A DNA stretch of 64,000 bases from Lentinula raphanica. Its lineage: Eukaryota > Basidiomycota > Agaricomycetes > Agaricales > Omphalotaceae. A program made the position numbers and the translations under genes. Below, one piece after another: positions 1-64,000 of the stretch; within the stretch, counting starts at the first letter, position 1, and each line of letters opens with the position of its first letter. The notes below the pieces were generated by a model. It saw only the letters and a program-made list of their open reading frames with translations, had not been told where the DNA came from and searched no databases. The stretch is taken from positions 310,001 through 374,000 of the forward strand of contig JANVFP010000009.1 in the NCBI GenBank assembly GCA_027919835.1, read 5' to 3'.

Positions 1-2477
1 CCAGTAGCAAGCTCGAATGGCTCTCGTCGAGTCAACCATAGCAAACAAGAATCAATGATGAGTTTTGCCTCAATATCGTCCTATGGACATGTTGTTAATC
101 CTGGTATACCGGACCCCTTCGATTACGGTCTTCCAAGCCTACGAGAGCGCCCTTCGTCAGAGGATATGACTTCAACGTCCTTTTCGATGAGCATAGATGA
201 TACCTTCTCGTTCTTGAAACATGCACCTCCGAGGAAACGTGTCGAGAGCGATGCATCTAGCTTTTACTTTAACACATCCGGTTCTGCAAACAGAGGTCAC
301 CGTCGTCGAGAATCAAACATGTCCGTCGTCTCTCAAGGACCACCTATCAGTTTATACAATCGTTCCTTCGGTCATCGTCGCAATGATTCCAATACGAGTG
401 TGAGCTCGATGGCTCATTCCTATGCTATCCATGGGGCAAGTGGTGGTCGTGCAGCTTGGGCACATCATAGACAGAATACTTCGATTGACTCCGTGGATAG
501 TCAATTCTCTTCTGCTATGCACATTGGACGTCCTGGAATCGGCGATAAGATGTTTGACACCGCTGCCAACTTTGGTGCTCCATTAACGTCGATCTCAGCT
601 TCACCATCAGGAAGCGAATATTCCCACTCTCGTCCATCGTATGACTCAATCATGGACGACGAGCCCCGGTCATCAGTTGAAGACTCCTTGTTCGACAAGA
701 CGGGCCATAGGTCTAGTGTTTCGTCGGAGTCGGTCTTTGGATATGATGATTCCTCTCGTTATCCTGACGGACATCTCCTTCCTCAAAATGCGTTCCGACC
801 GGTGTCCTACCTCAGCATCAATAGTATTCACAGCCCTTTGAAGGAGGATGACACCATGATTAGTGTAAGATACATCCCACTAGCTTTCTGAATCAAACTG
901 ACCTTGTTTCAAGATGATTGGAGGTGGCCATGTCCGTCGTCGGTCTGTAGGTTCCGTGATCGAAGCTTCACCTATTGTTCGTGCAGTAGGCCATCTAGGA
1001 AAACGGAAACAATCCCCATTTGAGTCGGCCAAGGATGACAATGATAACGGACAGCCAAGGATCATTGAGAAAGCTTCTATCGTCTCTACATCTTCATCTA
1101 AATTTGGTGGTGAACGAATGATCAAGGCCACAAGAGGTGTTCTGGCTAGGCAGAGTCTGGAAGAAAGTTGCCTCATAGCGGAAGGCGAGGACTTGTCAGC
1201 TTCTTGTAAGTGTTGAGCTTCTTGCTATAAAACTTGTTTTCATAAAGCATGCAGATTCATTGCCGGTCTTCACACGACCGAGTCCTGCTACTCGTTCCCG
1301 CTCCAGCACTTGCACGTCGTCAAGTTCCGGTGCAGACACCCCTCCGCTTTCAGCTTCAGATGGTTCTTCGACATCAGACGGTTCACAGTCCAGCATCGAT
1401 ATCGCGCAGCTCAACAGGATTCTGGCTAATGCTACACATCCAATTTCCAACATGGCAAGACAAAGGGACCGAGCGCGCGCTCGAGGAGAAGGTCATCGTC
1501 GTCGAATATCTCAGGCCAGAATGTCGCGTTCCTCCGTTTATGAGACGATCGAAGAGGAGGTGTCTAGTCCTGCTGACACTCCTCTTTCTCAATCTACAGC
1601 TTCGAAGAAGAGCAGCCCGACTGCCATTCAACCTGTGTTCATTGTTGACCCTACTGATAACGCATCCATCCATTCGTTGGAGTCTTGGGATGAAGAGCAT
1701 GGCATTGTTGCCATGAGGCGCTACTATGAGCTGCGTAGCGAGGCAGAATACACTGTCAGCGAAAGTCGGCGACTCTGGGTGGACACTCCTTTCTCAATTT
1801 TTGCATTGCAAAGTGAGTCTTTCTATCTGATAGCTTATCACCACTCATCTAATGACTTGTAAAGATTTCGATCCCCCTCGTCATCCCTCCGGTATGAAAG
1901 CGCTCCTTGCAAGCTCAGTTGAAAATTACGGACCTCTTCCTTCGGACCTACGACCTAGGCGAAGACGTACATCCTCACGACCATCACCTTATCCTCAAGG
2001 CAGGACCATCCGTGTTTCTCTTTCGCCAGAGTATCCTCGTCCCAACTTTGTCAAGGAAACTTCCTCGTGGACTTCAAACGCTACACAGAGCCCTCCACTG
2101 AGAGAAGTCACCGCTAACCCCAATATCGCATTTGATTCTCCCGCTCCTAACCCTCTCATGAACAAGAAGGTATTCTCCCGTCAAACGAACTCTCCGGAAA
2201 AGGTCATGCAAAAGCGAGATAACGTCAGACCTCGGGTACCTTCGACGACTAGGCGTAACGCGCTGGGATGGACCAAACGCTCCGCAAAAGCCTCTTCCGA
2301 ACTCAAAGAAAACAACTCCTTCGGTCAGGGTATGGGTTTGACGTGAGTTTCGGTCTGATCTGTTTTGTTTTTGACGCTTAACAAATGATGCCTAGTCCTG
2401 GTAACAACTCACTCCGTCTGAGTCGTCCTCGCCCTCGTGGTCGACCAACGCCCGCCAGGCCTGCCGTACGGGTTTGA
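1..2477 (+). CDS. Ser-rich protein with four NDR-kinase-type H-x-R-x-x-S/T motifs (5' partial)
   Basis: I do not recognise the family. The reading frame is open to the left edge, so the 5' end lies outside the window. Likely exons are 1-864, 914-1205, 1255-1812, 1865-2342 and 2396-2477; all four introns are about 49-53 nt with GT-AG ends, and phases match. The protein is low-complexity and rich in Ser, Pro and Arg, with no membrane segment. Four copies of H-x-R-x-x-S/T are visible: HRRRES (298-315), HRRNDS (373-390), HHRQNT (463-480) and HRRRIS (1494-1511). That is the consensus of NDR/LATS kinases (Cbk1/Orb6). This suggests, as inference only, a disordered phospho-regulated protein of the cell polarity or RAM/MOR network. 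The C-terminus is basic and Pro/Arg-rich. Confidence 0.8.
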
Positions 2478-3266
2478 TTTGCTACTCGATCTATACACTG
2501 AAATTCCTGCGGTGACGCAAATCCCTACTGGCTAGGACTCCGTCGACCTCTGACTCTATGCCTCTATTGATCTATGCCGCTTTTACGTTCACGTCATTTC
2601 CTCACGCATCTTTTCTACGACCCATTTATTCTTCATGTTACTTACGATCTGTGTCCTCTTTCTGAACTTACGCTTGAAAGGTGGCATTCGATTTGATGTT
2701 TTTTTTTTCTTTTTGATCTTGCTGTTTTGCTTTCGACGTTGCTGTTGATTTGCTTTGATTTTGTACTACGACCCTTTTCACGTTCATGTTCATGCTCACG
2801 AACATACATCTGCGGTCTGCTTCTGCTCTCCGCTAACTCAAACATTCACGAATTTCACTTGCTTTTATTCTGCTAGATTGTCTCGAGATTTCATATGAGT
2901 TCTTTCACTCGGCTCGTCCTAGTTATCTTTTCTCTTTTTCCCTTTCGCTATCAGACTACTTCTGTCCGCTCAGGCTTTTCCATTCCTCAGTTGGCCTGAT
3001 CTGGGAATGCTTTCGTGTTCTGGTGTGTTGTACGATTGAAGAAGAGATGAAATTAGGAACTATGCCCATCCTTTTCCTCTATATTGTTATAAAATAACGT
3101 AGCGATCGTGTATCTACATTCCTGGATCGAATCAAAGAGATGCAGGTTTTTCGCTTACTAGTAATGTCCTTGGTGATTTAGGAAGTTGAGCAGGATTTGA
3201 TACTGATGAGTACAAGTCTACAAGATGGACGCTTTGATTTATGTTTCCATTATTTGACATCTCTTT
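2478..3266. other. Intergenic, pyrimidine-rich 3' region
   Basis: No gene is visible. The sequence is T/C-rich (T tract near 2700) and probably holds the 3' UTRs of the Ser-rich gene and of the convergent PEBP gene. Confidence 0.5.
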
Positions 3267-4012
3267 CTACCCATCGACTGACTTCACGATGAAATAATTA
3301 GCTCCGACGAGCTTTAAGCCATACTGATTCCCAAACTCGAATGCATCCCAGCTACGCCGCTCCTCCAATGCTGCCCCGTACTCCTTTGCACCCTCAGGTA
3401 TACTGAAGGAATCCCCTGCAGGCTCTTGGAAAAGCAGGAAGCCTGCGAGAAACAATCAGAGATGGAAACTCTACCATCGACTGTGCTTACAATATCTGTG
3501 CGGACCACTTCCAGGAGGAGGACCAGGTGGACGATAGGGAGTGGTAGATGCCCGAGTTTTCAATGCATTCAAGCTCGCGATTCCGCTTGGATTTTGAGAA
3601 GTAGCAGGCGATTTGAGACCAGTTATCTGGCATTGGGGAGATACACATGTTGGCTCTACATCAAGAGTCTCGTTTCACGTACCACCCAATGTCTAAACTG
3701 CCTGTACTTTGGATCCGCTCTAGACGGTGCATCAGGATCTGTCATTACCAAAGTATAGGAGGTCTCTCCACGGTTACTAGTCGAATCCCCAGCTGATTCG
3801 TCGCTGGCTACCATCGGGGTAAAGTTAATCTCTGGTTCTTCCAAGGTGTCTTCTCGGAGAAGCTCAGTGCTCAGGACAGCCTCTGTCACTCCGCGATAGA
3901 TAACAGAGAAGAGGACTGTGGGGACGAAACCTGCAGATTCGGGAATGACGTCGGGGATGATAGATTCTCGTTTGAGAGCAGTAACGACTGCAGAGAGAGG
4001 ATCGAGTGCCAT
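3267..4012 (-). CDS. Phosphatidylethanolamine-binding protein (PEBP) family
   Basis: Three exons on the minus strand, 4012-3683, 3626-3491 and 3442-3267, give 213 residues. The two family signatures are present: [13 protein letters not shown] followed by FRHWVV, and [13 protein letters not shown] followed by FLLFQEP. PEBP proteins are cytosolic and bind anionic ligands such as phospholipids. Fungal members include the yeast carboxypeptidase Y inhibitor Tfs1, so protease or kinase-pathway modulation is possible, but the exact role cannot be read from sequence. The length is normal for the family. The start at 4012 gives a typical N-terminus without a signal peptide. Both introns (about 50 nt) have GT-AG ends and keep the frame. 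Confidence 0.93.
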
Positions 4013-4452
4013 GGTGAGGAGGGTTTCTGTTTGATGAATGGAGATGGGAAGGGGACGCTACCAGTTGGAAGTACGAAGACAAGATAGAATCCCGAGTCGA
4101 TCTCCAATGTCCACTCCTACGGCCCGCTGAACTTTTTGGCGCTTAATTTTTGGAATGCCCCTATGATCCGTCAGCTGGGTCAGTTTGACTCTACCTTGAG
4201 GTTAGAGAGAGCGCCGGGCTAGTAAAGACTGCAACTGCACTGCAGTGCACTGCTCATTGAACTACAAAACCAGTGATACTGAGAATAATGTAATGAATAC
4301 ATGATAGAATACAAAACTACATTGTACAGCTACTATTGCTTGCTACTATTGCGCAGTTCAACATTGAATAAATTATCCCCAAGGCCATTTCTCTACCATC
4401 CCGTAAGGCAGATAACCCAAACCAGAAAAGAATGTACCGCATCATGAGTATC
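4013..4452. other. Intergenic
   Basis: Nothing coding seen. There is a small palindrome around 4229-4250 (CTGCACTGCAGTGCACTG). The stretch separates the PEBP start from the 3' end of the kinase gene. Confidence 0.4.
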
Positions 4453-5735
4453 TCAGAGCTGCGAATGAAGAGATCCCGCCGCTTCCACACGAATTAAGAG
4501 CCTAAGCCATGAGTTGATGCTTTCCATATTGGCTATACAGCATCGACATAGGCGCAGTGAGTTCAACATCTGAATGCGATACTACGATAAAAACAGACAC
4601 TCACGACGCTGATAAGGATCCTGTGTCCAACAGCTTTGAATGATACACCATATTTCGTCTGTCAGGCCAGGGGCGGAAGATTCTGCATTGGGACGTCGGG
4701 GTCGTTTCCCTTGCATAACTTCCAATATGGCTCCGACGTAGAAGCGTCGATGGGAGAACGGGACTTTCCCAGTGTAAACCTGTAGATATATGTTCAACCA
4801 AGCTCGAGACGGTAGGATGAGAGAGATGGAATACACACCTCCAGCATCGTCATACCGAAACTATACACATCGCTCATCGGTGAAGCCAGACAGTCAGGAT
4901 CGGACTCGATTTTCGAATGAGGGTCCATGACTTCGGGAGCCATCCATCTTGCAGAGTCGCCGCTTGGGATTGTCCAGTCAGGTGGAGTGGGCAAGAAACC
5001 CAAGCCGATGTCCGTTAGTACAGGAATGCCATCTTCTGTAATGAGGATGTTGCACTAACTCGGACAAGTGTTAGACCAAAAGGCTTTGTTAACGCAAGTA
5101 ATATTACTTACACCTCTAACATCGCCATGAGCTATCGGGGGATTTGATTGATGGAGATGTTGTAGTCCTGTGCCTACGCCCAACAGCTAAACAGGATGAG
5201 TATCTCTTTTCTCGAAATAAAAGAGTTGAAAGGACTCACCAACTCCTTCAAATCCACACAGGGATTATTGAGAACGAAATTATTGATGTCACCATTGGAG
5301 TAATATGGTGTGACCACTGCGGGCAGTTTGCCAGGCGTAAACATGATTCCATACACACTGGCTATGTTGGGATGCGAGAGAGCTTGCCAAATGACTATCT
5401 GTCGCTCGAGTTTCTACACAGGAGATTAAGTCAAGTCCTCCCTAGAGTGACAGGAAACTTCAAACGAACCCGAAGAAAGTTTGTTCGTTCTGGAGAAGGT
5501 GATATGAGGTCTCCTCCTCGCCAGACCCTTACGCTTACTAGCCGACCTAGATGGAAACCCCGGTATATTGAGGACCATGCGTTATACGTATCTGGCCACC
5601 TCTCTAAGGAAATTGTGGCGCTGTTGGAGATTAGCGTTCTATCTTTGTGCAGTAAACAGCCGGTCTGAAGCAAGGAAGAATATATAAGTGTTAGTTAACG
5701 GCTAATGAGTTTCGAGCACCTACTGGGTCGTCCAT
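4453..5735 (-). CDS. TKL-like protein kinase, probably catalytically degenerate
   Basis: Seven exons (5735-5724, 5664-5470, 5413-5240, 5186-5112, 5054-4839, 4779-4605, 4532-4453) give 308 residues, just one kinase domain. Visible landmarks in order: a beta3-like VSVRV; WQALSHPNI (alphaC to beta4); HGDVRGCN in the catalytic loop; TDIGLG in place of DFG; SARWMAPEV at the activation segment end; SDVYSFGMTMLE; and CWTQDPYQRP. This resembles the TKL-type kinases expanded in agaricomycetes. Oddities: the beta3 Lys is Arg, the Gly-rich loop is not evident, and HRD reads HGD. Catalysis is therefore doubtful. The first exon codes only four residues and is the weakest part of the model, although a TATA-like element sits about 80 bp upstream. 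Confidence 0.82.
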
Positions 5736-7253
5736 GGAAAATACTCAAATAGTGACCACGGGGAAAGTGAATATGATGCCACTCGAGCGCCGCATGGGTA
5801 AGAGGGTTTTTATAATCCATTGTCGGAAATCGGGAAACAAACAAAACTTCTCTGTGTGCACAGTGTGCTAAACAGATTCACGTATCTCGTCAAGTCATCG
5901 TAGATTTGACACCTTCGAAGGAGGCTGTCCTCGAGTCATCCAGAAGTGGTGGAAGCGCCCATTCCCAGTTTATCCTATTCCTATATAGTCAGGAATGAGT
6001 GCTTGATACTGAGAGAAGCTCGGACGCTCAACCTGGGCTGATACCTGAGGTACCCTCGTATATAGGTTGGAAGTTGACTGTGCCTTTCCAGACAATTCTT
6101 AAGATGGACCAGTGTGTCGACTCAGAGTCCCAGAAACACTTACGTGGGGCTATCGCTACCAGATGGACCCTCAACTTCATGAGAACAAAGCATGTTGAGG
6201 TAGGGTGAGATGTATTCTTGGAATTTGAATTCGTTCGACTTCTACAACGAGTCAGTACATCGGATTTGACACGAATCATCTCATGATCAAAAAAGCTGTT
6301 TTGAGAACACGAGGGACTTTGTGGGCGCTCACAGCAGGGCAGACTCGCGCAGTCCAAGCGTCCACACGAATCATAGCGGCAGTGGTCACAGGAATGAGGG
6401 ATACCTTATCGTGCAAGCGAGTCAGATACCTGACATCGGGATAGCTCGAAAGAGTGATCATGACAGCTTATCATGTTGCGAATGATATTTTGAGCCAGAC
6501 TAGATCAACGTCTATACCTGTAGGGATTCCCGCTGCACTGCAAAGATGATAGATACTATACAGAGCACCAGCGCGAAGTGTGGAAGGACCAGGCAGCTGG
6601 CAACCTGAGGTCCCGGTCAAGGCTACTGTGGTGAAGAGTCAGTCTCAAGCGCTTAATTTCAGCGCTTGAGCTATGATTCGTCATCACTCGTGATCCGCTA
6701 GATTAGGGTTAGGTGCTAATTGTCTACGGACGCGGACCTGTAGGCTGTGACCTTATCATCGACATCCAAGTTGCAACTTCACCGAGGCTGTTCCTCTTAC
6801 ATTCTACGTCAATTCCTGCTATCCTGCAACGGGCTAACTCTTCGAAATCTTGAACAAGTACTTGGCGACTTTCACAATAGTGACGCAGATAGTGATGCCT
6901 ACTCGCGTCCGAAGCCTTAGGCCTACCTTCAGATTCTTCGCTGCCACATAGAGCTGGCACTTTATCTTCTGAGATAGCTTACTACTTCAACTCGGGCTTC
7001 ATGCTATCCAAGCCCGCCAAGCCGACCTCCTCGATGATAGCAGGGCGGAATGGCCAAAAATGGGACTGGGTCAAACTTGAACAGGTAAGCGTCTTCAAAG
7101 AACGATTCAACGCAGAACATCTCTAATGCCACGATATACAGTCTAATATCTATACTCAATAGCAAGTTACTTACAACTCGGAATCGTCATGATCAAGGGC
7201 TCGACTTCGCTATTATGTGTGAAGCGGTCGGACCGTGACATTTCCGTAAAGCA
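5736..7253. other. Long region without a supportable gene
   Basis: Several short open frames exist but none shows a recognisable domain or a convincing exon chain. A stretch on the minus strand near 6523-6597 could code a hydrophobic helix (LVLCIVSIIFAV) followed by a GT donor, so a membrane-protein remnant is possible. A small imperfect palindrome built on CAAGCGCTTAA lies at about 6635-6670. Confidence 0.35.
5807..5814 (-). promoter_or_regulatory. TATA-like element of the kinase gene
   Basis: TATAAAAA on the minus strand, about 75-80 bp upstream of the proposed ATG at 5735. It supports the short first exon. Confidence 0.4.
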
Positions 7254-7261
7254 TATATAAG
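7254..7261 (+). promoter_or_regulatory. TATA-like element of the CNNM gene
   Basis: TATATAAG on the plus strand, about 55 bp upstream of the ATG at 7315. Confidence 0.5.
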
Positions 7262-7314
7262 AAAAGGATTGCAGTCTGGATGTCAAAGAACCGACTTGAA
7301 TATTACCTGTCTAC

Positions 7315-9734
7315 ATGAAAATTCTCGCCTGGCTTACCTTGGTCTTGTGCACGTTTCTTACCTTGGCTGCTCCCACAGAGCACAAATCAGATTCGGACGC
7401 TACTATATGCGGGCATCGACATGGAATTCCTGTAGGAACAACACCCGGAAAGTCAGCGCATGGCTTATGCATCGAGCTACTATTCAGCTCCGTATTGGTT
7501 CTGTTGGGGGATTGTTTGCAGGGTGAGAGTTGTGGTTGTTTTTCTTCTCGAACAAGTTACAAATACACCCTCCCAGTCTCACTCTCGGTCTCATGGGCCT
7601 AGACGAACTCCATCTACGGGTTCTCGCCGCGGCATCCGATGACCCAAGAGAAAAACAAGATGCTCAAGAAGGTTTTCGTGTTCTTCTCGCATCCTTGATA
7701 TCGTTGTTGATCTCTTATCGACGAATAGTTTTGCGGTTAATGAATAGAGGTCGGCACTGGGTTCTTGTGGTAATTGATTTCCTATGAACTCTATAACGGG
7801 ACTAATAATCTTTGAATACTCAGGTACTGTTGCTTTCGAATGTGGTCAGTCATCCAAATGACTTTCGCTCATTATCCTGATTCAAGAGCCTGCTTGGCAG
7901 ATAACCAACGAGACTTTACCTATATTTCTTGATGGAGCAGTGAGTATCCGTCTGTTATCTGTCTTGATCTTACAGCATAATTCTGTTCACGATACAGCTC
8001 GGTGGCGGGCTACCAGCTATTCTCATCTCTACTGCTAGCATTGGTGAGTAGAACATACCCTTGAAAATTTCCTATCAGATCTCGAACGTTATGTGCTAAT
8101 TGGAAGAAAAGTTGTTTTTGGGTGAACTCAGAAGTCTTCTTCTTCTCCAAGTCAATTGGATCTCTTATCTCGTCTCTTCGACCTTTGCTTTCTATAGAGA
8201 GTGAGTGCCACCATTGTTTTTTGCGTGCAATCTCCTTTGATCTTCGAGAACGTACAGAATTATCCCCCAAGCTGTTTGCGTACGATATGGCCTCAGTATT
8301 GGAGCGAAATGTGTTCCATTTGTTCTTGCCTTAATGTGGATATTAGGTGCGCCTGCTATTCTCCTTGTTCTTCTCTATGACGAAATGCCCGGAATTCAAC
8401 GCTATATCCAGCCCCCGTGGCGTATCCGATCGCGAGAATTCTGGATTACGCTCTAGGAACCAAAGATGGACACATGTACAAGAAATCGCAGCTCAAGTCA
8501 TTCCTGCAGCTCCATCGAACAGGTGCAGAACCTCTTCAAGAAGAGGAAATTGGTATCCTCAGTAGCGTGTTGGAGCTCGGCGCCAAGGATGTTAAAACGA
8601 TTATGACTCCGATAAAGGTCTGTCACCGACAGACTCGAAGCCTATCTTTCCTGCCTAACCAATACCAAAATTCGCTCGGATCCCAAACAACCCAAAATAA
8701 TTTAGGATGTAGTCAAGCTCAGTGCTGACGCGATCCTGAACCAAGATACCTTGGCGGCGATGTGAGCTGTTTAATCTGCGCCCCCTCACACGAGTTGGGA
8801 ACTTATCTCCGAACCCAAGACTCGCGAGCGGATGTTCTAGGATTCCTGTCTACGATCCCAATGTACCTTCAGGTTCCGCCTTCATTGGTCTCCTTCTAGT
8901 TAAAAAGGGTGGTGCCTCAATACTGTTCGCATCCAAACGTCATTGACCAGTGTCTATCTTGACAGCTGCTACAGTATGATCACCTACTGAACCTCCCTAT
9001 TCGTGATTTCCCTCTTTCGGTGCTGCCAGAGGCTCCTCCGTCGATCAGTTGTTTCCAAGCTTTGGATTACTTGTAATTTAGACCTCTTCGCTCTCACTAG
9101 CAGCTCGTTCGCTGATCCTCGTTCACAGTCAGACAGGCCGAGCTCATCTTTTGCTTATCAGCCGGACGCCAGGTATCGCAGGGGGCGCCATTGGTATCAT
9201 AACGTTAGAAGGTATATACGATCTTTCTCCGTTCATTTATCCATGCTGAGTTATATTTCGAAAACGCAGATATCATAGAGGTAATTATCTCAAACGGTGC
9301 ATATTGCTATCATCCTAATGTTGTGGCGAACGAACAGGAAATCATTGCAAAGGAAATCGTAGATGAAACGGATCTGTACGAAGACAATGTCAGTAAACGA
9401 ATGGCGAGGAGGTTAGCCACCGCTCGGGTAATGCAAGGGTGCGTCTGCCCGTTTGAAAAGTCCTAAAGCTTTTTTCTACAACGGACTCTCTAGGATTGTT
9501 GAAAGGAGACAACGAGACACTAGTAGCACTGTCAGTTCTTCCGCATCGACTCTTGCAGGTTTGGAAGATGTTATGTTCAAGGACGTCGATGAAGTTTCCT
9601 TGCATGATACTTACGCAATAAGACAAGATGCGCATCGGCTGTCCTTCGAGAGAGATACTAATATCAACTGGTTTGAGCCTGCAAATTGGAATCTTCTTTC
9701 AAGTAGAAATTACGGTACCATGACAAAAAGATAG
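7315..9734 (+). CDS. CNNM/ACDP-family (Mam3-like) membrane protein with DUF21 and CBS domains
   Basis: The family has a DUF21 membrane domain followed by a CBS pair and is linked to Mg2+/divalent-metal homeostasis. Seventeen exons can be chained: 7315-7522, 7577-7671, 7729-7769, 7824-7844, 7901-7939, 7998-8043, 8112-8121, 8198-8200, 8258-8346, 8412-8617, 8706-8761, 8820-8907, 8966-9072, 9129-9211, 9270-9280, 9338-9438, 9494-9734. Landmarks: N-terminal signal-like helix; GLTLGLMGLDEL; NRGRHWVLVVLLLSNV; NETLPIFLD; FGEIIPQAVCVRYGL; MTPI; SRIPVYDP; GIITLEDIIEE. The conserved Glu of FGE is supplied by a 3-nt exon. Two single-base problems exist: the G5 tract at 7506-7510 is one G short of the expected LVLLGGLFAGLTLG frame, and GGG at 8907-8909 leaves one extra base before the GT donor. 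Without these the protein is about 480 residues. They may be sequencing errors or real damage. Confidence 0.87.
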
Positions 9735-9823
9735 ATGTACATAACAGTATAGTTATACTTACGGTTGGTCGATACAAAATCTTCAACGGCGCTTCATGTA
9801 GACTCATCTGGGGACACCTTTCC

Positions 9824-11129
9824 CTAGTCCGCATCCACAGGGTTCCAGCTGATAGCTCCTTGCTTCCCTCGATCTAGTGCATCGATACGTGCCATATCAT
9901 CTGCGTCCAGCTCAAAATCATATACCTGAGCATTCGAACGAATTCGAGATGGCGTAGCACTCTTTGGGAGAGGCACATAGCTAGAAAACATTCATCGAAT
10001 AACGCCAATTCAGCTCTTTGGCCAAAGAGAGTATGTACGTACCCTTTCTGGAGAGACCAACGAATCAAAGTCTGGGCAGGCTCACGTTTGTGCTGTGTAC
10101 GAGGATTAATCAGAGCCTGGCACGGCACACCGAATATGACATGGGCACGAACTGACCTTGGCTGCAATCGAAGTGAAAACTTCATGGTTCATCTCGCCTC
10201 GAATAATTGGACAATACGCTTGAACGACAATGGAGTTCTTGAGGCAGTATTCGACAATGGTTTTTTGCTGACAAAACGGATGAAGCTATCGATATTCATG
10301 ATGATGATCAGGATGAACGAAATTCTCCGAGCACATAGATGAAAAGCTCACCTCGATCTGGTTTACTGAAGGCATATCATATCCAGCATTGCGGATTTCT
10401 TCAAGATGCTTGATATTGCTGGATTTCTGCACATTAGTATAGTCTCACAATCTAGATGCATATAGCCCACTAATTCGAGACTCCCACAGTCCTAATCTTC
10501 CCAGCTGCTTTGCATTCTTGTAAGGCTTTGTACGTCGCAAGACGTTTCTCTGCTCCGGAAAGTGGATCGTGGATGAGAAAGAGATCGACGTAATCTGTTC
10601 TGTCCGTTTTAGAATAACTAAGCGTGGACTGGACACAGTTTGTGACATACCGAATTGGAATCTATTCAAAGACTCGTTTACGCCTTTCAGTGTACTCTCA
10701 TAGCCATGATTCCTGGAAGCACATTTCGTTGCTGTATAATGGCGTAGTATCAGTGCCCTGTATTAGTTGAGGTGGCGGTTCTCACTGATGAAGAGATCAG
10801 ATCTGTTTAGACCACTTTCGCGAACAGCTTCTCCTACAGCAGCTTCGTTCCTGTACATCTGAGCCGAATCGACGTGTCTGGCGTGCACCGTCTGGTTATT
10901 TAGGGAGTAGGTCACAGCTACGACTGATATTACTACCTGTAACCTGCTTTGAAAGCTTCAAGGCAAGACGATCTTGCATCGTAATTCTGGTACACTCCGA
11001 AGCCCAACAGGGGCATAACATAGCCTGTATTGTAGAGGCGGAGGTGAGTCGTCTAAAAGAGATGGTAAACGATATCAACTTGCCCGTAGATAGCTTCACG
11101 GTCGTTGAAATCGAAAGGTTAGATGACAT
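9824..11129 (-). CDS. Aldo/keto reductase
   Basis: Nine exons (11129-11084, 11024-10937, 10877-10786, 10731-10651, 10594-10471, 10418-10352, 10285-10157, 10092-10043, 9980-9824) give 277 residues, a normal length for this NADPH-dependent carbonyl reductase superfamily. The catalytic tetrad is visible: Asp48 in HVDSA, Tyr53 in QMYRNE, Lys78 in ITTKC and His111 in FLIHDP. Other family motifs are GKIRTVGVSNY, SVNQIELHPF, LIRWSLQKGYVPLPKS and the C-terminal ISWNP. No signal peptide is present, so it is probably cytosolic. Intron 1 uses a GC donor (GCAAGT), which is needed to keep the frame. The gene is convergent with the CNNM gene; their stop codons are only about 90 bp apart. The physiological substrate cannot be told. 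Confidence 0.93.
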
Positions 11130-11329
11130 GGTGGGAGTAAAGATGAAAGACTGAAGATGACGATAGCAGGCGCTAAATTGCCTAAAGCCTTTTGGAACGA
11201 AACTCTCATGACTTTTACTCTACAAGTTCTTACGCTCAGACTGGGCTTGCAGCTGTTATGTAGAAAGTAGACGGATAGTATTTCCGATGTCGTGGTAGAT
11301 AAATATTCACAATGCTAGGAGACTCAAGG

Positions 11330-12847
11330 TTATGCCATGCAAATGAATCCTCCGAACAGAGTACCCATAACCATAGCCAACAGCCCCGTCGATAACACTG
11401 ACGAGAATCCGAGAGGACGAACGGATCCAGCGGCATTTCTGAAAGCAAGCATGTCAATTGAAGGTCAAACTGTCGTACAGAGCTAGACACATACGACGGA
11501 GTGCTCGTGGCGGAAGCGGTCGACACTGTGTAAGTCGAACTACCAATCATGGTGGTGAAGCCACTAGTTGCGAGCGCAACCGGTGTGGATCCAGAAGCCG
11601 AGATGTAGGTAACAGCACCAGCTAACAAAAAGATGAGATTTAATAGTCGGGGCAATTGGAAGACGGAAAAAACTTACAAGGTCCCCAGCTCGTCGAGGTA
11701 CTGACAGAAGGAGCCGGAGGCGAGATAACCGTATAGATGGAAGTTCCTATGGTGGTCGTCAAGCCAGTGGGAGCGAGGGTCATCTCCGGACCTCCAGAGG
11801 GCGAGATCATCGTGACACGGCCAGCTAAAAGCAAAAACATTCAGTTATTGGATTGATTCAACAACACTAAATCACCAACAAGATCCCAGGCTCGTCGTCG
11901 ATGAGACGGACACGATAGAGGTGGGGATAACGGTGTAGGTAGAGCTACCCAGAGTGGTCGTCGTGCCGACGGATGCGAGAGTTAATTCTTGTCCTCCCGA
12001 AGGTGACACGATTGTCACTGCACCCGCTGTGAAGATTGTCAGGCGATAGTCCTCCTTCGAAGGTAACAATGGAACTTACAAGGTCCCCAGCTGGTGGTGG
12101 TAGAAACGGACACTGCTGATGCTGTCGAAGTGGGAACGACGGTATAAGTAGAACTACCTATGGTGGTCGTCGCTCCAGAATCAGCGAGTGTGAGTTCAGG
12201 TCCTCCAGAGGCCGACATCATGGTTACCGCAGATCCCGCTAAACAAGTATCGTAAGGCTTGCATTTTACGTAGGGCAAAAACAACTCGAAACTCACAAGC
12301 ATCCCAGCTCGTGGACATGCTGATTGACACAGAGGACGGTGCAACGGTGTATGTCGCGCCATTGATCGTCGTGGTAGAGCCGGTAGCGCCGAGAGTGAGC
12401 TCTGGTCCATTCGAAACAGAGACCAGGGTTACTGGTTGACCATCTTTCGAGATAGAACCGGATGAATACAAATCTCCCTTCGCAGCAAAAAGTACTCACT
12501 ATAATCCCAGCTGGTTGTGGTAGTGGCAGAAGGGTCAGGAGCGACGGTGTAGGTACCAGTGCCGACTACCGTGGTTGAAGCAGTGCCAAGGGTAAGTGTC
12601 GGGCCTTGATTTATGGCAACCATAGTCATCGGTTGACCATCTTGAAAAAAAAGAAAAGTGTAAGGGCTAGTCGTATGACACTCGGATAATGATGAAGCGC
12701 ACCGTTATCCCAAGCAGTGAATGTGGTTACTCCAGAAGACCCAGCCGATGACCAGTTGTGATGTCTTGGAATTGGGGCTGCGAAGACACCCGAGAAGTGG
12801 CCGAAGCAGAGGAAGAACACGAATTGGAAGGTGGTGAACGATTGCAT
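11330..12847 (-). CDS. Secreted GPI-anchor-type surface protein made of six ~45-residue repeats
   Basis: The protein starts with a signal peptide (MQSFTTFQFVFFLCFG...) and ends with a hydrophobic tail preceded by small residues (NAAGS, then a segment ending FGGFICMA), as in GPI-anchored proteins. Between them lie six repeats of the form VTxxSxSGGPELTLA, TTTIGSSTYTV, then a Thr/Ser run and TSWGP. Each repeat is on its own exon, roughly at 12629-12513, 12450-12302, 12240-12081, 12027-11880, 11825-11680 and 11625-11490, divided by short GT-AG introns. The repeats are Ser/Thr-rich and should be heavily O-glycosylated, so a cell-wall or adhesive role is likely but inferred. The exon-per-repeat layout points to growth by unequal exchange. 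I cannot name a described family. Confidence 0.83.
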
Positions 12848-13539
12848 TGTTTCCGAAGATTCTGTGTTGGAACGGTGGGGACTTGATCAACAAGTGCTTG
12901 CAGTACTGTCGGATGCAGGTGGGGGGGCTAATCCAGAGCAAAGATTTCCAAACGCCATCAGGGTGTCTTATATACGGTTCGGGAATAGCCCTGTGCCCTG
13001 GCCCCTGGGATTTGAGCTGATGCGTATCGCATAGCGATTGAATGAACTGATGGCGCTGAAACTTTTCCTTTGATATTTCCCTCCCCTCCCCTGCACATCC
13101 CATACAATTCCGAAACCCGGCTCAGACTCATCCTGCTCTTCGTCCAAGCTACCCAGAAGCTGCAGCTCGCTGAAAAGCCGTCGAATCTCAGTATATTGAG
13201 GAAGGTTATCTTGAGAGAGTCTAAGATGGCCAAGACTTCGAATGCGGTTTCGAAATGTTTTCAATCGCGAAAGCGAAGGGGCAATTGATTGATCCGAAGG
13301 AGAGATTAACCACTTACCGCGGCATTTTTTGGCGCTCTGCCCACCAGCAGTTGCAACTTGCCCACATAGCCTCCGAAAGCAGTGTCAGGCAGTGTATCTT
13401 CAGAGCCAGGTAGAGCCTCATACTCGACTTGAGTGGAATTGCTGGTATAGTTAGAACATGGATGAACGAATAGGTATTGTTGCAGCAGCCTGAGCCTATA
13501 TCCAACTCCTATTCGCTCACTTACTAGCCCCTCCACCAT
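12848..13539 (-). other. Upstream region with unassigned minus-strand open frames
   Basis: Open frames at 13539-13306 and 13264-12968 on the minus strand look moderately protein-like (for example AFGGYVGKLQLLVGRAPKN and SELQLLGSLDEEQDE) and could be joined by an intron with a GTAAGT donor at about 13318. However, the first ATG would directly abut the ChaC stop codon and the second part overlaps the promoter of the surface-protein gene. I therefore do not call a gene; it may be a small unrecognised gene or just 3' UTR. Confidence 0.3.
12967..12974 (-). promoter_or_regulatory. TATA-like element of the repeat surface protein
   Basis: TATATAAG on the minus strand, about 120 bp upstream of the ATG at 12847. 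Confidence 0.45.
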
Positions 13540-14943
13540 CTACGAATCCAAATTATTCAAGCGATCCAGTGCTCTAATTCTTGTCTTTCATGGTTATCAC
13601 ATTGACATTAGTCCATCGCTTCCACAGCACAATCAAAGGACAACAGACCTCCAGGGCGTATAGATGAGAATCATGGGATTCCGGTGCAAGTTTGCGAACT
13701 GCCTCTACAAGATTGTAAAGATATTCCTGAGATGATTTCTGCATCAGCGAAGCGAGAACGAGATACAGCGAAAGGAGCGCGTACTTTGTTGGGCCCGGAA
13801 GGACCAACTGATTCCCATATTTTGTGTGCCAGAACATCTAACGGTTCAGAACCGACTGTACGAAACGACTGTTAGTCAGGTTCCATTGACCAATGACAGT
13901 TGAAGAATGGCTTACTGAAAGAGGGATTATCGTTGCGACCGACGTAGCACTGGCGTCCGAAAAGATGTCTGTCAGCTTCGTAGAAATCGCTCAGTTTCAA
14001 CGCAGCATACATGCACCTGGTTAGCAAAACTTCGGTTTCTTCAGTCTTTCAAATGCCAATACAAGCACACATACCCCATGCAAAACTATGACCTCTTCGC
14101 CGTCCAGGTCTACACCCCAAACATCAACAGTTTCAAGTGTATAACCATCCTACGGAACGAGAGGGAACGATGTCAAGATATTTTCGACCACTGCAACAGT
14201 TATGCAATCAGACGGGACCTTTTCTCGATAATCTGCAACACATGGTATGAAACGCAATTTTTGCTATCGGAAGAGGTTGAAACACGCACCCAAGTATTCC
14301 CTCACTTCCTTTTCGAACGCAGGATCTATCGTGTATGCTTTTCCTATTGACCTTGAACGCGTTATCGATCCATCGATATGATGACGCTCCACTTGAACAT
14401 ACAAGCGGGTAGAACATACAGTATAGTACTCACCCCACACGATATCTTCATCCGGAAATGCATCCTAAGGCAGGTCGATATCAACGTGAGCAACGCGTTT
14501 TATGCCATTGCACAGTAAAGATCCAGATTTCTGGCATTTACCGATCCCGAAAAAGCATCCCATTCTTCCTTGTGAATCAACGTCACCACACGTCCAGGGT
14601 TCTCCAAAAAAGGATTTCCGAGTCATTGAACTTTCCTCAATCGATGGAGATGGAGGAGATTTCGAGCTCTTACCTCGGGCGTTCCGCGATGATCATGAGA
14701 TTTCTGAGCGAACCGTCGAACGTATCCTTTTAGGAATCCATGCACTGGGTGTTTTTGACGTTTGAAATGATCGACTGTGTCTGTTGAACTCAGCCAGTAA
14801 CGGACCTTCAGATATGACATGAGGTGGGGGCTAGTAGGAAAGTGAAAGGATATGAGGCCTTGTGAATTGAATCTGATACGATTGACTCGATCGTGTGGCA
14901 CCTTGAAGATGAGAGATCCATATCCAAACACCGTATAAGTCAT
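13540..14943 (-). CDS. ChaC-like gamma-glutamylcyclotransferase
   Basis: The N-terminus MTYTVFGYGSLIFK holds the YGSL substrate-loop motif of the gamma-glutamylcyclotransferase fold. It is followed by GFLKGYVRRFAQKSHDHRG, then by exons coding NPGRVVTLIHKEEWDAFSG, EDIVWGVAYTIDP, an EYLDYREK-like segment, DGYTLETVDVWGVD, CYVGRNDNPSF and VGSEPLDVLAHKIWESVGPSG. The gene ends with EAVRKLAPESHDSHLYALE and TRIRALDRLNNLDS. ChaC enzymes cleave glutathione to 5-oxoproline and Cys-Gly in the cytosol. The insert between IFK and GFLKGY is longer than usual, so an intron probably lies within about 14900-14760, but its borders are uncertain. Final exon start 13579 (acceptor GAAAG) gives a family-like C-terminus. 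Roughly 230-250 residues. Confidence 0.88.
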
Positions 14944-15058
14944 TTCTTGGTGTCCTTGCTGGTCGTGAATGGAAGAAGGAAAGACAGCTCAATCGTCTCA
15001 TGTGACGTCGCGAGGTGGATTTGTGAAGTCAAAATGAAGTCAAAACATGGTCCATGCA

Positions 15059-15319
15059 CAGGCTCCTTAAACCAGCCTCGCTGCGGAGAAAGAATTTGAG
15101 AGGTCACGTGCGTCAAAGGTTTTTCGTTTCTCCGCAGGAGGCTGGCAAAACTTGCCCGGCCCGCCGACTCCCGCACTGCATGGATACCTCGAAAAACTGC
15201 GCAGTGAATTGGCGGGCCGGGTAAGTTGTGCCAGCCCTCCTGCGGAGAGAAACGAAACCTCTATACCATGTGACCTCACATTCTTTCTCTCCGTAGCGAG
15301 GGCTGGTTTAAGGAGCCTG
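15059..15319. mobile_element. MITE, 261 bp, with 9-bp target duplication
   Basis: The element is an imperfect palindrome. Its ends read CAGGCTCCTTAAACCAGCC and the reverse complement, with inverted repeats of more than 100 bp around a short centre near 15175-15205. It is flanked by the direct repeat GTCCATGCA (15050-15058 and 15320-15328). It has no coding capacity. A 9-bp duplication suggests a Mutator-like or related transposase acting in trans. It sits between the 5' end of the ChaC gene and the 3' side of the phosphatase gene. Confidence 0.9.
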
Positions 15320-15328
15320 GTCCATGCA

Positions 15329-15754
15329 TTCATGCTCGTAAAATACATATGTAAAAAAACAAATAAAAACAAGAAAGGCTTGGATATACAGTAGATTAGA
15401 GAACGACCGGCGTTGTGCTATACTGTCAATAAGGTCGATACCGGTTGTCTGATGCAATAACTACATGCAGAAGGACAACAAATGATAGAATAGCAAGCCT
15501 AATCATGACAGTCATGAAAACGCATCTAGGGGATCTAAGCAAAAGCTGGTATATGTGGTGTGAGATAGCAGCAAAGTGTCCAATAGATGGCAGAGAAAAG
15601 CATCAAGAGTAGCGTAAAACCTGAGAATTGGACCGTGAGTAAGGTGCGACATAGGATAGTGGTTGATAGCTCACCCAAGAGAAAGGAACCTTTTATAAGG
15701 TGGTACCATGGATATAGTCAGGCAACCGTCTGGGCCTGCGACAAAGACACCGCA
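15329..15754. other. Intergenic / possible 3' exon of the phosphatase
   Basis: Nothing firm. On the minus strand an alternative splice from about 15800 to about 15730 would replace the phosphatase C-terminus with a short tail ending near 15675. Confidence 0.3.
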
Positions 15755-16477
15755 TTACGTTCTACACAAATGTTCAGCACAGAGAAAGGAAAGGAAGCTG
15801 GATATATACACACCACGTTTGCCGCATCGGTCTCGGCGTATCCAGCTCTGAACGAACTCGAACTGAGGGCCTGTCTCCGGACTGTGAGGGAAACGTTTGC
15901 ATTTCTCAACAGTACACCACTCTTTCGCGATGATCTGCAACGCTTCGTCACCGTCCTTGGCAATCCCGGACTGAACGAGCCAGCACCCGATGACCATACC
16001 CGTGCGGCCAATACCACCTCTACAATGAACAGCTGTGATTCTTCCTCGGACTTCATTGTCGCGGAGGACGTCCAGAACGGAGTTCATGTACTCGACACTC
16101 TGTGGCAACGACCGGTCCCGAATGGGAAAGTTATGGTATTCAACGGTGGTAGGATCGATTCCGAGCAACGTCGCACGTCCACAGAGGATATTGGAGTACG
16201 GGATAAGCTCGCCACATTCGGTGAGGTCAATGAAAGTGCGTACACCCGCTTTGAGGAGAGCATCGAGCTTTGGTTTATAGGGGTTTTTGGGTGACCAAGG
16301 GTACTCGCAAGCCAGAAGCAGAGGAGTTGCCCAGTAGGAGTTAGGAATTGGTCTAGGACAGACAGCATTGAGAGGATATGGTCGGTCGACTGGAGACATT
16401 TTTGCAAGAAGACGCTGGTCTGCTCTTTGGTCAGACTGAGCGGTGTTGCTCTTGATAGCAGCGTTATAGTTCGACAT
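15755..16477 (-). CDS. Dual-specificity/tyrosine phosphatase-like protein
   Basis: The frame codes 240 residues without an obligatory intron. The phosphatase signature HCRGGIGRTG gives Cys152 as nucleophile and Arg158 in the P-loop (CX5R). The upstream NFPIRDRSLP places Asp121 as the likely general acid. The N-terminal part has PNSYWATPLLLACEYP, then LDALLKAGVRTFIDLTE, a layout seen in small atypical dual-specificity phosphatases with a protein-tyrosine-phosphatase fold. No signal peptide or membrane segment is seen. After RFPHSPETGPQFEFVQSW the tail may not be coding as written: a GT donor at about 15800 and an AG at about 15730 offer an alternative C-terminus. Substrate unknown. Confidence 0.87.
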   Translation of the reverse strand: MSNYNAAIKSNTAQSDQRADQRLLAKMSPVDRPYPLNAVCPRPIPNSYWATPLLLACEYPWSPKNPYKPKLDALLKAGVRTFIDLTECGELIPYSNILCGRATLLGIDPTTVEYHNFPIRDRSLPQSVEYMNSVLDVLRDNEVRGRITAVHCRGGIGRTGMVIGCWLVQSGIAKDGDEALQIIAKEWCTVEKCKRFPHSPETGPQFEFVQSWIRRDRCGKRGVYISSFLSFLCAEHLCRT

Positions 16478-17487
16478 GATTGATAAGTTATTGATGTGGA
16501 TAGAGTGTAAAAACTTGAGGAAAGGAGAAGTTCTAGAGAGGGTTTATATAGCTATCCGTGGAAGTGGAACGGGGGTAAAAAGCAAAGAGAAACAGGAGAA
16601 ATTCTCCCTTGATGCGGTGCAGATTATGTAATCGCACGAGGTCCTCCTGTGCCGCATGCCAAGGTCTTTGTACTTTTCCTCAGTCCGTTCAAGTCGTTGT
16701 TTCCTTTGATGCAACTATAAACTCATAATTGAAGTAATTATACGTGCTGGCTGTAGGGCATGCCCCTCTCTTCATTTCTCTCAATTTTCATCGCACTTCC
16801 CCGGCAAAATTCGGTGTTTTTTTGGGATCTTCCCGCTCTCTTCACACCTCATTGCGAAGGTTCAGGAAGCTCGAGTAACAAAGCCAGGCTGTAGAAGAAG
16901 ATATCTGATATTCTTCCATTCGAACTTCCCGCCAAATCAGTGGATCCAGGGTCTAGCATGTATCTCGAGTTATCTTTCAATCTCCAACTTACCCCTTCGT
17001 ATTTATCCGCAACTGATCTAGAACTAATCTAACAGCAAACCATTGGTCGTGGAATTCGTCCATATGTCATTGGATGGTTATTGAGCGGAAAGACTGTTCC
17101 AGAGCTGAGATTTTCCGGTCGTAGTACCTTGCAGTGGTTTTTGCCTCGAAGGTATGCCTTTTAGGCTAGTACCAGTAAAAACTTTCCGATTCAGAGATTC
17201 ATGAATGGTTGCTCCTAGGATCCTCTCTGAAATGGAGAACAGTGCTCCAATGTACATCATGTATGTACACATCGATTCGATATACTTACAGCGATAAGCA
17301 CAATTGAAGAGTCATACAGATCGAAGAAAGATCCGACCCTTTACTCCTCCTATAAAGTGCTGCCAAGTAGCGCACGCAGTGAATGCCTCTTCAACGTGCT
17401 TGCTTCAACGTGCTTTCTCCCTCATTGCACGGTCCAACATTCCATCTTTCATCTGATTGACTCATCCTATCAAACCCATCTGCTTGG
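16478..17487. other. Intergenic
   Basis: No supportable gene. Short open frames only. Confidence 0.4.
16543..16550 (-). promoter_or_regulatory. TATA-like element of the phosphatase gene
   Basis: TATATAAA on the minus strand, about 65-70 bp upstream of the ATG at 16477. Confidence 0.5.
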
Positions 17488-17894
17488 AGTCTGCCTATCA
17501 GTGAAGCGCCACAACCTTTGGTGAGTTCTCCAGATCGAGAGGGGGACGAGTCGGAGAAAACTTTCAATGCATTCGGCGGGCAATTTCTGACATGTTACGT
17601 TTCTTGAACTTTTAGCCCAAGTCGATGCAAGACGGACCTGACGCACAAAATCCCCACTCAGCGGCAAGCTTTCATTCGGTCACCAAATTTCTTAATCATT
17701 GGCGCTTTTACATCTCATGTGCTATGTACCAAGGAATCAAACACGCGGTACTGATAGATGGCAATACCAATCTCGCCTCCCGGGTCCGAGCAGCATCTGT
17801 CGGTGAATCGTCTTCGTAAGTCCTCATCTAACAATCTTAATCAACATTAGATACGTAGAACGAAATCCCAAGCAAAACAACCCACCTCTATACT

Positions 17895-18638
17895 TCAAAC
17901 AAAGGACGTCCTTCATGTTCCGTATGTTGCGTTCCCCGACTCGCACGAAGCTTTCCAAGCTCTGCTCCCAAAACTAACCTGCCTTTCAGATGCCCATCAC
18001 TGGAAAGCTTAACATCATTCGCCCCATACATACATGCGTTCTCGTCGTGAAGTGTTTCAATTGACCGGCAGGATATGAAGTATGCGAAGGGAGGACCCAA
18101 GGCGGCTGAAGAAGGGTGATCCCAGGGAAACGCTTGAGTTGCAACATGTAGGTACACGAACTTGTAATCGTTATCGCGATGATCGTGAAGAAAGTGAGGT
18201 CTAGCGAGAGGCAGGAATTTGGCGAAAAGGTCTTTGGCTTCCTGGTCCCCCAAAATCGAGACGTGTGTTCCTTGGAGAGGCGGAGTTTGTACTTTTACTA
18301 AACAGTATCTCGTTGTCGACGCGTCTATGTCCCAAGGATCGAACAATATTTGGTCTGGATCCGAGACAGAGCCTGTGTGCAATGCAGAATTGCTATGGGT
18401 TCCAGGTCCACTGTTACTACCAGCAGCCTAGTAGAGGGATTACAACAAAGTTCCATTGCACGCTACGGCAAATGTGACTCACAAATACCTGAGTTTGCTG
18501 TTGATGATTATTGGTAGAAAGGTGTTTAGGAGGGGGCATAATTGGAGGAGTATGTGGAGGAGGAGGAGCAACAACGATGCAAACCAGCGCCAGGATCATA
18601 AGGAGACAAGCTGTACTTCTTGTACTGACTCCGGACAT
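17895..18638 (-). CDS. Small single-pass membrane protein, tandem copy 1
   Basis: Unrecognised. Exon 1 (18638-18489) codes MSGVSTRSTACLLMILALVC and a Pro-rich stretch APPPPHTPPIMPPPK, a signal-anchor followed by a flexible stalk. Exon 2 (18427-17979) codes a hydrophilic domain starting AAGSNSGPGTHSNSALHTG and containing DPWDIDAST, HFLHDHRDNDYKFVYLHV and FAYFISCRSIETLHDE. A third tiny exon (17910-17895) would end the protein in RTSFV, about 204 residues. Reading through without that splice ends instead at 17888. Topology suggests a type II membrane or secreted protein. The promoter of this copy was replaced by the duplication junction, so its expression is uncertain. Confidence 0.65.
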
Positions 18639-19071
18639 ATTTTTGAGCTTTGGAAGGCGCGGTAAGTCTGCCTATCAGTGAAGCGCCACAACCTTTGGTG
18701 AGTTCTCCAGATCGAGAGGGGGACGAGTCGGAGAAAACTTTCAATGCATTCGGCGGGCAATTTCTGACATGTTACGTTTCTTGAACTTTTAGCCCAAGTC
18801 GATGCAAGACGGACCTGACGCACAAAATCCCCACTCAGCGGCAAGCTTTCATTCGGTCACCAAATTTCTTAATCATTGGCGCTTTTACATCTCATGTGCT
18901 ATGTACCAAGGAATCAAACACGCGGTACTGATAGATGGCAATACCAATCTCGCCTCCCGGGTCCGAGCAGCATCTGTCGGTGAATCGTCTTCGTAAGTCC
19001 TCATCTAACAATCTTAATCAACATTAGATACGTAGAACGAAATCCCAAGCAAAACAACCCACCTCTATACT

Positions 19072-19815
19072 TCAAACAAAGGACGTCCTTCATGTTCCGT
19101 ATGTTGCGTTCCCCGACTCGCACGAAGCTTTCCAAGCTCTGCTCCCAAAACTAACCTGCCTTTCAGATGCCCATCACTGGAAAGCTTAACATCATTCGCC
19201 CCATACATACATGCGTTCTCGTCGTGAAGTGTTTCAATTGACCGGCAGGATATGAAGTATGCGAAGGGAGGACCCAAGGCGGCTGAAGAAGGGTGATCCC
19301 AGGGAAACGCTTGAGTTGCAACATGTAGGTACACGAACTTGTAATCGTTATCGCGATGATCGTGAAGAAAGTGAGGTCTAGCGAGAGGCAGGAATTTGGC
19401 GAAAAGGTCTTTGGCTTCCTGGTCCCCCAAAATCGAGACGTGTGTTCCTTGGAGAGGCGGAGTTTGTACTTTTACTAAACAGTATCTCGTTGTCGACGCG
19501 TCTATGTCCCAAGGATCGAACAATATTTGGTCTGGATCCGAGACAGAGCCTGTGTGCAATGCAGAATTGCTATGGGTTCCAGGTCCACTGTTACTACCAG
19601 CAGCCTAGTAGAGGGATTACAACAAAGTTCCATTGCACGCTACGGCAAATGTGACTCACAAATACCTGAGTTTGCTGTTGATGATTATTGGTAGAAAGGT
19701 GTTTAGGAGGGGGCATAATTGGAGGAGTATGTGGAGGAGGAGGAGCAACAACGATGCAAACCAGCGCCAGGATCATAAGGAGACAAGCTGTACTTCTTGT
19801 ACTGACTCCGGACAT
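19072..19815 (-). CDS. Small single-pass membrane protein, tandem copy 2
   Basis: Same gene as the copy 1,177 bp to the left, with exons 19815-19666, 19604-19156 and 19087-19072. This copy keeps the unduplicated upstream flank (beyond 19841), so it is the likelier expressed one. Because of that flank an additional in-frame ATG at 19851 exists, which would add MRLLPRLPKLKN before the membrane segment. The copies differ in their possible starts for this reason only. Function unknown. Confidence 0.65.
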
Positions 19816-19841
19816 ATTTTTGAGCTTTGGAAGGCGCGGTA

Positions 19842-20290
19842 GAAGGCGCAAGGACTTTTGACTTCAATCGGCAGAGCAAAAGGTGAATCTTTGACCAGCA
19901 AAGAAACAGAAAGGTAAGGGAAAGGAACAAAGTTTAACAGATTTACTTCCAAATCCCTGCGAGAGATAGTGTCATCATGTAAGCGACTCATGTGTATTGA
20001 CCCGAGGGCTGAAACACTGTACATAGCCTGAAACTCTTTGATGCCCATGCTCATCACAGAGTCTGTAGAAAGTTGCCCGTCGGGTGCCGAAACAAGTATA
20101 AGTCTTAATGATCATAGCAGCCGCCCGAATTTTCCAAAGCACAAACTCCTCCTTGTATATGTACATCTTGAATTAGTATCACTGATACATATAGATTACA
20201 ATGACAGAAAATTTGAGAAAACTGAGTAACATGCCAGAAACAAATATGCACTTCAAAATCACACCTCCAAACTATCACTGACAAGTAAAT
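19842..20290. other. Intergenic up to the Copia insertion
   Basis: No gene seen. It holds the promoter region of the duplicated membrane-protein gene (copy 2). Confidence 0.4.
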
Positions 20291-20295
20291 GGTCG

Positions 20296-20610
20296 TCTTA
20301 AAGATTCGCTAGCCGCCGACTATACAAATACGAAGTGAGTCTTCAACGATATGATACGAGTTCCATTAGTATGTACCTATACAAATACGAAGTGAGCTAG
20401 AGATGTAGTGTGAGTAAAGTAGCATATAGCGATGTAAGATAGGATACTCACTCTTCAACGATATGATACGAGTTGAAGAGTGGTAATACAGAATATCGAC
20501 TTAAATACCCTAAACGAGAGACCAAACAAGCCAACACACCGATCTTTCCCATTACTATGTCACACCACCGCGACTATATCGTCGACACGGAATATACCAA
20601 AATCCTAACA
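20296..20610 (-). repeat. 3' LTR of the Copia element
   Basis: 315 bp, matches 28151-28465. The pol stop codon (TAG at 20605-20607) lies inside the first bases of this LTR (TGTTAG). Confidence 0.95.
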
Positions 20611-22383
20611 CTCCCCCTGGCGACGATACCACCAGTCAAGACCCAATGCCCGTACGAATCGTTGGTGTAGATCCTTCGACAGAGATTTCGTCATAAGATC
20701 CGCCACGTTGTCTTCAGATGCGACCGGAAAGATTTCGACCTTCTTGTCCTCGACTTCGTCGCGAATGAAATGCAAACAAACGTCGATAGCTTTCGAGACG
20801 CTATGTTCTCGAGTGGTTTCGGATAGGCTAATGGCACCAAGGGAGTCGCTGAGAATACGCATAGGAATGTTGCCGCCAAGTTCAACTTCCGACAGCCAGC
20901 TGTTAAGCCAGACCGCTTGCTGAACGCCTCGTGCAAGCGCAACATATTCTGCTTCCGTCGATGACATGGCAGTGATCGATTGAGGCTTCGAAGACCAGGA
21001 AACAGGTGATCCGTTGATGAGGAAGACATATCCGGAGACCGACCGTCGGGTATGTGGATTACTGGCCCAGTCCGAGTCGACGTACCCAATCGGTTTGATG
21101 GTATCTTTGCACTCGAGCTTTCGATATTTGATTCCGTAGTTGATCGTGTGCTTGATATATCGACAAAGTTTGATCAACAGTTCCCAGTGTTCCCGAGTTG
21201 GCTGATTCTGCACCGAAGATAGACTAGAACAAGCGAAGACGATATCTGGATGGGTAGAAGAGGCGATCCACCAACAGCAGCCAAGGATGCGACGGTAGTG
21301 TTTGTCTTTCATGAACTTGGCGTCTTCATCAGAGTATGAAGGAGATGGAATGACGTGATATTTTGGAGGGAGAGGAGTATCGATAGGATAGAGTGAGTCC
21401 CAAAGGCCAAAATATTTGAGCGCGTTTTCAACGAAGGGAGCTTGAGAGACGCCGATGCTTCCATCTTCGAAATATTCCAGAGTTAGACCAACCAGAAACT
21501 TCTTATCCTTTACGTCCTTCCAATCCCACCGGTCAAAGTCTTTCATAGACTTTTCAGCTTCAGCGTCGGATGATGCAGCAGACCAGATGTCATCGGTATG
21601 CACGGAGTGAATCGAGTGGGCGCCAGTAACAGGATCTTTGCGAAAACAAATACACGGATCAGCCCTCGAGGATTTGAAACCAATACGGTGAGCTTCGTTC
21701 TTGAGTTCCTTGAACCAAATATGACCAGCCTGAGCGAGACCGTACAGCGGCTTTTTCATCAGGCATACTTTACTTTCCTCCCCCTGCCTGACGAAACCGG
21801 TGACTTGATTCATGTAGATCTTCAGATTTTCAGGTAAGGAACTGTTCAAATAGGCTGACGAAAAATCCCATTGACGAGTAGACCATCCTAGCGCGGCTGC
21901 ACATGCGATGAGAATCCTGGCAGATTCCATACGAGCGACCATCGACCAGCTTTTGTCGAAGTCCAGCCCAGGCCGTTGCATATCACCTCTAGCCACCCAT
22001 CTCGCCTTTCGCGCCAAAATCTCTCCTTTCCCGTCGACTTTAAGATCGTAGACCCACATGCCGCTAAGGACCTTCGTATCGAGAGGACGATCAACCAATT
22101 CCCAGCAATGACGATCTACGAGGGAGTCATATTCCTTTTGCATCGGTGGTCTCCAAAGATCTGGCTCGGACATGGCTTGATCGTAGCGTTTAGGGACAGG
22201 CTTGGCAGTTTGTCCGGCACCTTTGACAATGCTCGCAAGGATCATTATATTGGCCCAGTCCTCACGATTATCCCTTGCTCGTCGTTCATCTTCCTCGTAC
22301 TCGCGGGAACGTTGGAGAGCTTGGGATGGTGCGGAGTTATGCGAGGACCGACGAAGAATGATACCTTCTTCATCCACAGGATA
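20605..22383 (-). CDS. Copia pol, downstream half: reverse transcriptase and RNase H
   Basis: Continues the Copia polyprotein after the palindromic insert; the first in-frame codon after a plausible CACAG acceptor is TAT at 22383. RT landmarks are WVARGDMQRPGLDF, WDFSSAYLNSSLPE, LYGLAQAGHIWF and VHTDDIW, the last replacing the usual YVDD. RNase H landmarks are GYVDSDWASNPHTRRS and AMSSTEAEYVALA. The frame is open throughout, about 590 residues, so this half appears intact. Activity would require removal of the 3-kb insert from the RNA. Confidence 0.93.
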   Translation of the reverse strand, partial: YPVDEEGIILRRSSHNSAPSQALQRSREYEEDERRARDNREDWANIMILASIVKGAGQTAKPVPKRYDQAMSEPDLWRPPMQKEYDSLVDRHCWELVDRPLDTKVLSGMWVYDLKVDGKGEILARKARWVARGDMQRPGLDFDKSWSMVARMESARILIACAAALGWSTRQWDFSSAYLNSSLPENLKIYMNQVTGFVRQGEESKVCLMKKPLYGLAQAGHIWFKELKNEAHRIGFKSSRADPCICFRKDPVTGAHSIHSVHTDDIWSAASSDAEAEKSMKDFDRWDWKDVKDKKFLVGLTLEYFEDGSIGVSQAPFVENALKYFGLWDSLYPIDTPLPPKYHVIPSPSYSDEDAKFMKDKHYRRILGCCWWIASSTHPDIVFACSSLSSVQNQPTREHWELLIKLCRYIKHTINYGIKYRKLECKDTIKPIGYVDSDWASNPHTRRSVSGYVFLINGSPVSWSSKPQSITAMSSTEAEYVALARGVQQAVWLNSWLSEVELGGNIPMRILSDSLGAISLSETTREHSVSKAIDVCLHFIRDEVEDKKVEIFPVASEDNVADLMTKSLSKDLHQRFVRALGLDWWYRRQGEC

Positions 22384-25300
22384 CTGTGAAGCTTTTGTAA
22401 AAAGACCTGATGAGTTATCCAGGAGCTTTTGAAAATAGTTGTGACGACACAGAGGGGGCTCCGGAAATGGCTCCGGGGGGTGGGCATGCCTATCACCACC
22501 TGTCACATCTGACCTATATTTACTGTTTTGGGTAATTAATAATTATCCAGATATTAAATAAGCGGTACATTTGTAAAAAATCCTGATAAACTATAAAAAT
22601 TCAAAAAAACCCAAAAAAACCTAATTAGGTCAAATCGGGGTATGTAAACAAAATAGCCTTATATGGTAAAAAATGCTGTAGGATCTATCTAGGTGCTAAA
22701 AATAGCCAAAAAATCACTGAAAATGCTAAAAATATGTAGGAATGGTATATAGCCTATTGCAGATCCAGGCATCCAAAAATTACCAAAAAAGGAAATTTTT
22801 GATGATGATGTCATCTTGTAGCAAAAAATCTGAAAAAAATCCTAAAAATAGTCAAAAAATTCAGGGGTGCCTTGTTGGCCCTGAAAATGCAAAATAAAAA
22901 AAAAATACGCGACAAGTGTAAAAATTTTTGTTACTCCAAATCATACCAAATCCACTATATAGTCAGTATATATAATGTATATGCTATATTTAGCATCCTA
23001 GTACCCTCATTGGGCTAAAAATAGAACTTGATCTCATCTGGTAGCAAAAAATCTGAAAAAATCATAAAAAATACTCAAAAAATTCAGGGGTGCCTCATTG
23101 GCCCTGAAAATGCAAAATAAAAAAATTTACACGATACAATTGAAAAACAACATCATTCCAAATCTTATCAAATTTACTATATAGTTAGTATATATTATGT
23201 ATATACTATTTATAGCATCCCTAGTATCCTCAATCACTTATATCACTCAAGAATCCTACCAAACTGACAACATTGAGTAAATGTAATGTACATGGTATTT
23301 TTAGCACACCTAGTACCCTTAAAAACTCAGAACAATTTATATCACTCAATATGTTCAGTATACTTAGTACTCATCACATCTAACACACTTAAACTCGGAA
23401 CAGTACTTATATGTATCATACTTAACACAGTTGGCAATGAAAATACTCAAAACAGTGTTATCAGTCACTATACTTAACACACTTAACAGTCAAAAAGTCG
23501 GAATAATGTTACTTGATATACATAACACACTCATTGTTATACTACAACACACTTATAACAACGGGTTTTGGGCGCTTATTTGGTGTTTTTGAGTCAAAAT
23601 TCATTAATAGCACACTCAGTAATTTTTGTGTGGGCTCTATATTGTGTCACAATGTTGTCTATATCACTTATCTAGATACAATTCAGAAAACTTGAAAATT
23701 CAACCTGTGGGGCTGGCTATATTGTGATCTTTTGAAATATAACAGTGTTTTATGTAAATGTCAATGCATATGTCCATGTAATGCAAGTATACTGATGGTG
23801 GTTCATGAGGGAATCACTCCTACAGTCTACTAGAAGTGTCTGGACATGGTTCAGATACTCACTATGACTGTTGGACTCTGTGATACACATGTACATGTTT
23901 CATGCACACTATAGATGTCTACACTTACATGTAACAATAGATGTCATATTCAATGACCCCCATTACAGATCTCTTGGCTGTATCACATAGAATTAGCATA
24001 GAATAGGTTGTAGGATGACTCTTCTCAAGACCCAGTAGCAGTTTGACTTCATAACATGGGTGTATGCATTGACATTTACATAAAACACTGTTATCTCACA
24101 AAAGATCACAATATAGCCAGTCCCAAAAGCTGTAATCTTGAGTTCTCCGGATTGTATCAAGTGTAGTATGATATAAACAACATCCTTACACAATATAGAG
24201 CCCACACAAAAATTATTGAGTGTGCTATTAATGAATTTCGACTCAAAAACACCAAATAAGCGCCCATAAGCGCCCAAAACTCGTTGTTATGAGTGTGTTA
24301 TAGTATAACAATTGTTCCGACTGTTTGACTGTTAGGTATTTCAAGTATAGTGACTGATAACACTGTTCTTAGTATTTTCATTGTCAACTGTGTTAAGTAT
24401 AATACATATAAGTACTGTTATGAGTCTTAGTGTATTAGGTATGATAAGTGCTAAGTGTACTGAACATATTGAGTAATATAAATTGTTCTGAGTTATCAAG
24501 GGTACTAGGTGTGCTAAAAATATCATGTACAATATATTTACTCCCCAAATTATTCAGTTTGGTATGATTCTTGAGTGATATAAGTGATTGAGGGTACTAG
24601 GGATGCTATAAATGGCATATACATGATATATACTGACTGTGTAGTTGATTTGGTATGATTTGGAGTGATGTTGTTTTTCAATTGTGTCGTGTAAATTTTT
24701 TATTTTGCATTTTCAGAGCCAATGAGGCTCCCCTGAATTTTTTGAGTATTTTTTATGATTTCTTCAGATTTTTTGCTATCAGATGAGATCAAGTTCTATT
24801 TTTAGCCCAATAAAGGTACTAGGATGCTAAATATAGTATATACATCATATATACTGACTGTATAGTGGATTTGGAATGATTTGGAGTGATAAAATTTTTT
24901 ACACTTGTCGCGTATTTTTTTTTATTTTGCATTTTCAGGGCCAACAAGGCACCCCTGAATTTTTTGACTATTTTTAGGATTTTTTTCAGATTTTTTGCTA
25001 CAAGATGACATCATCATCAAAAATTTCCTTTTTTGGTAATTTTTGGATGCCTGGATCTGCAATAGGCTATATACCATTCCTACATATTTTTAGCATTTTC
25101 AGTGATTTTTTGGCTATTTTTAGCACCTAGATAGATCCTACAGCATTTTTTACCATATAAGGCTATTTTGTTTACATACCCCAATTTGACCTAATTAGGT
25201 TTTTTTGGGTTTTTTTGAATTTTTATAGTTTATCAGGATTTTTTACAAATGTACCGCTTATTTAATATCTGGATAATTATTAATTACCCAAAACAGTAAA

Positions 25301-25439
25301 TATAGGTCAGATGTGACAGGTGGTGACAGGCATGCCCACCCCCCGGAGCCATTTCCGGAGCCCCCTCTGTGTCGTCACAACTATTTTCAAAAGCTCCTGG
25401 ATAACTCATCAGGTCTTTTTACAAAAGCTTTACAGTATC
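22380..25439. mobile_element. Palindromic (foldback) element 1, ~3.06 kb, inside Copia pol
   Basis: Two inverted arms of about 1.4 kb (22380-23780 and 24056-25439) face each other around a unique loop of about 275 nt (23781-24055). The termini read GATACTGTRAAGCTTTTG. The arms are AT-rich and noncoding. A possible 2-bp target duplication (AG) is visible. On the host coding strand the ends supply GTAAAG (25433) and CTTCACAG (ending 22384), so a 3,050-nt GT-AG intron would join GAT ACT to TAT CCT in frame. Similar in arms and loop to the element at 56603-59648. Confidence 0.9.
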
Positions 25440-28070
25440 AGCTGCTTCATCCTGGTGTTGGATTATGTCTTCATCAAGATTAACGATATCGTCGGCGAGA
25501 TCATCAGGAGATGGTGGGTCAAGAACATCGTTGGGCAGGTCGTTGTCGTCGGAAGTCGTCAAAGGGAGAGGGTAGGACTTCGAAGATTCTGATATAGTGC
25601 GTATTGGAAGACCTTCGTCGAATTCTGCGGATCTAACGGGAAAAATATGTTTTCTTGCTGGGTCCCATACACGCCAGCCTCTGCAATCCCAGTAGCCCAC
25701 TAGGAAACCTTCGAATGTTTGCTCCCCCAGTTTACCTTCTCGTCGGTCTAGATCTTTGGCGATAACACGACAACCCCAACGACGCAGGTGAGAAACGTTG
25801 ACCTTGGCGTGTTCGGGATACCACGATTGGATCGGGACGACGCCAGGAACCCGTGAAGTCGGAACCATACCAGAGATGTAGCAAAAAGCCTCCGCTGCCT
25901 CTGCCCAAAATCTCCAATCAAGGCCCGAATCTTCGATCATTGCACGCACTCCCTCGATGACCGTACGATTTGCGCGTTCGACAACGCCGTTAGCAGCCGA
26001 GGAGTTGGTAGGTACCTTTTTGACAATGATGCCACGCGACGCTGCCCAGTCGTCCATGGCCTTGTTGTCGAATTCACGACCTAAGTCTATTCGGATGCGT
26101 TTTACCGACTTCCCCATCTGCTTCTCTGCTTTGTCCACGAACCGTATGACTAGGATGAGAATCTTGGGAGCTTCCTTGGTATCGGAGAAGGATGGCGTAG
26201 GAACACCGCTGGCATCGTCCACAGCCAGCATCATATACCAAGCTCCACCAAGACTCATGGTTCTGGATTTGCCCCAAAGATCGAGATGAATGCGGAAGAG
26301 GACCTCAGTAGCAGGAGTTACGATGGAGTCAAAGGGACGACGGGTCGGTTTTGCGTGAAGGCAAGGTTTGCATTTGCCATTAAGGCTCGAGTCTGTGATA
26401 TCCAGTCCGTCAACGAGGTCTCGCTTCTTCATCAATGCAATGACGTTCGTGTTGATATGAGCAAAACGCGTGTGCCACATAGCCAGTGAGCAAGGTTTTC
26501 AGAGAGATCTGCCACCGGAAGCAATGGAGATGCCAGTTGCGAGAGCTTGTCCAATGACCATATCAACCTGATAAAGATGATGACCTCCTCGATTAGCAGC
26601 TAATTTGCCGTCAACGATGACTTTGCCATTTCTAGGATCTATGACGCTAAGCACACCACTCCCCCAAGATCCGATGAAACCTTTGGCGTCGAATGCAGGG
26701 ATAGAAAGGAGGTTCATGGCAAAGGATGGAGTATAAAGAGCAGCCATTTTCAGCGTACGCGTAGAACCGTCAGAGTTTTTCACGTTGAATTGAACCACCC
26801 CGAAACCTTCGATAGCAAACTTCCCAGCATCGCCATTGGTGGCCATACGGCCGTAAGACTGGCGAGGTGTGAAGGAAAGAAAGAGATCCCTGTCGCAGAT
26901 ACAGTTTTCCGAGGCGGCACTATCGAGGAATGTGGGGGAATAACGCAATGATTCATTCGGAACTGCTAAGACATAATTATACTGGTACGGTATGGTATTC
27001 CCCTCACTGCTCTCGCTGACATTACCCTTTAGAACGGAAGGAGCCTCCCTTGGATGTCTAAAGGATAACGCATCAGCTTTAGTAGCAAGAGCGTGGAAGA
27101 GTACCATACCGCCGGTGTCAGATCCCATGTCGACGACGGTGGAAAGAGTGGCAGGCGGTACGGAGGAAGCCGCGGCAAACGACAATGACCCGGCAGTTGT
27201 CGCAGCTGCCATATGAGTGGGAGGTTTCCAACCAGGAGGACCTTGACCTTGTTTCCCGCCTCCAACAGCGTAACATCTGGGCTTCGAGTGTCCACGACGG
27301 CCACAATTGGCGCAATAGAGGACATTGTTACGACGATTATTGGTAGAATTAGCGAGGGCGGCAGGAACTGGCTGAGACGCGTCGACAGTATCGTTGATAA
27401 CATCTTTGCGGAGCTGGATCTCGATGAGACTGGAGTAGATCTCTGCAAATGGCTTTCCGGCGTAGTTCTGGATGATCCACGCATACGATTCCGACGGAGG
27501 CAAACTCGTCAGGAACTGAGATGCGAGATCTTCATCCGTGATGGAGCATCCGACCTCATTGGCCTCAGACCTCAAACGTTCAAGCTTACTGAAGTAAACA
27601 TCGAAGCGATCGCCTTCAGCGAAACGGAGAGCTTTGAAGCGTTCTTTGGCGATGGTCTGAGCAGCGCTTGTCCTCGGATTGAATTTAGCGAGGATCTTGT
27701 TCCACATTTCGACGGCGGTTTGGTTAGGATTGAGGCCGATACCGCGAGGATCTTTAACGTTGAGATAAATGATAGCCGCAATACAAGAGTTACGGAGAAT
27801 CCATTCATCAAGCGTGGGAGTGACAGAGTTATTAGCCGTGGGAGGCGCGATGACAGGCTGTCCGGGAGTCGCTCCAGCGGCGAGAACAGGAGGGGCTACA
27901 TTAACGGAAGGGCGAGGGATAGATCCGTCGATATATCCTTCGAGACCGTAGCCGCGAGCGATACTCACAATAGAGTCGCTGAACGAGAGGAAATTCGAGA
28001 TATTCTCCAATTGGCAAGTTTCTGCGAAAAACTGAATTGGCGGGAGCGAGTTCGAATTCAACATCTTCAC
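25434..28070 (-). CDS. Copia gag-protease-integrase (upstream half of polyprotein)
   Basis: Gag starts at 28070 (MKMLNSNSLPPIQFF). It has a CCHC zinc knuckle CANCGRRGHSKPRC and a protease-like FLDSAASENC (DSA in place of DSG). After GGRSL there is one in-frame TGA at 26499-26501. The frame then continues with the integrase: MWHTRFAHI...CKPCLHAKP (HHCC zinc finger), HLDLWGKS and RIDLGREFD (Asp residues) and GVVERANRT (Glu). The segment ends HQDEAADT at 25434, where the palindromic element begins. The stop codon may be a single point mutation or a readthrough site. Confidence 0.92.
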
Positions 28071-28150
28071 AGATGATGGGTAATAGCGAGTTCAGTAAAA
28101 AGTTCGTTACGAGAGGGAAATGACAGTGTTCGCTATTCTGACTGCGAATC

Positions 28151-28465
28151 TCTTAAAGATTCGCTAGCCGCCGACTATACAAATACGAAGTGAGTCTTCA
28201 ACGATATGATACGAGTTCCATTAGTATGTACCTATACAAATACGAAGTGAGCTAGAGATGTAGTGTGAGTAAAGTAGCATATAGCGATGTAAGATAGGAT
28301 ACTCACTCTTCAACGATATGATACGAGTTGAAGAGTGGTAATACAGAATATCGACTTAAATACCCTAAACGAGAGACCAAACAAGCCAACACACCGATCT
28401 TTCCCATTACTATGTCACACCACCGCGACTATATCGTCGACACGGAATATACCAAAATCCTAACA
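28151..28465 (-). repeat. 5' LTR of the Copia element
   Basis: 315 bp, same sequence as 20296-20610; flanked on the outside by the GGTCG target duplication. Confidence 0.95.
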
Positions 28466-28549
28466 GGTCGTTTCCATATTCAGAGTGACTATTGCTGGAG
28501 TATGTGTTACTTGTAGTCTGGGCTAAATATGAGTAATGACAAGTCATTG

Positions 28550-31369
28550 TCAGGTTAAGGACATACTGAGATAACAAAAATGATAATACTTGCCACTGCC
28601 ACTGCGCATTTGGATAACAACATCAATGTCCCTTTGCCTCTTCTGTGTATTGATTACTCCAAATCTAAACAACAGTAGAGGAGTAGGTCAATTTAACTAG
28701 AGAAGTATAGAATAGTCTGAATAGATATCTACATACATTCTGTACAGCTAGAATGAGCAGAACAATTAGGTATGTTGTATGGAATAATGACACTTACATG
28801 TCCATCTCTTCAAGGGATTTGCCTTTTGTTTCTGGGATCAGCCTGATAATATAATGTGAATTTGGGTTATTTATATATTCTGTTAATTTTCTCTGCTCAC
28901 AAAGAGAATGTAGCCATTGCCCCAATATTGATAGTTCCAAACAAGAAGAACAGCTTATATCCCAGTTGTTCTTTCATTATAGGTGTCTGCTTGGATGCAA
29001 CAAAATCTAAATATTATGATATGATCGGGTATGATTTTTTCAGTATGTGCAATAAAAAGCTGACATACTCCATCAGGAAAAATCTATCTAGGCCCAGGTT
29101 GCCTGTAGACACCCCCAAAATTCCAGGCAGTTTCAAATTCTTAAAATGATTTTAAGTCAACCTTATGTCTTCAGGCTTACCTGAGTTGCTTTGAAAATCT
29201 TTGGAAATCTTTGAGAATCTCTGGGAAGCCTGAGAAGCCTAAGCTTTTGGGGGGTGTCTCTAGGCTCTCTGGACCCAAGGTATTTTTCCTGATGTCCAAA
29301 GCCATTGTGAGCCGCTACCTACTGCAAGCCCATAGTGTCTTGTTCTGGTGGGAAAAATATCAGAGATATATATCCATGGGAGTGGACCTAGCATGTTAAC
29401 AATATAATTAATATCTATTCAGTCACCAAATGCATACACAAAAATCAAGACTCACCCCAACCCATGCTATAGAAGCAAACATAGAAATATAGCATTGCTG
29501 CCATAGCCTGACCAGCAGATGATGGGGAAGATGATGAGGCAGTATTGGTGTTTGATACAGGATGAGTCTTCAATATAGCACCAACAATAAAAAACAGAAT
29601 TCCCATTCCCATTGCAGAAATAAATAATGACCACCTTCTTCCTAGAGTTTCGACACCAAAGGCCACAAAAGCAGCTGTGGATATAAACTTGAGTATACCT
29701 GAATACCAAGTAGCATATCAACCAACTTGAAGGATATTTCGGATTTAGAAATTATCATAGATGCCAGATGCAAGAAGAGAGTTCTTTGTGCCAGTGAATC
29801 CAATCTAAGTAATATCCTTAATAGTTGCCCAAAATTCATATTATAACTGCTACTTACTGAAGCAAAGGTCTGTGGTGCAAAATAACTTCAAACAAGATAT
29901 TCAGTGAAGATAACTACTGAAAATGAAACAAGAGACTCACTTCACACTATTTTGTCCACTCCACTGTTGTAGAACAAATATAGTAAATGCAATCATAAAT
30001 CGGCCTGCATTGCCTTTGCTGAGAAAGGCTTCCTTGAGCCCGAGACCTTCTCTAGCATCATGTTCTTCCTGTATGGCAACTTCAATCGCGGCCATCTCGA
30101 GTATAACTAACTCAGATTGAACAGATGAGTGCCTAAAGTATGCAAGATTTTGCAAAGCTTGTTTGGTGTGCCCAATAGAGGCTAGATACCGAGGGGATTC
30201 CTATAATCATGGTTATGGTGATCATGCTAAGAATTTCTTCAAAAAAGATAATGACATACAAACCTTTACTGTTAGCAACCCTAGGGCCATAGTTCCAGCT
30301 GGGATAAGTTGAAACCCAAACGGTATCTGCCAAATTTTGGGATTATTATGTACATGTATGCCCACTCCAACTAGAATAGAAGGCTATCAGACAATGATGT
30401 TAAACTATCTACAAATAGACAAGAGCTCACAGTTGATGAAATATGAGGTCATTACTATTGCAATATATTAAAAACACTTTGAGATTTGAGCATAATGATG
30501 GACAAACCTCCAACTGCAGCCATGACTTGGAACAATCCAGTGATCCTGCCTCTAACTTCCTTTGGGGAGCATTCTGAGACAAAGGCCAGTGATACTGCAA
30601 AAAAAAATCAGTAAATTCAGTGCACAGAGCACAGTGGATAGAACGGAAGAGAGTGATGTCTGTTTCGGAATGGCCAGTAGTTGAACTGACCTGCTGAAAT
30701 AGCACCAATTCCAAAGCCAGATATCACACGTCCTGTATAAATCTCAGCCAGCCCATCTGCAACAGTGGTTATAATCTGCAGAGAGAGGTTTGAACAATTA
30801 AGTTCCGGATTTTATATTCAGCATAGTCTTACTGCACCGATAATGAAGATGACAGCATATCCGAGAAGTGGCCATTTGCGCCCATATTTTGCTAGTGTAT
30901 TGATCAATCTAGCACTTCGAAAATTCCAATTGTTGATCACTTACCTGAAATAGGTGCACTGATCAGTGCACCCAGAAGTGCACCAGCCTGCAAAACAGAG
31001 ACTACATTGGCCAATACTGCGTTGGTCTTCTCTGTATTGACATGTCCACTTGAGTCAGCCAGACCGAATTTCTGCTGGAAGTAGAGGTTTGCTACAATGC
31101 CTCCGCTGTTCCAGACGTTAAGTAGATGCAGAGAAGTCGACGCTCCCGGGTACATACGCAATTCCTCTATCGAATCAGGTTGATGGCCAGTGTAAGACAT
31201 TCATACTACTCACGAATCATATCCCACAAGTAATATGCCGCAATACACGATAAATGCTAACCCTGTTTGGTTTGTGCCATGAAGGAGAGAAGGATATAAG
31301 CAAAGACGTGAAGTGTAACTCACAATATACACGTATGTTCTTGAATGTGCTTGCACATATCTCAATCAT
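28550..31369 (-). CDS. MFS sugar transporter, interrupted by a MITE at an exon/intron border
   Basis: A 12-helix sugar-porter-family protein that should move a hexose or related sugar across the plasma membrane. Start at 31369 (MIEICASTFKNIRVY), then LAFIVYCGILLVGYDS, ANVVSVLQAGALLGALIS, GKYGRKWPLLGY, GRVISGFGIGAIS, SECSPKEVRGR, IWQIPFGFQLIPAG, LTVKESPRYLAS, FVLQQWSGQNSV, GVETLGRRWSLFI, LPWIYISDIFPTRTRHYGLA, LGYKLFFLFGTINIGAMATF and the family end motif LIPETKGKSLEEMD. Many short introns. A 224-bp CATCAGG element (29071-29294) lies just where the exon coding SQWLW meets a GTATGT donor, so correct splicing is doubtful. Without the element the exon chain is intact. Confidence 0.9.
29071..29294. 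mobile_element. CATCAGG-type MITE (copy F) in the sugar transporter gene
   Basis: Ends CATCAGGAAAAAT and ATTTTTCCTGATG, 224 bp, with inverted internal sequence and a 2-bp direct repeat TC on both sides. Related by termini to the copies at 45-50 kb. Confidence 0.9.
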
Positions 31370-32168
31370 GATGAAGTGTTTTGAGAGAACAATGCGAACG
31401 AGAAAGGTGGACAGTCTTTCGGAGGAATCGCGTCACAACTAAGTGCGCTTTATGAAGAGGTTCACGTCAGTTGGTCATGAGTGCATTCACGGATTGGAGC
31501 TGAGAAATAACCTGTGTTTAACATAGATCAATACAATCTAGGCAGCTGGCCAAGTATCTGGAGCAGTGAGAACCTTCATGCAGCGTGCACGTAGTTTCAA
31601 GCTTCAAGTCGCAAAGTTCAAACATATAAACCAGGCGAGATCTGTGGCAGTTGCAGCTCACCTCTAACGGAGTTGGCGTAATGGCAGCATCTCAAATCTG
31701 CGAACCTCAGAGAGCGATACGAATCCACTAGTGAAAAGAAGAAATAGCAAAGTCCACCTTGATCAAAGACGGTCAGCCCGAATAAGGGAGTGGGTTATGG
31801 ATAACGTTCGAAAGACGTACGACGTGAAGCATTTCTTGTCGTATTTGGGAAAGTGATATATCATTGGCGAACAGCGTAGACGGGCATGATGATAGACTAC
31901 CTCGAGAAATTGTCGTCCATCGAGACCGCTGTGACTCGCCTTGACATTGAAGTTTTGTTTTGTCGTCTGCCCATTTCTGCCGACATTGAACAAACTTAGA
32001 GTTTGCTGGTATGGTTATTGTCGAGAATAGCTTTGGCGGAAGACCGTCCGGGTCACTGGAGAGGTTCAAGAAGCGGATAGCCGCCCGTGAACTTTGTTGA
32101 ACGTGGACAATTTCCTCACTAACCAGCATGACCTTATCAAAGAATTCATTCACATCTGTTCCTTCCCA
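31370..32168. other. Divergent intergenic region
   Basis: Lies between the minus-strand transporter and the plus-strand carboxypeptidase. A 126-codon minus-strand frame (31773-32153) has no recognisable domain and is not called. Confidence 0.4.
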
Positions 32169-34412
32169 ATGTTCGTCAAATCCTTCTCCTTGTTGGTCTT
32201 GGTTCTTGGAGGCCTAGCTTCACAAGTACCATTGACGACAACTTATACGGTCGCGAACACGTCCTCTCACTCGGATGCAAACTGGGAGCCACAATTCTTC
32301 ACGCCTCTAGAATCCTTATCTTTTGTCAAGGATTCGACCTTTTCGACCCTTAGCCATCCTTTCTTTCCTAAATACAGCGTCAGGATCAAGAAGAGTGGCT
32401 TTTGTGATCCTACCGTGAAGTAAGAGACGCACTCAACTTCTGCCATGTAGCTAGCTCTGATGCTTCTTTCTCTAAGTGGTTACACAGGATACATTGATAT
32501 CGAAGCTAGACATCTGTTCTTCTACTTCTTTGAAAGTAGGAGTGATACAGATCAAGACGACGTGATCTTCTGGACGAACGGAGGTACAAGATCGCGTCCC
32601 ATTCGACGCGAGCACATGTTGATTCGAGGATTTACTTGATAGGACCAGGATGTTCGTCTTCGTTAGGACTGTTTATGGAACTAGGTGTGTGGTACTGTTC
32701 TACTATTTCCTTCATACCTATGGCTGAGCTGCAAATATATCAGGCCCATGTCGAGTTTTGGACGATAATGGCCCGAAATTCCACCCCGAGTCCTGGAACA
32801 CAAACGCCAATGTATTTTTCATCGATCAACCTATCGGAGTCGGATTCTCATATGCTGAGTACGGCGAGTCTGTCGTACGTGTTCGAACTGGCTCGTTCAT
32901 CCATCGAGCAACCGAGATATAATCCCTCCAGAGTACTACAGAAGAAGCAGCTCAAGACGTCGCTGCCTTCGTCGCCATCTTCTTCGAGAACTTTTCTAAA
33001 TTCAAGGGGCGAGGGTTTCATATGGCCGGCGAATCTTATGGAGTATGTATGCTGACTTCTTCTGCATCCTCTTTTTGCTCAATATATCTATCATATAGGG
33101 TCGTTATCTTCCTCTGTTCGCCTCCGCTGTCTATGACCAGAATGCTCTCCTAATCGACGCCGGAATGACTCCCATCAACCTCACCTCGGTCATGATTGGT
33201 ACGAATCCCAAAATTTATCGCGCAGACAGTGACGGCGACTGACATAGGTTCTGTGTAGGCAACGGAATGACCGACTATTACACGATGGTCACATCATACT
33301 ACGATATGACTTGTACACCGGCATCGGTCGAACCTGTACTCGATATCGGTACTTGTGTCGGAATGAAACAAACTGTGAGTGTCGCTCATTCGCTACACGC
33401 CTTTCGAGCCGACCTCTAGTTTTTCCTCCCCGGTTTCTTTCACTTTTCTCGTGGTATGTATCTGCTTGCTGACCGAACTTGTGCAGATTCCTCGATGTCA
33501 GAAATGGATGCGCGAATCCTGTGTGGACCAGTATGACAAGATCAATTGTTGGGCTGCCTCTAGCTTTTGTGATACTATGTTCATGGCCCCGTATCGAACA
33601 ACTGGTGATTGTCTTTGCACGATGCTACTAAACCACCAGTTCTAATTCTTGTGGTGTAGGTATGAATCCGTACGATATCAGTGTTCCATGCAATGGAAGT
33701 ATAGAGGAAACACTCTGTTATCCGGTGACTGTGTACGAGCTTTCTGCCTGGGATATCTGTCCTTCAATGATTGCTAAAACGACAATCTCTAGACACATCC
33801 GCAACTTCCTCTCCCAACCTTCTGTGCGTGCTCAATTAGGCGTTGACACCCACCCAGAGGTTGCACTCAACTTCAGCTCCTGCGATCCCGATGTTCACGC
33901 TGCATTCGCTACAACACAGGATATGTTACACTCCAGTAAGGATTATGTCGCCGCGCTTTTGGAACGTGGAGTGAGAGTGCTCATATACGGTGTGTAATGA
34001 TAATCCTCCCCGGATCCCGTTTGCCGTTTCCACAAGCGTAAGATCTGATTATGTCTTCGCACAGTGGGTTCATACGATTGGATATGCAACTGGGTCGGGA
34101 ACGAGAGATGGTCCAGGGAGCTGGAGTGGACTGGGCAGAACGAGTATGCGTCGCAGGATCTGAGGGACTGGACGCTTGACGGTCAGAAGGCAGGGATTAC
34201 GAGAAGTGCGAAGGGAGGACTGTTCACGTTTGCGACAGTTCAAGGTGCTGGTCATATGGTATGTTCTAATATTATCCGAATTGTTCTGCGTTTTGCTTGC
34301 TTTCTCCTCTGCATGCTGAATCGACATTTCACTTGGTCTTCAGGTCCCTTATGACAAGCCAAAGGAAGCACTCGCGCTTGTTCAACGGTGGATAGCTGGC
34401 GAGGAACTTTGA
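32169..34412 (+). CDS. Serine carboxypeptidase (peptidase family S10)
   Basis: A secreted or vacuolar exopeptidase removing C-terminal residues, carboxypeptidase Y-like fold. The chosen ATG at 32169 gives a signal peptide (FVKSFSLLVLVLGGLASQ); the frame also extends upstream without one. Visible motifs: YTGYIDIEARHLFFYFFES, NG-GPGCSSS (oxyanion hole), NVFFIDQPIGVGFSYA, the nucleophile motif GESYGG, WICNWVGN with the catalytic Asp in GSYDW, and GAGHMVPYDKP with the catalytic His. About nine short introns interrupt the gene; the Ser motif is split by one after GESYG. Multiple Cys in the middle domain (IPRCQKW, MRESC, INCW, SFCDT) fit disulfides. Length about 500 residues, normal for the family. 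Confidence 0.93.
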
Positions 34413-34824
34413 CTGTTAATGGCAGGTTTACAGCACATCGAATAACGAATAAAGTGACCGTTTCCCAACAATCTATTCCGAGATGTGACTGAGACTGCGG
34501 ACTACTGACATCTTCGAAGACATCAATGGCTTTTTTGCTCGCAAACATACGACCTCGTACGACTGTATAAAAGGCACAAAAGCAACGAACAGAGTCCGCG
34601 CAAAACGATCCGGCGAGTTACGTAGCAACATCAGCTGTTCGCAACTCATGCCAACTTGTACGCCTAAGTATATGTTTGCGGAGAAAAATATATGGGCCCA
34701 AATCCGATGGCTGCATTGAGGGAATGGTTTGTCGATGCGATTTAACATCTCATTCAAATATCAGTCGAAGAGAATTACACGGACATTTCTCGGATTCCTG
34801 AAAGAGTTTGCGTCTGCGTTCTTG
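34413..34824. other. Intergenic
   Basis: Nothing coding supported; contains the 3' UTR of the carboxypeptidase and the promoter of the next gene. Confidence 0.4.
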
Positions 34825-34831
34825 TATAAAA
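34825..34831 (+). promoter_or_regulatory. TATA-like element of the SGNH hydrolase gene
   Basis: TATAAAA, about 40 bp upstream of the ATG at 34869. Confidence 0.5.
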
Positions 34832-34868
34832 CTCAGAGAGGATTCGGGACTTGAGAAACGATCTCTCG

Positions 34869-36332
34869 ATGCATCTGTACGTTCTGTCTCTCTTGTTGTA
34901 TTCCTTCGTTGCCCTTGTTGCCCAAGGTCGATGGGTCAACACATGGACGGCTATGCCACAGCTTACGGAGCCAGCTAACCTCCCGAACCCGCCTTTCGTG
35001 AGTTTCTCCCTGTTTCTCCATTCAAGCAAGGTTCACTCATTCATTCCCCGTTGCTCACCTAGAATGGATCCACAGCGGTTTTCGTCAACTCAACTCTCCG
35101 GCAGACACTGCATATGTCTATTGGTGGTGATCAGATCCGGGTGCGATTCTCGAATGTGTTTGGGGTGAACAATTTGGAGATCACGGCTGCTACGATAGCC
35201 CTACCATTGGATGGTGCTCCTGGGGCTAGTGCCATTGACACGAGCACACTCAAAACTCTTACTTTCAGTGGCAACACGAGCTTCTCAATACCCAACGGGG
35301 CTCTGGTCGTCTCTGATCCAGTTGACTTTCCCATTCAGCCTCAGTCTACGTTGGCAGTGACAATATACCTACAAGATGGGCAAGAAGGATTTTCAATCAC
35401 ATCGCATCCTGGAAGCAGAACGACCACCTGGATGTCGTTTGGAAATCTGGTCACAGCATCTGACGTTGCTTCCAGCTCAGGGAGCAGTGTCGAGCACTGG
35501 TGAATTTGATCGAGCTGTGTTCTTGATTCGTCAATACGTACTGACTGGGGTTCTTAGGTACTTTGTCAGCGCTGTGGAGACGTGGTCCAATTCGTCATCT
35601 ACATCAGCTTTCGCTATTATTGGTGACAGTATCACAGATGGCCGAGGCAGTGATGATAACAAGAATAACCGGTGAATTGACATCATCCTAACACTTGTTT
35701 CCAGCAAAACTAACAGGCTGGCATTTATCAGCTGGCCCGATCTCGTTTTAGCTCGTATGCAACAAAACGAGGCCACCTCTCAGATTGCTGTGAATAACCA
35801 AGCTGCTGGCGGGAACCGAGTGCTCGCTGACGGACTTGGTCCGAACGCGCTCGGGAGAATAGACCGCGACGTTCTAGCCCAATCCGGGGTCAAATTCGCC
35901 ATGATTTTTGAAGGCGTGAATGATATCGGGGTTGCTGGGACGTCCGAGGAGAGTCAGACTCTCATTGGAGACCAACTGATATCAGCCTACAAGCAGATCG
36001 TCACTCGGATTCATACCTTTGGTATTCCTGTCTTTGCGGCAACCATCACACCATTCGGGGCACCTAATTCGACGATCCAGCCGTATTCAAACCCTGTTAG
36101 GGAGGCCACCCGCCAGCGTGTCAACGCGTTCATCCGTACACCAGGTTCTTTCGACGCGGTACTTGATTTTGACAAAGTAGTAGCGGACCCTAACGACCCT
36201 TCTCAACTGAACCCGGCGTTTAATTCGGGAGATTTTCTTCACCCGAACGTCGATGGCTATGAAGCAATAGCTAACAGTTTCCCGTTAGATATATTTGCAC
36301 AATTTTCCGGTGGTGTTGACGTGTTCAACTAG
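34869..36332 (+). CDS. Secreted SGNH/GDSL-type hydrolase (esterase)
   Basis: Exons 34869-34997, 35063-35499, 35558-35671 and 35732-36332 give 426 residues. A signal peptide (MHLYVLSLLLYSFVALVAQG) is followed by an N-terminal beta-rich region (RWVNTWTAMPQL, RVRFSNVFG). The catalytic domain then shows the four SGNH blocks: GDSITDGRGS (Ser), AAGGNRVL (Gly/Asn region), FEGVNDIG (Asn) and GDFLHPNVDGYEA (Asp and His). Such enzymes are extracellular esterases or lipases, often deacetylating cell-wall polysaccharides; the substrate cannot be stated. All introns are about 60 nt with GT-AG ends and consistent phase. Confidence 0.93.
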
Positions 36333-36611
36333 TAGCCTGTTACGATGCTTTTTTGCGAGTGATTTCTGTCGGAAATATTTCAATGTACATTGCTTTGAAG
36401 TTCCCATCCAAGAGATGATGTTAACAGCAAATTGACATATTTCAAGACAGCTTTGTACGATACACACGCTCGATACAAACATACACAGTCCACAGTGATA
36501 CATGACATGGCACTAAATTTTACAGCTGAGATACATATGCGATGCTAGAACTAGGATACAGAAAACCGACATGAACTTAAATAATCATCATAATTATCCT
36601 AATCGTAAGTA

Positions 36612-38543
36612 CTAGACGTTTGGGGAATCAATCGTATAATATGAAGATGTAGACAAAGACGGCGAGAGTATCACCTCACACTCTCTCAACGCCCTATTCC
36701 TTGGATATGATATCGTTGCATCTGAAGCAGGTTGATGTTTATGATCAGTCCGTTTCCTGCTTTCGATGAGACGACCGAGTGCAGCACGTGTAACACCACT
36801 GCTCCGCTTCCAACCTGTGAGTGCATGATTGAAGTTTGATATACTAGGAGTGCCGCTGCGAGGAGTGGAAAGAGCTGAGCGATTAGGGGTAAGAAAGCCG
36901 GATACGATGAGTCGGAAGGTTTTGAGGGATGGACAGATATCATGGTTCCGCTCAGAAGAGAAAGACTCGGACTCGGAGGGTATATTGTCTTTGCTATTGA
37001 CCGGCCACACCGACTGAGGCACCTGCGTATGACGAGTGAGCAACTCCAGATGCGAATCTTGCACTGTATGCCCAAACGTCACTCCTGTCATCTCCTCGAG
37101 ATCAATCTGCCCCAGATCAACGATCTCCAGCACACGTACACTCGGCGGGAGGAGTATAAGACATGTCGTGAAAGCCTGTGGGGTCATCGAGATCTTCAGT
37201 TTGAGCTCGCGCAACTTTGGAACACGCGTTCTAGTTGCTGGAGGCTCGGATAGTGACTCTGGCTGGTCGAGAGAAGTACTCAGCCAGGATAAAAATGGCA
37301 CCTCGGTGAGCGAGGGTATCCCGGCGTATGTGACAGAGAGCGTTTTCAAGGCAGGACAAGAGACGCTTTCAAAAAACCGATAGATATCATGATCTGGATA
37401 CGGATTCAACGCATCGTTTGGGGGAACCTTGAATTGAACGTCCAGGTTCGTCAGAACAGGAAGAACGACGGAGGATTTCCATGTCCGGTACATGTGAAGC
37501 GTCATAACAGCTTCCAGAGATTTCAATTGAGGATTATGCGAAAGGATGCACAGGACATCGGCTGGTCCGAGGTCGTGCCCCCTGGACGAGCCATAGCCTG
37601 GACTGGGACTTGATATTGTCCGGCGGCGGTGGTATGAGGTGGATGAGGATGATCCGAGGATGAGATGGGTGATATTTGGTGACCAGCTGTTCTTTCGAGA
37701 GAGAGATCGAGCGACGTTAGATGTCATCCCGTCTATGCACAGCTCTTGGAACATAATGTTTTTTCGAGAACGAGTCATAAAGTTCGCAAGAGCCTCGCTC
37801 TTGGAAACCTCTCTAATACTGACTAGACGCAGGTAAACCGACTTCAAAGCCGGGAGCCCGATCTCGTCCGTCGCCTCTAGACATTGCAATAGATATTGCA
37901 AGGTATGCAACGAAAAAACGCTCATTTGAACAACCCTATCATGGCTGTGCCTCATCACCGACCGAATCACTTCGACCGAATTTGGATGGATCTCCCATCT
38001 CCGCTCGGCGTGTTCTATTTCGCGATAGACCATACACGAGAGCGAGAGCGGGAGGGTCGAACCAGAGCGTTTGATCCACATCTCCATCCCGTCCAACAGG
38101 CGTTTGGTGTTCACCATGGAATCCATGTACATCGGTGGTGGCACCCGAACGGGAAGCAAGGTCCATAACCGGGGCGTGTTCACCGCGACGGATCGCCATT
38201 CTCGACAGACGGCGGTGAGGGAGAGCGGGGCTTGGGTGGCGAGGGAGGAAGGTGGGATGTCGTATGTTGTGGGTAGGCAGTGGAGGAAGATTTCGGTGAG
38301 GATTTCAATGGGAAGACGGTGGTTTTGGGAAGTGGGGGATTGGATGCTTCCTGGGGTTCTGTAAGCTGATCGAACTGATCGAACTGACCTGGCTGACCTG
38401 GCTGACCTAGCTGATCTAGCTGATTTGGTTGAGTGGGGTCGGGGCGTGAGTTCGTCACTGGTGACGGTATTGTCACTACTTCGGGGAATGTACAAAGACA
38501 GAACAGGCCGGCGCCATTTTTCAAGAGTAGTTTGGCTGTTCAT
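36612..38543 (-). CDS. F-box-like protein
   Basis: One uninterrupted frame of 643 residues from the ATG at 38543; the frame stays open to an alternative ATG at 38600. After an Arg/Ser-rich N-terminus a compact F-box-like segment is seen: NHRLPIEILTEIFLHCLP, then LSLTAVCREWRSVAVNTPRLW. The rest is Leu-rich and typical of agaricomycete F-box proteins (LKSLEAVMTLHMYR, VRVLEIVDLGQIDLEE), probably a solenoid that recruits substrates to an SCF ubiquitin ligase. Substrate unknown. A run of SAR/SVR tripeptides is coded by a 9-bp tandem repeat (38363-38428). Confidence 0.85.
   Translation of the reverse strand: MNSQTTLEKWRRPVLSLYIPRSSDNTVTSDELTPRPHSTKSARSARSARSARSVRSVRSAYRTPGSIQSPTSQNHRLPIEILTEIFLHCLPTTYDIPPSSLATQAPLSLTAVCREWRSVAVNTPRLWTLLPVRVPPPMYMDSMVNTKRLLDGMEMWIKRSGSTLPLSLSCMVYREIEHAERRWEIHPNSVEVIRSVMRHSHDRVVQMSVFSLHTLQYLLQCLEATDEIGLPALKSVYLRLVSIREVSKSEALANFMTRSRKNIMFQELCIDGMTSNVARSLSRKNSWSPNITHLILGSSSSTSYHRRRTISSPSPGYGSSRGHDLGPADVLCILSHNPQLKSLEAVMTLHMYRTWKSSVVLPVLTNLDVQFKVPPNDALNPYPDHDIYRFFESVSCPALKTLSVTYAGIPSLTEVPFLSWLSTSLDQPESLSEPPATRTRVPKLRELKLKISMTPQAFTTCLILLPPSVRVLEIVDLGQIDLEEMTGVTFGHTVQDSHLELLTRHTQVPQSVWPVNSKDNIPSESESFSSERNHDICPSLKTFRLIVSGFLTPNRSALSTPRSGTPSISNFNHALTGWKRSSGVTRAALGRLIESRKRTDHKHQPASDATISYPRNRALRECEVILSPSLSTSSYYTIDSPNV
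38363..38428 (-). repeat. 9-bp minisatellite coding Ser-Ala/Val-Arg repeats
   Basis: Repeats of the type CTGACCTGG/CTGATCTAG in the F-box gene, coding six or more SAR/SVR units; in-frame length change would only vary the linker. Confidence 0.8.
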
Positions 38544-38611
38544 ATAGTAGTAAGACTGAGAGAGGTAAGTTGAAATATCTACGAAAAATGAAGTGAGCAA
38601 GATGATGAAAT

Positions 38612-40110
38612 TCTGGTAGAATCATGTTAGCTCATAACGCAAAGAAACAAGTTTAACTTAGGATCCGAACCTATCAAACGATGAACGATCTTGGAAGGGG
38701 GGGTCTTGAATCTTCTTATGTGGGGTTGAGAAACAAACAAGAATTGGCTGTAGTCTTCTTTATATGGCAGGGCAAGCACTGCCATCTATTCCGTAGTGAT
38801 ATCATTTGTATACAGATAGTGTGGCTATGACTCACCACCACTCTGCCATCTTCTGCAACACATCATCAAACGAATCAACAGACCGCAGAAGTCTATTCTA
38901 AATTCAAGTTATTCAACTGCTACTTTGAAGACAAGATTAGAACTTGGAGAGCAAATCAGGGAGCGATACTACCACCCGTTACCGGGGAGCATTTGATTTA
39001 CCGTTGATTAGAGGTTGATTCTTGAGAAGGAACACCGCCCGTCGTGAATGAGCATGAATGACTCTTGAAAAGGCGCATAGAGACGGCTAGAGACGGTTTA
39101 TGGCGGTTAATGAAGGTATCAAACGCTGAACCCCAAACACCTTACGTGGATATCACCATCAAACTCTGAGTTCAATGAGAATCCCCTCCACCGCCTCCGC
39201 CCAATGCACATAGAGCAGTGTAGAGGGTTCCAGGTTGCGATATATCAGGAAATGAGTTATAACCTAAAAGCGATATCGTTAGCACCGACATACGGCTTGA
39301 ACGGTGGAGGTTGGCCGATGATTACTTGCCAAGTAATTGCTGAGAGAACGGATACTAAGTATGACTATGAGGATGAGAGGATGAGGGAATATCGCAAGGG
39401 AAGGAGGGAATAGAGTGTCATATAGAGCCTTACAGAGCCATATTGTGCTGGTAAACTTCATCATGTTGCGAATTTGAGGACGGGATGAAGGAGAGATGAA
39501 GGCAGCACTGAGCACACGATGCCAGTCGACTGTCGCATGTGGACTAGGAGAGACGCAGACCTGACGTAGACTGTCACTTTGGTATTCAATCAGACACGTA
39601 CTGGAGCGCGACAGGAGTCAAGGTCCTTGAAGTTGAAAGACGAAATTCAAAAATGCACAATAGGCGCTCGACGTTTCCCGCCAGCGCTAATTGAGTTTCA
39701 ACAGTTTTTTGAATTCTTATGGGAATTGGCGGAAGGCATTCAGTACGATGTAAGTACTATGCAGTGCGTGCTTAATCGTGTACAGACAGCAATTTCAGTT
39801 ACTGGTCTTATACAACTATCTCTCAACTTCAACTCCTGACCATCGCTTTCTCAGGCTCTTCCTAGTATGTCCTTCCAAATCTCAAAAATCAAACATTGTC
39901 TACTTCAGCAGCCAATATCACCAACATCCCCGACATCCCCGACACCCAAAGGCAACAGCAGATCGAGCAAACGAAATCCGCGAATCCCTGACAGCAATTC
40001 GTACTCGGATCGCAGTACCGACAGAGGCAACCAAAACTCCCGGATCAGGATCGAGTGCTGACGCAGACAGTAGTACCGGTAAACTGCAAAAGCTCGTGTC
40101 GAAGTGAGAA
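38612..40110. repeat. Segmental duplication, unit A (diverged)
   Basis: Matches unit B (40120-42030) in order: a block near 38620-38760 with 40125-40275, a block near 39205-39360 with 40455-40620, and the PLP-gene 5' region near 39660-40110 with 41495-42030. Identity is clearly below 100% with many indels, so the duplication is old. Confidence 0.8.
39852..40107 (+). pseudogene. Truncated copy of the PLP homeostasis protein gene
   Basis: Codes ATADRANEIRESLTAIRTRI and GKLQKLVSK, the diverged counterpart of [20 protein letters not shown] and TRKLVAVSK of the intact gene at 41726-43008. It ends abruptly at a stop after LVSK and lacks the PLP-binding and all later parts. It is a product of the segmental duplication. 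Confidence 0.85.
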
Positions 40111-40119
40111 GGTTGACCT

Positions 40120-43008
<2,889 letters not shown>

Positions 43009-43446
43009 TCAGTGGTCTTTCTGAATCCTTGCATCGAGCATTGTGTTTCGGATATGATATTTGCAAGTATTTGAAGCAACCTAGCAGCAGGTAATCATGT
43101 ACATATGCACTTTCAAAGGTACGCAGAAACATTGAACAGCATAGCACCCTCAAGTAGTACTCGGACTCTCTTATAGCTCATAGTCATGCACTTAGTCTTT
43201 GCACTAGGAGAAATTTTAGAGCACAGGATGCCAGTGGTTAGAGTCTTAGAGATAAGCATGGTCGAACGCAGAGATAGTATAAGGAAGACAAAAGTTGAAA
43301 TGGCACGGGAACATCCTTGTGCAGGGGGGATGCTTGGAGATTTGGAAGTTGGCATCCCCCTGCACAAGGATGACAGTACTACATATCATTACCCTAGTTT
43401 TGCAAAATTCATTTCAGCTCATTTCTTTGACTTGTACTCTTAAAAG
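43009..43446. other. Intergenic
   Basis: No gene seen. Contains the hairpin at 43312-43372. Confidence 0.4.
43312..43372. repeat. Perfect-stem hairpin
   Basis: CATCCTTGTGCAGGGGGGATG and its near-exact inverted copy, separated by about 20 nt. It could be a small foldback or a transcript terminator-like structure; no function claimed. Confidence 0.7.
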
Positions 43447-44084
43447 GCTGATGGCACCAAGATTATCGCACATTAGCTTCATCGGCCAGTTTCTGCCAAG
43501 CTCCACCTCTGATAACCAACTGTTTAACCAAACTGCCTGCTGTACTGCACGAGCCAACGCCACATATTCTGCTTCGGTCGACGAAAGAGCTGTAATTGAT
43601 TGTGGCTTGGAAGACCAGGAGATTGGTGAACCATTAACGAGAAAGACGTATCCGGAAACAGATTTTCATGAGTGGGGATTGCCCGCCCAGTCGGCATCGG
43701 CATATCCAATGGGTTGAATTTCATTTTCTGATCCAGATCTGCAATATACAATTCCATAGTTGACCGTAGATTTGATGTATCAACACAATTTGATTAACAA
43801 CTCCCAGTGGACTCGGGTCGGAGCGTTCTGAACAGACGAAAGACTGGAACAAGCAAATATCGGGACTGGTCGAAGACACTAGCCACCAACAACATCCAAG
43901 AATTCGTCGATACAGCTTATTCTTCATCAACTCGACATCATCGGCAGTGTATTCGGTTGCAGGTGTTACGTGGTATTTCGGAGGTAATGGAGTGTCACTG
44001 AGTGGATAGAGATCGTCCCAGATGTTGAAGAACTTGAAGGCATTGATGACAAAGGGAGCTTGGGATATGCCAATAGCGCCGTCC
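43447..44084 (-). pseudogene. Copia pol relic (RT C-terminus and RNase H)
   Basis: Minus-strand coding remnants match the intact Copia at 20605-22383: IGISQAPFVINAFKFFN, DTPLPPKYHVTPATEYT, LYRRILGCCWWL and, further left, STEAEYVAL and WSSKPQSITA. Frameshifts and stops are present. The relic is cut by a solo LTR at 44085-44743 and continues at 44749-44848 with SMKDFGKWDLKD-type sequence. Confidence 0.88.
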
Positions 44085-44743
44085 TGTCGTGACATCTGAC
44101 ATGTGTGTCATTTTTCCTTATCACATGCACTCCTTTTTGCATCATATGTCCTTGCTACCACCTGATCGTTCTTCATGACTCACTACAATTAGCAATCACA
44201 CCTCCTGCTTCATTATCAATCCTCTTCTCATGCTTTATCATTCTCCTCTCACGTTCTGTCACCATTCTTCCTTCCATTCTCGCACTATGGTACTTGTGTT
44301 ATTGTTCTCCATATCTGTCTCTCGCGCTGTCACTACTCCTTATCTTTCCAACCATTCTCATTCGCTCTTCACCTTTCACATTCTTGCACCACACCTTTTA
44401 CATTCTCGCATTATTGTATTTTCCAATCTTCTTCACTCACGCTGTTTATCTCTACTGCTTTGGGTACTTATTGTTTCACTCAGTATAAATACCACTGTAG
44501 CTAGACTCCTGGTTCCCTATCTCGACCTCTTGGTCATTGGGAACTAGGTTCATATCTGTATCCTACTCATACTCAATACTACTAACTTGGTCATTGGGAA
44601 CTAGCTTGTCTTTTCCTTCTGAGCCCTAGTGATTGGCCCTTCGTGCCCTCATTGCCCCTGAGATCAGCCTCCCCCTTACCCTGTATAGGGTTGTGCTTGT
44701 ACTTGTGCTTGTGTCACCCCTTTGTGCTAACTCCTTTGGGACA
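44085..44743 (+). mobile_element. Solo LTR of a Gypsy-type element (659 bp)
   Basis: Begins TGTCGTGACATC and ends TTTGGGACA (TG...CA). It is flanked by the 5-bp direct repeat CGTCC (44080-44084 and 44744-44748) and splits a Copia relic. Its last ~230 bp reappear inverted at 44849-45080. Confidence 0.88.
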
Positions 44744-44848
44744 CGTCCAGGAAGTATTCGAGGGTGAGTCCAACCAGAAATTTCTTCTCCTTGACATCTT
44801 TTAAGTCCCATTTCCCAAAGTCCTTCATTGATTTCTCAGCCTCTTCAT
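44744..44848 (-). pseudogene. Copia relic, continuation after the solo LTR
   Basis: Continues the RT coding remnant broken at 44084, matching about 21475-21560 of the intact Copia. It ends where the inverted Gypsy LTR fragment starts. Confidence 0.8.
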
Positions 44849-45080
44849 TGTCCCGAAGGAGTTAGCACAAAGGGGTGACACGAGCACAAGCACAAGCACA
44901 ACCCTATACAGGGTAAGGGGGAGGCTGATCTCAGCGGCAATGAGGGCACAAAGGGCCAATCACTAGGGCTCAGAAGGAAAAGACAAGCTAGTTCCCAATG
45001 ACCAAGTTAGTAGTATTGAGTGTGAGTAGGATACAAATACAAACCTAGTTCCCAATGACCAAGAGGTCGAGATAGGGAAA
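44849..45080 (-). repeat. Truncated 3' LTR of the Gypsy relic
   Basis: Reverse complement of about 44512-44743 of the solo LTR; begins TGTCCCGAAGGAG on the plus strand. Confidence 0.85.
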
Positions 45081-45116
45081 GACTGGTTGGCCTACATCAA
45101 ATGTTGGTGCTTCCCC

Positions 45117-47053
45117 TCAGATTTCTTCTCTGATCCACTCTTTGCTCATACATAAAGCTGCTTCGGCATCCTCTCTTGCATATTCCAGCAATTCCAATCG
45201 TTTATCAATTGATGGGAATTTGTTCCAGATTCTGGTTGGAATGTTGAATTTGGGTGTATAGCTGTAGAGTGTTTCAAAAGGGGAATGTGAATGAGCAGAG
45301 TGGATTTGAGAATTAATGACAAATTCAGCAGTAGGGAGGAGATTGTCCCAATCATCTTGTTGTTGACTTACGTACATTCGGATGTATCGCTCTATCTCCT
45401 GATTTGCACGTTCTGTTTGCCCATTACATCAGGAAAAACACTCTAGGCCTAGGCAACTATGAGTATCTTTGAGGCTCTCTAGAGGGCCTACATGCTTAGG
45501 AGAGCTAGAAAGCACTGAGGAAAATGGGCATTTCTTAGGCAACCTCAAAGGAATATACTTTGATCTGAGAGCACCTCAAGAAATGGCTAATTCCTAGGGA
45601 CTCTGAAAGTGCCTCAATGGCCTAGGTTGCCCAGGTAACCCAGGTCACTAAACTGCTTTGCAGTGCTTTGAAGTGCTTTGAGAATCTTTGAGGGTCTTTG
45701 AGGATCTTTGAGGATCTTTGAGAGTCTTTGAGAGTCTTTGCAGAGCTTTTTAGCAACTTTTAATATCAAATTAAATGAAGAAAACATCACCCAAATAGGA
45801 AATTACATAAGTGCATTGCAGAACTTGCTTAATTTAGAGAATACATGCATCAAAAACTGCCATTGACAACTTTGACAAGATCTTGTTTCAATGATATATT
45901 TGGGCTGCCACCGTGAACCATGTACAATCAAAAAGTTTGTCACATGGTCCAAACTTATATATAGCTATATTAACTACATATCTACATGTTGTATATGTTA
46001 TCATATCTCAATGAAGGACTTTATATATGAGATTTGTAGATTAGATTCTCTATATGATTTGATAATTAACTAGTACATTACAAATTCTTGTAATTATATC
46101 AGTCTTATGTAATATAATATAATTAGAAATTACATAATACAAGAATATGAAATAAAATGTAATGTAAAATAGAAATAAGAGGAATCAATTAATTTTTATT
46201 CATATTCTTTGCCTTTGAAAGCATCTCAAAGCTCCTCAAAGACACTCAAAGATCCTCAAAGACACTCAAAGACACTCAAAGATCCTCAAAGACACTCAAA
46301 GATCCTCAAAGACACTCAAAGATTCTCAAAGCACCTCAAAGCACCTCAAAGAATACCCCAGAACTTTCAAGTGGCTGAGAGTGCCTAGGATTTGGGGGGT
46401 ATCTTTGCATGCCTTGGGGGCTCCAAAGCCTTGAAAGGCCCTAGGGGGCTTGAAAGCAGCTTTTAGTGGCTGAGAGCTCAGTACATTTTTCCTGATGTAG
46501 TTTCTGGGTGATAGGCTGTCGTGAGGGTGGATTCAATTCCCAGACATTTCAATAATTGTCGCATCACATCTGCCGCAAACTGCAGTCCATGATCTGATAC
46601 GAACCATCTGGGAATTCTGTGAAGGTGGAAGATCTCTCGGTAAAAGAAATCTGCTACACCTTCTGCAGTTATCTCCATAGTTGTGGGGAAACAATGGATC
46701 ATTTTGGTATAGTGGTCAACGAATGTGATTATGGCATTGTAGCCTGCTTGCGTCATTGGTAACTCACCAATAAGGTCAACGCCAATGTCCTCCCAGGGAC
46801 CAGCATGGGAAGGATTTAGTCATTTCTGCTGACAAACATCACATCCTTTAACATATTTGTCAATGAAGGTATGGATACCTGGCCACCAGTACTGTCTGTT
46901 GACTAGCTCCAATGTTTCATGCATTCCTGGGTGTCCTGCTGTTCGTGAGTCATGGCATTGCTCCAGTACTGCCTTATGCAGTTCTTGGTTAGGTGGAACA
47001 TATATCCTTCCTCGGTAGAATACTAGACCCTCCTCTTCTCGCCAATCAGTCAA
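45117..47053 (-). pseudogene. Gypsy integrase remnant
   Basis: Shows an HHCC finger (HPGMHETLELVNRQYWWPG, then GCDVCQQK), the catalytic core ([31 protein letters not shown]) and the downstream [20 protein letters not shown] 1,071-bp element (45427-46497) splits YHPET from [10 protein letters not shown]; deleting it with one copy of the TA duplication restores PETNGQTER. TGA stops occur at 46820-46822 and 45117-45119. Confidence 0.88.
45427..46497. mobile_element. Long CATCAGG-type element (copy E, 1,071 bp)
   Basis: Ends CATCAGGAAAAAC and TTTTTCCTGATG; 2-bp direct repeat TA at 45425-45426 and 46498-46499. The subterminal regions hold arrays of ~10-bp units (CTTTGAGGAT around 45670-45740 and the inverse TCAAAGACAC around 46215-46345). 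The AT-rich centre has no coding capacity. Confidence 0.88.
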
Positions 47054-47113
47054 TTCGTGGGTAAGGTTCTGTGGTCCATTGAGCTTGTCGAGTGCCTCAA
47101 TTACTTCTGATTC

Positions 47114-48740
47114 TCAGGTGCTGTTCTGTCGTATACTTTCTAACAATGGATTGTCAAGTAATACTGCGGTTGATGCCTTGATGAAATGCTCAGGTTTAAG
47201 TACAACTTGTTCTTTGTTGTCCTTGGAATCATGCACCTGGTGTTGTGCCATGCGAGATAAGGCATCCGCTTGTGTGTGAATGCTTCCCGCACGATGTGTT
47301 GAATGGAAATTAAATCGTGATAACCAGAGAGCCCATCGTGCCTGCCTTCTGCTCAAGTCCTGTGCCGTTCGCCAGAATTCTAGATTCTGATGGTCTGTAA
47401 TGATTTCAAATGGTTTGGGTAATCCTTCCAGAAAGTGCCTCCAATCTTTGAGCGCTTCTATGATAGCAAGCATTTCACAATTGTAGATTTCATAATTGCG
47501 CTCTGCTGGCCCCATAGATGCTGACCGAAATGCCACGGGATGCCAAAGGCCATCTTCTTGGAATTGTAATAGGGTTCCACCAGTGGCAAAACCAGATGCA
47601 TTGACTTCAATCCGTGTGGGTCTGGTGTGGTTCCATAGCACTAAAATGGGTGCAGTGGTGAAGGCTGTCTTCAGGCTGTCAAATGCTTCCTGCTGTAAAG
47701 TGCCCCAGTCCCATTGGATATCTTTTTGTGTTAAGTCATTAAGGGGTCTTGCCCTTTTCACAAATCCTTCAATAAACCGCCAATAGAAGTTAGTGAAGCC
47801 CAGAAATCCTCGAAGATCACGTAGTGATTTTGGTGTAGGCCATTCTTTTACGGCTTTGACCTTAACTGGATCCATCTGAACCTGTCCTTTGCTAATGACC
47901 AGCCCCAGGTATTCAATTGATGACTTTTCAAACTCGCATTTCTTGGGACGCAGATAGAGGTCATGCTTGGCAAGTCAATCGAGGACCTCATGAACTAGTT
48001 TTCTGTGCTCCTCCAGTGTTTCAGTAAAGATCAGGATGTCATCCAGATATACGGCAACCTTTCCAGATGCAATGAAGTCTGCAAAGATGGAATTCATGAG
48101 GGCCTGAAATGTGGCAGGAGAATTGGTGAGACCGAAGAACATAACCAGGGGTTCGAATAGACCCCAGTTAGTAGCAAATGCTCCCTTCCATTCATGACCT
48201 TGTTTGATCTGCACATTGTTATATCCCCATTGAACATCAAACTTGGTAAAGATCTTGGAATTTTGAAGTCGGCTGATGATATCTGCAACAAGGGGAAGGG
48301 GATAACGATTCTTGATAGTGTAGTCATTCAGTTGTCGATAATCCTGTACGAACTGGAGTTTACCATCCTTCTTTTTCACAAAGAAGACTGGTGATGCAAT
48401 TGGGAATTTAGAAGGCTGTATGTAACCTTTACGAAGATTTTCTTTCAAGAATCTGTCAAGCTCTTCTTGTTTGTTAAGTGACATGGGGTAGATCTTGGTT
48501 CGCATTGTTTCAGGGGCATCAGTTTTGAGATCAATAGCATGATCCCAGGGTTTGTGATCGGGGAGACATTCTGATTCCTTTTCAGAGAAAACCTTTGAAT
48601 GTCGGTAATATTCCAGAGGGACAATTTCTTCAAATGATTGCTTTGGTTTTTCTCGATAAGCTGCCTCTGCCAATTGTTGGGAATAGGTGTATCCAGCTGC
48701 ACACCAAAGTTCTTCTGTAGCATGGTCTAGAACTTCAGGA
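47114..48740 (-). pseudogene. Gypsy reverse transcriptase and RNase H remnant
   Basis: RT: PVFFVKKKDGKLQFVQDYR, FTKFDVQWGYNNVQI, FGLTNSPATFQALMN and VYLDDILIF (YLDD). A TGA at 47975-47977 interrupts VLD-LAKHDLYL. RNase H: EVNASGFATGGTL, where the usual catalytic Asp reads Asn, then CEMLAIIEALKDWRHFL and ITDHQNLEFW. Another TGA at 47114-47116 follows RQNST. Confidence 0.9.
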
Positions 48741-48918
48741 GGCTTCTAAAAATTCTCTGGGTGCTTTCTAGTGCTTTCTGGTGCTTTCTGATGCTTTCAG
48801 ATGCTTTCAGGATCTCTAGGATGTTTTTGATGTTTCAAAGTTCACAAAAAGCTCTGAGCAGCCTAGGAATTGGGGGGTATCTCTGGGCACTCTAGAGATA
48901 AGAATATTTTTCCTGATG
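48741..48918. mobile_element. CATCAGG-type MITE (copy A), truncated
   Basis: The right end ATTTTTCCTGATG is present; the left terminal part is missing, so the element and perhaps some host sequence were deleted. Confidence 0.8.
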
Positions 48919-49250
48919 CACAAGGCTCTTCTTTGTTTCCGGTTTCTGAGTAAGCGGTAGAGGGGTGGGGCATCATCTCGCAAGTCCTCCATTTCATCAG
49001 CAGTTGGTGTTGGCAATGGAACATGTTCTGGATTGATTTCTAGTAGATCTAAAGTGGTTCCCCCTACGTTAGCCACTTGGGGTTCTAGTACTTCCTCAAT
49101 AACCATGGGGTAGGCTGATTTTGATTGTACTAAGATACGGCCCTCCTTCCAGTTGATGTTTGGATTTACTTTCTGAAGTCAGGGTAACCCAAGGATTATA
49201 TCATCTGATCCTAGGTTGGTGACTAAGTATTCAAGAAGCTGTGGCATGTT

Positions 49251-49532
49251 CATCAGGAAAAATATTCTCATCTCTAGAGTCCCCAGAGATACCCCCCAAT
49301 TCCTAGGTAGTCTCAGAGAGCCTAGAGTATCTGAGTTCTTTGAGGCTTCTAAAAGTTCTCTGGGTGCTTTCTAGTGCTTTCTAGTGCTTTCTGGTGCTTT
49401 CAGATGCTTTCAGGATCTTTCAGGATCTCTAGGATGTTTTTTGATCTTTCAAAGCTCACAAAAATCTCTGAGCAGCCTAGGAATTGGGGGGTATCTCTAG
49501 GGACTCTAGAGATGGAAATATTTTTCCTGATG
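49251..49532. mobile_element. CATCAGG-type MITE (copy B, 282 bp)
   Basis: Inverted terminal repeats of about 57 bp starting CATCAGGAAAAATATT, internal ~10-bp GCTTTCTGGT-like repeats, TT duplication on both sides. Confidence 0.92.
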
Positions 49533-49678
49533 TTCTGATCTATTGTAGAAAGGAGTCTTGCCGAATGAGTAATTTTCCCTGCTGTGTTTGGTGTGCCATC
49601 AATATTGTAAAGAGTGATTGGTTTTGGAAGAGGTCGAGTAATGATTCAATGTTGATCTATAAAGTGCTGGTGTATAAA

Positions 49679-49950
49679 CATCAGGAAAAATATTTTCATC
49701 TCTAGAGTCCCCAGAGATACCCCCCAATTCCTAGGCTGCTCAGAGATTTTTGTGAGCTTTGAAAGATCAAAAAACATCCTAGAGATCCTGAAAGATCCTG
49801 AAAGCATCTGAAAGCACCAGAAAGCACCAGAAAGCACCCAGAGAATTTTTAGAAGCCTCAAAGAACTCAGATACTCTATGCTCTCTGAGACTACCTAGGA
49901 ATTGGGGGGTATCTCTGGGGACTCTAGAGATGAGAATATTTTTCCTGATG
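49679..49950. mobile_element. CATCAGG-type MITE (copy C, 272 bp)
   Basis: Same family, inverted relative to copy B. AA on both sides; precise removal with one AA restores GLFIHQHF in the Gypsy protease. Confidence 0.93.
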
Positions 49951-50195
49951 AACAGACCAGTTGCTCCAGAGTCAATCATTGCTGCGCTGTTTGTACTCTT
50001 GAATCTGCCTTGTAACTTAATCGGAACACGGAAGTGAGAAGAATCACTTGATTGCATAGAACTGATGGTACACGAGGAAACAGATTGATAGATAGAAGAC
50101 AGTTTAGAGTACAATTCAGGGAACCAGGTGGCAGCCGTGACAGGTTTCCACTTTGAAAATTCTGGCGCAATTCAGAAATCTGATCAGCCAATGGC

Positions 50196-50457
50196 CATCA
50201 GGAAAAATATTCTCAGCTCTAGAGTCCCCAGAGATACCCCCCAATTCCTAGGCTGCTCAGAGATTTTTGTGAACTTTGAAAGATCAAAAAACATCCTAGA
50301 GATTCTGAAAGCATCTGAAAGCATCAGAAAGCACCAGAAAGCACCCAGAGAATTTTTAGAAGCCTCAAAGAACTCAGATACTCTAGGCTCTCTGAGACTC
50401 CCTAGGAATTGGGGGGTATCTCTGGGGACTCTAGAGATGAGAATATTTTTCCTGATG
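50196..50457. mobile_element. CATCAGG-type MITE (copy D, 262 bp)
   Basis: Same family and orientation as copy C. Both termini are intact but the flanking dinucleotides differ (GC and TG), so flanks may have changed after insertion. Confidence 0.9.
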
Positions 50458-50577
50458 TGTTTTCTGATTAGCTGTCAGCTGCTGGAGAATCTGGGAAAAG
50501 TCTGGCAAGGTTGGCGCAGTGGTAGCAGCTATGCTAGAGGTGGAGGATCCAGCAGTGGCAGCAGTTCTTTGGCTTGG

Positions 50578-50772
50578 TCAAGGGTAGCCCAAGAACTTTT
50601 GATGGCAAACATTGGCTAGATGTCCTGTGTATCCACAGTAGTCACATATATCTCGTTCATGATGCCCATCTGCCCTGCAATGATTCTGTGATCCACATCC
50701 ATAGCATCTTCCAGCCATGAATTTTCGATAATCATCAGGGGAACGTCCAGTGGAAGTGGCAACTACGTCCAT
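50578..50772 (-). pseudogene. Gypsy gag zinc-finger remnant
   Basis: CYGCGSQNHCRADGHH and CDYCGYTGHLANVC on the minus strand, two zinc-knuckle-like modules at the gag C-terminus. Confidence 0.8.
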
Positions 50773-50784
50773 AGCATTTGGATC

Positions 50785-50907
50785 TGTTGGCTCTTAGATG
50801 GTGGTGGATGCAGAGAAAGGCAACGACGATGGATAAATAGCGCAGTACCGACGTGTACATGAAGTATTACATAATAATTATCCAGTATTCCGAACAGATC
50901 CCCAACA
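50785..50907 (-). repeat. Short LTR (123 bp) of a Copia-type non-autonomous element
   Basis: On the minus strand it starts TGTTGGGGATCTG and ends AGAGCCAACA, directly preceded by a polypurine tract GATGGGGGAG (50908-50917). Confidence 0.75.
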
Positions 50908-50945
50908 CTCCCCCATCTGTGAGGAAAACCCAGAAGCCTAGTTCA

Positions 50946-51980
50946 TCAAGCACTGAAATCACTTGTGTATTCACCTTCCTCCGAGTCAGGTTGAAAGTAC
51001 ACATGATCCTCAGTGTGATGAACTCGTTCATGAGTATGGGAGCCTGATGAATCCCGGGAAAGATAGGCTGAGTCATACGTACGGTTGAGACACCAGTCCT
51101 TGACCTCCTTTGGCATCTCTTTAACACAGCACGCAGCCTTATGGGAATGTCCGCCACACCGATGACATCCTTCTGCATTCATGTTGCACCAGTGATTGCC
51201 GTTACTGTCCACATATCCTTCACCACTCGCATGTGGATAACCTCCTCCTCCTCGGTGACTCGCTCCCCCGTTTCCGACAACTCCTCTGGCTCCCCCATTT
51301 CCCCCAGACCTAAAACCTCCTGGACCTGCCCGTCCACCACGAACAACAAGCGCAGTGTCTATCCCGTGGAGGAGACCAGTGTCATCGAGGATCTCTTCCG
51401 CCTTGACAACAGGATTGAAGTTGCTAGGAACAGCACCCTGGAGAACAGAGATGCACGTCGAGAGAGAGGGCTCAGTAGTCTGAGACAAGAGGGACGAACG
51501 TGTGACACCATATGATTCATCGAGATTCTGAAGCAAGAGATACTTTACATAGGTGTCACTAACCTTCTCCGTAGCAGGAAGTACCGCGTTAAGACGGTCG
51601 CGCATAGTGAGAACGGCAGTGATGTAGTCAGAGATGGGTTTCGAGGAATTGTGAGTGATGCGGTAGAGAGCAGCCTGAAGAGTGGAGCAGATAGTGAATG
51701 ATGATTTGACGAAGTGGGCCTTGAGGGCAGCGTAAGTGTCCTTGCCACCACTTGTACCCTTGAAGAGACCTCGGCAGTTCTTCTCAGTCAAATGATGAAT
51801 GACTGAACTAGCCATGCCATTGCACAGGTCCTACTCCTCTTGCTCATCAGCATCATCTGTAGGTCGAGGTCTGGTTCCTAGAACGATTTGGTGGGTTTTG
51901 CCATCTGAGTTGAGAACTATTTCTAGTATCTCATCAGACCACGCTAACGAGGTATAAAGTCGGTTCTTAGTATAATGCCT
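50946..51980 (-). pseudogene. Copia-type gag without pol (TR-GAG-like)
   Basis: A Copia gag-polypeptide (UBN2-like) region runs from about 51980: LAWSDEILEIVLNSDGKTH, then an in-frame TAG near 51827-51829 (Trp expected), then MASSVIHHLTEKNCRGLFKG, KPISDYITAVLTMRDRL and a Gly-rich stretch. A Cys/His cluster (CNMNAEGCHRCGGHSHKAACC, here listed as CHRCGGHSHKAACC) ends the protein. Only about 38 bp separate the stop at 50946 from the polypurine tract and LTR, so pol is absent. The 5' end and 5' LTR are missing, cut near 51980-52000. Confidence 0.8.
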
Positions 51981-51989
51981 TATGACAGG

Positions 51990-54104
51990 TCACTTAGCAC
52001 AAACACAGAGTACGACTTCACGGGTTCGTCAATCAAATTGTATTTATAGCGAGGTGTGGGGCGTTGTCAGAGATTCCGCACTATCTTATATCTCAAGTCG
52101 AACGCAGTCTTGTAAGATCTTTTAGATCAGCAATACTGGTCAGCAGAACGAAGTGACACAGATATACCAGTCGTAAGATCTGGACTAAGGGGTTTGTTTT
52201 GAGTGGCTTCCACTCGGATAAGGGTTTTTAGGCTCGGAAAGCAACGGGGTACCAGACGTTATGGTAGACCAATCGATTCCGCTCCCGGGTGAAGCAGTAC
52301 TGATCACTATTCTCAGTAAAACCTCGAAGATCACGCAGATCACCAATCACTACGTGTCAACTTGAACAGAGCCACAAAAACTCTGCACGTTCACTCGGCA
52401 CAACCTGAGACCAAGTCCTCTGTATCTCCGGAACGGAGTCTACCTTCAACTAGCAAGTGACAGACACCAAGTCAAACCACTCAAAAGTCGGGCTTATCGC
52501 GATGAAGTAACACACTTAATCTGCAAGGTCCGGTACGGCTTAGAAGCCTTTACTCCCACGTATGGATGAAAAGGATTACCAGTTCAGAGAGATCTGGGCG
52601 CGAAACTTGTTTCATTTGTGCGGATACAGGTCTTTAAGTACACTACGAAAAGTCCAATACCCGTATTTGTCCTTGATCTAGTAGATCTAGCTATTTCTAC
52701 GGACGGAGTCCGATAATATACACTTAAATAGTAAAATATGACTGAAACAATACAAACACGCAAGGAAATAGTAAAGAAAACAGAGAAAAAGATGAAACTT
52801 GTCCGTATTTCGTCGTACTTTCGCCAGATCTAGAAGACCAAGCAAGTTCCGACCATGGTCTGTGCGGCATCCACATGCTAGGGTGCCTAACTCGTCAGAG
52901 TGGCTCCTGCCTGTGTTGCTCAAGTGTTTCCGACGAATTTGCTTCCGCGGAATAGTAGTGGTCTCCCCAGGTTTATGAGATGGACTCGTAACAGTGGGCG
53001 ATCTCGCGGATCAAGTAGGTCTGGTCCGTAGCTTTCGAACGGTATGCATATAGCCTGGTGTTCTGGAGCGGACAACGAAGATAAATGCTTCAGAAGTGTT
53101 TTCCGTAGGTTTCCGCGCGTTTCCGTGAGTGCTGGTCAAAGCTGTACATAGCATACGCTATATCCCAGTTTAGAACTTGAACATATGCGTGTTTCCGTCG
53201 CGGGTTTCACCCGTACTGCCACGGAAATGCTAGATCATCATGTTTCCGACGGTTTCCGCTACTTTGCGTAGGGTTTCCGTGTGGTAACTCGTCCGGATAG
53301 GCTCTCATCGTGTCTGATCTGCTAGATCAAGTGAAATTTCCGTCATCACAGCCAAGTACCAAACTCAGTTCTGCCGATCCGGCAGATCTTGATACTAAGT
53401 CGATATTCCCTTGGTGTGCTCGTACCAGTAGTCAGCATTCTTGAAGGATCCCCGACCAAGGGTGCGAGCAATAGCTCTAAGTGGATATTCATGGCTGATC
53501 CTGCCAAAGGATCTGTATCCTAGCTTATACTGATACAAGTTTGACTGCTAGTTCGGGCTCACTACAGTCCTTATTGATACTCTGCAACGGTCTAAGTTGA
53601 TCTTTTTGATCATTGCACGCCTGCGCGGAAAAACCGCGCAACATCTCCCCCAAACTAAAGATCTGACCGTCCTCGGTCATCGCTATGGGTAGTGTAGGCT
53701 CGTATCCCTTGAAAGGAGTGGTACTGTAGCTGATCCGACAGATCAATCACTTTTTCCGCCACATTCCGACTTGATTATACCCAGTGATCTAACAGATCAA
53801 GTTGATCCGTTGATCTTAGCACCCGTACCGACAACTCCGCTGTCCCCTTGTCGAAGACGCTAAGTCCTCGGTTTGTTATCGGCGCTTAATTTCCGAGTGT
53901 GATATCATGACGTAAATCACGCTTCTAATTCTATCACATCACATACACACTTCCTCGAAACAACTTCTTTTCAACATTTTACATACTATCCCTATGCCTA
54001 GGCCTGGGATTAGCAAATGCTGACAAAGGTTCAACGGACTTGGAAAATTTTCTAAGTTCGTTTCTTCCTCTCCCTCTCCCATTGTCGTCCACATCCTCGA
54101 CACG
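51990..54104. promoter_or_regulatory. 2.1-kb noncoding region dense in GATC palindromes and TTTCCG motifs
   Basis: No convincing gene. GATCTNNTAGATC-type palindromes occur at about 52116, 52675, 53315, 53374, 53725 and 53787. TTTCCG or CGGAAA recurs more than a dozen times between 52,900 and 53,350. The motif CTCCCCCAAACTAA occurs at 53646. Probably the long control region (or LTR) of the retroelement-like locus to the right. Confidence 0.5.
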
Positions 54105-57100
54105 ATGGCGTCGTCCTCGAAAGGTTCCGCGTCCAAACATCCCGCTGCAAAACCTGTCGGTAATCGCATCTATGGAGTTACCCCTGCTGCCCCTCCTTCG
54201 GCATCATCGTTCACCGACCCTGCTGATGGCCCTTCCCAAGTCTCTTTTGACGCTTCCCTTCGGCTTCTAGGTTCTACACCGCTGGATAAGAATGCTTTGT
54301 TTCTCCCAGCATCCGCAGAAGAATGTTCAGTCTTGGTCAATAACTTTCGTCGTTCCCCTAACTCTAAACCTCCGGCCTTTCACCTGCCTCAGTACGCCGA
54401 TCCAGAGAAGGTACAGTTCAAAGCCATCCTGGACACCATCGACAATTCGCCTGGCCCATCCACCTTCTATCCACCGCAGCTAATCACCACGTGCGAGTTG
54501 TTCTCCAAAGGCCGCCTGTCCACTGGACAGGGCCTTCACTTGTATCAGGCATTGGTGATTCTTCAGCGGGCCTTCGCGAAGATCATGGGTGGTCATCATT
54601 CCAAGTCCGAGAATCGTCGCCGTATTTTGCAGTTTTTGGCGATCCCCAATTTCAAACACTGTCTGGTACGTCTTTCCAGTCTCCTTGACTTGTTCCCGTC
54701 TGACCTGCTTCGGTTTTTCTAGGAGTACTATCACCTATACTGGCATTATACATCCAACTGCCCTCTTTTTGCGCCGATTCTCATCGCGCTAATCTGCGAC
54801 TTCTGCGCGGATCACCTGACTCCGGAGGAGTACACTTCTAAAATCTACGATGGCAAGGCCAGGGATGGGTACGGTATGAGCTCGAAGACTCGTCAACGCG
54901 TGAAGGCAAGTCCCTCCGTGTTTCTAAGTTCGATTCCCACTCATGTCCCCCATAGGGTTACCTGTCCGAGCCCATGTCCCTTAAGCAACTCGCTATTCCT
55001 ATTCCGTTCAACGCTACCACACGACGTGAAGGCCAGATCATTGTGACCATAGCCAGCCGAGGCACCGATATTGACCAAATTCGTCAACCGCGCACCAATA
55101 TAGCGCTGCGACCCGACCCGTCCTCACGTATCGTTGTGCCTTCCAGAGTCCGGTCTGTCCCTAAGGCACCGTTTCCTCCTTCATCTCAGCGACGTCCGCC
55201 CTCCCCAAAGGAAGATGAGTCCAGTTCAGAGGCCTCGTCGCATCATGGTATTTCGGCACCTTCTTCTCCTCAGAGGTTCCCACTCTCGCGATCCCCGGTT
55301 CCCGAAGTGCTGGTAGTCGAGGATGAGGACGATGATGATCCTGATTTGTTTGTACAGCCTCCCGACCCTGTGCCGCCTGGTAAGTTTTTCTCGTGCGCCT
55401 TCCCGCTGCCTGTCACTGAGTTTCCCTTGCCTAGTCACTCGCTTGAGCATTGCGCGGGCAGCCAAAACTAAGCACCTGACCGGGGATGCGGTTACAAAGG
55501 CCTCGGCTCCTCCTCAGAAACGGGAACGAGACCCCATCATCACTGAAGCTGACCCGGTATGTTCTTCCGCTTCGGCTAGGCGCTTTCTCCCTCAGCTGAT
55601 TGATCACCTCTAGCCTGCTAATGAGCCGCCCTCCAAAAAGCGTCGTACCCAGCCCGCAGGTGGAGGGGTAGCTTCAGCCATGCCTATAGCGCCTCCTGAC
55701 GTTCCTCGTCCATCGCCAGTCAAAGTTCCCACACGAATTCAGGAGGGTCCTCCGGACTATTTCGATGACGACGACACGAAAACGACTGGCCATGAAGGTT
55801 TCCTGACCAATCCCGACTTCCATCCAAAAGCGCCTTTTTCACAGCTTATTCGTAAAACGGTCGCCCAGACTCCTCGCGCACCCAAGCTTCCATTCCTCCG
55901 TGCCCCGAAGTGGCAAATTTCTGAAGAGATGAAGAACTTTGGTGCTTTCATCAACTCCGCCGATACTTCCTTTTCTCTTCAGGGGCTAAGTCGGTACAAT
56001 TATCTTGCCTCTCGTCATTTACAGTCTTCCAACAGTTCTACTCTTCCGTCTCCTGAAGCCCTGTATTCACCCAACAACTGCCTGACCTGCCTCACTCGAG
56101 GCGTGGTTTGCGAAGGTGGTTCCAAGTTGGGTGGCGCTTGCGGGCACTGCGATCGTACGCATCGCAGCTGTTCCAATAGTCTCGGTCTGGAGGATCACAA
56201 GGACCGTTTCCTCGCTATTCACAACACGGTTCGAGGTTACCCGACCGGTAAGTCGATTCTTGGTTCCTTCTAATTGGTCCTTTCCTGACACTTCTTAGGC
56301 TACTCCGGCTCTTTAGATCGTTTCCGCGCCACGCTTGATGAAATGGGGCACATTACATCCTCCTTCGAAACCATCTTTAACGATGTTCGTCGTCGTCTGG
56401 CTCTCGACTTGCAAGCAGTCCGGTCGAGTGGCTTTGATTTCAACGTTGTCCTTTCCCAGTGGGTTGATGACAATCCCAACCATCCGCTCGACTATGATCT
56501 ATTGACCTGGCTCGCAACTTTCTTTGGATGGGATTCCGCATGCAACCTCTCCTCCTTCTTGGTCGATCCTAACGATACAGCCCGGCTGGAGCAGCTGATG
56601 TTGTAAAAATACTTTAAAACAAGCTGTGAACTTCACGGTGGTGTATTGTAATCCATACCGTGAACTTCACAGTGCACTAAAAAGTTCACCGGGGCTGCTG
56701 GAATAGCTCCGGGAACCTGCTAAAAATTGCCGGGGGGCCCTCATATAATTCCGAGAGGTCTGTAGATTATTTCCTTTTTGGTTATATTATTTAAATAAAT
56801 GTATATAGGTAAATAAAATATATATAAAATCAGTAAAATACTCAAAAATTAGGAGAAAAATGATTTGCTTAAAAAAAGGAGAAAATAACCTGATTGATAC
56901 ATTACCTTATTTGGTAAGAATACATATAGGGTCCAAATAGGACCCTAAAAATATGGGGAAAAAATCATAAATAATCCAAAAATATACACAGTAGGCAATT
57001 CTATTTTTAGAAGACATATGTCTAGGGTATATATTGGTGCCTGATAATAGAAAAATATCATATGGAATCCAGAATTGGCTAACACAGGGCACTGATTACC

Positions 57101-60036
57101 TCAGGCACATCAAAACTACTCAAAAAGGAAATTGGTCTAAAAATAGAACTTGATGTCATCTTGTAGTAAAAAATCTGAAAAAATCATAAAAAATATTGAA
57201 AAAATTCAGGGGTGCCTCATTGTCCCTGAAAATACAAAATAAAAAAAAATACGCGACAAGTGTAAAAAATTTTATCACTCCAAATTATACTAGATCCTCT
57301 ATTCATTCAATATATCTGATGCACAAGCTATTTTTAGCACCCCCAGTACCCTCAGGCACCTAGGATAGCTTATATCATTCAATATATTCAGCATACTCAA
57401 TGCTTATTATACTTAACATACTTAACAATGAAAAATCTTAAAATAGTATTCATGTGTATTCTACTCAATACACTCAACAATGAAAAATCTCAAAACAGTG
57501 TTCATGTGTATTATACTTAACATACTCAACACACTTAACAATGAAAAAACTCAGAACAGTGCTCATGTGTGTTACACTTAACACACTTCATCAATAAATA
57601 TAATATACTTAACAATCAAAAACTCGGAGTAGTGTTATCACACATTATACTTAACACACTTCATCAGTAAGTATAACATACGTTCAATAGGACATTGTTA
57701 TACTATAACACACTTATAACAACGAGTTTTGGGCGCTTATGGGCGCTTATTTGGTGTTTTTCAGTCGAAATTCATTAATAGCTCACTCAATAATTTTTGT
57801 GTGGGCTCTATATTGTGTCAGGATGTTGTCTATATCATATTCCTCTAGATATAATTCGGAGAACTCGGAAATACAACCTGTGTGGCTAGCTATACTATAA
57901 TCTTTTGTGATATAACAGTGTTTTATGTAAATGACAGTGCATACACCCATGGTATGAAGTCAAACTGCTGCTGGGTCATGAAAAGAGTCATCCTACAACT
58001 TATTCTATGCTAACTCTATGTGATACAGTCAAGAGATCTGTAATGGGGGTCATTGAATATGACATCTATTGTTACATGTAAGTGTAGACATCTATAGTGT
58101 ACATGAAACATGTACATGTGTATCACAGTGTCCAACCTTTATGATAGCTATCTGAATCATGTACAGACACTGCCAGTAGACTGTAGGAGTCCTTTCCTGA
58201 TGGACCAGCATCAGTATACTTGCATTACATGGACATATGCATTGGCATTTATATAAAACACTGTTATATCACAAAAGATTATAGTATAGCTAGCCACACA
58301 GGTTGTATTTTTGAGTTCTCCGAATTACATCTAGAGGAATATGATATAGACAACATCCTGACACAATATAGAGCCCACACAAAAATTATTGAGTGAGCTA
58401 TTAATGAATTTCGACTGAAAAACACCAAATAAGCGCCCATAAGCGCCCAAAACTCGTTGTTATAAGTGTGTTATAGTATAACAATGTCCTATTGAATGTA
58501 TGTTATACTTACTGATGAAGTGTGTTAAGTATAATGTGTGATAACACTACTCTGAGTTTTTGATTGTTAAGTATATTATATTGATTGATGAAGTGTGTTA
58601 AGTGTAATATACTACATGAGCACTGTTCTGAGTTTTTTCATTGTTAAGTGTGTTGAGTATGTTAAGTATAATACACATGAACCCTGTTCTGAGAGTTTTC
58701 ATTGTTAAGTGTGTTATGTGTGTTAAGTATAATACACATGAACACTGTTTCGAGGTTTTTCATTGTTGAGTGTGTTGAGTAGAATACACATGAATACTAT
58801 TCTAAGATTTTTCATTGTTAAGTATGTTAAGTATGATAAGCATTGAGTATGCTGAATATATTGAATGATATAAGCTATTCTAGGTGCCTGAGGGTACTGG
58901 GGGTGCTAAAAATAGCTTGTGCATCAGATATATTGAATGAATAGAGGATCTAGTATAATTTGGAGTGATAAAATTTTTTACACTTGTCGCGTATTTTTTT
59001 TTATTTTGTATTTTCAGGGACAATGAGGCACCCCTGAATTTTTTCAATATTTTTTATGATTTTTTCAGATTTTTTACTACAAGATGACATCAAGTTCTAT
59101 TTTTAGACCAATTTCCTTTTTGAGTAGTTTTGATGTGCCTGAGGTAATCAGTGCCCTGTGTTAGCCAATTCTGGATTCCATATGATATTTTTCCATTATC
59201 AGGCACCAATATATACCCTAGACATATGTCTTCTAAAAATAGAATTGCCTACTGTGTATATTTTTGGATTATTTATGATTTTTTCCCCATATTTTTAGGG
59301 ACCTATTTGGACCCTATATGTATTCTTATCAAATAAGGTAATGTATCAATCAGGTTATTTTCTCCTTTTTTTAAGCAAATCATTTTTCTCCTAATTTTTG
59401 AGTATTTTACTGATTTTATATATATTTTATTTACCTATATACATTTATTTAAATAATATAACCAAAAAGGAAATAATCTACAGACCTCTCGGAATTATAT
59501 GAGGGCCCCCCGGCAATTTTTAGCAGGTTCCCGGAGCTATTCCAGCAGCCCCGGTGAACTTTTTAGTGCACTGTGAAGTTCACGGTATGGATTACAATAC
59601 ACCACCGTGAAGTTCACAGCTTGTTTTAAAGTATCTTTACTGCTACAGGTGGCTGGAGGAGTTCCTCCGCAACAACGCCTCAGCCATCGAGGTCGCTGCA
59701 GACCCGTCGACTTCCTCTCATCCTACCACCGTTCCAACCGTATCTCCATCTTCTCCGGTGGCTTCTACCTCAGTCTTCCAAGAACCCGTACTTCACTCCC
59801 GCCGCCGGCCTAGTGCTGCTATCCCTAGCAATTTCACCTCGGACCTCCCATTCCATACCCCTCCCCCTTCTACCACAGTTGACGAGGAGATGGAAGTTGA
59901 CGAGGGTACTTCTCGAGCTTCGGTAGGGCGTGCTTTATTGACAGAATATGATGACACCGACGACGACGAGGAGGATGACGAAGACGAGCCTGTTGAGATC
60001 GCACCGTCTGCCACTGCATCCAAAACCCGCAAGTAG
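54105..60036 (+). CDS. Large retroelement-associated protein with Zn2Cys6-like cluster; gene split by palindromic element 2
   Basis: Exons 54105-54665, 54723-54905, 54956-55379, 55462-55556, 55614-56247, 56299-56602 and 59649-60036 give about 862 residues. The family is not recognised. The N-terminal half has a globular part (YPPQLITTCELFSKGRLS, EYYHLYWHYTSNCPLF). A Ser/Pro-rich linker with an acidic run follows, then a basic KKRRTQP. The cysteine cluster CLTCLTRGVVC...CGHCDRTHRSC (56079-56172) has C-x2-C-x6-C-x9-C-x2-C-x6-C spacing, matching fungal Zn2Cys6 clusters. A helical region (FETIFNDVRRRLALDLQAV) and an acidic tail close it. Intron 2 uses a GC donor. The last intron (3,046 nt) is the palindromic element; its removal gives LMLWLEEFLRNN in frame. 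Position beside an integrase gene suggests a gag-like or accessory protein of a retroelement. Confidence 0.7.
56603..59648. mobile_element. Palindromic (foldback) element 2, occupying a complete 3,046-nt intron
   Basis: Inverted arms of about 1.35-1.4 kb (roughly 56605-57953 and 58229-59640) surround a ~275-nt loop (57954-58228). Ends read ATACTTTAAAACAAGCTG and the inverse. Arms and loop are clearly related to the element at 22380-25439, although the outer ~300 bp differ. Its left end supplies the GTAAAA donor and the region just beyond the right end the CTGCTACAG acceptor. Without the element only about 20 nt of intron would remain, too short to splice. Noncoding; the short open frames in both arms are mirror copies. 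Confidence 0.88.
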
Positions 60037-60740
60037 CGTAGTTCGGACTCTAGATCACAGAGCCAGACTATCCTACGAACTTCTTTTCTTTGTAGTAAAC
60101 TTGTATATAGCCAGTATCTCCGGGTCTCTAGTATTCACCTAGTAGATCCCCTTTATTATGAATGACACTGCCCCTGTGGGCTTTTCTTGTTCCTTGTCTG
60201 AGACTTCCTTAAGAATTCTTACTTTCATCTTCAAGATACTTCCTCTAAGAGTTCTTCTGAGTTTTCTCTAAGTTGCCTTTAAGTTCTTTAGGTCTCTTGC
60301 CCTTAACCAACACCTGATAGAGCACTGTAAGTACTTTATTGATACCATGTACTCTTCTAAGTGTTCGTCTTTTAACATTTCTAAAGCTGTTACATTGCTC
60401 CTGTCATTCCCGGAGCGCAGATTTCGGTCTGATCCACTAGATCATTTTGATCTGCTAGATCAGACCCATCAATGCTAATTCTTCGGTTATCAAGTTGGTG
60501 GTTGCAGCCTCATATGGCATGTTAAATCCATTGGGCTTTACAAATTGCAAGCTGCGTCGGTTTTAGATCTAAGTCTTTGCATTGTACGCATGCTTAAGCT
60601 GTCAATGAGCACAGGTCTTTTAGATCTCGTAAAATTTTCATGAAAATTTCTGAAATTTCGAAAATTCTTGAAACACCGTGTGTCCCCTCCCCCAAACTAA
60701 AGCTCAGCAGTCCCCTGCTGACCCGAAGCATCGGAAAAGG
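60037..60740. other. Intergenic within the 52-64 kb locus
   Basis: No gene. Contains two GATC palindromes at about 60432-60465 and the shared motif TCCCCCAAACTAAAG at about 60687, shortly before the next gene. Confidence 0.45.
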
Positions 60741-60748
60741 TATAAAAG
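60741..60748 (+). promoter_or_regulatory. TATA box of the second plus-strand gene
   Basis: TATAAAAG, about 40 bp upstream of the ATG at 60788; the leader between them holds a GATCTAAGAGATC palindrome. Confidence 0.6.
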
Positions 60749-60787
60749 CCCTTGATCTAAGAGATCCGACTCCCAACTCAACGAAAA

Positions 60788-62804
60788 ATGGCTCCCAACT
60801 TCGAGTACCACAATCTCCCTATCTCGCTTGAAGCTGACTTTGCCAACTGGTGCGTCGACGCGGAGTACTGGGCTGCTCGTGTTAGCGATGACAAGAGCCT
60901 GGCCTGGCAAGGTGCCAAGTACAGTTCCAGCAAGGACAAGGTCGAGTTCACCACGTCCAACAAAACGATCTTTTTGAACGATGTCCGTTGCGCATACACT
61001 CATCTGGTACGGAAATCGTTTGATCTGCTAGATCTAACAAAACTAACCATTTTCCGTTAGCTCATTCGAGTGTCCCGCGACGCTGCGTGTATGAACAAGG
61101 AATATCTGCGGGCGTACGACAATCTCGCGGAGGAATTACTTTCCGCCGTGAATGCGTACCGCACGATCCGTGACGAGATCCCTAAGCAGTTTCCCAAACT
61201 CTCTGAAGAGGGAGGGAAGAATGCCGAGATCGTCAGTTTCTACATTCAGCTGAACGACCTTCGTCGCAAAAAGCTCCGCGAGGACCAAGGCAGACAGGGT
61301 TCTCCTGCTGTCAGTATTCGCGGACCTAGTGTTCCACCTGCTGATCCTGAAGGACCGTCGAAATCCAAGTCGAAAGGCAAGGAAGTTGCGACTGATCCAG
61401 CAGATCCAGCAGTTTCTGATGCTGATGCCAAGTTCATGGCAGAGGTGGTGCGTTTCCGCAACCATTTTCGAAGATTCGTTTATTGACTAAAGGTTCCAGG
61501 ATGCTGATCTTGCAGAACATGGTCCTTCCCCTCCAAAAGGTCCTCGCGGCGCACTTGCTAACCATTTACGAGGCCGCGGACTTCCCATGCGAGGCCACTT
61601 CCGTAGTCCACGCGAGCAACGCTTTGAAATGCAAGAATCACTGCGTATGGGTGTGCCTGTTCCGCGGTATGACCCTCCGGTAAGTATGGTACCTTGATCT
61701 GTTAGATCTGCTGCTAACGGTCTATCCAGCCTCGTCGTGCTGAACTCGTCATCGATCATATCATTGGTATGGACGAAAGGATCAAGCACGCCAAGGAGGA
61801 ACGTGAAAAAGGCGAGAAGGGGAAGCAGACCGCAGAAGCAACTCCTCCTCCTCCTACCAGGCCCTCTACTCGTTCCAAAAGCAAGAAGAAATCCCCTGAC
61901 GACGAACCGGCTGCTCTGGCAGATCAGGATGTCTCTGTACGTGGCTGGTCTTGTAGATCAGACAAGTTCATGACTAACCCCGTGCCATAGATGGCTGACG
62001 AAGTCGAGGATCCTACTCCTGCGAAGGCTAAGACCAAAACCAAAAAGCGCGACACCGTCGACGACGATGACACTCCGAAGTCTTCCAAGACCAAGAGCAA
62101 GCGCAAACGTTCCGAACGCGACGTTGGTCCCGCGGATGGTGATGAGACTGAGCGGGCTCTGTCTCCTCAAGCACATAGTACTGTGCACGCTGTAACCGCG
62201 ATCTCCCAGCCTCGTGCTGTTGGTGAAGATCTGAATAAGAGGGTGAAGTATTCGTTGGAACTCGCGGATACTAGTGAGTAGCACTTCCACTTTCCGCTTT
62301 TTCATACGGACTTCTACGGAAACTCGCTGATCTGCTAGATCACGCATTTTCCGTTAGATAATTTCGTTTTGCATAGTCCGGAGACCTTCCGCAAGCTTCT
62401 TGTTACTGATTATTGTTACAGGTACCCCCGACGATACAGATCATTGAGATCTCGTGCAACTTCTTCACCACATCGGACTCGCCCACAACCCAGAGGTTGA
62501 ATCGTACACCGAAGAGCAGTACAATGCCTTCATCAACTTCCATACGACCCAACTCTTCGACTGTGTTATGAAAGCTCGTTTCTATGCACACCGTGGGGAG
62601 GCTAGTCAACGGATCATCGACAACGCCAGGGCTGCTCGGAAGGCTGGTGAACCTCTGCCCAAAGACGAGGACACCACCATGACTCCTGCCGACGTTGAAG
62701 AGGTGTACGTGTTTTCCGCACCACCGTCGCTGCCACCCGTAATTAAAATTGCGCAGACAGACTTAGAGGATCCCGCAATGCAAGGGCCACGCTCCGCACC
62801 TTAA
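60788..62804 (+). CDS. Retroelement-associated basic protein of unknown function, with one in-frame TGA
   Basis: Exons 60788-61006, 61061-61447, 61500-61679, 61730-61936, 61991-62273 and 62422-62804 keep one frame of about 552 codons. I do not recognise the family. The N-terminus is globular (MAPNFEYHNLPISLEADF, ANWCVDAEYWAARV), the middle is helical and charged (DERIKHAKEEREKGEKGK), and a Lys-rich segment resembles a nuclear signal (KAKTKTKKRD, KTKSKRKRSERD). A TGA at 62445-62447 falls in frame before DLVQLLHHIGLAHNPEVES, which remains open to 62804. Either the protein ends there (about 430 residues) or the copy is mutated. Most introns carry a GATC palindrome. Confidence 0.6.
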
Positions 62805-63015
62805 GCAAGTGCTTATCGAGGCTGACCATCTAGATCATCGTTCATTCTGCCCTGTCGCCTATTTTTATACCTGTACTTTTGTCAAGTCAAGTATCATTGG
62901 TAGTTTTTGAGGTAATCCAGTGGCAACTAAATTCCTCGAGTGATTATTGAGATAGAATAAGTTGAAACATCGCGGAAACTCCCCCAAACTAACTGATCTG
63001 TTGGATCAGGCATGT

Positions 63016-64000
63016 TTAGAAAGATTTCCGTCGACCACTTCGCCGTGGACCATTCGGTAGGGACGGATTCGCCTCTTCCTCTTGATCTTCAGACTCAGCA
63101 GCCTTCCGATCCTCCGGATCAAGCTGTTCAACAGGCGGAACCAGTGGTGGTTCAACGGAATTCGACTGATCATCACCGGAAATGTTTATTCGAGGGACAG
63201 TACTGAAAATAAAGTCCTCCACTTCCTCAGGTTCGTCTTCCTCATCCTGTACCATAGATTCTAACTGCTCGGGCGACAGATCTATCAGATCATGTATATT
63301 TTCCGGCAGTTCAATCGGTTCGTAACGAGCATGATGCGGGATCACACGGAAAGCACCCACTTTGTCTTTAAGTACAGTGCCATCCATCTCCGCAATGATA
63401 TATGCGCCTCCTCGGGTCCTCCGGATGACAACCATAGGTCCACGATATCGAAGGTACATTTTCCGATCCAAATTCTTCTCGATGGCGGTGTTCCGTACTT
63501 GTACTAGGGTTCCCGGTTTGAAATCCCAGTCCTTAATGGTGTACTTGTACTTTTCCTCGAAAACTCTCGCTTCTCGACGTTTGTTCTCGTCGATCCGTGA
63601 TTTCATGTTCTCGACGAAGGAACGATGTTTGGAAAGAGCCTGAGCCCGGAAGCCCAGTAACTCTTCCCGTGATAGTATTCGATTTGGTGGATTGACCAAA
63701 TATGTAGATTCAACAATATCGAAAGGTAGCAGAGGTTCCGTACTGGTAGCTACGAAGTATGGTGAACAGCCTAAACCTCTCCGTGCAGTAATACGATCAG
63801 CCCAAAGTATCGGTTTCAAGAAGTAGTACCATTTTGACAGATCTCCCGCACACGCTTTCGCAAGTGCTTGTCTCAGATCAAAGTGAGCACGCTCAATCTT
63901 TCCGTTAGCTTGTGAATTGTAAGGCGATATCTGTATTCCACGGATCCCGTATTTCTGTTCGAGCCATCTCAACACAAGCTTCATCTGTGGTGCATTGTCC
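63016..64000 (-). CDS. Retrotransposon integrase, C-terminal part (runs off the right edge)
   Basis: On the minus strand the frame enters from beyond 64000 with DNAPQMKLVLRWLEQKYGI, where DNA is the second catalytic Asp block. It continues ISPYNSQANGKIERAH with the catalytic Glu. The C-terminal domain follows: GTLVQVRNTAIEKNLDRK, MYLRYRGPMVVIRRTRGGAY, AFRVIPHHARYEPI. The tail is acidic. This is the integrase end of a Gypsy-type polyprotein. Its stop at 63016 faces the end of the plus-strand gene at 62804, so the two transcription units converge. The shared motif CTCCCCCAAACTAA lies between them at about 62980. RT should lie to the right of the window. Confidence 0.9.
   Translation of the reverse strand, partial: DNAPQMKLVLRWLEQKYGIRGIQISPYNSQANGKIERAHFDLRQALAKACAGDLSKWYYFLKPILWADRITARRGLGCSPYFVATSTEPLLPFDIVESTYLVNPPNRILSREELLGFRAQALSKHRSFVENMKSRIDENKRREARVFEEKYKYTIKDWDFKPGTLVQVRNTAIEKNLDRKMYLRYRGPMVVIRRTRGGAYIIAEMDGTVLKDKVGAFRVIPHHARYEPIELPENIHDLIDLSPEQLESMVQDEEDEPEEVEDFIFSTVPRINISGDDQSNSVEPPLVPPVEQLDPEDRKAAESEDQEEEANPSLPNGPRRSGRRKSF

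Follow-up and report, generated by a model that had tools for sequence, protein, structure and literature searches.

Very long inverted repeats are described for Galileo and Foldback of Drosophila, together with duplications that suggest recombination between copies; Galileo belongs to the P-element superfamily and has a target duplication of 7 bp. For the PHIS groups (PIF/Harbinger, ISL2EU, Spy, Pangu and Nuwa), the cited accounts give target duplications of 0–3 bp, and PIF/Harbinger terminal inverted repeats (TIRs) that usually begin with A or G and are shorter than 60 bp in about 93% of cases (PMC4482050, PMC12730594). Tourist-type MITEs are non-autonomous, have inverted ends and are moved by PIF/Harbinger transposase (PMC2836001). 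Introners derived from TIR elements combine a target duplication and inverted ends with GT-AG near the ends, and some families add codons; of the eight introner-containing groups named in the cited survey, Pezizomycotina is the only fungal one (PMC9860276). The symmetrical sister stwintrons of Hypoxylaceae are likewise fungal intervening sequences with inverted-repeat symmetry (PMC8469720).

The palindrome at positions 22375–25444 of the window (the whole 64,000-nt stretch of DNA analysed) is a 3,070-nt foldback element of family A, subfamily A1, inserted in a Copia-type retrotransposon:

22375–25444, minus strand (that of the Copia gene, on which it reads CAGCTGATACTGTAAAG...CTTCACAGTATCCTGTG): copy A of the foldback element
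22368–22374, no strand: left target duplication CTTCATC, 7 bp
25445–25451, no strand: right target duplication CTTCATC, 7 bp
23770–24064, no strand: apex loop and innermost stem, about 295 nt, 90–94% alike in family B and in the coding relatives L055 and L057
20296–28465, minus strand: Copia-type LTR retrotransposon, host of copy A, with LTRs and a 5-bp duplication GGTCG
20296–20610 and 28151–28465, minus strand: Copia LTRs, 315 nt each and identical
26502–28091, minus strand: ORF covering the gag and protease side of Copia (Retrotran_gag_2, Pol_BBD); an in-frame TGA comes directly after it
25455–26498, minus strand: part of the Copia ORF on the integrase side (gag_pre-integrs, SH3_retrovirus), lying upstream of the insertion
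20608–22374, minus strand: part of the Copia ORF with the reverse transcriptase (RVT_2), lying downstream of the insertion

The element resembles PHIS transposons in that DDE_Tnp_4 ORFs and, more weakly, Myb/SANT-like ORFs occur in relatives that share its ends or arms, but differs from the published descriptions in its 7-bp duplication (exact in 51 of 65 copies, all non-coding, from families A1, A2, B and C), in ends that begin with CA, and in inverted ends of 0.7–1.6 kb. It differs from Tourist-type MITEs in its length of about 3 kb, its arms of about 1.4 kb and its 7-bp duplication. The stwintrons, in contrast, are short, spliced and seamless, lack flanking duplications and have inverted repeats of 45–55 nt (PMC8469720). 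No paper describing the element was recognised in the literature searched, which is no proof of absence.

Most of the element consists of its inverted terminal repeats. The outer arm blocks (22380–22904 and 24915–25439) are 99% complementary and the inner blocks toward the apex 89–93%. When the element was compared with its own reverse complement per 100 nt, identity was 0.82–1.0 outside the apex bins, except for two bins (0.64 and 0.79), and fell to 0.52–0.56 at the apex, so that the preliminary description was correct in its loop of about 275 nt, as it was in the two arms of about 1.4 kb. Its borders, 22383 and 25434, are ruled out as element ends by the true ends at 22375 and 25444, which adjoin the CTTCATC duplications. 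A chance palindrome is likewise ruled out by the 99% arms and the hundreds of copies. Rfam gave no match at gathering scores over the whole window, and only five sub-threshold matches on 23300–24600 (best E 0.63).

A collinear empty site is present in one Copia relative, L054 (compared by eye), and the absence of the element from that relative rules out that it is part of Copia itself; it presumably jumped into this Copia copy after Copia's own integration. On either side of the insertion the Copia reading frame is open, as had been claimed, but a separate in-frame TGA at 26499–26501 interrupts the coding sequence, and the proposal that the retrotransposon could stay functional is unsupported.

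Across the genome (49 Mb, fungal), the two types of end were counted 265 and 229 times, against 0 for reversed control patterns, and a further end count gave 151 (control 0). The preliminary description had proposed a genome-wide search for other copies; the counts of ends run to hundreds. Target sites were coding-like only slightly more often than random positions (24%, n=45, versus 17% of random window positions, n=2,000). By family, 7-bp duplications flank 24/27 copies of A1, 20/30 of A2, 1/1 and 4/5 of B in two sets, and 2/2 of C; in two copies (L080 and L116) the duplications differ by one base. The apex loop of about 295 nt is common to families whose outer arms hardly align. A second palindromic element lies in the same window:

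56592–59651, plus strand: family B element, 3,060 nt, with the 7-bp duplication GCTGGAG on both sides and a hypothetical intron at 56603–59648

The inverted repeats, the duplication of fixed length with an empty site, and the many dispersed copies characterise a non-autonomous foldback TIR transposon. We consider it likely that this is a cut-and-paste DNA transposon mobilised by a PHIS transposase, and that its GT and AG are there for transposition.

Candidate sources of that transposase are coding relatives. L055 carries a DDE_Tnp_4 ORF (E 1.3e-11) and a Myb-like ORF between 730-bp inverted ends that are 98% alike, and L057 carries a DDE_Tnp_4 ORF (E 1.1e-6) beside an A-like arm and core, both DDE matches being above the Pfam cut-off. 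The arms of family C match the ends of L055 and L056 at 84–88%. A PHIS (PIF/Harbinger-like) transposase encoded by L055, L057 or similar relatives would mobilise the element in trans, with a Myb/SANT-like protein as its putative partner, and these proteins may recognise a common terminal motif around GTRRA.

Some observations count against a PHIS link: the duplication is 7 bp long, the Myb/SANT matches in L055 and L056 are below the Pfam cut-off (the Myb-like ORF of L057 gave no match in a Pfam scan), and a check of the flanks of L055, L056 and L057 revealed no coding copy whose 7-bp duplication is intact. The flanks of L055 differ, the two flanks of L056 are the same sequence in inverted orientation, and a search for the right end of L057 did not find it. 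Three copies of unusual length (L015, L038 and L039) contain no ORF recognised as such a transposase by ORF inspection, as distinct from a Pfam scan. L118 and L119 were rejected as partners because they have other ends and TAA duplications (by eye), and are thus ordinary Harbinger-like elements; L120, which adjoins a second DDE match, is without CAGCTG ends.

A different transposase producing 7-bp duplications, either P-element/Galileo-like or hAT7-like, could move the element instead, with the DDE_Tnp_4 genes as unrelated passengers. The 7-bp duplication, the foldback shape, and the exchange of duplications between inverted copies (L020/L024 and L072/L074) resemble Galileo as described, and fungal hAT7 elements are reported to give 7-bp duplications (PMC12730594). 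We regard this as rather unlikely given the DDE_Tnp_4 and Myb-like ORFs between the inverted ends of L055; the P-type domain (PF21787) had 0 matches, a weak argument since the control genomes also lacked a match and the search is uninformative.

The element can also be read as an intron:

22384–25433, minus strand: hypothetical GT-AG intron of 3,050 nt, running from the donor at 25433 to the last acceptor base at 22384

The in-frame reading that had been claimed is exact on the minus strand, with GATGAAGCAGCTGATACT preceding GTAAAG at the donor and CTTCACAG preceding TATCCTGTGGATGAAGAAGGT at the acceptor, and the hypothetical join, DEAADT-YPVDEEG, keeps the frame. The GT and AG lie 11 and 9 nt inside the ends of element A, so that 20 nt of the element and the 7-bp duplication, together 27 nt, would remain after splicing. 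As the element ends lie outside 22383 and 25434, the joined product would be the pre-insertion ORF with nine extra codons. Since 20 + 7 is divisible by three, the frame would be kept wherever the element inserted. The hypothetical remainder in family B is 14 + 7 = 21 nt. GT and AG belong to the common terminal motif and most likely serve transposition; their resemblance to intron borders would come from CTGT, which as part of an inverted repeat supplies a GT at one terminus and an ACAG at the opposite one. When 25-nt termini were shuffled (20,000 shuffles each, pair within 20 nt of both ends), a phase-compatible GTRRR..YAG arose in 2.7–2.8% and any phase-compatible GT..YAG in 24%. Chance can thus account for the GT-AG coincidence, whereas it falls far short of explaining the arms. 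Of the suggestion that the element carries its own splice signals at its inverted ends, the GT and AG near the ends stand, with the frame kept by construction, while splicing and introner behaviour are unsupported.

If the ends of this transposon were kept as working splice sites, GATACT would be joined to TATCCT with nine codons gained, making it a giant introner. Families A, B and C all have the GT at position 12, 7/8 family orientations offer a phase-compatible AG, and codon gain is known from some introner families (PMC9860276). Among the 22 unambiguous ORFs of a first sample, 19 insertions were splice-compatible as inserted versus 10 if flipped (discordant pairs 11 v 2, p 0.022), and the family B copy in the window and 3/4 further family B copies with target duplications are forward in ORFs of 140 codons or more that stay open. 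However, the orientation signal was absent from a second sample of new copies (3 v 3), and the pooled samples give 14 v 5 (p about 0.06, calculated by hand). Neither codon-score strand calling (13 R to 6 F) nor ORF orientation at ≥160 codons for A1 and A2 (12 R to 4 F) was significant. The A2 forward orientation is without an AG, yet L064 lies in that orientation inside an ORF, and stops block the reading in L002 and L032 (first sample) and in L143 and L150 (second). No retrocopied junction was found for family A at 0–1 mismatch (12 at two mismatches versus 5 in the control), and family C gave 2 versus 8. Of 16 target ORFs scanned, 6 had Pfam matches above the cut-off, all to families typical of retroelements. 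The predicted stem pairs 5/6 donor bases and 5/6 acceptor bases, and the median length of known introner families is 30–654 nt in the cited survey, compared with about 3 kb for this hypothetical intron (PMC9860276). The claim of a giant introner-like element is unsupported and introner status is rated unlikely; working splice sites at these ends appear quite improbable. A bolder version, in which a PHIS-related lineage has splice-site-like termini tuned to its duplication (20 + 7 or 14 + 7 nt retained), forming phase-neutral introns of about 3 kb whose hairpin joins the ends, would give a mushroom-type fungus giant introners, and we hold it to be very improbable.

Transcription across the element would yield an RNA folding into a double-stranded hairpin of about 1.4 kb, for which silencing or degradation seems more probable than splicing. 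By analogy with metazoan SOS splicing, the hairpin might instead trigger removal at the RNA level without splice-site recognition. The predicted transcript fold is 92% paired (free energy near −2169 kcal/mol), and SOS splicing excises transposons from mRNA, but it is described for metazoa, with RTCB ligation (PMC13247085), and a search for retrocopied junctions, which covered the GT-AG join, found none; such removal seems extremely improbable here.

Even without splicing, the ~3-kb foldback elements, in hundreds of copies, represent an unusual branch of a well-known superfamily. The 7-bp duplications, set against the reported 0–3 bp, and the common apex loop make it possible to test how the transposase cuts are spaced and what the loop does. 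Were the splice reading true, an intron role would extend to a transposon that greatly exceeds the known introner families in length, with direct bearing on how introns are gained.

The palindrome within the Copia polyprotein gene is real: its outer arms (525 nt) are 99% alike, its inner blocks 89–93% alike, and its apex is non-palindromic. Comparison of copies places the element, designated family A (subfamily A1), at 22375–25444 with CTTCATC at either side, so that the preliminary description was correct in recognizing a palindromic element in Copia but not in placing its ends at 22383/25434. A search of the 49.06 Mb genome (75 contigs, window included) with end patterns detected 265 CAGCTG-type ends (up to 3 mismatches) and 229 CACAGG-type ends (exact), with 0 matches to either reversed pattern. 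A third end set numbered 151 (control 0), the pattern itself requiring TGTAARR. The first DNA search scored 40 of 628 candidates, and family B, the second palindromic element of the window (56592–59651), has at least seven full or near-full length copies (40 scored of 585 candidates). Copies appear clustered among the matches listed, e.g., on C7 at 0.6–1.3 Mb. Other repeats are present in the window:

17488–17787 and 18665–18964, exact repeat, 1,177 bp apart
17888–18427 and 19065–19604, minus strand, two identical 179-aa ORFs
44513–45079, inverted repeat, arms of 231 nt (96%) around 105 nt, with ends differing from those of CAGCTG elements
49238–50457, nested direct and inverted repeats with CCTAGGAATTGGGGGGTATCTC in common

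The first of these, with its twin ORFs, points to recent duplication in tandem or else to an artefact of assembly, and the last is probably another palindromic repeat family.

Flanking target duplications of exactly 7 bp are present in 17 of the 18 copies first compared (L001–L017 and the family B copy of the window), the sole exception being L003, which has no duplication. The larger sample gave 24/27 for A1, 20/30 for subfamily A2 and 1/1 for B; with additional copies of B (4/5) and of a further family, C (2/2), the total is 51/65, and two of the remaining 14 copies (L080 and L116) are off by one base. No clear motif was seen in the 45 duplications of A1, A2 and B in the larger sample. A Copia relative of 77% identity, compared by eye, carries a collinear empty site. 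Two pairs of oppositely oriented copies, L020/L024 (~14 kb apart) and L072/L074, share single duplications crosswise, as expected if inter-copy recombination had rearranged the stretch between them, and such recombination is suggested. L010 (A1) and L026 (A2) sit in two copies of one similar sequence, at positions that agree to within a few bases.

The host Copia copy is young, as its 315 nt LTRs are identical and flanked by a 5-bp duplication (GGTCG). The next long matches are 77–78% identical, and named Copia relatives among the best 22 matches are from Mycena citricolor, Lentinula edodes and Agaricus bisporus, which indicates a mushroom-type fungus. An in-frame TGA (26499–26501), outside the palindrome, separates the gag/protease-side and integrase-side ORFs; splicing by itself would therefore not prove that this copy works, and the proposal that it could stay functional is not supported.

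The element had also been read as an in-frame GT-AG intron. On the Copia coding strand, family A reads CAGCTGATACT/GTAAAG...CTTCACAG/TATCCTGTG, and hypothetical splicing would leave 27 nt: 20 of the element and the 7 bp of the second duplication copy. Family A read the other way (CACAGGATACT/GTGAAG...TTTACAG/TATCAGCTG) also gives 20 + 7, as does family C (CAGCTGAGGCT/GTAAGA...TCTACAG/CTACGGGTG), while family B gives 14 + 7 both forward (CAGCTGATGTT/GTAAAA...CTACAG/GTG) and, via CAG/CTG, in reverse. A2 in reverse reads CACAGGATACA/GTAAAG...TTTTACAG/TATCAGCTG. Thus GT and AG do lie near the ends with the frame kept, but A2 forward, with ACTG where others have ACAG, itself offers no usable acceptor. 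The eight end readings have GT at position 12 in common, although GT was not demanded in finding them. An inverted repeat containing CTGT has GT at one of its ends and ACAG at the opposite one, so shared ancestry of the ends is enough to account for the recurrent GT-AG. Phase-compatible GTRRR..YAG occurred in 2.7–2.8% of shuffled ends, and any GT..YAG in 24%.

The intron reading found no clear support in tests of splicing. No retrocopied junctions of A or A2 were found at 0–1 mismatch; at 2 mismatches there were 12 (control 5), and for family C at 1 mismatch, 2 (control 8). In the predicted hairpin (92% of the element paired, MFE -2169 kcal/mol), the pairing includes five of the six donor bases and five of the final six bases of the hypothetical intron. 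Coding-like targets made up 24% of 45 sites and 17% of 2,000 random window positions (score ≥10, trained on five window ORFs). Orientation was examined at 49 duplication-bearing sites (the 45 and four additional B copies), 22 of which had one unambiguous ORF of at least 120 codons: 19/22 were splice-compatible as inserted, against 10/22 in flipped orientation (11 v 2 among discordant sites, exact p 0.022; 9 v 2, 7 v 2 and 6 v 2 at higher ORF-length cut-offs). A second sample, 31 A2-type flanks with one side each, gave 3 v 3 at its eight usable sites (4 v 3 at nine sites with ≥100 codons), and with both samples combined (14 v 5; p about 0.06) a splice-orientation signal is not established. Six of 16 scanned target ORFs had Pfam matches above cut-off (RVT_2; RVT_1/RNase H; Integrase_H2C2; rva_4 twice; zf-CCHC), and ten had none. 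The zf-CCHC domain is usual in, yet not confined to, retroelements.

Candidate coding relatives point to the PIF/Harbinger-type superfamily (PHIS). L055, a 7.67-kb interval bounded by two CAGCTGAAGCTGTAAGA ends (inverted, 730 bp, 98% alike), contains a DDE_Tnp_4 ORF (E 1.3e-11) and a second ORF whose Myb/SANT matches fall short of Pfam's cut-off. In L057, an A2-like left end with three additional bases ahead of GTAAAAC is accompanied by sequences resembling the A arm (84%) and the A core (90%) and by a DDE_Tnp_4 ORF (E 1.1e-6); its ORF taken for Myb-like had no Pfam match. L056 has a weak Myb match and inverted stretches of 1.57 kb (96.5% alike), flanks included. The flanks of this 5.6-kb interval are mutually inverted, extending the palindrome past the element ends, either by rearrangement or as an assembly effect. 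The family C arm of L050 is 84–88% alike, over 440 nt, to the ends of both L055 and L056, and that of L052 matches just 105 nt, of L056. Across the genome there were 16 DDE matches. PHIS groups as described in two publications (PMC4482050, PMC12730594) have duplications of 0–3 bp, whereas the foldback elements here have 7 bp; Harbinger-like L118 and L119 of the same genome have TAA duplications (by eye). The weak point of the link is that an intact 7-bp duplication was seen in none of the coding relatives examined.

The apex stretch (23770–24064, ~295 nt) is common to coding and non-coding relatives: 94–97% alike in other A1 copies, 91% in B, 90% in L055, 94% in L057, and, over 197 nt, 77% in L056. 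Between families, sharing is strongest in the apex loop and inner stem, the outer arms barely aligning (A against B, 0.43–0.55 over the outermost ~500 nt, last bins excepted). No Rfam match at cut-off was found for this stretch, which may have been exchanged by recombination or may be functional.

A giant introner would be an allowed, unproven addition, and we consider it improbable. The identity of these elements as non-autonomous foldback transposons is well supported and their link to PHIS likely; with the Myb/SANT evidence weak, we hold the two statements combined with reasonable, though not full, confidence.
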